Source of the DNA: Chloroflexota bacterium
Lineage (GTDB): Bacteria; Chloroflexota; Anaerolineae; Anaerolineales; UBA11858
Direction of reading: 5' to 3'
Assembly (NCBI GenBank): GCA_018648225.1
Contig: JABGRQ010000087.1
Location: forward strand, 1 to 42,588
DNA length: 42,588 bases
Made by a program: the position numbers and the translations under genes. This document shows positions 1-42,588 of this stretch, piece by piece. The notes under the pieces are model-generated. The model had not been told where the DNA came from, did not search any database, and saw nothing but the letters and a program-made list of their open reading frames with translations. Position 1 is the stretch's first letter. Each line of letters begins with the position of its first letter.

Positions 1-11
1 CATCAATTTCG

Positions 12-25
12 AGTACAATTGTTCT
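12..25. promoter_or_regulatory. Possible LexA-like SOS operator upstream of ssb
   Basis: The site is a 14-bp near-palindrome centred on ACAATTGT, with GTTC on the right and GTAC (one base off GAAC) on the left. It therefore fits the GAAC-N4-GTTC layout of Gram-positive-type LexA boxes with one mismatch. It lies about 95 bp before the ssb start. ssb is an SOS gene in several bacteria, so the placement is plausible. No comparable site was seen before recN or polA in this window, so the support is weak. Confidence 0.3.
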
Positions 26-120
26 AATAGTCAGGTGAGAGTAATTTGGCACTGCACCGAGCGGCAAACGCCCGGAAACAAAAAGACAGGCCACTCACCC
101 ATATCGCAAAGGAGAAACTC

Positions 121-537
121 ATGTTCCAAAAAATCATTATCGTGGGCAATTTGGGCGGCGATCCCGAAATGCGCTACACCCCCAGTGGTCAGGCCGTGAC
201 CAATTTTTCCGTAGCCACAAATCGGAAATACACCGGTCAGGATGGACAGCGCGTCGACGAAACGGTTTGGTTCCGCGTATCGGCATGGGGTCGTCAGGCT
301 GAAACCTGCAACCAGTATCTGAAACGCGGCAGCAAAGTGCTCATTGAGGGGCGCCTGACTGCTGACCGCCAAACCGGGGCGCCGCGCGTTTTCCAACGCA
401 GTGACGGTTCTTATGGCGCATCTTTTGAAATTACAGCTCAATCGGTTCAGTTTATGTCAACCCGTGGAGAAGATGAAACCTTCCAATCGAGTGGGGTGTC
501 AGCAGCGCCCGAAGCCGATGACGATATTCCATTCTAA
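121..537 (+). CDS. ssb: Single-stranded DNA-binding protein
   Basis: This 138-aa protein coats single-stranded DNA during replication, recombination and repair and recruits partner proteins through its C-terminal tip. An OB fold fills roughly residues 1-112, opening with the typical FQKIIIVGNLGGDPEMRYT start. A short acidic linker follows, and the protein ends in DDDIPF, the conserved tip that binds replication and repair partners. The ATG at 121 is chosen over upstream in-frame codons because AAAGGAG lies just before it and family homology begins at this methionine. A strong terminator follows about 15 nt after the stop, so ssb is probably transcribed alone. Length and motifs are normal for a bacterial SSB. 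Confidence 0.97.
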   Translation: MFQKIIIVGNLGGDPEMRYTPSGQAVTNFSVATNRKYTGQDGQRVDETVWFRVSAWGRQAETCNQYLKRGSKVLIEGRLTADRQTGAPRVFQRSDGSYGASFEITAQSVQFMSTRGEDETFQSSGVSAAPEADDDIPF

Positions 538-552
538 CGACCCAACGCTACC

Positions 553-583
553 AGGGGCGTCTGCACAAGCAGATGCCCTTTTT
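553..583 (+). terminator. Rho-independent terminator after ssb
   Basis: A stem of about 12 bp (AGGGGCGTCTGC paired with GCAGATGCCCTT, two G-T wobbles) closes a 4-nt loop and runs into five T residues. It sits between the ssb stop and the DUF3467 gene, which starts only about 20 nt later. Confidence 0.85.
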
Positions 584-601
584 CGAAACAGGAGTCTTTC
601 C

Positions 602-916
602 ATGACAGTCAAATCTGAACAACCGGATAAGAGAATTCTCTCGCTAAAAATCGCCGAAAATGTAGAACCGGCTTATGTAAATTTAGCGCGCATCACGCAC
701 TCCCCCTCTGAAATCGTATTGGATTTTGCCCTGGTGGTGCCCGGCGGCCCACCGGCAGAGATTCAAACGCGTGTTTTAATGAGTCCCTTGAGTGCTAAAC
801 TTTTTCACAATGCTCTGGGCGAGAATCTAGCCAAATATGAGGCTAAATTCGGGCAGATCAACCTCCCCGGCGGAACTTCGCTGGCTGAGCATCTCTTTCG
901 TCCGCCACAGAAATAG
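602..916 (+). CDS. DUF3467 family protein
   Basis: A 104-aa protein that resembles DUF3467, a small family of unknown function. The family pattern is visible: a central ITHSPSEIVLDF stretch, a proline/glycine turn, an arginine-led RVLMSPLSAK segment, then a helix with NLAKYEAKFG. No signal peptide or membrane segment is seen. The ATG at 602 is preferred over the longer ORF, which would run back through ssb and its terminator; homology also starts here. The translin gene begins 2 nt after the stop, so the two are very probably cotranscribed. The gene starts about 20 nt after the ssb terminator, so its own promoter is not obvious and read-through may drive it. Confidence 0.85.
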   Translation: MTVKSEQPDKRILSLKIAENVEPAYVNLARITHSPSEIVLDFALVVPGGPPAEIQTRVLMSPLSAKLFHNALGENLAKYEAKFGQINLPGGTSLAEHLFRPPQK

Positions 917-918
917 CC

Positions 919-1557
919 ATGCACAATTTTGATTCCATCATCGAACAAGTTCACGAGTCTTTTGAAACACGCACCAAAGTGCGGGATGAAATGCTGAAAC
1001 AAGCCCGTTTTCTGACGCGGCATTGCGCTAATGCCATCCGGGCTGTACACCGCATGGAACACGAAACCGCACAACAGCATATCGCTGAGGCGCGTGCACT
1101 AGCCACATCGCTTTCACAAAATCAAGATGAGCATCCTGATTTCTTCTATGCAGGCTATACACAAGATGCCCTCAAAGAGTATGCAGAAGCTCATCTCACC
1201 TATGCCTTTGTCAACCACCAACCTATTCCAACGCCCGAAGCGATCAACCTTCAGCCAGTAGCCTACTTAAAAGGTATGGCAGAAGCCGCGGGAGAATTGC
1301 GCCGACGCAGTCTGGATGTACTCCGCCAGGGCGATTCAGATGAAGCCATTTATCTATTGGACACGATGGATGAAATCTACACCGCGCTAGTGACGATGGA
1401 TTACCCCGATGCGATCACCGGCGGGCTGCGCCGCATGACGGATATTCTGCGCAGTATCGTAGAGCGCACCCGCGGCGACCTGACCATGAGTCTGCGCCAG
1501 GAACGGCTCGAAGCGCGTTTGCGCGTCTTCGAGGAAAAACTGGCTGAACGAGAATAA
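919..1557 (+). CDS. Translin family protein
   Basis: A 212-aa, mostly helical protein that matches the translin/TRAX family. In eukaryotes this family binds single-stranded nucleic acid as an octamer and, with TRAX, forms the C3PO endoribonuclease; prokaryotic members are less well understood. Family landmarks are the YAGYTQDALKEYAEA helix (about residues 76-90), the YLKGMAEAAGELRRRSLD helix (about 115-132), the MDEIYTALVTMDYPDAI segment, and the C-terminal LRSIVERTRGDLT block near residues 177-189. The start lies 2 nt after the DUF3467 stop. The Cas4-like ORFs follow 3 nt later, giving a probable nucleic-acid-handling operon. Whether it binds RNA or DNA, or cleaves, cannot be told from sequence alone. 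Confidence 0.88.
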   Translation: MHNFDSIIEQVHESFETRTKVRDEMLKQARFLTRHCANAIRAVHRMEHETAQQHIAEARALATSLSQNQDEHPDFFYAGYTQDALKEYAEAHLTYAFVNHQPIPTPEAINLQPVAYLKGMAEAAGELRRRSLDVLRQGDSDEAIYLLDTMDEIYTALVTMDYPDAITGGLRRMTDILRSIVERTRGDLTMSLRQERLEARLRVFEEKLAERE

Positions 1558-1560
1558 ATC

Positions 1561-1797
1561 ATGCGAAAAATACGCGCTTCGGACATTAGTTCCTTTCTTT
1601 ATTGTCAACGGGCCTGGTGGTACCGGCAGCAAGGTATCTCTTCTGAAAATGTGGAGCAACTTGCTGGAGGGCGCGATCTGCATGAACGTCACGGACGCGC
1701 TGTCCTCGCCAGCGGGATCATCCGTTCTCTGGCATATTTGTTATTGCTCGCCGGGTTGATTATGCTCGCAATCACCTTTACACTCAAGGCCATTTAA
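1561..1797 (+). CDS. N-terminal part of a Cas4-like nuclease, membrane-anchored
   Basis: A 78-aa ORF that looks like the N-terminal lobe of a Cas4/RecB-type PD-(D/E)XK nuclease. Residues 1-20 carry the pattern ASDISSFLYCQRAWWY, with C15 in the place of the first iron-sulfur cysteine. H41 or H44 in the GRDLHERHG segment corresponds to the conserved histidine. Residues from about 56 to 76 form a hydrophobic membrane helix, after which the ORF ends. The catalytic D, ExK and three more cysteines are on the next ORF. It starts 3 nt after the translin stop. It may be a true subunit or the front half of a broken gene; the break is not a simple frameshift because a second in-frame stop follows at 1810-1812. 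Confidence 0.7.
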   Translation: MRKIRASDISSFLYCQRAWWYRQQGISSENVEQLAGGRDLHERHGRAVLASGIIRSLAYLLLLAGLIMLAITFTLKAI

Positions 1798-1838
1798 CCG
1801 TCACTGGTATAGTTTTCCGGCCTCAATAAATTCTACCT

Positions 1839-2348
1839 ATGTCTCTTCTTGCGATTCTTTTATTCATCTTTGGGTTGATATTGCTCTGGTGGGCAAATAG
1901 CCAGCGAAAAGTCAGCGGACTCCCTGGAGGGGAAGTCATCTACAGCGATACCCATAGCTGGGTTCCCGTTGAAGAAGCGCTCTATGATAACGCCCTGGGG
2001 CTGACTGGCCGGCCCGATTATTTAATTCAGCAAGGCAAGCAGATCATTCCTGTCGAAGTCAAATCTACCCGCGTGGCCGAAGCGCCTTATGATTCACATA
2101 TCTTCCAATTGGCTGCGTACTGCTATCTGGTTGGGAAGCACTATCGCGTGCGTCCAGCCTATGGCGTTTTGCATTATCCTAACCGCACCTATCGCATTGA
2201 TTACACCCCAGAGCTAGAAACCCAATTGATTGAACTGATTACTGAAATCCGCACCAAAGGCCATTTGCGTAAAATCAATCGCTCGCACCAATCCCCGCCG
2301 CGCTGCCAGCGTTGTGGCTATCGTTCAATGTGCGATCAAAGATTATAA
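1839..2348 (+). CDS. C-terminal part of a Cas4-like PD-(D/E)XK nuclease, membrane-anchored
   Basis: This 169-aa ORF starts with a membrane helix (residues 2-18) and then carries the nuclease core. GLTGRPDYL supplies the metal-binding aspartate, IPVEVKS supplies the E-x-K pair, and QLAAYCYL supplies the QxxxY motif. At the C-terminus C156, C159 and C165 match the three C-terminal Fe-S cysteines of Cas4. The fourth cysteine is on the preceding ORF, 41 nt upstream and in another frame. No Shine-Dalgarno sequence precedes the ATG. There is no CRISPR array or other cas gene in the window, so a stand-alone DNA-repair role is more likely than adaptation. Nuclease family confidence is high; its function is not known. 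Confidence 0.8.
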   Translation: MSLLAILLFIFGLILLWWANSQRKVSGLPGGEVIYSDTHSWVPVEEALYDNALGLTGRPDYLIQQGKQIIPVEVKSTRVAEAPYDSHIFQLAAYCYLVGKHYRVRPAYGVLHYPNRTYRIDYTPELETQLIELITEIRTKGHLRKINRSHQSPPRCQRCGYRSMCDQRL

Positions 2349-2366
2349 TCGGCTTCTCGGATACAG

Positions 2367-2395
2367 TTCACTGAATGCCAACTTACCGCTATAAT
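2367..2395 (+). promoter_or_regulatory. Promoter of nadK, apparently leaderless
   Basis: A TTCACT element (2367-2372), a 17-nt spacer and a perfect TATAAT (2390-2395) precede the nadK ATG by 7 nt. Transcription would be expected to begin at or next to the A of the ATG, giving a leaderless message. No Shine-Dalgarno sequence is present. Confidence 0.6.
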
Positions 2396-2402
2396 TGACC
2401 TC

Positions 2403-3275
2403 ATGAGCAGCCATACAGCACCTTTTCAACATATTGTCGTCGCCGCGCACCCGGATATTCCCACCGCATTTGAGGAAGCCGAGGAAATTTCATTATTTCT
2501 TCAAGCTCAAGGGCGGAGCGCCTGCCACGATTATCTGTATGATGAAAATTTACAGGCACAGGTCGCCGCTGGAGATGTTGATCTACTCATCGCTCTCGGC
2601 GGTGATGGCACCATGTTGCGCGCCGGGCGTTTGTGCGCCCCTTATGGCGTCCCTATTCTTGGTATTAATATGGGGAAATTCGGCTTCCTGATGGAAGTTA
2701 AACACCCCGAGTGGCAAAATATACTTTCCCAGGTATTGACAGGTGCATCCTGGCTGGAACGGCGTATGCTGCTCCGCGCTGAACAATGGCGCGGCAACGA
2801 AAATATTGCCCAATGGCAAGCGTTAAACGAAATCGTCGTCAGCCGGGGAGAAACCGTGCGCCCGGTACATCTGGATACCAGCGTTGATGAGCGGTTTTTA
2901 ACCACCTACGTTGCCGATGGCCTGATTGCAGCCACATCCACCGGCTCCACTGCGTACGCGCTTGCGGCAGGCGGCCCGATTTTACCCCCGGAGTTGCGCA
3001 ATATCCTCCTGGTTCCCGTCGCCCCACACCTTTCCATTGACCGGGCTATCGTCCTCGCTGAGGGATCAACCGTCGCAATTACTGTACATACCGATCATCA
3101 GGCAGTCATCAGCATTGATGGGCAAAAACCAATTCAACTGCAAGATGGCGACAGCATCCACGCCCGCGCCAGTGAACATAGTGTTCAATTTGTGCGCATT
3201 CAGGACCCTGGTTATTTCTACCGCAACCTGACTCCACACATGTACAATAATCCTGCCATCAAAAAAACACCATGA
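2403..3275 (+). CDS. nadK: NAD kinase
   Basis: A 290-aa enzyme that phosphorylates NAD to NADP in the cytoplasm. The diagnostic GGDGT motif is at residues 66-70 with the catalytic aspartate at 68. The NE pair lies at 142-143 and the TSTGSTAY signature at 178-185, followed by the glycine-rich AAGGP. Length is normal. Translation probably starts at the ATG at 2403, 7 nt after a TATAAT box. The stop overlaps the next start by 4 nt (ATGA), so the zinc-finger membrane protein is translationally coupled, and recN follows. nadK beside recN is a common bacterial neighbourhood. Confidence 0.96.
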   Translation: MSSHTAPFQHIVVAAHPDIPTAFEEAEEISLFLQAQGRSACHDYLYDENLQAQVAAGDVDLLIALGGDGTMLRAGRLCAPYGVPILGINMGKFGFLMEVKHPEWQNILSQVLTGASWLERRMLLRAEQWRGNENIAQWQALNEIVVSRGETVRPVHLDTSVDERFLTTYVADGLIAATSTGSTAYALAAGGPILPPELRNILLVPVAPHLSIDRAIVLAEGSTVAITVHTDHQAVISIDGQKPIQLQDGDSIHARASEHSVQFVRIQDPGYFYRNLTPHMYNNPAIKKTP

Positions 3276-3817
3276 CCGAAACTGCGACCGAAACTGCGCT
3301 TTACTGCGCTAACCACCCCAAGAAAGAAACCAGCCTGCGCTGCAATCGTTGCGAGAAGTTGATCTGCGGCAAGTGTGCCATACACACCCCCACCGGCTAT
3401 CGCTGCCGAGATTGCATCCGCGGCCATCAAAAAATATTCGAGACCGCGCTCTGGTACGACTATCTCAGCGGATTCATCCTCACAGGCTTGCTATCCTTTC
3501 TGGGTAGCTGGATCATCCCCAATTTGGGATTTTTCGTCATCTTCCTGGCGCCACTGGCCGGAGCAGGAATCGCCGAAGCTGTGCGCCTTGTCACCCAGAA
3601 GCGTCGCTCGAAATATCTCTTCCGCACAATTACCGCCGCCGCCCTTTTGGGAAGCCTCCCAATTGCACTTTTTGAACTCGTATTGATACTCATCGCAATC
3701 CCTGAATACGGGCTGGATTTGAGCCTCTTATACAGCTTGATCTGGCAAGGCGCGTACGCCATTATGATTACCAGTACAATCTACTATCGGGTTAGCGGCC
3801 TGGTTTTTAATCGTTAA
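3272..3817 (+). CDS. Zinc-finger (B-box-like) integral membrane protein
   Basis: A 181-aa protein with an N-terminal cysteine-rich module and a membrane domain. Cysteines 12, 24, 27, 32, 35, 45 and 48 and histidines 15, 38 and 52 form a B-box-like zinc-binding pattern (CxxH ... CxxC ... CxxC ... CxxC). After residue 60 come three to four hydrophobic segments (about 65-103, 118-143 and 150-172), separated by a basic loop QKRRSKY. The ATG overlaps the nadK stop codon. Such proteins are common in Chloroflexota and other environmental bacteria, but no function is established. A cytoplasmic zinc module tethered to the membrane could mediate protein contacts; that is only a guess. Confidence 0.8.
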   Translation: MTETATETALYCANHPKKETSLRCNRCEKLICGKCAIHTPTGYRCRDCIRGHQKIFETALWYDYLSGFILTGLLSFLGSWIIPNLGFFVIFLAPLAGAGIAEAVRLVTQKRRSKYLFRTITAAALLGSLPIALFELVLILIAIPEYGLDLSLLYSLIWQGAYAIMITSTIYYRVSGLVFNR

Positions 3818-3821
3818 ATCA

Positions 3822-3864
3822 TCACCACGGAGACGGAAAGTGCTTTTTCGTGTCTTTGTGGTGA
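3822..3864. repeat. Hairpin repeat between the zinc-finger gene and recN
   Basis: TCACCAC (3822-3828) and GTGGTGA (3858-3864) are perfect inverted arms, extended inward by AGAC/GTCT and AAA/TTT pairing. It can fold into one imperfect hairpin with a T-run in the 3' half. The wording (CCACGGAGAC ... GTCTTTGTGG) resembles short intergenic repeats that occur in many environmental genomes, and related half-copies seem to occur near 11,935 and 33,410. It may also act as a weak terminator. Confidence 0.5.
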
Positions 3865-3893
3865 AATAGGCTATAAAACGCAAGTTATATATT

Positions 3894-5627
3894 ATGCTAA
3901 CAGAACTTCACATCGAAAATTTCGCCATTATCGACCAGCTACAACTGCGCTTTCAGGCCGGGCTGATCACCTTTACTGGAGAAACCGGCGCGGGCAAATC
4001 GATCATCATGGATGCGCTGAACACACTCCTGGGCAGCCGCGCCGACAGTTCGTTCATCCGCAGCGGCGCCGAAGGGGCACTGGTCGAAGCCACCTTTAAG
4101 ATTCCCGAACGCACTCGTAGCAGCATTCACGCCACGTTGGACCGCGAAGCGCTGCTCGACCATCCCGATTTCGTCACCCTGGGGCGCGAAATCCGCCGCG
4201 ACAGCCGCAATGTCGTGCGCATCAATGGACGCATGAGCAATGTAAGTGTGTTGCGCGAATTGGGCGAACAACTTGTGGATATTCATGGGCAGTCGGAACA
4301 CCTTTCGTTGTTGCGCGTGCGCGAACACTTGCACCTGCTCGACCGCTATATCGATTTGCAGGCCGTCTTTGACCACTACAAAACCACCTATCGCGAGCTG
4401 ACCAAAATCCGCCAGGAACTCAAAGAGTTGCAACAAAACGAGCGCCAGGCTGCGCAACGCGCCGATATGCTCACCTACCAGATCGACGAAATCGAAACTG
4501 CCAAACTTAAATCGGGCGAAGAAACTGACCTCATCGAAGAACGCAACCGCCTGGCAAATGCCGAAAAACTCTCCGCGCAAGGGCAAAAAGCCTTATTACT
4601 GCTTGATGAGAGCACCCCTGAAGACCCCTCCATCAGCGACCGTTTCGGGGAAGCCCTGCAAGCATTGGCTGCCCTGGCCCAGGCCGATGCCTCTCAAAGT
4701 ACGCTTCACGAACAGGCCAGCGGCATCTTCGAAGAACTCACCGACCTCAGCCACACTCTGCGCGACTACCTGGAAAATATCGAATTTAATCCCCGCCGCC
4801 TCGATCAAGTTGAAGACCGACTCGATATGATCAACGCGCTCAAACGCAAATACGGCGACAGCATTGCAGAGATTATCGCCTTTGGTAAAAACGCGCAAAT
4901 GGAGCTGGATGCCATCACCCATGCCAGCGAACGCATCAGCGAATTGCAGAGCGAAGAAACTGCCCAATTGACTGAACTTGGCAAACGCGCCGCGGCTTTA
5001 TCTGAAAAACGCCATGCTGCAGCAGATTTATTGCAAAGTTCGATTGAAGGCGAATTGGTCGATCTGCGCATGTCTGGGGCGCGCTTCGCCGTGGATTTTC
5101 AGGTTGATCCGGACCCCAATGGCATTCCAATGCCCGATGGCAAGCGTGTGGTCTTCACCCCCGATGGACATGAGCGCGTCGAATTCCTGATCGAAACCAA
5201 CCCCGGTGAGGGACTGAAACCCCTGGCAAAAGTAGCCTCCGGTGGTGAAACCTCGCGCTTGATGCTGGCGATGAAGAACGTCCTCGCACGCGCCGACCAC
5301 ATCCCCACCCTAATTTTCGACGAAATTGATCAGGGCATTGGCGGGCGCGTCGGCATGATTGTGGGCGAAAAACTCTGGCTGTTGGCCCAGGAGCATCAGG
5401 TTTTATGTATTACGCACCTGCCACAACTGGCTGCATTTGGTCATCAGCACTTTCGCGTACAGAAACATCTTGAAGAAGGTCGCACCACCACGCAGGCTGA
5501 AGCCATCGACGGGGACAAGCGCCTGCAAGAACTTGCCCAAATGCTTGGCGAAGTCAGCGAGAGTACCCTCCGCTCGGCATTCGAGATTTTGCAAATCGCG
5601 CAGCAAAAACAGGTAATAAGGGATTAG
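3894..5627 (+). CDS. recN: DNA repair protein RecN
   Basis: A 577-aa SMC-like ATPase that acts early in double-strand-break repair. The Walker A motif GETGAGKS is at residues 29-36. The ABC signature ASGGETSR is near residue 447 and Walker B LIFDEIDQGIGG near 473. Between them lies a long, charged, coiled-coil-prone region with many Glu, Gln and Leu residues. Length is typical. No strong ribosome-binding site precedes the ATG. The gene lies downstream of nadK, a conserved association. The last residues (QVIRD) and the stop codon are encoded by the left arm of a hairpin repeat, so the native C-terminus seems to have been replaced or extended slightly. Confidence 0.96.
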   Translation: MLTELHIENFAIIDQLQLRFQAGLITFTGETGAGKSIIMDALNTLLGSRADSSFIRSGAEGALVEATFKIPERTRSSIHATLDREALLDHPDFVTLGREIRRDSRNVVRINGRMSNVSVLRELGEQLVDIHGQSEHLSLLRVREHLHLLDRYIDLQAVFDHYKTTYRELTKIRQELKELQQNERQAAQRADMLTYQIDEIETAKLKSGEETDLIEERNRLANAEKLSAQGQKALLLLDESTPEDPSISDRFGEALQALAALAQADASQSTLHEQASGIFEELTDLSHTLRDYLENIEFNPRRLDQVEDRLDMINALKRKYGDSIAEIIAFGKNAQMELDAITHASERISELQSEETAQLTELGKRAAALSEKRHAAADLLQSSIEGELVDLRMSGARFAVDFQVDPDPNGIPMPDGKRVVFTPDGHERVEFLIETNPGEGLKPLAKVASGGETSRLMLAMKNVLARADHIPTLIFDEIDQGIGGRVGMIVGEKLWLLAQEHQVLCITHLPQLAAFGHQHFRVQKHLEEGRTTTQAEAIDGDKRLQELAQMLGEVSESTLRSAFEILQIAQQKQVIRD

Positions 5628-5681
5628 GTAATTGGGTATTCAGGGGGCGGGGGCACCTAACCCTCAAGTCCTAATCACCTG
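5610..5681. repeat. Degenerate hairpin element overlapping the recN stop
   Basis: The left arm (5610-5637) is an imperfect tandem of AGGTAAT/AGGGATT-like words. The right arm (5655-5681) reads, as its reverse complement, CAGGTGATTAGG..., matching the left arm with scattered differences. A G-rich spacer separates them. The recN stop codon is inside the left arm. The same design recurs at 40,220 and 41,781 with different words. Confidence 0.6.
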
Positions 5682-5696
5682 CATTCATTTCTGTTG

Positions 5697-5702
5697 TACA
5701 AT
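5697..5702 (+). promoter_or_regulatory. Possible -10 box of the PBP-like gene
   Basis: TACAAT ends 6 nt before the ATG at 5709. No ribosome-binding site precedes either candidate start, so a leaderless message from this box would fit. No clear -35 element is seen. Confidence 0.35.
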
Positions 5703-5708
5703 GTTCCC

Positions 5709-8588
5709 ATGTCGAACATCCCAGGGATATTACGCTCACGTCATCGCCGCAATAAAAAATACGATAACACGCCCCTGCGCCGCACCGGTTTAGGTGTTGC
5801 GATTCTGGTCAGTATGGCGATCGCGCTATTCGCCATTCTCGGCACGGCGCTTTACGCTTCGCTAACTCGCGACCTGCCCCCACTGGCAACCCTGCCTCTG
5901 TTGCTGGAACCCCCCAACGGCTTGCTCTTGCAGCCTACCCGTTTTTATGATCGCAGCGGCGAACACATCTTGCTCGAGATGGACAACCCCGCGCTCTCAG
6001 CGCGAAACTACACCCCCATCGACAAATTCCCCGAAGAACTCATCACAGCTACGCTTGCCACCCGCGACCCTGATTTCTGGCAACATCCTGGCTTCACCGT
6101 GCTGGACCCGCGTATCAAAGCAGAAAAAACCATCACCCAACAACTCGTTTCTGACTTATTGCTCTGGGACGAACCCGACAGCGTCTGGCGGGGCGCGCGC
6201 GAACGCCTGCTAGCTTCCCAAATCACCGCCAACTTTGGACGCACCAAAATACTCGAGTGGTATCTCAACAGCGCCTATTATGGCAATCGCATCTACGGCG
6301 CGGCTGCGGCCGCCGAAGTATACCTGGGCAAAGAGATCGCCGAACTCGAACTCAGCGATGCCGCCATCCTGGCCGCGATCGCGCAATCACCCAGCCTCAA
6401 CCCCTTTAATGCACCCGATACGATTCTCGAAGCCGGGCATACGGTACTCGAAACCATGCAGGTACAGGGTTATCTCTCCGCGGCAGAAGTGACCGAGGCA
6501 CAAACCATTTCGCCGCGATTTCAAACTGCACCGGCGCAAAAAACGCAACTCGCCCCGGCGTTCGTCAATCTGGTTTGGGAACAACTCACCCCCAACATCC
6601 CCGCGCAACGTCTGGAACGCGGTGGCTTTAATATCATCACCACCATCGATTACGACTTGCAGCAACAGGCCGTTTGCGCAACACAGAATCATTTACAGCA
6701 GCTGGCTGGCGCAGTTATCGCCACCGAAAATTGCGCCGCAGCCCGCCTGTTGCCTGCGCTGGCTTTGGAAAACACCTTCCCTGCCGGAGCGCTGGATGCC
6801 AATATCGTTGCGCTCGATCCGCTCACGGGGCAGGTGCTTGCGATGGTCGGTGAAACCACCCCCGGGCGCGACCCCGCCCACCTCCCCGGCCACGCGCCTG
6901 GCTCACTGCTAACGCCCTTTGTCTATCTCACTGCGTTCACGCGCGGCTTCACTCCCGCCAGTCTGCTGTGGGATATTCCTACCGTCTTCGGAAGCGAAAT
7001 CAACCAGCTCGTCCAACCCGATAACGCCTATCAGGGGCCGGTGCGCCTGCGCCTGGCAATGGTCAACGACTATCTCACCCCCGCTCTGGCAACCATGAAT
7101 CAGATCGGCGCCGAAAATGTATGGCGCACAATCGGTCAATTTGGAATTTCGGCTCAATTTGAAACCAGCGCCAACAACCTGCCCGAATGCCCGGGCTGCG
7201 CGTATCTGCTGGGCGAAGGCGAAGTAACCCTGCTCGAAATGACGCAAGCCTACGGTATCTTGGCGCACGAGGGCAATTTTGCGGGGCAGATTCAACCCGG
7301 CGATGACGGCCCTGAACTTTCCGCGCTCACTTTCACGCAGGTGACCGATACGCACGGGCAAATCTGGTTCAGCAATTCGCAGGCCGATACCCAGCCAGTG
7401 ACCGGCGCGCAACTGGCCTACCTGATAAACCACATGCTCAGCGATGAAGCCGCGCGCTGGCCGAGCCTGGGGCATCCCAATTCGCTGGAAATCGGGCGAC
7501 CCACGGCAACAAAAATGGGGATGACGGCGCAAGGAACCGATAGCTGGACCGTTGGCTATACACCACAATTGGTGGTGGGCGTCTGGTTGGGAACGGATGC
7601 AGCGGACTCCCCCCATGGTGGCGCGCCAACCCCGCAGATGAGCGCGGCTCTGTGGCGCGCCATCATGCAATATGCTACCCGCGACCTTCCCAGTGAAAGC
7701 TGGCAAGCGCCCCTGGGAATCAACACCCTGACGGTCTGCGACCCTTCGGGGATGCTGCCCACCGCGGAGTGTCCCAGCCTGGTTAGCGAAGTTTTTCTCA
7801 GCGGGCACGAACCCACCCAGGCCGACACCCTTTTTCGCGTCTACGAAGTCAATCGCGAAACCGGACGGCTGGCAACGGTGTTCACTCCCCCGGAGCTTAT
7901 CGAAGCGCGTGTTTATATGCTGGTGCCGCCTGAGGCCAACAGTTGGGCCGCTCAAAGCGCAATCCTTGCCCCGCCCAGCGCTTATGATGTCATCCACATG
8001 CCTGACCCATCAACAGAGGCAGAAATTATTGCGCCGCAAATTTTCACCACCATCACCGGCAATGTGGAAATTCAGGGCAGCGCAACTGGAACAGATTTCA
8101 CATCCTATCGTTTACAGGTTGGGCAGGGACTCAACCCCCAAAGCTGGCTGGCGATCACTGATGATATCACCACTCCGGTTCGCAACCAGTGGCTCGGCAG
8201 TTGGGATACCCGCGATTTAAACGGGCTATACGCCATCCAGCTAATCGTCCTGCGCAGCGGACAACGCGTGGATACGCACACCATCCAGGTTACGGTGGAT
8301 AATTTACCGCCCGATGCGGCGATTATCTACCCTGAAGAAGGGCAGGTTTTCGAGTATCAGCCTGCCACGCCCATCACCTTCCAGGTACAGGCCAGCGATA
8401 ATTTGGGCTTGCTGCAAATTGAATATCTGCTTGATGATCAGGCGCTCGATATACAAATTCAACCCCCCTTCGCACTACCCTGGCTCCCCCGGATTGGCGA
8501 ACACACTCTGACCATCCGGGCCATTGATCTTGCCGGGAATGAATACAACCAAAGTGTTGCATTCAGCGTGCAGCGCTCCGGCGAATAA
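5709..8588 (+). CDS. Class A penicillin-binding-protein homologue, apparently catalytically dead
   Basis: About 959 aa. It has the layout of a bifunctional PBP: a short basic cytoplasmic tail, one membrane helix (about residues 27-50), a GT51 glycosyltransferase domain (ITQQL and YLNSAYYGNRIYGA are clear), a transpeptidase domain (VGYTPQLVVGVWLGTD is clear), and a C-terminal Ig-like domain. The key catalytic motifs deviate. The GT51 glutamate of the usual ED pair is arginine (codon 6063-6065). The usual SxxK nucleophile box reads SLLT (6903-6914). The SxN position reads DYL. KTG reads KMG (7512-7520). It therefore looks like a pseudoenzyme with a structural or regulatory role. An alternative start is 5694. 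The squalene-synthase-like gene follows 29 nt downstream. Confidence 0.85.
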   Translation: MSNIPGILRSRHRRNKKYDNTPLRRTGLGVAILVSMAIALFAILGTALYASLTRDLPPLATLPLLLEPPNGLLLQPTRFYDRSGEHILLEMDNPALSARNYTPIDKFPEELITATLATRDPDFWQHPGFTVLDPRIKAEKTITQQLVSDLLLWDEPDSVWRGARERLLASQITANFGRTKILEWYLNSAYYGNRIYGAAAAAEVYLGKEIAELELSDAAILAAIAQSPSLNPFNAPDTILEAGHTVLETMQVQGYLSAAEVTEAQTISPRFQTAPAQKTQLAPAFVNLVWEQLTPNIPAQRLERGGFNIITTIDYDLQQQAVCATQNHLQQLAGAVIATENCAAARLLPALALENTFPAGALDANIVALDPLTGQVLAMVGETTPGRDPAHLPGHAPGSLLTPFVYLTAFTRGFTPASLLWDIPTVFGSEINQLVQPDNAYQGPVRLRLAMVNDYLTPALATMNQIGAENVWRTIGQFGISAQFETSANNLPECPGCAYLLGEGEVTLLEMTQAYGILAHEGNFAGQIQPGDDGPELSALTFTQVTDTHGQIWFSNSQADTQPVTGAQLAYLINHMLSDEAARWPSLGHPNSLEIGRPTATKMGMTAQGTDSWTVGYTPQLVVGVWLGTDAADSPHGGAPTPQMSAALWRAIMQYATRDLPSESWQAPLGINTLTVCDPSGMLPTAECPSLVSEVFLSGHEPTQADTLFRVYEVNRETGRLATVFTPPELIEARVYMLVPPEANSWAAQSAILAPPSAYDVIHMPDPSTEAEIIAPQIFTTITGNVEIQGSATGTDFTSYRLQVGQGLNPQSWLAITDDITTPVRNQWLGSWDTRDLNGLYAIQLIVLRSGQRVDTHTIQVTVDNLPPDAAIIYPEEGQVFEYQPATPITFQVQASDNLGLLQIEYLLDDQALDIQIQPPFALPWLPRIGEHTLTIRAIDLAGNEYNQSVAFSVQRSGE

Positions 8589-8617
8589 AATACTTTTACC
8601 CGTAAAGGAATCACGCA

Positions 8618-9439
8618 ATGGCAAGCTATTCTGAAGCTATGCAAATGCTCGAACTCACCAGTCGCACGTTTTATCTACCCATTGTTAAATTACCCGCCGG
8701 GCTGCGTGATGCTGTCGCCGCGGGGTATCTTTGTTTGCGAGCAATTGATGAGATTGAAGACCATGCCACGCTGGATGGGCAGGTTAAGGCTGTACTGCTG
8801 CATGGCATTAGCCGTATCTTGCAGGCGCAAACATCGGTCGAAAGATTTGCCCATGCCGAGTTTGCCCAACTCTTCAGTGAATACCGCGACGAACTGCCCG
8901 AAGTCACACTGCGGATTGGCGAATGGGCCTGTTATGCGCCCACATTCATCGCCCCGCGCGTATGGGAAGCAACTGCCACCATGTCTGACCGCATGGCACA
9001 GTGGGCAGTGGATAACTGGCGGGTAGATAATCAATCGGACCTGGACCGCTACACCTATGGTGTGGCTGGCGCGGTTGGCCTGCTGCTGTGTGATATTTGG
9101 GCCTGGTTTGAAAAGGTACAAATCCACCGCACGCACGCCATCCAGTTTGGGCGCGGGCTGCAAACGGTGAATATTCTCCGCAACCGGGTTGATGACCTGG
9201 CCCGCGGCGTCGATTATTTTCCCGATGGCTGGAGTTTTGAGCAGATGTTTACCTATGCGCGCGAAAACCTGGATGGGTTCAGTAGCTACGCTAAAACATT
9301 GCCGCTCACAACTTTCATGCACTTCGTTGAGATTCCGCGCTCCCTTGCGTATGCCACCCTTGAAGCGTTAGAACGCGGCGAGGAAAAACTCTCGCGCCAG
9401 GCAGTACTCAATATTGTGGGCGCGTTTGAGCAAGGTTAG
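8618..9439 (+). CDS. Squalene/phytoene synthase family protein
   Basis: A 273-aa all-helical prenyl condensing enzyme, expected to join two prenyl diphosphates head to head. The first Mg-binding motif DEIED is intact at residues 44-48 within RAIDEIEDH. The second motif, usually LRDxxxD, reads LRNRVDD at residues 187-193, so its first aspartate is asparagine. The surrounding NILRN...RGVDYFP pattern is coherent, which suggests a subfamily trait rather than decay. AAAGGA precedes the ATG. The downstream reductase gene overlaps its end or begins within 5 nt of it, so a two-gene isoprenoid operon is likely. The exact product (squalene, phytoene or another C30/C40 lipid) cannot be decided. Confidence 0.88.
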   Translation: MASYSEAMQMLELTSRTFYLPIVKLPAGLRDAVAAGYLCLRAIDEIEDHATLDGQVKAVLLHGISRILQAQTSVERFAHAEFAQLFSEYRDELPEVTLRIGEWACYAPTFIAPRVWEATATMSDRMAQWAVDNWRVDNQSDLDRYTYGVAGAVGLLLCDIWAWFEKVQIHRTHAIQFGRGLQTVNILRNRVDDLARGVDYFPDGWSFEQMFTYARENLDGFSSYAKTLPLTTFMHFVEIPRSLAYATLEALERGEEKLSRQAVLNIVGAFEQG

Positions 9440-9443
9440 TGAT

Positions 9444-10676
9444 TTGGCGGCTACCCTATCATCTCCAAAACACGACATCGCCATCATCGGCGCGGGTCCG
9501 GGCGGATCTTCCGCGGCTTATTTTTTGACAAAACAGGGCTATAATGTATTATTGCTCGATAAAGCTGAATTCCCACGGCATAAAACTTGCGGCGACGGAC
9601 TTACTCCGCGCGCGCTGGATATACTCAGCGAAATGGGTCTTCTGGAGGATGTCCACCGGGAGGGTTTCCGGATTGATGGCATCCATCTCTTTGCACCGCG
9701 GCAGCAACACCTGCACATGCCCATCCCCCAAAAGGAGAACCTGCCCAATTATTTGGTGACCATCCCGCGGTTTAAACTGGATCAACTCATTTTTGAGCGA
9801 GCCATCCAGGCCGGGGCAATCTTCAAGGGGAAGACCAATATCCACAATATCGAGAAAACCGCCCGTGGAATTCTCATCTCAGGCAAGCATAATCAACAAA
9901 ATATCGAAATTGAAGCCCGGATGGGGATTATCGCGACCGGCGCAAATTTAAAACTGCTCAAAAATACAAGAATTATCAAAAGACAGCCCACGATGATTAT
10001 GGCGGCGCGCCAGTATCTGGATGGCGTCAGCGGGTTGAGCCGAAATGTGGCCGCCTATTTCGACGGGATTCCCTTACCGGGCTATGGCTGGGTATTTCCC
10101 ATCTCGGATACTATGGCCAATATTGGCGTTGGCTACTGGCCGCACGGGATTGCTCGCCACTGGAAACCGAAAAACGCCAATCAGGTTTTCAATGATTTCA
10201 TTGCGCAAGAAACAGTGCGCGAAATGTTGAAGAACGCGATTGCCCTGGAGCCGGTAAAAGGCTTCCCGATCCGGATGGATTTCCCCACCGCGGCAACATT
10301 TGGGCAGGGTTGCCTGCTCGTTGGCGAAGCTGCCGGATTAGTTAACCCCCTCACCGGAGAGGGAATTGACTTTGCCCTGGAAAGCGGGAGGCTGGCCGCC
10401 GAGCATATTCAAGGTATGTTCAGGCGTGGCGATTTCTCGTCGGATGATTTTGTGGCTTATAATGCCTTATTGCGCCGTCATTTTCAACGCCTTTTTGTGA
10501 TGTTGGCGCGCATTCGCAAGCTCTATATCAACCCCTTGTTGATTTCTCGTTTTATTGAGTCGGCTCAGAATATTCCTGATTTACAATTGATGTTAGCCAA
10601 CATTATCTTGGGCCATGAAGATGCCGCCGCCGGAGTTGCGCCAAAAACGATCCGGCAGGTGCTATTGGGCAAATAA
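9444..10676 (+). CDS. Geranylgeranyl-reductase family FAD-dependent oxidoreductase
   Basis: About 410 aa. It belongs to the flavoprotein family that saturates prenyl double bonds (geranylgeranyl reductase and related enzymes). The FAD-binding GAGPGG is near residue 16. The CGDGLTPRALD motif that follows the first lobe is typical, as is LVGEAAGLVNPLTGEGID near residue 290, which binds the FAD ribityl chain. The start is uncertain because all options are TTG (9414, 9426, 9444). The TTG at 9444 is chosen because AAGG lies 8 nt upstream and the dinucleotide motif falls close to the N-terminus. Pairing with the prenyl synthase suggests a shared terpenoid or quinone/lipid tailoring role. Confidence 0.88.
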   Translation: MAATLSSPKHDIAIIGAGPGGSSAAYFLTKQGYNVLLLDKAEFPRHKTCGDGLTPRALDILSEMGLLEDVHREGFRIDGIHLFAPRQQHLHMPIPQKENLPNYLVTIPRFKLDQLIFERAIQAGAIFKGKTNIHNIEKTARGILISGKHNQQNIEIEARMGIIATGANLKLLKNTRIIKRQPTMIMAARQYLDGVSGLSRNVAAYFDGIPLPGYGWVFPISDTMANIGVGYWPHGIARHWKPKNANQVFNDFIAQETVREMLKNAIALEPVKGFPIRMDFPTAATFGQGCLLVGEAAGLVNPLTGEGIDFALESGRLAAEHIQGMFRRGDFSSDDFVAYNALLRRHFQRLFVMLARIRKLYINPLLISRFIESAQNIPDLQLMLANIILGHEDAAAGVAPKTIRQVLLGK

Positions 10677-10705
10677 GAACTGGTTTTACTTTTTAGGAGA
10701 AAAAG

Positions 10706-11860
10706 ATGAATACTTTCCTACGCCCCAAGCGAATATATCCCCTGCTATTTTTCGCGTTACCCGTTCTCTTTGTCCTAGCGGTTGGCCTGGCCTGCAATAC
10801 ACCGACAACAGAAAGCAGCAACCAAACCCAGGTAGCGATCAATGTGCAAGCGACGCAATTTGCGCAAAATCAAACCCTGACGGCTCAAGCCGAAGATGAC
10901 CAGGCGGCAGCAGACGAAGTCGATGAGGAACAGTCGGCGCGTCAAGTTCAAGAAACGCAAACTGCCCAAAATGCAACGCAAATGGCATTGGATGTGCAGG
11001 CAACGGTGAATGCACAGCCCTCGAACACGCCGCAACCCACAAACACCCTTTCACCCACAAATACACCACAAACGGTAGATACTCAAGACACGCAAAATCA
11101 ACCGCCACAACAACCGCCGACGGGCGCACAACCAACGATCAATCAGGCTGATTTTGAAGCCTGGATGCGGACTGCCAATATTTTGCTTTTTGAAGATATG
11201 GCAATTTTCGGGTTTGTTCAACCTGCGTTGGACGCAATGAGCATGAGCTATGTGGATGTGAACGATGCAATGGGGCATTTTAAGACTCAGTTACTTTCGG
11301 GTGGTCCTGGAGGCCAGGGGTGGGATTTGATTATCTCAGCCAAGGAGGCCAGAGAAAATATCTCGGGGGAATTCTATGTTTATCTCAACGATTCGTTGAA
11401 TGCCGGTAGTTCGATCATCATTGAAGAGTGGGATATTGATGATATTGCATCTGGAAAGATTGCCGTAATATTAGGACGGTGCGGGGTGAAATTCCAACAA
11501 GACTGGATCAATGTGCCCGTTGACAAACAACTACTCTTCCCGATCAACGGCGAACATCCCATTCATCACTTCCCCAACGAGGGGATTGCCCTGACCAACC
11601 CGTCGAATTTTTGGGTATGGGATATCTTTGACCTGGGCGATCTAATGAAATTGCAACCCGGAAGTGACGCCCAATTATTGTGGGGGGCGCGTTCAGCCAT
11701 CAAGGATAGCTACGCAACGGCGGTAGTCTGCGTTGATGGACGGCTGATTATTCAAACGTATGGCAGTCACAGCTATGGGCAAAATCGAGTGATTATGATG
11801 TGGCAGAATTATATCTATAACGCGCTGCAAGCCCGCTATGTGTACCTGCAATCGCATTAA
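10706..11860 (+). CDS. Secreted lipoprotein of unknown function
   Basis: A 384-aa protein with a lipobox, LAVGLAC, and the acylated cysteine at residue 30. Residues 35-140 are low-complexity and rich in Gln, Ala, Thr and Pro (repeats such as ATQ, TNTPQPTNT), typical of the spacer of Chloroflexota lipoproteins. The rest is a folded domain with alternating hydrophobic strands and motifs such as WDLIISAKEA and SSIIIEEWDIDDI. The strand-turn pattern is reminiscent of glutamine-amidotransferase-like Rossmann folds, but no catalytic Cys-His pair is evident. AGGAG precedes the ATG. It ends at a terminator shared with the convergent protease gene. Function is not known. Confidence 0.75.
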   Translation: MNTFLRPKRIYPLLFFALPVLFVLAVGLACNTPTTESSNQTQVAINVQATQFAQNQTLTAQAEDDQAAADEVDEEQSARQVQETQTAQNATQMALDVQATVNAQPSNTPQPTNTLSPTNTPQTVDTQDTQNQPPQQPPTGAQPTINQADFEAWMRTANILLFEDMAIFGFVQPALDAMSMSYVDVNDAMGHFKTQLLSGGPGGQGWDLIISAKEARENISGEFYVYLNDSLNAGSSIIIEEWDIDDIASGKIAVILGRCGVKFQQDWINVPVDKQLLFPINGEHPIHHFPNEGIALTNPSNFWVWDIFDLGDLMKLQPGSDAQLLWGARSAIKDSYATAVVCVDGRLIIQTYGSHSYGQNRVIMMWQNYIYNALQARYVYLQSH

Positions 11861-11895
11861 CACCCCCACATAGGTGTAATAACAACCATCAAAGT

Positions 11896-11929
11896 AGAGA
11901 GCGTCAGCAAAAGAAAACTGGCGCTCTCT
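11896..11929. terminator. Bidirectional terminator between convergent lipoprotein and protease genes
   Basis: AGAGAGCG(T)CAG pairs with CTG(G)CGCTCTCT around a 10-nt A-rich loop, with TTTAAAA after it on the plus strand. It lies between two convergent genes and can serve both. Confidence 0.8.
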
Positions 11930-11934
11930 TTAAA

Positions 11935-11954
11935 ACCACAGAGGGGACACAAAC
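11935..11954. repeat. Fragment of an ACCACAGAG-type intergenic repeat
   Basis: ACCACAGAGG...ACACAAAC resembles one arm of the element at 3822-3864. It has no second arm here, so it looks like a relic. Confidence 0.3.
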
Positions 11955-11960
11955 ACTGAA

Positions 11961-13646
11961 CTATGGGAGTGTATTCACGACATCAAAAGTTTCGCTAATG
12001 CGATCTTCGATTGTGCCATCCGAATCGCCCCAATCTTCACCCAACTGAATTTGAAGCAATACCAGATAGGCAAATTTATCGGCAATCGGGCGCGCACCCA
12101 AAACAATGACATCCGCATCAATCCCGCAATCCCAAACATCAAAGCGGCCTTCAAACTTCGGGTCTTCGTAAGAATAACGTCCGGTTTTCTCACACGAATC
12201 TACATACCAAGTATATCCTGCATCATCCAGTATCTGGACATAACCGCCAATTTTGCCCCAATCAGCCGAAGCAGAAAAGTTTACGCCCGGCGCGTTCCAG
12301 TAGGAATTGAAATCATCAAGGCTTGGTGCAGCAACAATACGCGCAGCCTGAAACGGAATATCACCCGAAGATGTACCCCAGTTGGCTTCCCATATGCCTC
12401 CATTAATTTCGCTCCACCAGGAAGGAATTTCGATATACAGAATATCCAGGTCGTCTACCACAGCCATGAAATCGCCAGAAACATTACTTGTATTACCGCT
12501 GGAAGTGGAACCCGATGATGTGCCACTCGATGTTCCGCTAGAACCCGTAGAAGTAACGGTTAAGGCGCTGCCATTAAGCTGGCCTGCCAGAGTTTCATCG
12601 GTACCATAACGATAAACTTCAATATCCATTACATCGCTGGCATTATGCGTGCGAATAATATCGCAATAATCTGCCATGACCGCATTTGCACCAACAGGAT
12701 GACCTTCCAAACCCATAACGATATCGCCACCTGTAATGCCAGCGCGATCTGCCGGTGAACCTGAGGCAACCGATGAAACCCAAATACCTGAAATGGTGCC
12801 ATCGTCCGAGACAATTGCCTGACCATTGATACCAAGAGAATCTACGTCGCGGCCAGCTTTCAATTCATCGATAATGGGAACCGCTTTCTCGCGGCCAATC
12901 GCAAAGTATTGATTCACATCAGCTGCAGCCGCGTAATTCACACCAACAATTTTGCCATCGCCGGTAACTAACGGGCCACCAGAGTTGCCCGGATTAATCG
13001 TGGCATCGTGCATAATAACGGAATCAACCGATGCCCAGTCTGATTCGCCGCTGGTATTCTCTTTAGAGACAATACCTTTGGTCAAGGTATATTCCGTTTC
13101 GCCGAGGGGGAAGCCTACGGAATAGACTTCAAGCCCAACAGCGATCGGATCGGAATACCACTCCAAATAAGGGAAACCATCGCCATCAATGTCAATCACG
13201 GCCAAGTCAGAACATTCGGAAACAGCTACGACGCGGGCATTATACGATTTCGTGGTGTCGCCACCAATCCATACTTTTAGTAACGCTGCACCGGTAACTA
13301 CGTGGTTATTGGTTACAGCCAGACCAGACGGATCGATAATGAAACCAGACCCGCGACCCGCGCCAACATACGCGCCCTCAAAATCAACAAAAGTACCTTC
13401 TGCCTGAATTTGAATCGCGGCGTTACGCACGTCAGTCAGGCTGGAAATCGCGCCCGACGCAACAGCTTGGGCCGGTTGGGCGGGTTCTACTGGTTGGGCC
13501 GGTTCAACTGCTTTGGTTTGCACAGGTTCCGCTGGCGCTTGTACAGGAGCTTCTGTCGGGGCAGGGCTAGGAGTGCTGCAAGCCAGCGTAACCAACAAAA
13601 ATAATGCGCCAATCAGCATCAGTGGTTTGATAAACGGGTATTTCAT
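11961..13646 (-). CDS. HtrA/DegP-like trypsin-fold serine protease, lipoprotein
   Basis: A 561-aa envelope protease. It has a lipobox (LVTLAC, Cys23), then a Pro/Ala/Gln/Glu-rich tether. The catalytic triad is intact: H115 in VTNNHVV, D147 in SDLAVID, S222 in NPGNSGGPL. A PDZ domain covers about 275-350. A Ser/Gly/Thr linker (about 365-392) leads to a C-terminal domain of about 170 aa with two cysteines (in DSCEK and WDCGI) that could form a disulfide. That last domain is not recognised. AAGGAGG precedes the ATG. It probably degrades or senses misfolded proteins outside the membrane. Confidence 0.92.
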   Translation of the reverse strand: MKYPFIKPLMLIGALFLLVTLACSTPSPAPTEAPVQAPAEPVQTKAVEPAQPVEPAQPAQAVASGAISSLTDVRNAAIQIQAEGTFVDFEGAYVGAGRGSGFIIDPSGLAVTNNHVVTGAALLKVWIGGDTTKSYNARVVAVSECSDLAVIDIDGDGFPYLEWYSDPIAVGLEVYSVGFPLGETEYTLTKGIVSKENTSGESDWASVDSVIMHDATINPGNSGGPLVTGDGKIVGVNYAAAADVNQYFAIGREKAVPIIDELKAGRDVDSLGINGQAIVSDDGTISGIWVSSVASGSPADRAGITGGDIVMGLEGHPVGANAVMADYCDIIRTHNASDVMDIEVYRYGTDETLAGQLNGSALTVTSTGSSGTSSGTSSGSTSSGNTSNVSGDFMAVVDDLDILYIEIPSWWSEINGGIWEANWGTSSGDIPFQAARIVAAPSLDDFNSYWNAPGVNFSASADWGKIGGYVQILDDAGYTWYVDSCEKTGRYSYEDPKFEGRFDVWDCGIDADVIVLGARPIADKFAYLVLLQIQLGEDWGDSDGTIEDRISETFDVVNTLP

Positions 13647-13747
13647 TTCATCCTCCTTGATTAGAACAACGGTAAGGTTACGTGTAGGTAAAGAACTTCC
13701 ATAAGTTTTGAAATTCTATCACAAATGCATAACGACAAAATACAGTC

Positions 13748-14272
13748 CTATGGAGCTATTTGGGTAGTTTTTGCCGCCAAAGACACCCAAAGCGCGATGA
13801 GTTTTCGCGTAGCTTCAAAAGCCAACGGCGGTAAATCATCGCGAGCAAAAAACTCGGCCTGGTCAGCATCATCGCTAGCCTGCAAATGGCCTGAAACCAC
13901 AGCAGCACGGTATGCAATCACCATATCGGCGCCACGGGCATGTTCTTGACCAGGAATCACATCGAGCAAAGCTGTTACGCTCACAACCAGGCCGGTCTCT
14001 TCCAGGCATTCGCGTTCAGCGGCGCGCGCCACGTCTTCACCGGCATCGACAAATCCAGCAGGCAGTGTCCATAAGCCGCGTTGGGGTTGATGCACGCGCC
14101 GCACCAGCAAGACCTTGCCATCCTGCTCAACCAAAACAGCCGCGGCGACTTTCGGGTCGGGAAAGAAAATCCAATTGCAGGCCGGGCACACCGGGCGCAA
14201 ACGCCCGCGTCGATGGGCCTCGCCCAACGCAGTGCCACAACGTAGGCAAAATTTTACATCCACAGGGTTCAT
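13748..14272 (-). CDS. Nudix hydrolase with N-terminal zinc ribbon
   Basis: A 174-aa protein. Cysteines 9, 12, 29 and 32 form a zinc ribbon, as in NudC-type and related Nudix proteins. The Nudix box runs from G73 to about L95, with G-x5-E and REC-LEETG intact, so it should be an active nucleoside-diphosphate-derivative hydrolase. The substrate is unknown; NADH, ADP-ribose or an oxidised nucleotide are all possible. The ATG overlaps the anti-sigma stop by 4 nt (ATGA), so it is translationally coupled as the last gene of the sigma-factor operon. Confidence 0.92.
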   Translation of the reverse strand: MNPVDVKFCLRCGTALGEAHRRGRLRPVCPACNWIFFPDPKVAAAVLVEQDGKVLLVRRVHQPQRGLWTLPAGFVDAGEDVARAAERECLEETGLVVSVTALLDVIPGQEHARGADMVIAYRAAVVSGHLQASDDADQAEFFARDDLPPLAFEATRKLIALWVSLAAKTTQIAP

Positions 14273-15039
14273 CGCCGCGACCGCCAGCGCAAATACAGCG
14301 CCACCACGCCAGTGGTCAGCGCCAGGGATGCCAAAATGATTTCAAGAAGCGCGAAACCGCTCAGATGTGTAGCAACTGTGCGGGGGATTTCAGAATCCGC
14401 GGCGAGCGAGTCGGGGATAACCTGTGCGGGGGCAGGTGTAGCTGTGGGGATAGCTGTCATCATCGGGGCGGATTCTTCTTCAGCCATGACTCCTGCGGGG
14501 GTGGTCGTCGCCAATAAAGCAGGTTCTGCTTCCGCGGCGGATTCAGCTTCCACAGACTCCGGCAGCGCTTCGCCTGTATTCTCCGCGACAGCCATATCGG
14601 CCGCGGCTTCTTCTGCGGGTGCAGCAGGGGCTTCAGCCATCATTTCGACTTCTTCGGCAGCTTTCTGAGCGGCAGGTGCGGCCAGTTCTTGCGCCGGAGC
14701 CATCGCCATGCGGCTGGATACGAAGAAATTCCCCAAAAATACGATAATGAAAAGTAAACTCGAAAGCACGGAGGCCAGCCTGAAAGTAGGATAAAGTCGT
14801 GCCGCGCGCGGCGAACGTAAAGCAACCATCTGCGGCGTGAGGGTGAAATTGCGCGGGGCGCGCATTTGCGGCAGGCTGTGCAGCGCGCCACGCAGCGCGG
14901 TTAAATCATCCAGGGCAGATTGAAGTGCCGGGTTTTGTTTCAGGCGAGCCGCGAGAAGGTCGCGCTCTTTTTCAGCAAGCTGCCCATCCAGGTAAGCGGA
15001 TAAGCGTTCCCAATCGCGGCGAGAAATTTGGTCGGTCAT
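14269..15039 (-). CDS. Anti-sigma factor, membrane protein
   Basis: A 256-aa partner of the sigma factor just upstream. The N-terminal helical region (residues 1-60, RDWERLSAYLDGQLAEKERD and onwards) matches anti-sigma domains but lacks the HxxxCxxC zinc motif. A membrane helix spans about 87-108. Then comes a long Ala/Glu/Pro-rich extracytoplasmic stretch, and a second membrane helix near the C-terminus (about 229-249) followed by RWRSRR. The start at 15,039 is chosen because its ATG overlaps the sigma stop as ATGA and homology begins there; a longer frame reads back into the sigma gene. Two membrane helices around a low-complexity loop is unusual and could be a sensor. Confidence 0.82.
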   Translation of the reverse strand: MTDQISRRDWERLSAYLDGQLAEKERDLLAARLKQNPALQSALDDLTALRGALHSLPQMRAPRNFTLTPQMVALRSPRAARLYPTFRLASVLSSLLFIIVFLGNFFVSSRMAMAPAQELAAPAAQKAAEEVEMMAEAPAAPAEEAAADMAVAENTGEALPESVEAESAAEAEPALLATTTPAGVMAEEESAPMMTAIPTATPAPAQVIPDSLAADSEIPRTVATHLSGFALLEIILASLALTTGVVALYLRWRSRR

Positions 15040-15644
15040 AATGCGGCCTCCTCTCTCAGACGATGGGCGTGCGGCAGAAGTTCCCGAAATTTTTGGAGGC
15101 AATTTTGCATACGCTGGCGAGCACGCGCCAAACGGCTTTTGATCGTACCGAGCGGCTTTTCAATAACTGTGGCCGCTTCGCTATAGTCGAGGCCCTGAAT
15201 ATCGATCAGCACAATTGCCATGCGAAAATTGATAGGCAACTCGTTGAGGCAGCGCTGAATGGCAGCAGCTAACTCGCCGCGCTGCAGGGAAGTTTCCGGC
15301 GAATCGCCAGGATCAATCAGCCATTGGGGCGAATCGAAAATCTCGCCGTCATTGGTTTCGGGTTCCAGGGGTGTTGTGGGGCGGCGTTTTTGGCGGCGTA
15401 GTTCGTCGTAGCAAGCATTGGTGACAATGCGCAGCAGCCATGCGGTAAATGATCCGCCGCGGTAGGTATGAAGTTTGCGATAGGCCGAAATAAAGGCTTC
15501 CTGAGCAGCATCTTCAGCCGCACTGCGCTCGCCCATCACGCGGTAGGCCTGATTGTAGACGCGGTCTTGATAAGCCAAAACCAGTTGATTGAAAGCTTCT
15601 AAATCGCCCTTTTGAGCGGCCTGGATGAGTGCAGATTCATTCAC
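15036..15644 (-). CDS. ECF-type RNA polymerase sigma factor
   Basis: A 202-aa extracytoplasmic-function sigma factor. Region 2 includes FNQLVLAYQDRVYNQAYRV and DAAQEAFISAYRKLHTYRG for -10 recognition. Region 4 includes IDIQGLDYSEAATVIEKP and GTIKSRLARARQRMQ, a helix-turn-helix for -35 recognition. The GTG at 15,644 is chosen because GAGGA lies about 10 nt upstream and the domain begins right after it. It lies 1 nt after the DUF3054 stop and overlaps the anti-sigma start, so the four genes form one tight operon. It should direct a small regulon under control of the cognate anti-sigma factor; the signal is unknown. Confidence 0.93.
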   Translation of the reverse strand: MNESALIQAAQKGDLEAFNQLVLAYQDRVYNQAYRVMGERSAAEDAAQEAFISAYRKLHTYRGGSFTAWLLRIVTNACYDELRRQKRRPTTPLEPETNDGEIFDSPQWLIDPGDSPETSLQRGELAAAIQRCLNELPINFRMAIVLIDIQGLDYSEAATVIEKPLGTIKSRLARARQRMQNCLQKFRELLPHAHRLREEAAL

Positions 15645-15645
15645 G

Positions 15646-16041
15646 TTATAGTTTTCCTCGCCAAACCAACATCCAATACACAACTCGCCAGAACAAAATT
15701 CCCAGCGCGCTGAAGCCGCCCAAAACTACAACGAAAAGTGGCGCGATGCCGCGCCCAAGCCAAAATGCCCGGATGAGGGCGGCCATGGGACTGACGATAA
15801 TCATGGCATAAAATGGACGCCATAATTGACGAAAGTTTTTCATCCGTTCGAGATCGTAAACACCCAAAAGGGGTGCGATCATCAACCAGGCCACCAATAC
15901 CGGGACAAATGTCGTTAACATATACAAGCCAGCCGTATCCAGCGTGTCATGGCTAGCAAAGCCCCATAACGTTATGATAATCGCGATGATTACGTCACCG
16001 CTTATCAAAATCCATTGTTGTTGAGTCAATTTTTTTTGCAT
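15646..16041 (-). CDS. DUF3054 family membrane protein
   Basis: A 131-aa protein with four predicted membrane helices (about residues 11-27, 36-60, 76-95 and 100-126). The order of short loops and the LISGDVIIAIIITLWGFASH opening match DUF3054, a family of unknown function. Its stop is 1 nt before the sigma-factor GTG start, so it is the first gene of the sigma/anti-sigma/Nudix operon. Only a weak ribosome-binding site (AAAGA) is visible. It could take part in envelope sensing, but nothing in its sequence proves this. Confidence 0.75.
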   Translation of the reverse strand: MQKKLTQQQWILISGDVIIAIIITLWGFASHDTLDTAGLYMLTTFVPVLVAWLMIAPLLGVYDLERMKNFRQLWRPFYAMIIVSPMAALIRAFWLGRGIAPLFVVVLGGFSALGILFWRVVYWMLVWRGKL

Positions 16042-16080
16042 AATCTTTCAACTTTATTTAGAACAAAATCAGGGTTCTTT

Positions 16081-16122
16081 GGCAACGGCCGTGAGAAAAC
16101 CCACGGTGATTCCCAAAAATCT
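16081..16122. repeat. Short intergenic repeat, copy 1
   Basis: It contains a small hairpin (CCGTG ... CACGG, 16,089-16,106) and the words GAGAAAACCCACG and GATTCCCA, which recur in the same order at 22,332-22,414. It lies between the FHA-ABC transporter stop and the DUF3054 gene. Confidence 0.45.
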
Positions 16123-16127
16123 AAAAT

Positions 16128-19100
16128 CTATACAACATCCTTACGCTTTTGGAAGACGAGCATAATACCCATCAGCACCAGCATAATCACCGCGAGCACC
16201 ATCCAGCGAGAGAAAATAGAACCTTCAAAGACATAGCCATAATCATCGTATATGGTACCAAGCAAAGACTCGGCGCTGTTGATCGCTTTCTCGCGGCTCT
16301 TGACCCAATCGGCGCGCTCATCGCCATAATCTTGCATGGCATCGGTGTACTCATCGGCCTGTTCCTGTCGCAGATCGGCGTATTCATCACCTTGGGCATC
16401 CATCTGATCGGCATATACCTGACCCTGATCCTGACTATCGAGGCGATATTGTTCAAATTGATCCATAGCCGCATCCTGCTGTTCTTTGCCCTGAGTACGC
16501 GAATCATCCATATAGGCTTCCATATTGCGCGGATCGGCGGGCGTGGGGTATGGCGTCGGGGAGGGTAACGGTGTAGGGGTAAACATCGGAGTCAGCGAAG
16601 GCAGCGCGGTGGGGTATAGATACGCAGTAGGCTGCGGAGGCTCTGCCGGTTCGAGCATCGCCAGTTTCTCCCTGGCAACATCATCATAGAAATCAGGCGA
16701 TAAAATGCCCGGAAAATCCGCACAATCGGTAAAAATACTCTCGCCCATACAGGAGCAATTGGCCTTTACCTCATCCGGCAAATGCTGGCGATCGCTCTTT
16801 GGAAACCCGGTTAAGCAGGGGTCCTCCATAAGCTTATCGCCCATGTGCGAAGCCTGGATAAAGCCCTCCCAAACCCAGCGCGAGGACATCACCACACTGA
16901 TCGGCCTCCCACCGGGGATGACATCAATGGGCAAAAGCGCGCCCGCAAAAAGAAATTGCGGAACAAGAATCGTGATTAACAAGAGCATGGCCGAATTTTG
17001 GTTCGGGGCAATCGCCGAAATTGCCAGGCCAATCAGGTAGCCTGATAAACTCCCCAAAAACAGGGTGATAAAGAAAGCCACATAATCCAAAGTGCTTGGG
17101 ATCAGCGGTTTTACAAACGCTATTCGAAAGGCCATCAGCACGGCGGCCTGATAGATCGCCAACACCACGCCTACCCAAGCCTTCGACATCAGGTAAGGGA
17201 ATATCTTCAAATTGACAGCCCGTTCGCGCTTGTAAATATCGGCTTCTTTAACAATTTCGCGCACACTGCTCAAGGATCCGGCCAAGATAGCCACAATCGC
17301 CAGCATATACCATTGTGAGATCACCAATTCTACATCGCCGGTAACAGGATTAAACAGATCATTACCCCAGATGAAATCCATCAGGCCCAGTATTGGCGCC
17401 AATGCCAGCATCATAATCAGTGAAATCTTGTCCTGTAGGATGATCTTCAAATTGCGCGCTGAGAGGATGGTAAACTGGCGCATCCCTGAAATTCGACGCT
17501 TGTTGGAAGGTGGACGCTGAGCCTCAGCTGCAACCTGAGAAACTGCGAGCGAACGGGCACCGGTATCCCAGCCCATTGCCTGGGCATAAATCGATGAGCC
17601 AAGATAACGTTCGCGCCATTCTTCGGGCTTGCCACGCGCATCATCGTTCAGGATGCGGTAAATATCATCGAATTCCATATCTTTTTCGCGGCGCTCGCGC
17701 TCGTTACGATATTTGTCAAAATACTCGAGCGCGTCTTCGGGAGCACCATAGAAAGCCAGATTTCCACCACGGGCCAAGAAAACCGCTTTATCGCAGAGCA
17801 TCACGTTTTTGGTGGCATGGGTAATTAAAATCACCGTGCGCCCCTGATCGGCCAGACGGCGCATCAACTTCATCATGTCATATTCGGTGCCAGGGTCCAG
17901 CCCGCTGGTCGGTTCATCCAAAAAGAACAAGCGCGGCTTGGTCAGCAATTCCACACCAATCGAAACGCGTTTCAACTGCCCGCCTGAGAGCCGCGCAATG
18001 GGAATATCGCGGCGCTCGGTGAGATCGAGCACATCCAGCACTTCGCGCACCGTGGCCTGACGCTCCGCCGGGCTGGTATCCGGCGGCATGCGCAATTTCG
18101 CCACAAAATCCAGCGCCATCTCCGGGGTCAGTTCCTGATGCACAATATCTTTCTGCGGCACATAGCCAATATCGTTGCGGAAAAGATCGTAATGGGCATA
18201 CAGATCGATTCCGTTCACGGTTACGCTGCCGTGGCTGGCAGGCCAATATCCGCTGATGGCGTTCATAAAGGTAGTTTTGCCCGCGCCGCTCATCCCCACC
18301 AGCGCCACAAATTCGTTCGGCTCGATGTTGAGATTAATATCTTTGAGTAGATTCAACGAGGGGGTAACTTGCTGATTAATATTGCGCACCTCGATGCGGA
18401 TGCCCTGCTCAACTTGCCCCTGGAGTTGCTGGCCGGAAAGAACGAAAACATACGGCCCGATGCGAATCTGGTCCCAATCTTTCAGGTAGGCTTCGCGATC
18501 GATGCGCTCTTCATTAACATAAATTCCATTACTGCTGCGCAAGTCTTTGATACTAAACCGCTTCCCCATGCGCTCGATCACGGCGTGATAGCGGCTCACC
18601 AGGGGATGATTGAGCACCACCTGATTATCCACCGCCCGCCCTACCGTAACCTTTTCATGCGCAGACAAATTCATCGTGCGCACGGCAGTCGGCGCAGCAG
18701 AAAGATCAACATCCAACGCGGTATGCGAAGCGCCACTTCCAGCCAGCGCGCCAATTTGACCAGGCATCATCATCGTTCCACTGGCCGAAGGCGCAAAACC
18801 GCCCGGCTGTTCTATCTGTTCAAGATACAATGTAAACTGACCAATTGTGATAAATTGCCCCGCCTGAACAGGATACTTCCGTTGGGGTGTCAGCATAACA
18901 CCCCCCACTTGCGTGCCATTGGTGGAGCCTAAATCTGTCAACCCGAGTTCATTCCCAACAACGCTGATGCGAGCATGTTGGCGCGAGGCTTCGTCATCGT
19001 TCAGCACAAGATCACTCTCTGCGCCACGCCCCAGAATCATATCACCGGTTCTCAGAAGGTGTGTTTGCCATTCTCCATTCCCATATCGGTAACGCAGCTG

Positions 19101-19457
19101 AAATGGCGAGTTTTCTTCAGACATACCACCAGCCACATAAGTTGCCGCGCCGCCGCTCAACGCCAACCCCAACTCAAAACCCCCGATTGTTAAAACCTGG
19201 CCTGCAGAAAGCTGTACGGGCGTACGCGCCGCAATGGGCTGGCCGTTGAGCAGGGTGCCATTGCTGGAACCTAAATCTGTCACCGTCCATTGCGTGCCCA
19301 TACGCTCCAGGCGAACATGATGCCGCGAGACTTCACGATGTTCCAGTTGAAAATCGCAATCTTCGCCGCGTCCAATCAGGATCGTTTCGCTCGTAAAAAT
19401 ATTTTCTTGCCAATCCTGATCTCCCAGGCGATAACGCACAACCAAGCTTGTATCCAT
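16128..19457 (-). CDS. ABC transporter, ATPase and permease fused, with three FHA domains
   Basis: About 1109 aa. Three FHA domains bind phosphothreonine peptides: about 25-100 (GRG...SRHH...SSNGT), 138-212 (GRG...SRQH...STNGT) and 268-340 (GRA...SRYH...SSNGI). The ATPase follows, with Walker A GMSGAGKT at 388-395, signature LSGGQ near 490 and Walker B LFFLDEP near 510. An ABC2-type (ABCG-like) permease with several helices comes next. A Pro/Thr linker, a charged Asp/Gln/Tyr-rich helix with repeated DEYAD/DEYTD words, and a final membrane helix close the protein. The start at 19,457 follows GGAGG. The domain order resembles FHA-ABCG proteins thought to be controlled by Ser/Thr kinases. The substrate is unknown. 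Confidence 0.92.
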   Translation of the reverse strand: MDTSLVVRYRLGDQDWQENIFTSETILIGRGEDCDFQLEHREVSRHHVRLERMGTQWTVTDLGSSNGTLLNGQPIAARTPVQLSAGQVLTIGGFELGLALSGGAATYVAGGMSEENSPFQLRYRYGNGEWQTHLLRTGDMILGRGAESDLVLNDDEASRQHARISVVGNELGLTDLGSTNGTQVGGVMLTPQRKYPVQAGQFITIGQFTLYLEQIEQPGGFAPSASGTMMMPGQIGALAGSGASHTALDVDLSAAPTAVRTMNLSAHEKVTVGRAVDNQVVLNHPLVSRYHAVIERMGKRFSIKDLRSSNGIYVNEERIDREAYLKDWDQIRIGPYVFVLSGQQLQGQVEQGIRIEVRNINQQVTPSLNLLKDINLNIEPNEFVALVGMSGAGKTTFMNAISGYWPASHGSVTVNGIDLYAHYDLFRNDIGYVPQKDIVHQELTPEMALDFVAKLRMPPDTSPAERQATVREVLDVLDLTERRDIPIARLSGGQLKRVSIGVELLTKPRLFFLDEPTSGLDPGTEYDMMKLMRRLADQGRTVILITHATKNVMLCDKAVFLARGGNLAFYGAPEDALEYFDKYRNERERREKDMEFDDIYRILNDDARGKPEEWRERYLGSSIYAQAMGWDTGARSLAVSQVAAEAQRPPSNKRRISGMRQFTILSARNLKIILQDKISLIMMLALAPILGLMDFIWGNDLFNPVTGDVELVISQWYMLAIVAILAGSLSSVREIVKEADIYKRERAVNLKIFPYLMSKAWVGVVLAIYQAAVLMAFRIAFVKPLIPSTLDYVAFFITLFLGSLSGYLIGLAISAIAPNQNSAMLLLITILVPQFLFAGALLPIDVIPGGRPISVVMSSRWVWEGFIQASHMGDKLMEDPCLTGFPKSDRQHLPDEVKANCSCMGESIFTDCADFPGILSPDFYDDVAREKLAMLEPAEPPQPTAYLYPTALPSLTPMFTPTPLPSPTPYPTPADPRNMEAYMDDSRTQGKEQQDAAMDQFEQYRLDSQDQGQVYADQMDAQGDEYADLRQEQADEYTDAMQDYGDERADWVKSREKAINSAESLLGTIYDDYGYVFEGSIFSRWMVLAVIMLVLMGIMLVFQKRKDVV

Positions 19458-19655
19458 GAACACGCCTCCGTAAATATTCGGGAATATCAACAACTTCAAT
19501 ATAACAAACTTACCCCTCCCCCGCAATAGTTCTCCGGGCCATACTTGCTGACACTATCAAAGACGATTACAATCAAAGATAAATGACGAAAAAGTATGGC
19601 TCTTTGGGAATGTCTCGCCAGTTCCGAATGAACCAAACAAATACCAGGAGTTACT

Positions 19656-20141
19656 ATGCCGTCAAAAGCTATCCAGGATCACTACCCTGAACAATGGAGC
19701 CACTGTTACGGATGTGGCAGCCTCAACGAACACGGCCACCCGATCAAGAGCTATTGGGATGAAAAAGTTGGCGAAGCTTACGCGACTTTTCAGCCGCAAC
19801 CCTACCATACCGCCATCCCCGGTTATGTTTACGGCGGGCTCATTGCATCACTGATCGACTGCCACGGCACCGGATCTGCCGCAGCGGCAGCCTACCGCGC
19901 AGCCGGACGCGCTATGGATGATAACGGGAAGCCGCTGCGCTTTGTTACCGCGTCCTTGCATGTAGATTATTTAAAACCTACCCCCCTCGGCCCTCCCCTG
20001 GAACTGCGCGGCCAGATCAAAGCAGTCAAAGGGCGCAAAGTGATCGTCAGCATCACCCTGGCCGCCAACGGCACAATCACCGCCCGCGGCGAAGTTGTGG
20101 CCGTACAAGTTCCTGAACACTGGACCCCCATTGACGGTTAG
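19656..20141 (+). CDS. PaaI-like hotdog thioesterase
   Basis: A 161-aa hotdog-fold protein. The first 40 residues hold CYGCG and HPIKSYW; YGGLIASLIDCHG forms the central hotdog helix, with D70 in the place of the usual catalytic acid. The SLHVDYLKPTPLG strand follows, then the dimer strands. It probably hydrolyses an acyl-CoA thioester, substrate unknown. CAGGAG precedes the ATG. The HAD gene starts 21 nt after the stop, so they may be cotranscribed. Confidence 0.88.
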   Translation: MPSKAIQDHYPEQWSHCYGCGSLNEHGHPIKSYWDEKVGEAYATFQPQPYHTAIPGYVYGGLIASLIDCHGTGSAAAAAYRAAGRAMDDNGKPLRFVTASLHVDYLKPTPLGPPLELRGQIKAVKGRKVIVSITLAANGTITARGEVVAVQVPEHWTPIDG

Positions 20142-20162
20142 TCCGTCTGAAAGGCATTCTCC

Positions 20163-20846
20163 ATGACCCTCGATCTTTCCCGAATTCGCGCCTTGTGCTT
20201 CGATGTTGACGGCACCCTCAGCGACACCGATGACCAATTTGTACACAAAGTTGCCAAAAACTTACAACCCCTGAAATTTCTTTTCCCCAACAACGACCCG
20301 CTTTCCTTTGCACGGCGCTTTGTAATGACTGTTGAAAGCCCGGGGAATTTTCTCTTTGGGATTCCCGATCAATTGGGTTTCGACTCGGTCCTGGCAAAAA
20401 TGGGCGACACGCTCTACTCTCTGGGGTTGGGCAAAGACCCTAAACCCTTTCTACTCATCCAGGGAGTCCAGCAAATGCTCGCTCAATTGGGGGAGGTATA
20501 TCCCCTGGCCGTAGTCAGCGCCCGCGGGGAGCGCAGCACGGGCTGGTTCCTCGATCAATTTGAATTGCGAGATCATTTCCGCTGCATCGCCACCGCGCAA
20601 ACCTGCCGCTACACCAAACCCCACCCCGACCCGATCGAATGGGCTGCTGAGCAAATCGGCGTAGCTCCGCATGAATGCCTGATGATCGGCGATACCACTG
20701 TGGATATTCTGGCCGCGAAAGCTGCCGGAGCGCAATCTGTAGGCGTGTTATGCGGCTTCGGCGAAAAAGATGAACTCCTTGAAGCAGGCGCAGATCTCAT
20801 CTTGGAACAAACCGCTGAACTCGTTGGGAAATTGATCGCTCAATAA
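20163..20846 (+). CDS. HAD-superfamily hydrolase (phosphoglycolate-phosphatase-like)
   Basis: A 227-aa haloacid-dehalogenase-type phosphatase. Motif I DVDGTLSDT holds the nucleophile D14 and D16. Motif II is the SARGER serine. Motif III lysine is in RYTKPHPDP, and motif IV GDTTVDILAAKAAG is near residue 176. An alpha-helical cap sits between motifs I and II. The set is complete, so it should be active, most likely on a small phosphorylated metabolite. It lies just after the thioesterase gene. Confidence 0.9.
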   Translation: MTLDLSRIRALCFDVDGTLSDTDDQFVHKVAKNLQPLKFLFPNNDPLSFARRFVMTVESPGNFLFGIPDQLGFDSVLAKMGDTLYSLGLGKDPKPFLLIQGVQQMLAQLGEVYPLAVVSARGERSTGWFLDQFELRDHFRCIATAQTCRYTKPHPDPIEWAAEQIGVAPHECLMIGDTTVDILAAKAAGAQSVGVLCGFGEKDELLEAGADLILEQTAELVGKLIAQ

Positions 20847-20873
20847 TATTCCCAAGGAGAAACCCCAGTACTA

Positions 20874-20913
20874 TTGTCCATCACATAGCGAATTTGTATA
20901 ATCTGCTATGTGA
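20874..20913 (+). promoter_or_regulatory. Promoter with perfect inverted repeat around the -10 box
   Basis: TTGTCC (20,874-20,879), a 17-nt spacer and TATAAT (20,897-20,902) form a good promoter. The -10 box is enclosed by perfect 9-bp inverted arms, TCACATAGC (20,881-20,889) and GCTATGTGA (20,905-20,913). The right arm contains the GTG start codon of the next gene, 7 nt after the -10 box. A repressor bound here would block polymerase; the message would be leaderless. Confidence 0.6.
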
Positions 20914-22283
20914 TTAAACGAGTATTTTTGCTTCCACTCAGCATCCTAATATTTACTTTTCTATCATCTGCGTGTACTGCGACTTCACAGGCACCTACTA
21001 AACCCAATTATACTCACCACGAACTTGCTCCACATTTTATAAGTCTATATGAAGCGTTAGGGGGTAACGATGTATTTGGCATCCCGATCTCACCGCCATT
21101 TTTTGATGGGGAAATTACCTATCAGTACACAGCTGCCGGTCTGTTTTCCTTTGACCCCACAGCCCCACTAATCGATCAAGTAAGGCTAGAACCTATTGGG
21201 AATGAACTGGATACTGTATTTTCACTCTCAACTAGCGTTTCCCCTTCTGAAATATTATCTGTTTATCCGGGTTTTGAAACTTTTTATCAGAGATTAGGTG
21301 GAGAAAGTATCGTAGGAAGACCAATCACCGCGATTCAACATAATGATAACCAGGGACGAATAGAACAACACTTCGAAAATCTGGGGATCTACCAATTAGA
21401 TTCAGACCCTCAAGATAAAATTCAATTGCTTCATTATGGCGAATGGTTGTGCTCTGAAGTATGCGAGTTCACTTCACCCAATGACAGTATCGTCACAAAT
21501 ATATCTACCGTAGAACAACCTTTCAGCGATGCAATACTACAATTTACTCCGCAGTTATTAGGCCGCCCGCTCTCAAACCCATATGTCACATCCACTCAAC
21601 AGCTTGAACAGATTTTCTTCAATGTAATTCTAACTGCACCCCTTGATGATCCAAAAACAGTCCGATTACTTCCGATTACAGAAGCGCTTGGAATTTCCGC
21701 CAACCTCAACATGGAAATTCAGATTGCTGAAGAATTAAGTTCTTATCTGATGAATCACGGCGGTACGGCAATTGCCGGAAACCCGATTACGCCATTTGTA
21801 GCGCTAAGCCCATCAATTTTTCGGCAGTGCTTTTCCAACTTGTGCCTTGAATATTTGCCAAACGCTGTTGGAGATCAACAAATACGGCCAACTCCTTTGG
21901 GCTATCTTTATCGTCAGTACATTTTGACAAATGAAATTATTCCTGGGGTAAATAAGCCGAAATCAAATCAGCAATCTATATTAATTTGGGAAGAATCTCC
22001 ATTTGTTGCACCCAACCAACCACAAACCATTGGTGTAAATATTCTTGAAAATGGGGAGCCAGCACCAGGAGCAAAGCCTGTTTTAATCCTCAATTTACCT
22101 GGTGATATTCACATCACATATCATTTTTCAGACACTGATGATAAAGGTAGCGCTTCGCTCACGCTAAACCCGATTGATGCTCCGCTTGGAAGAGTGATTG
22201 GCTACCAGGTATGCACCACAAATCAAGGTGAAATAAGCACCAATTGTAAAAGTGAGAGTTTTATCATTTGGAGTAGTCCCTAA
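20910..22283 (+). CDS. Secreted lipoprotein with LGFP-like repeats and an Ig-like domain
   Basis: A 457-aa protein with a lipobox ending LSSAC (Cys22). Three or more segments carry a GG-x4-G-x-P-I pattern: LGGNDVFGIPI near residue 51, LGGESIVGRPI near 129 and HGGTAIAGNPI near 283. This is reminiscent of LGFP-type repeats and is often seen in Chloroflexota surface proteins. The last 110 residues look like an Ig-like beta-sandwich. The start is GTG at 20,910, based on the promoter position and lipobox spacing. Base composition is visibly more AT-rich than flanking genes. It shares its layout with the gene at 22,493, so the two are probably diverged tandem duplicates. Function is unknown; cell-surface attachment or binding is a guess. 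Confidence 0.72.
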   Translation: MIKRVFLLPLSILIFTFLSSACTATSQAPTKPNYTHHELAPHFISLYEALGGNDVFGIPISPPFFDGEITYQYTAAGLFSFDPTAPLIDQVRLEPIGNELDTVFSLSTSVSPSEILSVYPGFETFYQRLGGESIVGRPITAIQHNDNQGRIEQHFENLGIYQLDSDPQDKIQLLHYGEWLCSEVCEFTSPNDSIVTNISTVEQPFSDAILQFTPQLLGRPLSNPYVTSTQQLEQIFFNVILTAPLDDPKTVRLLPITEALGISANLNMEIQIAEELSSYLMNHGGTAIAGNPITPFVALSPSIFRQCFSNLCLEYLPNAVGDQQIRPTPLGYLYRQYILTNEIIPGVNKPKSNQQSILIWEESPFVAPNQPQTIGVNILENGEPAPGAKPVLILNLPGDIHITYHFSDTDDKGSASLTLNPIDAPLGRVIGYQVCTTNQGEISTNCKSESFIIWSSP

Positions 22284-22331
22284 CGTTACTCATCATTGCT
22301 GTAGATTATCCATATCCCTGCCCAAAAGCCT

Positions 22332-22414
22332 CTTTGAGAACTGCCGCGAGAAACCCCACGTTTAGGGATGTAGGGAACTACCACAGGGATTCCCAGAAAC
22401 CCGCCCAAAAATCT
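22332..22414. repeat. Short intergenic repeat, copy 2
   Basis: It shares GAGAAA-CCCACG and GATTCCCA words, in order, and the final AAAAATCT with 16,081-16,122. It carries an extra insert of about 35 nt with two TAGGGA words. Confidence 0.4.
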
Positions 22415-22437
22415 GAATTAATATCAAATTTATTTGT

Positions 22438-22443
22438 TATAAT
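22438..22443 (+). promoter_or_regulatory. Possible -10 box for the gene at 22,493
   Basis: A perfect TATAAT lies 49 nt before the ATG, without a good -35 box. A small perfect hairpin, GTAGTT-CAAA-AACTAC (22,470-22,485), followed by TTTT lies in the would-be leader just before the start, and no Shine-Dalgarno sequence is visible. Confidence 0.4.
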
Positions 22444-22492
22444 GCATTGCGTGTAACTGCATACTGTTTGTAGTTCAAAAACTACTTTTAAT

Positions 22493-23479
22493 ATGGCTAA
22501 AAAAACCTTGGTCTCCAAAAATAGTGCTGTTTTTTTACTTGTCATTGTTTTTTCAATGATTGGTACGATTACTTACGCTCAAACTACCAATTCAAGTCGC
22601 TATTTTCCTGAAACCGGGCATTGGGTCAGCGGGGACTTTTTAATCAAATATGATAGTACTGCCAACGGACAAGAAATTTACGGTAATCCAATTACCAGCG
22701 CATTTACCGATATGGATAGCAATCGGCTCGTGCAATATTTTGAGAAGGTACGCTTTGAACTTCACCCCGAAGCCGTAAGTGATTTGCGCGTAGAAATAAC
22801 CCCCCTGGGCAGTTTCTTATATACATCTGGCGAGGGGGAAGTAGTCACGATCCCTGAAAATTCATCATCCTGCCAGTTTTATCCCGAAAGCGGGTTTTCA
22901 GTTTGTCACGCATTTCTTGAATATTTCCAGGAAAATGGCGGGGTCAGTCAATTCGGGTATCCAATTTCGGGGGTTGAAATCCATGGCGGCTGGACCACGC
23001 AATATTTCCAGCGCGCCCGCTTCGAGCTACATCCTGAACTTCCTGTCGGTGAGCGAGTTGTGCTCACCAATTTAGGCACGCGGTATTTCTACTCCCACGG
23101 CGAGAATCCAATCTACTTGCAACCGCAATTAGTAGTAGTAGATGATACGATCCTTAAACAACCCGCTACAGCACTACGAGTGCATGCTTTTGTTAGCCGC
23201 CCTATACTGCCACAATATGAAACCGAGCAAAAACTATATGTGGTCGTCTACGATCAAAATTTCAAACCCGTTGAGGGTGTTTTTGTATCTTTCACTATTC
23301 TTCAGACCGGTCAAGATGATGAAGATATTTCTGGCAGAATGCAAAATACCAATCAGGATGGCGTGAGTGTGGGAATAATGGATTTGCCACTGCTGGCACC
23401 GGGAACCATTGAAGTTAAGATCTACGCCGTGCTCAATACAATTGGCCAACAAACGATCACATCGTTCCAGGTGTGGTAG
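22493..23479 (+). CDS. Secreted repeat protein with Ig-like domain
   Basis: A 328-aa protein with a signal peptide (hydrophobic residues 12-27, likely cleavage after TYA at 29). Two related repeats follow, each of the type FPETG...YGNPITS...VQYFEKVRFELHPE and FYPESG...FGYPISG...TQYFQRARFELHPE, ending LTNLGTRYF. The C-terminal 110 residues are a probable Ig-like domain. There is no lipobox, unlike the gene upstream, whose architecture it otherwise shares. The family is common in Chloroflexota but uncharacterised. It ends before a strong bidirectional terminator. Confidence 0.75.
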   Translation: MAKKTLVSKNSAVFLLVIVFSMIGTITYAQTTNSSRYFPETGHWVSGDFLIKYDSTANGQEIYGNPITSAFTDMDSNRLVQYFEKVRFELHPEAVSDLRVEITPLGSFLYTSGEGEVVTIPENSSSCQFYPESGFSVCHAFLEYFQENGGVSQFGYPISGVEIHGGWTTQYFQRARFELHPELPVGERVVLTNLGTRYFYSHGENPIYLQPQLVVVDDTILKQPATALRVHAFVSRPILPQYETEQKLYVVVYDQNFKPVEGVFVSFTILQTGQDDEDISGRMQNTNQDGVSVGIMDLPLLAPGTIEVKIYAVLNTIGQQTITSFQVW

Positions 23480-23553
23480 TAAATAAGTAAGGGTTTCGCC
23501 GCGCCACAAGAAATTACCCAGAGAAAGTTCATAATCTTCAAAGCTTTGGTTAA

Positions 23554-23593
23554 AAAAAGAAGGCCACAGCAAAATTGCTGCGGCCTTCTTTTT
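23554..23593. terminator. Strong bidirectional terminator
   Basis: AAAAAGAAGGCC pairs perfectly with GGCCTTCTTTTT; after one A-C mismatch CAGCAA pairs with TTGCTG around a 2-nt loop. A and T runs on both sides allow termination on both strands. It separates the convergent secreted-protein and TPR genes. Confidence 0.92.
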
Positions 23594-23597
23594 GCAT

Positions 23598-25916
23598 TTA
23601 CAACGCGGCCAGTAATTTTTGGTATTTTTCCTTTTCTGGAGGGTCTAGTTTGATCAGTTTGCTGATCATTTCAGCCGCTCCGGCCTTATCACCGGCATCC
23701 AATAGCAGTTCGCCAGCCGTATCATAGTGCTGAATGGACAATTCGGTTTGATGCGATATTTGGTATTGCGCCGCCAAACGGTAATGCAACATGGCATGAG
23801 CAGGTTGTTCTTCCAAAACATGATTCAGGAAAGTAATCACATCATCGGCGTGTTCGGTGTTCGACATCGTTTCAATATATCGATCAATGGACACCAGCGC
23901 CTGTTCCGATTCTTGAAGTTTGAATAATAAGCTTACCAGGCCATAATATGCTTTACCGTCATCTGGGTGCAATTCACAGATCTGTTTGTACAGTTGAACA
24001 GCCTGACGCCAATTTAAACTCTGGGTTTCAAGATCAGCAATGCGATGCCAGATACGCACCCGCCACTGATCGGGATTGGAAGATTGTGTTGCGAGATGTA
24101 AGGCTTCAGCGTAAGCTTTTCGGGTCTCATTGATTTCGGCCAAACTATAACGTACATCGGCCAGATTCAAGTACTCTATAATCGCATCATCATGTTGCCC
24201 CCAGGCAACGAGATGCTCGATCAATTGCACCCGCGAACCTACATCCATCGGCAACATTTCGACAACTCGCCGTAACATGGCAATCGTACGCTGTGATTCG
24301 CCACGCACACTATATGCACGCGCAACCACCATAAATTTTTGCGCCGCTTCGGCTAATAAATCTCTGGAAAGCAATAAATCACCCAATACAACGTGCAACG
24401 GCAAATAGGTTGGCGCTTGCTCAAGCGCAAATAAAACTTCTTCTAACGCCGCACCAATATGTCCGGCGCGGGCCATACTGCGCACTGTGCTCATAGCAAC
24501 CACCACATTACTGGAACTCGACTCCAGCAACATTTCTGCCAGGGGAATGGGCGGAGCGCTGCTATCCTGTTCACCGATTTGGCGGCGTGCGCTATTCAAA
24601 TGCTCACGCCAATTTGGACGCACCAATAGTTCAGCTACATTTTCACATAGCTTTTTCTGGCGTTGTTCATCCTTTTCGCTGGCGAAAATCTCAACAATGG
24701 GTTCATAAAGCTCGTGGAGTTCATCGGCCTGTGCCGGAGCAACAACTTCCGCATCTGCATAGCGCAAGGCTTCTAGGTAGCGCATAGCAGCCCGTTTATA
24801 TTTTTCGCGTTCATACCATATTCCACCCAAAATCAAGCGCGCACCTAACGAATAATCAATATTCGATACGGTTCTTTCCAAATAGCGCACGGCGCTCTCA
24901 TGACGCCCCGTTTTGGCTAACATACTCCCTAAACCAAAAAAGGCTGCCGGCGCATCCAACCCCGCTGAAATCGCCCCCTTCAACTCTTCAATTGCCTGTT
25001 CCGTATCACCCTGAGATTGTAAATTAACCACCTGACCAAGATGCAGCATAATTTTAGACTGATCGGCATTGTTCGAGAAAAGCGGCCCGGTACCCTTCAT
25101 GATCGCTTGCAATCCTTGCCGCTCAACTGGAGATGGGGCATCTTTTTTAGCCTGCTCAAAGAATAAACGCGCCAAATCGCTTAACGCCGTCTGGCGGGCT
25201 TCTTCGATGGGATCATCACTTTTTCGAATCGTATCAACTGGGGCGGACTCTTCGGCCCTGATCGGGGTGGGGAGTTTCCCAAAGAGGCCTGTTCCCCCCT
25301 TAGGGCGCGCCGGTTTAGGGAGCATAGTGCCCGCCCGTAACAACTCCAATGCCTGCTGTACCTCTTTACTCGCTGGATCCAGCTTCAAGGCACGATTTGC
25401 CGCGTCAAAGGCTTTTTCTCGCTGACCGGCATGTTGCAACAAACTGGCAACATGCAAAAACTCGCGGATAGCTTGCGGTTTTCGCCCCAATCGCTCATAA
25501 ACCAACGCCAGGCGGGAATGAGCCTGCAAATTCTGGGGGAATAATGCCACCGCGCGCGACCAGTTCTCGATGGCTTTTTCAGGGTTTTTCTCTTTCAGGT
25601 ATAACTCGGCCCCTCTCTCTGATAGCCGAGAAGCTTTTTCCAATTGCCCCAGACTTTCATACAGTGTCGCTGCTTTCTCCAAGGGCACTGGATCATCCTG
25701 CGCAATTTCGGCTGCCCGCAAGTAATATTTTAGCGCTTTGTCGTATTCCGACATATTCAGAAAGGCCAAAGCTAGATTCATTAGCGCTTTTGGATCTTCG
25801 TGTCTAGAATCCAACGCCTGGCTATAGAATGAAGCTGCGCGCTCCCATTCCTGATCCCAGGCTGCTGAGTGCCCTAAATTCATAGCTTGTTTATAGCGTT
25901 GATCGTCTGCGCTCAT
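23598..25916 (-). CDS. Tetratricopeptide-repeat protein
   Basis: About 772 aa made almost entirely of TPR-type helix pairs, e.g. DPKALMNLALAFLNMSEYDKA, LALVYERLGRKPQAIREF, PAAFFGLGSMLAKTGRHESA and KAYYGLVSLLFKLQESEQA. A Pro/Lys-rich unstructured stretch (about 200-240) separates two repeat blocks. No signal peptide is seen, so it is probably a cytoplasmic scaffold. ATG at 25,916 is preferred because GAGAA lies just upstream; GTG at 25,940 is the alternative. It follows polA by 44 nt on the same strand and ends at the strong terminator, so it is the last gene of the rho-polA run. Confidence 0.88.
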   Translation of the reverse strand: MSADDQRYKQAMNLGHSAAWDQEWERAASFYSQALDSRHEDPKALMNLALAFLNMSEYDKALKYYLRAAEIAQDDPVPLEKAATLYESLGQLEKASRLSERGAELYLKEKNPEKAIENWSRAVALFPQNLQAHSRLALVYERLGRKPQAIREFLHVASLLQHAGQREKAFDAANRALKLDPASKEVQQALELLRAGTMLPKPARPKGGTGLFGKLPTPIRAEESAPVDTIRKSDDPIEEARQTALSDLARLFFEQAKKDAPSPVERQGLQAIMKGTGPLFSNNADQSKIMLHLGQVVNLQSQGDTEQAIEELKGAISAGLDAPAAFFGLGSMLAKTGRHESAVRYLERTVSNIDYSLGARLILGGIWYEREKYKRAAMRYLEALRYADAEVVAPAQADELHELYEPIVEIFASEKDEQRQKKLCENVAELLVRPNWREHLNSARRQIGEQDSSAPPIPLAEMLLESSSSNVVVAMSTVRSMARAGHIGAALEEVLFALEQAPTYLPLHVVLGDLLLSRDLLAEAAQKFMVVARAYSVRGESQRTIAMLRRVVEMLPMDVGSRVQLIEHLVAWGQHDDAIIEYLNLADVRYSLAEINETRKAYAEALHLATQSSNPDQWRVRIWHRIADLETQSLNWRQAVQLYKQICELHPDDGKAYYGLVSLLFKLQESEQALVSIDRYIETMSNTEHADDVITFLNHVLEEQPAHAMLHYRLAAQYQISHQTELSIQHYDTAGELLLDAGDKAGAAEMISKLIKLDPPEKEKYQKLLAAL

Positions 25917-25960
25917 AAAATTCTCATTATTTGACTGCACAGGCTTGCGCCCGCAATAGG

Positions 25961-28771
25961 CTAAGGAGTTATCGAATTCGTTTCAAGAGGCTGCAACGTG
26001 CCCCAGTTCTTACCCACGCGTGCATCTGTTTTTAATGGAATATCGAGGGAGTAAGCGGCTTCCATGGCTTCACGCGCCATCGCGAAAACAACTTCAACAT
26101 CATCTTGCGAACATTCTAACACTAATTCATCATGAACCTGAAGCAACATGCGTGCTGAAAGATTCGCTCGTTTTAAAACGGCTGCCATCCGCAGCATGGC
26201 AATTTTCATAATATCGGCAGCAGTTCCCTGAATGGGAGCGTTAACCGCTTCACGTTCCTCGCGGTTGCGCGTCTGCTGGTTACGCACATTTTGTAAGCCC
26301 GGAAAATAACGCCGCCGCCCCAGCAGGGTTTCAACATAACCAGTTTGCGCAGCGGATGTGCGAATCGTATCCAGATAGCGCTTTACTCCCGGGAATTTCT
26401 CAAAATAGGCGCTGACAAAATTCTCAGCTTCCGCCAGAGTCAAATCGGTGGTGCGCGTCAACCCGAAGGGACTCATCCCGTAGATCAGGCCAAAGTTTAT
26501 CGCCTTGGCGTGGCGCCGCTGCGTAGAGGAAACTTCTGATAGGGGAACAGCATAGATCGCCGCGGCTGTAATCGCATGAATATCTTGCCCATTGCGGAAC
26601 GCAGCCAGCATGGCTTCATCCTGGGCCATGTGCGCCGCAATACGCAATTCCACTTGCGAATAATCAATCGCCAGCAGCACATTCCCCGGCGCTGCAATAA
26701 AAGCCTCACGCACGCGGCGGCCCAACTCGGTACGAATGGGGATATTTTGCAAATTGGGGTCGGATGAGGCAATGCGTCCGGTGCGCGCGCCAGTCTGATT
26801 ATAGGATGTATGCACGCGCCCGGTATGTGGATTCACCTGCTGAGGCAGGGCCTCCAAATAGGTTGAACGCAGCTTTGACAACTCGCGATATTCCAGGATC
26901 AAAGCCATCACCGGATGCCGATCGCGCAGGTATTCAAGCACCCCAGCCGCGGTGGAATAGTATCCGCTGGAAATGCGCCGCGAGCCTTCGGGAGGCGCAA
27001 TACCCAATCGATCAAACAAAGCCTCCGAAAGTTGCTTGGGAGAATTCAAGTTAAACGGTTGTCCCACCATCTGATAAATCTGTTCTGAAATTGTACTCAG
27101 ACGATTGTGCAACTCGCCAGACATAGCTTCTAAAAACGGAACATCCAACCCGATACCGGCCATCTCCATGCCTGCCAACACTTCTACCAGCGGCATTTCG
27201 ATCTCTGCAAATAAGTTTTCGGCCTGCGCGGCTTGGAGTCCTTCCTGAAGTTGAGGCATCAAGCGCAACACAACCACTGCATCATCGGCGGCATATTGAG
27301 CAGCATCTACAATCGACACTTCAGCCATGCTGCGTTGATTCTTTCCCTTGCCAATCAGGGTTTCAATCTCGGTCATCTGGTGGCCAAGGCGCACCCAGGC
27401 CAGCCGTTTCAAACCCAAATTACGCGAATCCGGATTGATCAGCCATTCAGCGATCATGCTATCGAAACTGAGCGGAGTCACGCGCAAACCATAGCGGGCC
27501 AACATCACATAATCGTATTTGATATTGTGTCCAATTTTCGCAATCTGTGGATTCGTCAACGCAGGCGTTAGCGCCGCGATCACATCGCCCAGCGCGAGCT
27601 GCCGCCCCTGAAGATGCCCCACCGGAATATAGTAGCCGTGGTTTTCATCCACCGCCAAAGAGATGCCCACCAAATCAGCCTGCATCTGGTCGGTTGAAGT
27701 CGTCTCCGTATCAAAGGCAATCACGGCAGCTTTTTCAAGCGCAGCCGCCAGCGATTGCAATAATTCGGGCGTATCTACTATTGTCATTTGCGAGAGCGCA
27801 GGACCGCTCTGCTGTGCGGTTGTCGGATGAACAGCATCGCCAAACAACGTCATTTGCTGTCCGGCGACGGGTACCGCATCGCCATAGCGCGCTTGCAGCG
27901 CATCGACACGATTGAGCAATGAACGGAACTCCAACTCGCGAAAAGCAGCGTGTACGGCTTGGGGGTTAAAATTCGCCGGGCGTGCTTTCTCCAGATTCAG
28001 GGCAATATCCAGATCCAGCACAATCGCGGCCAGTTTCTGGCTCAGATAGGCGTTTTCACGATCCAGCTCGAGCTTATTCCGCACCCCGGCTTTAAGTTCA
28101 TCGAGATGCGCGTAAATAGTATCGAGCGTATCATACTCGCTTAGGAGAACCGCGGCCGTTTTTGCGCCAATCCCTTTAACGCCAGGAATATTATCGGATG
28201 AATCGCCCATCAGGGCTTTCAAATCCATCACCTGGTCGGGGCGCACACCTAACTTTTCTACCACATCCGCGGCGAGATAATCTTTCGCGTCCGATAAAGA
28301 ACGCCCAGGCAAGTTGACAATTATGCGTTCATCCACCAATTGCAATAAATCACGATCGCCGGTAAAAATCTTCACCCCCAAACCTTGCGCTACGGCAATT
28401 TGAGCAACGCTGCCCAACACATCATCGGCTTCGTAGCCGGGCATTTCCAGGCGCGGAATATTGAAAGCGTCGACCAATTGGCGGATGCGCTCGATCTGAA
28501 TACGCAAATCATCGGGCATTTTCTCGCGCGTGGCTTTATAGTCGGGGTACAACTCATCACGGAAAGTTTTACCGGTGTCAAAAACCACCGCCAGATAATC
28601 GGGGTCTTCCTGCTCCAGAATGCGCAGCAGCACACTGGTAAATCCGTAAACGCCAGCCGTCGGCTCGCCAGAACTGGTGATCCAGCGGCTGTCGGCCTGT
28701 CCGCGCGTCAATGCAAAGTAGGCCCGATACGCCAGGGCATGACCATCAATGAGATATAAAATAGGGGGCAT
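25961..28771 (-). CDS. polA: DNA polymerase I
   Basis: A 936-aa repair and Okazaki-fragment polymerase. The 5'-nuclease domain covers about 1-295 (YLIDGHALAYRAY, GDRDLLQLV, GDSSDNIPGVKGIG). The 3'-5' exonuclease domain keeps its acids (D354 and E356 in FDTET, IGHNIKYDY, and YAADDA), so it should proofread. The polymerase domain has DYSQVELRIAAH, AKAINFGLIYGMSP and the QVHDELVLE palm motif. Between the first two domains, QMTLF at residues 306-310 matches the sliding-clamp-binding consensus. It starts 17 nt after the Y1-fold fusion gene; TATACA and TACAAT lie just before the ATG and could be an internal promoter. Confidence 0.97.
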   Translation of the reverse strand: MPPILYLIDGHALAYRAYFALTRGQADSRWITSSGEPTAGVYGFTSVLLRILEQEDPDYLAVVFDTGKTFRDELYPDYKATREKMPDDLRIQIERIRQLVDAFNIPRLEMPGYEADDVLGSVAQIAVAQGLGVKIFTGDRDLLQLVDERIIVNLPGRSLSDAKDYLAADVVEKLGVRPDQVMDLKALMGDSSDNIPGVKGIGAKTAAVLLSEYDTLDTIYAHLDELKAGVRNKLELDRENAYLSQKLAAIVLDLDIALNLEKARPANFNPQAVHAAFRELEFRSLLNRVDALQARYGDAVPVAGQQMTLFGDAVHPTTAQQSGPALSQMTIVDTPELLQSLAAALEKAAVIAFDTETTSTDQMQADLVGISLAVDENHGYYIPVGHLQGRQLALGDVIAALTPALTNPQIAKIGHNIKYDYVMLARYGLRVTPLSFDSMIAEWLINPDSRNLGLKRLAWVRLGHQMTEIETLIGKGKNQRSMAEVSIVDAAQYAADDAVVVLRLMPQLQEGLQAAQAENLFAEIEMPLVEVLAGMEMAGIGLDVPFLEAMSGELHNRLSTISEQIYQMVGQPFNLNSPKQLSEALFDRLGIAPPEGSRRISSGYYSTAAGVLEYLRDRHPVMALILEYRELSKLRSTYLEALPQQVNPHTGRVHTSYNQTGARTGRIASSDPNLQNIPIRTELGRRVREAFIAAPGNVLLAIDYSQVELRIAAHMAQDEAMLAAFRNGQDIHAITAAAIYAVPLSEVSSTQRRHAKAINFGLIYGMSPFGLTRTTDLTLAEAENFVSAYFEKFPGVKRYLDTIRTSAAQTGYVETLLGRRRYFPGLQNVRNQQTRNREEREAVNAPIQGTAADIMKIAMLRMAAVLKRANLSARMLLQVHDELVLECSQDDVEVVFAMAREAMEAAYSLDIPLKTDARVGKNWGTLQPLETNSITP

Positions 28772-28788
28772 GGGGATTGTATAAGAAA

Positions 28789-30480
28789 CTATTGCGCGCC
28801 CTGACGAGTGCGCACATTATTAATAAACTCTTGTACCATCTGGCGGGAAAATGGATCACGGCCATTGACGATCAAATAATCGGCCACCCAAAATTCGCCG
28901 GAGGGATTATCGCGTTCCAGACGCGGAATTTCTTTAAAGATACGTTGCGATATTTCCACGCGCAAATTATGCACCATCATCCCTGGGGATGCGTCCGGGG
29001 GCACAACCGCAATCCAATGCAAATAATCAGGTCGCACCGATAAATGCTCCAGCCGCCAGCCAAAGGCCATGCTCAATTGCCGCGTCCACTGGTTCAGATA
29101 CTCGGCCAAATCGCCCACCAAATGATGCTGCGGCAAACGCGGCACCAAAACACAGGCATAGGTGAGGTTATGCAGCGTAGCCGTTGGCGATTCAGGCGTA
29201 AATAGTATTCGGGCTGCTTCTCTTTCCATGACATCCACGGCAACATGGGCATCAGCTTCTGTTTTTGTGGGACGTGTATCTGCCAGCGAGAGCGGCGGAG
29301 GCGTCTCCAACGCTGCTTCCAGGCCCGAGGCTGGCGCGCCAACCCCAGGAGGCGGCACAACGGATTCCCCTGAAGGCGGGGGGGGCGAACTCGGAAGATT
29401 GGCTTCGTTACCAGGCGTCCACTCATACGCCGCGCCGCTCGGGGGCGTAGCGCTCAGGCTTTGTGCCGCAGCACCCACAGGGGTTGCGCCATCGGCAATG
29501 GGAATATCCATGCTCTTGAGCAGGTCTTCAAAGAAATTATGCCGCCCTTCGGCAATGTGACTCTCATCGGGCCGCCAATCAGAGGGGATACGCGGGAAAT
29601 CTTCGGCAGAATCAACCCCCGTGGTAAGAATATCTTCGAGGGCTGTATCCACTTCGGGCGCGTTCGCTTCATCCTGTGGGGGTTTAGATAATTGCCGGGC
29701 AAGGCTCCCCGCCTGAGTACGCATTTCCGTAAATGGAGTTTCAGCCTCGAAAACCAACGCCAGCACATAATCATCCCCCAGGCTGGTGGCATAGATCATA
29801 TATTCGCTATTAGTGGCTTCGAGGCGCGTAAAACGAGCCAGATCGCTGCCGCCATCGTGCGCCCAATAATGACCCACAAGGCGAGCCAGTTCTTCGGCTG
29901 CCGGTTGTGGCAACTGACCGGCATAGGCCCATAACAGGTCGCCGCGTGTGATAAGCGCCGCCTGCGCCGCCGATTGCAACGACAAGCGGGTTAGGTGCTG
30001 GGCCACCCGGTTGACATCTTGCAGCCATTCGGGGGCCGGGGCAGGATTTTTCTCACGATGGATGATAGCCGAAGTAAAAATGGCTTGGGGTTTGCCCTGA
30101 TGAGGTATATCGGTTGAGGCGCTATTCTCAACCAGGCTGGCCAGTGTGTCGAGTAAATTCGGCAAGTAAAACGGCATCGCCAGCCAGGCATCAACAACCG
30201 ATTCGTGGAGATCGTTCTGCGGGTCATTCGGCCCGGCGGGCATTCCCAGAATACGGATTTGGTTGCTTTCACCGCGCATATTGGCAATAAAGTCTACTGG
30301 ATCGGGCATGGCGCCAAAATCGACAATCGCCAGATGGTATTCTTCAGCGCGCGTATGCTCCATCCCTGCTTCGGCGCTCTCCACTAAATCAGCGCGATAG
30401 AGGCCTGTTTCACCCAGCGCCCGTTGCATTAACTCGCCGAGACTACGAATGGAGGTGACGATAAGAATTCGAACAGCCAT
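28789..30480 (-). CDS. Pseudo-receiver / roadblock-like / dead Y1-transposase-fold fusion protein
   Basis: A 563-aa protein with three modules. Residues 1-118 resemble a response-regulator receiver (RILIVTS..., D54, WLAMPF) but lack the acidic pair and the conserved lysine. Residues about 150-266 look roadblock/LC7-like. After a Pro/Gly-rich linker (about 340-400), residues 420-563 match the IS200/TnpA Y1 fold: YACVLVPR, LSMAFGWRLEHLSVRPDYLHW, the VVPPDASPGMMVHNLR region and FWVADYLIVNG. The usual HUH reads Y486-L-H488 and the usual helix tyrosine is F552. It therefore cannot be a normal transposase and looks domesticated. No transposon ends flank it. It lies just upstream of polA. Confidence 0.7.
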   Translation of the reverse strand: MAVRILIVTSIRSLGELMQRALGETGLYRADLVESAEAGMEHTRAEEYHLAIVDFGAMPDPVDFIANMRGESNQIRILGMPAGPNDPQNDLHESVVDAWLAMPFYLPNLLDTLASLVENSASTDIPHQGKPQAIFTSAIIHREKNPAPAPEWLQDVNRVAQHLTRLSLQSAAQAALITRGDLLWAYAGQLPQPAAEELARLVGHYWAHDGGSDLARFTRLEATNSEYMIYATSLGDDYVLALVFEAETPFTEMRTQAGSLARQLSKPPQDEANAPEVDTALEDILTTGVDSAEDFPRIPSDWRPDESHIAEGRHNFFEDLLKSMDIPIADGATPVGAAAQSLSATPPSGAAYEWTPGNEANLPSSPPPPSGESVVPPPGVGAPASGLEAALETPPPLSLADTRPTKTEADAHVAVDVMEREAARILFTPESPTATLHNLTYACVLVPRLPQHHLVGDLAEYLNQWTRQLSMAFGWRLEHLSVRPDYLHWIAVVPPDASPGMMVHNLRVEISQRIFKEIPRLERDNPSGEFWVADYLIVNGRDPFSRQMVQEFINNVRTRQGAQ

Positions 30481-30544
30481 AGTTAGAGTGTATCATAAAG
30501 GATATGCCGGGAATAGAGGGAGGGATTCCCTTCTCGGATGGCAT

Positions 30545-30736
30545 TTATTTTTTCGATACCAGCCCGCGCACCAATTCGGTAAATTCTTGCCACTCTTCTT
30601 CAAAGAAGTGGATGGTAACATTATTCAGTTCAAGCTGATATGTGGTTTCGCCATCGGGTTCTTCGGCAGCCCAAACGCTATAATTTTGGGTTTCGGCCAG
30701 GGTTGTGATTTTGGGTTCAGGGGTTTCAGAGGTCAT
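30545..30736 (-). CDS. Small acidic hypothetical protein
   Basis: A 63-aa ORF with a good ribosome-binding site (AAAGGA) before its ATG. The sequence is acidic, with a strand-rich middle (YSVWAAEEPDGETTYQLELN, then VTIHFF) and a C-terminal amphipathic helix (EEEWQEFTELVRGLVSK). No known motif is recognised. It sits between the LysM/M23 gene and the Y1-fold fusion gene on the same strand, 54 nt and 64 nt from them, and is probably cotranscribed. The look is that of a small regulatory or adaptor protein, but no function can be claimed. Confidence 0.65.
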   Translation of the reverse strand: MTSETPEPKITTLAETQNYSVWAAEEPDGETTYQLELNNVTIHFFEEEWQEFTELVRGLVSKK

Positions 30737-30790
30737 TTTTTTATCCTTTTTGATTGCACTGCTCAGGCGAATGCCTGCGCAGAAAATTCT

Positions 30791-31849
30791 TTAGGGTGCA
30801 GGAAGCACATACCAGGGATTGACAAAACCGCCATTAAGCCGAACTTCGAAATGAAGGTGCGGCCCGGTGGAATTGCCCGAACTGCCGCCAGAGCCAATGC
30901 GCTGGCCTTGTTGTACGCTCTGACCGCAGCTTACATCCACACTGTTCAGGTGAGCATACAAGGTTTGATAGCCATTGCCATGATCTACAGCGATGGTGTA
31001 GCCATAGCCCCCGGCGGCCCAGCCTGCAAACATAATCACTCCGGCATCGGAGGCCATAATGCGCTCACCAAGAATGGCGGCAATATCTATTGCCAGATGC
31101 CCAGACCAATAATCATTCCCGGTAAGTGTGTGGTTACTCGTCGGCCAGATGAATGCGCCGCTGCCATAGAGACCGTCGTATCCGCCGGAGCAAGTTCCGG
31201 CGCCATACATTCCGGTAGAAACGCCTGCCGCGCCGCGCGCCGGAACCGGTACAATCCATTGCTGAAATTCGCGCCTTCCGCCGGGGATCATAACCCACTG
31301 CTCCGAAGTGAGTTCCGGTGCGGTTAAATCCAGGCGATTCGCTGTCCAGGTGATGATCGCATCGGCGTAAACTTCAAATGTATTGGCAACCGATGCGAGG
31401 GTATCACCAGCTTGCACCTGATAAAACACCCCGTCGACGGGGGGGATTTTTAATACCATGCCTTCCGTAAGCGAGTGGGGGTCATCCTTAAGCACATCAT
31501 AGTTAGACCATAAGATTGTTTCGGGGGTGAGGTCATTAGCGGCGGCAATTGCAAATACTGAATCGCCCGCGCTAACGACATACTCCACAATTTCGGTGCG
31601 CGATCGGTTGGGGATGGTGGTTTTTAATGCCGCAATGCGCCGTAAAACGGGCGGCGCAACCGATTCCTCGAACGCAGGCAACGCGGCAACCCCGCTTGAT
31701 TTTGGCAGATCAACTATCGTTGGCTGTGGAAGCGCCCGCGCGCGGGGAACCGTAAAACGCTGCCAGCTCAGCAATATTGCAACGCCTACCACGGCGAAGG
31801 CAATAGCCCAAGTCAACCAATCGAGCCAGCCGCGCGGTTGTTTTTTCAT
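30791..31849 (-). CDS. LysM and M23 (LytM-type) metallopeptidase, membrane-anchored
   Basis: A 352-aa protein with an N-terminal membrane anchor (about residues 11-29). Two LysM domains (about 89-135 and 142-189) carry YVVSAGDSVFAIA and YQVQAGDTLASVA. The C-terminal M23 domain keeps all zinc and catalytic residues: H251 and D255 in GHLAIDI, H300 in YAHL, H333 in HLHFE. It should cut peptide bridges in the cell wall, or act as an envelope factor. It is 32 nt downstream of rho on the same strand. An active wall hydrolase fits a cell that still makes some peptidoglycan, which matters for the dead PBP in this window. Confidence 0.93.
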   Translation of the reverse strand: MKKQPRGWLDWLTWAIAFAVVGVAILLSWQRFTVPRARALPQPTIVDLPKSSGVAALPAFEESVAPPVLRRIAALKTTIPNRSRTEIVEYVVSAGDSVFAIAAANDLTPETILWSNYDVLKDDPHSLTEGMVLKIPPVDGVFYQVQAGDTLASVANTFEVYADAIITWTANRLDLTAPELTSEQWVMIPGGRREFQQWIVPVPARGAAGVSTGMYGAGTCSGGYDGLYGSGAFIWPTSNHTLTGNDYWSGHLAIDIAAILGERIMASDAGVIMFAGWAAGGYGYTIAVDHGNGYQTLYAHLNSVDVSCGQSVQQGQRIGSGGSSGNSTGPHLHFEVRLNGGFVNPWYVLPAP

Positions 31850-31881
31850 CTTTTGTAAAAATAGGGAAATGTCAGCCCGAA

Positions 31882-33153
31882 CTATTCGTTCAGCGACATC
31901 AGGAATTCTTGATTGTCGCTGGTATTCTTGAAGCGATCCAAAATAGCTTCTGTGGCTGTACCCGTATCCATCCCGGCTCCGTGCGGCGGCGAAGCAATCA
32001 TCTGATCGTACATACGGCGCATCAGCCAGACGCGGGGGGTAATATCTGGCCCCAACAGCAGTTCTTCACGGCGAGTCGACGAGCGATTAATATCAATCGC
32101 CGGGAAAATACGCCGTTCTTGCAACTGCCGCGAGAGATGCAATTCCATATTGCCAGTGCCCTTGAATTCCTCATAGACCACATCGTCCATGCGAGAGCCA
32201 GTATCGATCAAACAAGTTGCCACAATCGTCAGCGAACCGCCTTCTTCAATATTACGCGCCGCCCCAAAGAATCGCTTGGGCGGATACAACGCCGAAGGAT
32301 CAATACCACCCGAGAGCGTGCGTCCCGAAGGCTGCACCACCAGGTTATACGCCCGCGAAAGCCGCGTAATCGAATCCATGGCAATGAATACATCTCGCCC
32401 CACTTCAACCAGGCGTTTAGCGCGCTCAATCACCATCTCGGCCACGCGCACATGTGAAGAGACCGGCTCATCAAATGTAGACGAAATCACTTCGGCATCG
32501 ACAGAACGATCCATATCGGTGACTTCTTCGGGGCGCTCACCGATCAGGGCAACAATCAAATAAACTTCGGGATATTGATTCGAAATCGCATTGATCACAT
32601 TTTTCAGGATGGTAGTCTTCCCCGCTTTGGGTGGAGAGACGATCAAACCGCGCTGCCCGCGTCCCACAGGTGTAATCAGGTTAATCAAGCGCGTCGCCAA
32701 AAGGTTACGGTCGGTTTCAAGGTTGTAGCGTTGGTCGGGGAAAATCGGCGTCAGACGCTCAAAACGGGGTCGGCGCGCGGCTTCATCGGGATCCAGGCCG
32801 TTCACGCTTTCTACCTTGAGCAACCCGTAATGGCGCTCCGATTCACGCGGCGGGCGTACATGCCCCAAAATCATATCGCCGTTGCGTAATTTATAACGCC
32901 GAATCTGCGATTGGGAAACATAAACATCGTGCATACTGGGCTGATAATTATCCCAACGCAAAAAACCAATCCCCTCGCTCATAATCTCAAGGATACCGCC
33001 GCGCACTTCCAGACCTTCGCGCTCGGCTTCCGCCTGACGGATGAGCATAATCAGTTTTTCTTTTTTTAGTTGGGCAGCTCGGGGGATATCGAGTGAAATT
33101 GCAACTTTACGCAATTCGATAAGGGGTTGTTGTTCCAGTTCCTTTACATCCAT
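31882..33153 (-). CDS. rho: Transcription termination factor Rho
   Basis: A 423-aa hexameric RNA helicase that ends transcription. The N-terminal Rho_N helices (1-45) and the cold-shock-like RNA-binding domain with GFLRWDNYQPSMHDVYVS (about 62-79) are followed by the ATPase. Walker A PPKAGKTT is near residue 177, Walker B VFIAMDSITRLSRAYN near 255, and the Q-loop/R-loop segment with GTGNMELHLSRQL near 330. Length is normal without the long insert seen in Actinobacteria. It is the first gene of the long minus-strand run and is divergent from prfA. The ATG has no strong ribosome-binding site; TATAAG lies 13 nt before it. Confidence 0.97.
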   Translation of the reverse strand: MDVKELEQQPLIELRKVAISLDIPRAAQLKKEKLIMLIRQAEAEREGLEVRGGILEIMSEGIGFLRWDNYQPSMHDVYVSQSQIRRYKLRNGDMILGHVRPPRESERHYGLLKVESVNGLDPDEAARRPRFERLTPIFPDQRYNLETDRNLLATRLINLITPVGRGQRGLIVSPPKAGKTTILKNVINAISNQYPEVYLIVALIGERPEEVTDMDRSVDAEVISSTFDEPVSSHVRVAEMVIERAKRLVEVGRDVFIAMDSITRLSRAYNLVVQPSGRTLSGGIDPSALYPPKRFFGAARNIEEGGSLTIVATCLIDTGSRMDDVVYEEFKGTGNMELHLSRQLQERRIFPAIDINRSSTRREELLLGPDITPRVWLMRRMYDQMIASPPHGAGMDTGTATEAILDRFKNTSDNQEFLMSLNE

Positions 33154-33560
33154 GTATTTTTCTCAACTTATAGGGGGAATAATCCGCGCAATGGATAGCC
33201 ATACACCACTGCGCAACGGGCAAAGCCAGATGCGCTTGCAACAAGGCAACGATTAACGCGGTTGAATTTCAATTGAATTCCATTTGGGGGGAAATCCGTA
33301 TGAAAAATTATAGCATGTCCAAATTCAGGACGCAAGCATCTGTAAGGTCAAAGCCAGTGCTTTCTTGAAGACGAAACGCAAAAGCCATTTCCGTTGAGAA
33401 CGCTAAAATCGCAGAGAAAATCGCTAAAAACTCGGCGAACTCCGCGCACTCTGCGGTAAGTTTTTAATCTCTCGCGATATATAGAAGACCCTGCAGACAA
33501 AGCAAAGGTTTCCAAGGCCATGTTGCATTTCCTGGAGAACCCGAATACAACGCCGGGTGG
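33154..33560. other. Intergenic region between rho and prfA
   Basis: About 410 bp with no convincing gene. It holds the divergent promoters. It also carries a repeat-like stretch at 33,410-33,455 (CGCAGAG ... CTCTGCG inverted arms with ACTCGGCGAACTCCGCG between), of the ACTCGGCGAACTC type often seen between genes in environmental bacteria. Confidence 0.5.
33410..33455. repeat. Hairpin-type intergenic repeat
   Basis: Perfect 7-bp arms CGCAGAG (33,410-33,416) and CTCTGCG (33,449-33,455) enclose a 32-nt loop with ACTCGGCGAACTCCGCGCA. The stem is extended on the outside by A-rich and T-rich flanks. Confidence 0.45.
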
Positions 33561-33566
33561 TATAAT
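33561..33566 (+). promoter_or_regulatory. -10 box of prfA, apparently leaderless
   Basis: A perfect TATAAT lies exactly 7 nt before the prfA ATG. No Shine-Dalgarno sequence and no clear -35 box are seen. The spacing is the same as at nadK and at the gene at 20,910. Confidence 0.5.
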
Positions 33567-33573
33567 CTGCGCC

Positions 33574-34644
33574 ATGTTACTCGAAAAATTATCTGGAATT
33601 ACCGATCGTTACGAAGAAATTACCCAAGAATTTATGCAAGTTGGCAATGATTATGAACGCGCAGCCGAATTAGGTAAAGAACGTTCCGATCTAGAACCAC
33701 TGATCAAAAAATCGGACGAATACCGTCAGGCGCTCATAAATCTGGATGAAGCCAGAGCATTGGTAGATAGCGATGACCCCGATTTAGCCGAATTGGCCGA
33801 GTTGGAAATCAGCGAACTGGAAGAAAGCATCCCCAAACTTGAGCTGCAAATCAAATCGATGCTACTGCCGAAAGACCCGCGCGATGCCCGTAGTGTGATC
33901 GTCGAAGTTCGCGCCGGTACTGGCGGCGATGAAGCTGGCTTGTTTGCTGCCGACCTTTACCGCATGTACAGCCGTTATGCCGACAAACGGAATTGGAAAG
34001 TAGAAATGCTCTCATCCAATGAAACCGGGGTTGGCGGTTTCAAGGAAATTTCTTTTCTTATTAAAGGCAAAGAAGTCTATTCGCGCCTCAAATTTGAGTC
34101 CGGCGTGCATCGCGTGCAGCGCGTGCCCACCACCGAATCGCAAGGCCGCATCCACACATCCACAGCAACTGTAGCCGTTTTAGCCGAAGTCGATGATGTT
34201 GAAATTGATATTCCTGCCAGCGATATAAAGATGGATGTTTATAAATCTGCGGGGGCGGGCGGACAGAGCGTGCAAAAAAACTCCACTGCCGTGCGGCTCA
34301 CACACCTGCCCTCGGGTATGGTTGTCCAATGCCAGGACGAACGCTCGCAACTGCAAAACCGGCTGCGCGCCATGAGTATTCTCAAAGCCCGACTCTACGA
34401 ACTCGAAGAAGCCAAACGCATGGCTGAAATTGACGAAAGTCGCCGTTCTCAAGTTGGCACCGGCGAGCGCTCTGAAAAAATTCGCACCTACAACTTTCCT
34501 CAATCGCGCGTCACCGACCACCGCATCAATATTTCTTCTTACCATTTAGCAGGCGTGCTGGATGGCAACATCGAAGAATTTATTGAAGAACTTATCATGC
34601 GTGATGAAGCCGACCGCCTTGCCGAAGCGGGGCTGGTAGAGTGA
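33574..34644 (+). CDS. prfA: Peptide chain release factor 1
   Basis: A 356-aa release factor that reads UAA and UAG. The PxT anticodon-like tripeptide is PTT at residues 185-187 in the segment HRVQRVPTTESQGRIHTS. The GGQ motif that triggers peptide release is at 229-231 in SAGAGGQSVQKN. The start at 33,574 is chosen because RF1 homology begins with MLLEKLSGITDRYEE and a TATAAT box precedes it by 7 nt; an upstream ATG at 33,520 lies before this promoter. prmC starts 5 nt after the stop, and PrmC methylates the GGQ glutamine of this very protein. Confidence 0.97.
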   Translation: MLLEKLSGITDRYEEITQEFMQVGNDYERAAELGKERSDLEPLIKKSDEYRQALINLDEARALVDSDDPDLAELAELEISELEESIPKLELQIKSMLLPKDPRDARSVIVEVRAGTGGDEAGLFAADLYRMYSRYADKRNWKVEMLSSNETGVGGFKEISFLIKGKEVYSRLKFESGVHRVQRVPTTESQGRIHTSTATVAVLAEVDDVEIDIPASDIKMDVYKSAGAGGQSVQKNSTAVRLTHLPSGMVVQCQDERSQLQNRLRAMSILKARLYELEEAKRMAEIDESRRSQVGTGERSEKIRTYNFPQSRVTDHRINISSYHLAGVLDGNIEEFIEELIMRDEADRLAEAGLVE

Positions 34645-34648
34645 ACAA

Positions 34649-35515
34649 GTGGGCAAGCAAACCATCCGCCAGGCGCTTCATCAACTAACACACAACGCGG
34701 CACATAGCAATACTCCCGTCCTCGACGCCCAGGTGCTGCTGGCTCATATCGTCCAAAAGCCGCGCGCTTGGGTGTTAGCTTATCCCGAAACCACACTCGC
34801 CCCCCAACAGCAAAAATCACTCCGCGAGGCCGCCGCGCGCCTGCAAACAGGCACGCCCCTGCCCTATATTCTTGGACATTGGGAATTCTACGGGCTGGAT
34901 TTTACCCTCAGCCCCGATGTACTCATCCCGCGCCCCGAAACCGAATTGCTCATCGAAGAAGCCCTCCAATGGCTGCAAGCACACCCGCAAAAACGCCGCG
35001 CTGCCGATAGTGGCACCGGTTCTGGCTGCATTGCCATCACACTGGCAAAACACATCTCCGATTTGCACATCGCAGCCAGCGATATTTCCCCCGCGGCGCT
35101 AAAAATTGCCCGCGCCAACGCCGAAAAGCACCACGTCGCCGAGCGCATTGAATTTACCCATGCAAATCTTTTAGCCAATAACCTTCAATCGACAACCCTG
35201 GATTTAATCGCCGCCAATCTACCCTATATTCCCACCCAAACTTTGCACATGCTGGATGTGTACGAATGCGAACCAACCCTGGCATTGGATGGGGGGGAAA
35301 ACGGCCTGAAGCTGATTGGCCGCGCCCTGGAGCAGGCCCAGCGGAACCTGGCTCGGGGTTGGCTCATGCTCTTCGAAATTGACTCATCCCACGGGGAGCG
35401 CGCCGCCGAACTCGCCCAACATTACTATCCCCACGCCAAAATTCGCATCCTGCCCGATTTGACGGGCCGAGACCGACTATTACGCATTGAAGATATCCTA
35501 TGCAAACCCGACTAA
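34649..35515 (+). CDS. prmC: Release factor glutamine methyltransferase
   Basis: A 288-aa SAM-dependent methyltransferase that modifies the GGQ glutamine of release factors. It has the N-terminal helical domain with PLPYILGHWEFYGLDF near residue 70, the Rossmann motif ADSGTGSGCIAITLAK near 115, and the catalytic NLPY (190-193) in place of the usual NPPY, a variant found in other homologues. The start is GTG at 34,649, just after prfA, giving the normal N-terminal length. Its end overlaps the tsaC start by 16 nt. Confidence 0.95.
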   Translation: MGKQTIRQALHQLTHNAAHSNTPVLDAQVLLAHIVQKPRAWVLAYPETTLAPQQQKSLREAAARLQTGTPLPYILGHWEFYGLDFTLSPDVLIPRPETELLIEEALQWLQAHPQKRRAADSGTGSGCIAITLAKHISDLHIAASDISPAALKIARANAEKHHVAERIEFTHANLLANNLQSTTLDLIAANLPYIPTQTLHMLDVYECEPTLALDGGENGLKLIGRALEQAQRNLARGWLMLFEIDSSHGERAAELAQHYYPHAKIRILPDLTGRDRLLRIEDILCKPD

Positions 35516-36129
35516 TTTCTACACAAGACTCCCAGGCATTTTCGCTTGCCATCAAAATTCTCGAACAAGGCGGGCTGGTTGCATTCCCAACCGATACGGT
35601 TTACGGCCTGGCCGCTCATATCCAGAACACAAGCGGCATTGAGTTGCTTTACGAAGCCAAACAACGCGCCCCCTCCAAAGCAATCGCCGTGCTGATGAGT
35701 TCGTCCGATGATCTCTCTCAAGTAGCCAGCGAAATACCCACGCAGGCACGACGGCTGGCCGAGCATTTTTGGCCTGGCCCGCTGACGCTGATCGTGCCGC
35801 GGCACCCGGCGTTGCCCGAAGCCCTCGGACCGCTGCCTACCATTGGGGTGCGCGTGCCCGATCACCCCGACGCGCTGGCGTTAATGGACATCACCGGGCC
35901 GCTGGCGGTTACTTCGGCAAATCTCTCCGGGGAGGCGAATGCCTGTTCGGCACAAGAAGTTTTGCAGCAGCTTGATGGATGCGTAGACCTGATTCTGGAT
36001 GGCGGGATTACGCCCGGAGGCACACCCTCCACCGTGGTGGACTGTACCAGCCCCAAATTACAGATTTTGCGCAGCGGGCCAATCTCATCCAACGAACTAT
36101 TCACAATCTGGAAATCGGCAAATATTTAA
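35500..36129 (+). CDS. tsaC: Threonylcarbamoyl-AMP synthase (TsaC/YrdC/Sua5)
   Basis: A 209-aa enzyme that makes threonylcarbamoyl-AMP, the first step of t6A formation at tRNA position 37. The family signatures are FPTDTVYGLAA near residue 28, KQRAPSKAIAVL near 54 and VTSANLSGEAN near 136. It is the short TsaC type without the extra Sua5 domain. The ATG lies inside the prmC reading frame, 16 nt before that gene stops, so the two are translationally coupled. prfA-prmC-tsaC is a widespread operon. Confidence 0.95.
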   Translation: MQTRLISTQDSQAFSLAIKILEQGGLVAFPTDTVYGLAAHIQNTSGIELLYEAKQRAPSKAIAVLMSSSDDLSQVASEIPTQARRLAEHFWPGPLTLIVPRHPALPEALGPLPTIGVRVPDHPDALALMDITGPLAVTSANLSGEANACSAQEVLQQLDGCVDLILDGGITPGGTPSTVVDCTSPKLQILRSGPISSNELFTIWKSANI

Positions 36130-36171
36130 TATCCCTTTATCTGGTTTTCATCTTCTACTTAACTGAAAGCG

Positions 36172-36186
36172 TGATAATTATCATCA
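36172..36186. promoter_or_regulatory. Fur-like box upstream of the DUF1684 gene
   Basis: TGATAATTATCATCA matches the Fur 7-1-7 consensus TGATAAT-N-ATTATCA at 13 of 14 positions. It lies after tsaC and about 134 bp before the DUF1684 start. It is AT-rich, so chance is possible. Confidence 0.4.
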
Positions 36187-36205
36187 CATTCTCCTCATAT
36201 CACCA

Positions 36206-36252
36206 AGCCGCCCCACCGGGAACCGGGAGCCTTCCCAACGGGGCGGTTGGGT
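36206..36252 (+). terminator. Terminator-like hairpin after tsaC
   Basis: AGCCGCCCC (36,206-36,214) pairs with GGGGCGGTT (36,240-36,248) around a loop that can form a smaller GGGA/TCCC hairpin, followed by GGGTTTT. It could terminate the prfA operon or attenuate the next gene, since it is between the Fur-like box and the DUF1684 start. Confidence 0.5.
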
Positions 36253-36319
36253 TTTAAGAGAAAGTAAGATACGGGCGGGTGAACTCATCTTTTGTATATC
36301 GAACCCACTGGAGGCCATC

Positions 36320-36838
36320 ATGCCTAATTTAACCATCGAACGTGCCGAAAAAGACGAATTTTTTGCAGACCATCCGCAAAGCCCGCTAACCCGCGAACAA
36401 CAGGTAGATTTCAACGGCCTGGATTATTTTCCGGAAAATGCGGCGCTACGCTTTGAAGCGGATATTGAAATTTTTGATCCCCAGGAAGAAATTACGATTC
36501 AAACATCCACGGGCGATACGCAGCAATACACTCGCTATGGGAAGGTTCGGTTCAGCGTGGGAGGTGAGCAAGCTGCCCTGACGGTGTACGAGAGCGAACA
36601 CGGATTTTTCATCCCCTTTGTGGACACACTGGCCGGAAGCGAAACCTACCCCGCGGGGCGTTATCTGGACCCTGAACGGCTACCCAATGGAAAATTAGCC
36701 GTGGATTTCAACCAAGCCTATAACCCCTACTGTGCTTATAATGCTCGCTGGTCGTGTCCGCTGACGCCGTTCGAAAATCGGCTCAAACTTCCCATTCGCG
36801 CGGGAGAGAAGATTTTTCAGGATCACGTGGTTCGTTGA
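36320..36838 (+). CDS. DUF1684 family protein
   Basis: A 172-aa cytoplasmic protein that matches DUF1684, of unknown function. The family hallmarks are the FNGLDYFP start, YTRYGKVRF, the AGRYLDPE turn and the C-terminal VDFNQAYNPYCAYNARWSCPLTPFENRL block, which spans about residues 131-158 and has conserved cysteines and aromatic residues. TGGAGG precedes the ATG. It has its own upstream region with a Fur-like box and a hairpin, and ends at a bidirectional terminator, so it is probably a single-gene unit. Confidence 0.88.
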   Translation: MPNLTIERAEKDEFFADHPQSPLTREQQVDFNGLDYFPENAALRFEADIEIFDPQEEITIQTSTGDTQQYTRYGKVRFSVGGEQAALTVYESEHGFFIPFVDTLAGSETYPAGRYLDPERLPNGKLAVDFNQAYNPYCAYNARWSCPLTPFENRLKLPIRAGEKIFQDHVVR

Positions 36839-36860
36839 AAAACCACCGCAGCATGGAACA

Positions 36861-36895
36861 AAAAATCTCCGCACCAAATTGATGCGGAGATTTTT
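36861..36895. terminator. Bidirectional terminator between DUF1684 gene and glgP
   Basis: AAAAATCTCCGCA (36,861-36,873) pairs perfectly with TGCGGAGATTTTT (36,883-36,895) around a 9-nt loop, with A and T runs serving both strands. Confidence 0.93.
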
Positions 36896-36907
36896 TTATT
36901 GTGTGAC

Positions 36908-39052
36908 CTACTCGCTGATCGCAGGCAGGTAGAGTTGCTCGGTATATTCCTTGACCATGCGCCGCATACTGAATTGCGGGGACAGAGTCCGGATGGCGAT
37001 TTTCATGCGGGAGATCCACTCACGCGGCAGGTTATTTTCCGCGCGGTCATAATACAGTGGGATGATTTCTTTTTCGAGTACGTCATAGAGGTGGGCGATG
37101 TCCAATTGGTCTTGATAGTTATGATCTTCATAATCATTATCATCACCAATCGCCCAGCCATTTAGTCCGTTGTATCCTTCACGCCACCAACCATCGAGTA
37201 CCGAGAAATTCAGCACGCCATTGATGGCGGCTTTTTCGCCGGAGGTGCCGGAGGCCTCATTGGGACGGCGCGGGGTATTCAGCCACACATCAACACCCTG
37301 AACGAGATAGCGGGCCACATTCATATCGTAATCTTCCAGGAAAACCAAACGGCCGCCGTTTTCGGCTTTTTTGACAGCCCGGTAAACTTCCTGAATGAGC
37401 ATCTTGCCGGGGTGATCATCGGGGTGGGCTTTGCCTGCGAAGATGATCTGCACTGGACGATTAGGACGATTGATTAAATCTAGCAGGCGCTCAAGATCAC
37501 TGAGGATCAGGCTGGCGCGCTTATAGGTGGCAAAACGCCGCGCAAAGCCAATCGTCAGGGCATAGGGGTCGAGTAACACGCCAGACGCGATCACCTGCAC
37601 GGGGTGCACACTGGTGGAAAGCCATTGCTCACGGGCGCGGTCGCGCATGTAAAAAACCAGTTTGCGCTTGAGGTGGCGGCGCACAGCCCAAAGTTCTTCA
37701 TCGGGAATATTGTCAATATCTTCCCACAGATCAGGATCATCCAAATGGCTCGCCCAATTGCGCCCCAAATAGCGGCGAAAGAGATGATCCAAGCGGCGGG
37801 CTAACCAGGTACCGGTGTGAATGCCATTGGTAACATACGAAATCGGCACATCTTCTTCGCGCAAATCGGGCCACAGGAAATTCCACATTTTACGCGCCAC
37901 CTGTCCATGCAATTCCGAGACACCATTGCGCCGTTCAGCAAACCGAAATGCCAGCAACGGCATACTGAAGGTTTCACCCCACGACATTTTGCGCCGCGCC
38001 AGATTGATAAAACTTTCGCGGTCCAGGCCCAATTCGGGCCATAAATTGGCGAAATATTTGTCAATCAGCCATAATGGAAATTCATCGCTGCCTGCCGGAA
38101 CAGGGGTGTGCGTGGTAAAAATCGTTGAGGCCTTTACAGTTGCCTGAGCCTCTTCAAAAGCATGGTCGGCAGCCACCATCTCGCGAATGCGCTCCAAACC
38201 CATAAAAGCAGAATGTCCTTCGTTCATATGCCACACCGATGGATTGTAGCCCAACCTGCGCAGGGCGCGTACGCCACCGATGCCCAGGATCAACTCCTGA
38301 GAGATGCGCGCTTCCAAATCGCTGTTATACAGGCGGGCTGTCAATTCTCGATCTGCCGCACTATTGCCGTCCACGTCGGTATCCAGCAAATACAGCGGCA
38401 CGCGACCCACATGAATTTCCCAGATGCGCGCCAGTACATCCCGACCCGGTAGTTCCACCGTCACTGTCAGCAGATTATCATCTTGATCGAGTATGGGCAT
38501 CACGGGCATATCTTCAAAATGTAAGCGCTTGAAGCGCGCCTCTTGCCAGCCATCCTCGGTGATATGCTGCGAGAAGTATCCGCGTGTATAAAGAAAACCC
38601 ACGGCTACAAAGGGCAAACCCAAATCGCTGGCTTCTTTGACATGATCGCCGGACAGCACGCCCAGGCCACCCGCGTAAATGGGCAGGGTTTCATGCAGAC
38701 CAAATTCGCTGGAGAAGTACGCAATCGGTCGATTGATTTGCTCGGGGTGATTCTGCATAAACCAGGTTTCTTTGGCATTGATGTATTGGTCAAAAATTCG
38801 GAACGTGCGGTCGTAAAAATCCAGATAGGCACGGTCTTGAGCAACAGCATTCAGGTGAGCACGTTCAATCTGGCGCAAAAACAATACCGGATTATGATAG
38901 GTTCGTTCCCAGAAATCGTGGTCTATGCGAGAAAAGAGACGCTGTGCATCGGGATTCCAGGTCCACCAGAGGTTATAGGCCAATTCACCCAATCGATGAA
39001 TACGACGCGGCAGGCTAAAATGGTTAGCAGGTTGTGCACGAAAAGATTTCAT
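36908..39052 (-). CDS. glgP: Alpha-glucan (glycogen/maltodextrin) phosphorylase
   Basis: A 714-aa GT35 enzyme that releases glucose 1-phosphate from alpha-1,4-glucans. It begins with the domain found in the shorter alpha-glucan phosphorylase subfamily (RIHRLGELAYNLWWTWNPDA). Then come SSEFGLHETLPIYAGGLGVLSGDH, the TTHTPVPAG segment and, near residue 600, EASGTSGEKAAINGVLNFS with the PLP-binding lysine in TSGEKA. It is shorter than the classical 800-850 aa enzymes. GAGG precedes the ATG. Its upstream region holds a MITE-like element (in the leader) and a LacI-type palindrome, so control by sugar is likely. Confidence 0.94.
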   Translation of the reverse strand: MKSFRAQPANHFSLPRRIHRLGELAYNLWWTWNPDAQRLFSRIDHDFWERTYHNPVLFLRQIERAHLNAVAQDRAYLDFYDRTFRIFDQYINAKETWFMQNHPEQINRPIAYFSSEFGLHETLPIYAGGLGVLSGDHVKEASDLGLPFVAVGFLYTRGYFSQHITEDGWQEARFKRLHFEDMPVMPILDQDDNLLTVTVELPGRDVLARIWEIHVGRVPLYLLDTDVDGNSAADRELTARLYNSDLEARISQELILGIGGVRALRRLGYNPSVWHMNEGHSAFMGLERIREMVAADHAFEEAQATVKASTIFTTHTPVPAGSDEFPLWLIDKYFANLWPELGLDRESFINLARRKMSWGETFSMPLLAFRFAERRNGVSELHGQVARKMWNFLWPDLREEDVPISYVTNGIHTGTWLARRLDHLFRRYLGRNWASHLDDPDLWEDIDNIPDEELWAVRRHLKRKLVFYMRDRAREQWLSTSVHPVQVIASGVLLDPYALTIGFARRFATYKRASLILSDLERLLDLINRPNRPVQIIFAGKAHPDDHPGKMLIQEVYRAVKKAENGGRLVFLEDYDMNVARYLVQGVDVWLNTPRRPNEASGTSGEKAAINGVLNFSVLDGWWREGYNGLNGWAIGDDNDYEDHNYQDQLDIAHLYDVLEKEIIPLYYDRAENNLPREWISRMKIAIRTLSPQFSMRRMVKEYTEQLYLPAISE

Positions 39053-39074
39053 AATTATTGCCTCATATTGGGTT

Positions 39075-39168
39075 TAGGGCTTACGCAGTTCGATGAGAAA
39101 TATCTCGAAAATAAGATGTATGGGATACTCCGCACTCCAATTTTCGGGTTTTTCCAGCGTAAATCCTA
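39075..39168. mobile_element. MITE-like element in the glgP leader
   Basis: GGGCTTACGCAG (39,077-39,088) and CAGCGTAAATCC (39,155-39,166) are inverted with 9 of 12 positions matching, and each end is flanked by TA. Terminal GGRYTTACGCAG-like sequences and a TA target are typical of IS630/Tc1-type elements and their non-autonomous relatives. The 66-nt interior has no ORF. Confidence 0.45.
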
Positions 39169-39222
39169 AAGTTCAAAAAATCCGGTTAATCTTACCATTC
39201 TACAATAACCAGCGCAAACGGA

Positions 39223-39240
39223 ACTGGAACCGGTTCCAGT
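39223..39240. promoter_or_regulatory. Perfect 18-bp palindrome, LacI-family-type operator
   Basis: ACTGGAACCGGTTCCAGT is a perfect palindrome with a central CG, the hallmark of LacI/GalR-family operators. It lies 171 bp before glgP and 254 bp before lutA. A regulator of glucan or maltose use acting on glgP is the simplest reading. No lacI-type gene is in the window. Confidence 0.6.
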
Positions 39241-39493
39241 AGCAACTTAATGCAGGGTCGGGACACGCGCTTTGAATATAAATCGCCGATTTTTACCGGA
39301 TTTCAGCGTCAAATCAGCCAATACATTCAAAATTTCAGTGACGATCATGCATTAACAAAGTTTCTTGTCCATGCCCGGCACAAGCGTTACAATACGATCA
39401 CCATTTAGCCTTGAATACTTTGACACTTCCACCCCCTAATTTCGGGCTTCTTTTTGATCACGATGTGGCAAGCTACCAAACGAAATATCCTTC

Positions 39494-40231
39494 ATGATGC
39501 CAAAAAAAATCCAACTCTTCATCACCTGTTTGATCGACACGCTACGCCCAGAAACAGGTGAAGCTGTCGTCAACGTGCTGCGCCGAGCCGGGGTTAGTAT
39601 CACCTTTCCACAGGGACAAACCTGTTGTGGGCAACCCGCCTTCAATGCAGGGATGCGCGCCGAGGCGCGCGAAATGGCGCGACATACCATTGCCACTTTT
39701 GAAACTGATCCAGCTCCCGTAGTGGTGCCGTCCGGCTCTTGCACAGCCATGCTCCGGCACGGCTATCCAGAGTTATTCGCCAATGATCCACAGTGGCTGC
39801 CACGCGCTCAGGCTTTGGCGGCACGCACCTTCGAGTTCACGGAATTTCTGGTGGATGAATTGGGCATTGTGGATGTAGGCGCCTATTTTCCCCACAAAAT
39901 CACTTATCACGCCTCCTGCCACTTGCTGCGCGGCCTCGGCGTCGATCGCCAGCCGCGGGCTTTGCTGGCCCAAGTGTGCGGCGCCAAACTCGTGGAACTC
40001 CCCGCGGTTGAAGAATGTTGTGGTTTCGGCGGCGTATTCTCCGTGGAGCATCCTGAAATTTCCGCTGAAATGCTCAAACGCAAAATCAAAAATATCGAAA
40101 GCACGGAAGCCCTCACAATTGTGGTCTGCGATACCGGATGCTTGCTGCACATCAACGGCGGACTGCACCGTTCAGGGCTTCCACAACGCGTTGTGCATAT
40201 TGCGGAAGTGCTAAGCTCAGTTGAAAGTTGA
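39494..40231 (+). CDS. lutA: Lactate utilization iron-sulfur protein LutA
   Basis: A 245-aa cysteine-rich protein of the LutA/LldE type, part of the three-component L-lactate dehydrogenase. Two CCG-type domains are seen: GQTCCGQPAFNAG near residue 41 and, in the C-terminal half, ASCHLLRGLG with EECCGFGGVFSV. These cysteines bind an iron-sulfur cluster. The start has no ribosome-binding site; ATG at 39,494 or 39,497 are both possible. The last residues (SVES) and the stop are encoded by the left arm of a hairpin repeat. The LutB-LutC fusion gene follows 85 nt later. Confidence 0.93.
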   Translation: MMPKKIQLFITCLIDTLRPETGEAVVNVLRRAGVSITFPQGQTCCGQPAFNAGMRAEAREMARHTIATFETDPAPVVVPSGSCTAMLRHGYPELFANDPQWLPRAQALAARTFEFTEFLVDELGIVDVGAYFPHKITYHASCHLLRGLGVDRQPRALLAQVCGAKLVELPAVEECCGFGGVFSVEHPEISAEMLKRKIKNIESTEALTIVVCDTGCLLHINGGLHRSGLPQRVVHIAEVLSSVES

Positions 40232-40290
40232 AGGTTGGCAGGTTACAAATTAGCGTTTAAGAAACAACCTGCAACTTTCAACCTTTAACC
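40220..40290. repeat. Degenerate hairpin element overlapping the lutA stop
   Basis: The left arm (40,220-40,246) is made of GTTGAAAGTTGAAGGTTG-like words. The right arm (40,265-40,290) reads in reverse complement GGTTAAAGGTTGAAAGTTGC, nearly the same. The spacer is about 18 nt. The lutA stop lies in the left arm. Confidence 0.65.
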
Positions 40291-40316
40291 TACAATTCGC
40301 TCCCTGAAAAACCATA

Positions 40317-42383
40317 ATGAAAAACACGCCCTTTCATGCCCATATAAAACAGGCGCTCGCCAACCCTGTTTTGCAAACCGCCCTGGATGCCAACGCCGAA
40401 CGGCGCGTACAGGCGCGTAAAACGGCTTTTGCATCACTCGAAGAACCCCTCGGGGTATTGCGTCAGCGCGCCCAGCGTGTGCGTGCGGAAACTATTGCTC
40501 ATCTCGACCGCTATCTGGAACAATTTATCACCAATGCCCAGACCAACGGTATCATCGTCCATCGCGCCGCCAATGCCGAAGAAGCGGTACAAGTTGTACT
40601 CGACATAGCTCAAAAGTTATCGCCAAAAGAAAAAAAATGCGTTCAACCGTGTTCATCTACGGATTCGATCCTGATTGCCAAATCGAAGACGATGGTCAGC
40701 GAGGAGATAGAACTCAATGCCGCGCTGGAAGCCGCGGGCATCCCGGCCGTTGAAACCGACCTGGGGGAATATATCGTGCAACTACGCGGCGAAAAGCCTT
40801 CGCATATTATTACCCCGGCAGTACACCTGCGCCGCGATGAAATCGGGGAAACTTTCCACGAAAAATTGGGTATTCCGCTGACAACTGACATTCCCACGCT
40901 CACAAACGCGGCGCGCGCCACCCTGCGTCAAACCTTCCTGGATGCCGACATCGGCCTTTCCGGAGTCAACTTTGGCGTGGCCGAAAGCGGGGCGCTGTGC
41001 ATTGTCACCAACGAGGGTAACGGACGCATGGTTACGACACTGCCGCCGGTACATATCGCCCTGATGGGTATGGAGCGTCTCGTCCCCACTTTTGACAATC
41101 TGGCGTTGATGCTCAGTTTGTTACCGCGCTCGGCCACCGGACAAAAAATCAGCGTCTATACGCAAATTATTCACGCGCCGCGGGGAGCCAATGAAAGCGA
41201 CGGCCCCGCGGAGCGCCATCTGATCCTCCTCGACAACGGGCGCGCCAGCCTGCGCGGCACACCGCTCAACGACGCCCTGCTGTGCATCCGCTGCGGGGCC
41301 TGCCTGAACGCCTGCCCCATCTTCCGCGAGATCGGCGGGCACGCTTATGTTGGCGTAAACAGCGAACACACACCCTATCCCGGCCCTATCGGATCAGTCA
41401 TTTCGCCGGGGTTGTTCGGTGTAGCCAATTTTGGGCATCTGGCGCAGGCCTCCACGCTGTGCGGAGCTTGCCAAGAAGCCTGCCCGGTGAATATTGATCT
41501 GCCGGGGATGTTGTTAAAAGTGCGGTCAGGAGACGGGGAACAGGGGGCAGTAAAAACATCAGGGGTGGGATTGCCCTGGAGCGTGCGTCTGGGATTAAAG
41601 GTTTTCGCCTGGGCGGCGGTTTCACCGGGGCGTTTCGGACTCGCTCAAAAGTTGGCAGCCATTATCGGCGGGATTCTATCTCCGAGGGCTGAACAAATGA
41701 GATTGCCCACCTTTACGGGGTGGGGCTACTCGAAGGATATGGCACGCCCCGCGAGGATGCCATTCCGAAAACGGTTTGATTCAACGAGTCAACGAACGAG
41801 TGAAACAGCGAGTCAACGAGTTAACAAAGCGGTTATTCCATCAGTTGCAAACTCGTTGATGAGCCGATCCGTTGATCCACTCTCACAGCAATTTGAGCGC
41901 GAGCTAACCGCCCTGAGCGGAAATTTCATCCCCTGTACGGCAGATACGCTGGCCGAGGCGATTTTGATTTTACTTCACGACCGCGGCATTGATGAAATTA
42001 TGGCCTGGGAAGCGCAACACTTGCCCGAGGGTTTGCTAGATTCGCTGCGAGGTGCAGGAATCTGCATTGGGCAGGCCGACCAGCCCCACATCCAGGCCGG
42101 GCTGAGCGGCGCTCTGGGCGCAGCCGCCAACACCGGGACGCTGGCGCTGGCGTCGGGGCCAGGCCGCCCACAGGGCGTATCCTTGCTCCCCCAAATCCAT
42201 ATCGCTATTCTACAAACTTCGACGATTAAAAAAAATCTCCAAGAGCTTTTACGGCTCCCGGAGATTCGCAAGGCAACTTCTACGGCGTTGATTAGCGGCC
42301 CCTCACGCACCGCCGATATCGAGATGACGCTGACGATTGGCGTACACGGGCCGGGCGAGTTGCATGTGTTGGCTATTCAATAA
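40317..42383 (+). CDS. LutB-LutC fusion, lactate utilization protein
   Basis: A 688-aa protein that joins two subunits usually made separately. Residues 1 to about 480 are LutB-like: an LUD domain with VHLRRDEIGETFHEKLG and GVNFGVAESGALCIVTNEGNGR, then two 4Fe-4S sets, CIRCGACLNACP near 323 and CGACQEACP near 382. Residues about 522-688 are LutC-like (QAGLSGALGAAANTGTLAL, LISGPSRTADIE, GVHGPGELHV). The linker (about 487-521, Ser/Thr/Arg-rich) is encoded by a hairpin-type repeat. With LutA it should form the complete L-lactate oxidase complex. Confidence 0.92.
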   Translation: MKNTPFHAHIKQALANPVLQTALDANAERRVQARKTAFASLEEPLGVLRQRAQRVRAETIAHLDRYLEQFITNAQTNGIIVHRAANAEEAVQVVLDIAQKLSPKEKKCVQPCSSTDSILIAKSKTMVSEEIELNAALEAAGIPAVETDLGEYIVQLRGEKPSHIITPAVHLRRDEIGETFHEKLGIPLTTDIPTLTNAARATLRQTFLDADIGLSGVNFGVAESGALCIVTNEGNGRMVTTLPPVHIALMGMERLVPTFDNLALMLSLLPRSATGQKISVYTQIIHAPRGANESDGPAERHLILLDNGRASLRGTPLNDALLCIRCGACLNACPIFREIGGHAYVGVNSEHTPYPGPIGSVISPGLFGVANFGHLAQASTLCGACQEACPVNIDLPGMLLKVRSGDGEQGAVKTSGVGLPWSVRLGLKVFAWAAVSPGRFGLAQKLAAIIGGILSPRAEQMRLPTFTGWGYSKDMARPARMPFRKRFDSTSQRTSETASQRVNKAVIPSVANSLMSRSVDPLSQQFERELTALSGNFIPCTADTLAEAILILLHDRGIDEIMAWEAQHLPEGLLDSLRGAGICIGQADQPHIQAGLSGALGAAANTGTLALASGPGRPQGVSLLPQIHIAILQTSTIKKNLQELLRLPEIRKATSTALISGPSRTADIEMTLTIGVHGPGELHVLAIQ
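41781..41876. repeat. Hairpin element inside the LutB-LutC linker
   Basis: The left part is a tandem of TCAACGAG-like words (41,781-41,822). The right part (41,850-41,876) repeats the word in reverse complement; TCAACGAGTT (41,813-41,822) and AACTCGTTGA (41,850-41,859) are perfect 10-bp inverted arms. It is translated in frame. Confidence 0.6.
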
Positions 42384-42588
42384 TGCGGACTGCCGCCTGC
42401 TCGTGCAAGCGATTATAGCCAATATACTCATATTTCAAGCCAGTTTCAGCGATAAATTCCATAAATGCTTTGTACTCGTCTTCTTCCCAGCTCGGATGGT
42501 TAAAATATTCATCGAATACCAGCACACAGCCCGGTTTAATGCGTTCTTTTAGCAAATCAAAGATTGTTTTTGTGGATGAATAGAGATC
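42373..42588 (-). CDS. SAM-dependent methyltransferase, C-terminal part (TylF-like)
   Basis: The last 71 codons of a gene that runs off the right edge, so no start is in the window. The reading DLYSSTKTIFDLLKERIKPG, then VLVFDEYFNHPSWEEDEYKAF and YEYIGY, matches the end of class I methyltransferases of the macrocin-O-methyltransferase type. These often act on sugars or small molecules. It is convergent with the LutBC gene; no terminator is evident in the overlap. Confidence 0.75.
   Translation of the reverse strand, partial: DLYSSTKTIFDLLKERIKPGCVLVFDEYFNHPSWEEDEYKAFMEFIAETGLKYEYIGYNRLHEQAAVRIIE

Follow-up and report, generated by a model that had tools for sequence, protein, structure and literature searches.

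To our knowledge, the documented cases of transposase domestication in bacteria usually concern proteins that keep their chemistry. Some viral replication initiators carry HUH-type origin-binding domains that bind DNA without nicking it; these domains belong to another subfamily and are fused to helicases. Y1 transposases are reported to work on single-stranded DNA of the lagging strand, and the TnpA of IS608 is thought to contact DnaN (PMC6006769). The TnpA-REP proteins, or RAYTs, are host-retained Y1 domains with added domains rather than parts of an insertion sequence; they keep the HUH motif and the tyrosine, are patchily distributed, and fall into subclasses of which five sit among REP sequences (Quentin et al. 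2018, PMC6006769). In the same study, members without the HUH or Y motifs were excluded as likely non-functional (PMC6006769).

Here we describe a gene on the minus strand (28789–30480) of a 42,588-nucleotide stretch of Chloroflexota DNA (the window) that encodes a Y1 domain without an active site, which travels with polA and is kept as strictly as Pol I across several Anaerolineae orders. The domain shares with the TnpA of IS200/IS605 elements (IS608, ISDra2; PF01797) its fold, length, strand order, FW..Y strand and C-terminal helix. It differs from active TnpA in lacking HUH, in the replacement of the metal-binding Gln and in having either Y or F at the nucleophile position, and the gene encodes a three-domain protein, present in one copy, without ends or subterminal hairpins. 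Like the RAYTs, it combines a host-retained Y1 domain with added domains outside an insertion sequence; unlike them, it lacks both HUH and REPs and is vertically inherited. A RAYT with REPs was ruled out by the score of the protein against the NCBIfam RAYT profile (15.5 bits against a cutoff of 80) and by the absence of a hairpin-repeat family from the window. A second part of the protein, residues 146–272, shares the fold of MglB and LAMTOR but has no score for Pfam Robl_LC7 and is fused to a receiver and the pseudo-Y1 domain. The fusion is undescribed in the open-access literature that we searched.

Domain architecture

The open reading frame runs from an ATG at 30480 to a stop at 28789 and encodes 563 residues, in agreement with the preliminary description of this DNA, arranged as receiver, roadblock, linker and pseudo-Y1 domain. 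An AlphaFold2 model built on a 26-sequence family alignment shows three domains with confidence, joined by disordered linkers; for the whole chain the pTM was low (0.31), with 165 residues, mostly in the linker, at pLDDT below 50.

The pseudo-Y1 domain (residues 437–561; 28798–29172, minus strand) was identified by profile, PDB search and structure. The preliminary description had read the C-terminus as a Y1 transposase fold and proposed structure prediction and a Y1_Tnp profile search as checks, and both bore this reading out. Pfam Y1_Tnp (PF01797) matched residues 436–555 over model positions 2–120 of 121, with 46 bits (E 7e-12) against a curated cutoff of 23, and the NCBIfam IS200 transposase profile gave 47.7 bits, slightly below its equivalog cutoff of 55. 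Solved IS200-type transposases in the PDB were matched on sequence alone (E 1e-9). The pLDDT is about 92 across the domain, and Foldseek aligned it to 2fyx with a TM score of 0.80 (rmsd 2.2 Å) and to the ISDra2 and IS608 transposases with E values of 1e-6 to 1e-9. One of the PDB matches was a DNA complex of ISDra2 TnpA carrying the Y132F mutation, so a Y1 fold with Phe in place of the nucleophile can be DNA-bound.

At the N-terminus, a degenerate receiver domain (residues 1–120; 30121–30480, minus strand) was recognized from its profile, its structure and the alignment of relatives: the Pfam match (residues 5–80) fell below the cutoff, and Foldseek of the domain recovered the receiver fold with a TM score of about 0.83. 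A phosphorylatable receiver combines an acidic pair, a phospho-acceptor Asp and a Lys, and the window protein lacks this full set. The preliminary description was correct that the acidic pair and the Lys are missing here, but went too far in stating that all enzymatic residues are lost. The acidic pair is lost across the family; D54 is kept in the window protein and in 98 of 100 relatives, and position 102 is Lys in 82 of the 100 and Met in the window lineage.

Between the two lies a roadblock/MglB-like domain (residues 146–272; 29665–30045, minus strand), also anticipated in the preliminary description. Pfam Robl_LC7 gave no match to the window protein at E values up to 1, while other proteins of the genome do match. 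A separate model of these residues (mean pLDDT 79) has the alpha-beta-beta-alpha-beta-beta-beta-alpha order of the roadblock/LC7 fold, as in MglB and LAMTOR, which were its best Foldseek matches (E about 1e-6, TM about 0.65–0.7). Elsewhere, the genome encodes two MglB-type roadblock proteins that stand alone and a single Ras-like GTPase (L182, L183 and L274, on C124, C154 and C119 of G000), which are possible partners. The roadblock and pseudo-Y1 domains are joined by a low-complexity linker (residues 273–436; 29173–29664, minus strand) that is predicted to be disordered, with pLDDT mostly below 50 and one helix at residues 307–323.

Loss of the catalytic site

We compared catalytic positions in a set of 104 fused Y1 domains, all distinct and almost all from the home order. 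The former HUH metal site reads Y486-L487-H488 in the window protein (29017–29025, minus strand), with the residues and codons that had been noted beforehand, and its usual signature in the family is YUQ: position 486 is Y in 91 of the 104 domains, and position 488 carries Q in 84 of them but H in 12. At 556, a further metal-ligand position, 79 domains have T. At the former nucleophile position (F552; 28825–28827, minus strand, again as noted), 56 domains have Tyr and 47 have Phe. Loss of the HUH site is family-wide, whereas loss of the tyrosine is not; in the alignment, position 552 varies among relatives, with Tyr and Phe as the two common states, and F552 is lineage-specific.

HUH and Tyr occurred together in none of the 104 domains, nor in any fused member from other orders, which indicates that the metal site was probably lost early in the fused family. 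The forms nearest to such a transitional state are L016 (844–2337, minus strand), whose HLH metal site, the only one among the 104, is accompanied by Phe at 552, and the most TnpA-like member from the other orders (G376), which has DYVQ with Tyr, still without HUH. Standalone genuine TnpAs of the phylum mostly have DHVHLF and Tyr. Homologues with an intact HUH and tyrosine flanked by transposon ends, which would have spoken against domestication, are likewise absent among the fused relatives, and the window gene has no inverted repeats at its ends. These results support the earlier view of a domesticated, catalytically dead Y1 domain.

Distribution and inheritance

The gene was present in 39 of 61 genomes (the window's own and the 60 nearest), at a single locus in nearly all; lower-scoring second matches in these genomes were genuine TnpAs, Y1-only paralogues or split gene segments. 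The window genome has one fused copy. Its only other Y1 protein (G000:C170:1734-2069, L181) is RAYT-like, 209 residues long and single-copy, with an intact NHYHF site. Scanning the species contigs of GTDB yielded 168 relatives; among the 80 matches listed, the titles read Anaerolineae, Anaerolineales, Chloroflexi or similar, with one Candidatus Aquidulcis. A phylum-wide search with the full-length alignment was swamped by ordinary receivers, so the roadblock domain alone was used as the query; it matched in 125 of 297 genomes class-wide and in 32 of 300 phylum-wide, three of the latter outside the class, although some weak matches in these searches may be other roadblock proteins.

Beyond the home order, the receiver-roadblock-pseudoY1 architecture was found in f24, f112, f121, f122 and f126, and in divergent form in f20. 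These proteins have long linkers and reach 1256 residues; in class relatives of 1000–1256 residues (L256, L257, L217 and L272), a linker several hundred residues long separates the receiver from the roadblock. A roadblock-Y1 architecture occurs in f127, while receiver-roadblock proteins without Y1 form a group of their own (f22, f120, f123, f124, f32). The roadblock tree, which is weakly resolved, requires two changes of the Y1 label, as a single gain and a single loss could produce. Large open frames in G359, G252 and G404 had weak Y1 scores and no receiver or roadblock match. Standalone YUQ-type Y1 proteins of 182–194 residues (L090:4826-5371, L091:4618-5199 and L092:3327-3884) are nested inside the fused family; to judge by their sequences, the dead Y1 domain is here copied out on its own.

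Between the window gene and its nearest relative, dN/dS was 0.16 for the receiver, 0.33 for the linker, 0.07 for the Y1 domain and only 0.015 for the roadblock, the most constrained domain. Over 60 loci, the median divergence of the Y1 domain (0.324) was close to that of PolA (0.34), and Mantel tests against PolA distances gave r values of 0.80 for Y1, 0.87 for the roadblock and 0.85 for the receiver, none of which was reached in 1000 permutations. In the Y1 tree, a split with 98/84 support set off the genuine HUH-bearing TnpAs; the fused domains clustered together, save one very long branch. The Y1 domain is under strong purifying selection and is inherited vertically with polA. The earlier wording "probably dead" therefore holds for transposition chemistry but not for the domain itself. 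The lack of HUH thus does not by itself make a Y1 protein non-functional, although previous work (PMC6006769) excluded such proteins.

Linkage to polA

The gene for DNA polymerase I, polA, lies 17 nt downstream on the same strand (25961–28771), followed by a gene for a TPR-repeat protein (23598–25940, minus strand); both were assigned by profile and neighbourhood comparison. The preliminary description had taken the location beside polA to fit a DNA role, and the adjacency proved to be more than mere position. In 71 of the 77 loci with room for it, polA is directly downstream on the same strand, with 4-nt gaps or overlaps common. Among 20 longer neighbourhoods it is immediate in 18 and 2.9 kb away in one, the last being cut by a contig end, and the TPR gene is usually third in the cluster. 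The adjacency spans many families and several orders, among them orders other than the home order. In some orders, relatives were not found beside polA, and some polA-adjacent relatives lack the Y1 domain (f124 and f22). Whole genera without the gene keep the polA-TPR order, G009 also keeping M23 upstream, which indicates that the gene is dispensable and that polA is independent of it.

An extended −10 promoter element, TGATACACT (30487–30495, minus strand), is located 6 nt before the ATG, a leaderless-type start that is conserved over the order. A generic form of this TGATAMACT element was found near the ATG in 101 of 116 loci, some of which are duplicates of one genome, compared with 4 of 116 in a control stretch. 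Because the conserved promoter is upstream of the gene, it is probably also the promoter of the polA unit, and the gene and polA are probably co-transcribed.

Possible roles of the fused protein

The dead site, together with PolA-like preservation, suggests that the cell recruited the Y1 domain for a job other than cutting. We tentatively favor a reading in which a domesticated, non-catalytic Y1 domain on a receiver-roadblock scaffold is expressed with Pol I and holds DNA uncut for it. By analogy with MglB-type domains, the roadblock domain would homodimerize, and the pseudo-Y1 domain would likewise dimerize, as in TnpA, giving a bivalent scaffold that might be modulated by the degenerate receiver and possibly by a small Ras-like GTPase. 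The pseudo-Y1 pair would hold, but not cut, DNA that is single-stranded or structured, and the protein might mark or protect intermediates at gaps, flaps or the lagging strand for Pol I, or tune the use of Pol I. This explanation is weakest in its DNA and Pol I steps. Y1 conservation, the linkage to polA, newly conserved arginines and the basic median pI of the family speak for these steps; the near-neutral Y1 domain of the window copy, the lost basic pair of TnpA, the genera that do without the gene, and the relatives that lie away from polA or lack Y1 speak against the explanation. Binding of structured or single-stranded DNA in a Pol I-linked role is plausible, and the literature on Y1 transposases, the lagging strand and DnaN makes a role in replication or repair reasonable, though it offers no evidence for the window protein. 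At this locus it can be tested whether a transposase fold has become a structural or binding component of the machinery that maintains the chromosome.

The main rival, which we regard as rather unlikely, places the pseudo-Y1 domain off DNA as a dimerization or partner-binding module, the roadblock being a scaffold for a small GTPase or signaling and polA a mere operon passenger. It gains from the exceptional constraint on the roadblock and its match to the MglB and LAMTOR scaffolds, from the Ras-like GTPase encoded in the genome, and from the persistence of receiver-roadblock relatives without Y1, including those beside polA. Charge points both ways: the Y1 domain of the window copy is near neutral (pI 7.0), and a basic pair that follows the first strand in all or nearly all of nine TnpAs compared (positions 450–451) has been lost in the fused family, yet the domain is basic in most members (median pI 9.0). 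The family also has newly conserved arginines of its own (R476, R483, R504, R520, R557 and R559). Conservation of Y1 to the same degree as PolA and the polA linkage across several orders are harder to reconcile with a passenger.

We give a lower probability to a signal-responsive reader of DNA structure, in which the receiver and roadblock would sense a signal through a small GTPase or another partner, and the dead Y1 pair would read lagging-strand, gap or hairpin DNA and recruit, hold or restrain Pol I. The preliminary description had connected a hairpin sensor with several hairpin repeats in the window; this part was not sustained, since the window has a single overlapping palindrome, which lies within the gene, and lacks a family of such repeats.

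It is improbable that the protein is a response-regulator-like transcription factor with the pseudo-Y1 domain as its output, autoregulating the polA operon. An N-terminal receiver with a C-terminal DNA-handling domain would suit this role, as would a conserved promoter element that in several loci forms a short inverted repeat (AAGTG-ATA-CACTT). The element is, however, an ordinary extended −10: the window genome has 15 TGATAMACT-type starts, against 3 control sites, before unrelated genes, which supports a transcription start at the gene and not autoregulation. The promoter palindrome as a gene-specific operator was ruled out by the same commonness across the genome. The rest of the upstream sequence is not conserved even among members of the genus, and Y1 domains act on single strands rather than on duplex operators. 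Other genes of the genome with such a start include a fructose-bisphosphatase-like gene and a receiver-HD-GYP gene.

Residual nuclease or ligase activity from an altered active site (YUQ with Tyr or Phe) is highly improbable: Tyr persists at the nucleophile position in just over half of the family and polar residues are conserved at the former active site (Y486, Q488, R557 and Q560), but relatives swap Tyr for Phe and most have replaced both the His and the metal-binding Gln. A recent, decaying IS insertion, for which only the Y1 similarity speaks, can be dismissed, being ruled out by the single fused copy per genome, the vertical, polA-linked distribution, purifying selection and the absence of ends.

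Other genes in the window

Two further genes in the window deserve mention. One (16128–19526, minus strand) encodes an ABC transporter of 1132 residues with three FHA domains, and the other (919–1557, plus strand) encodes a Translin-family protein in a bacterium, with a Pfam score of 32.5 bits against a cutoff of 25.9.
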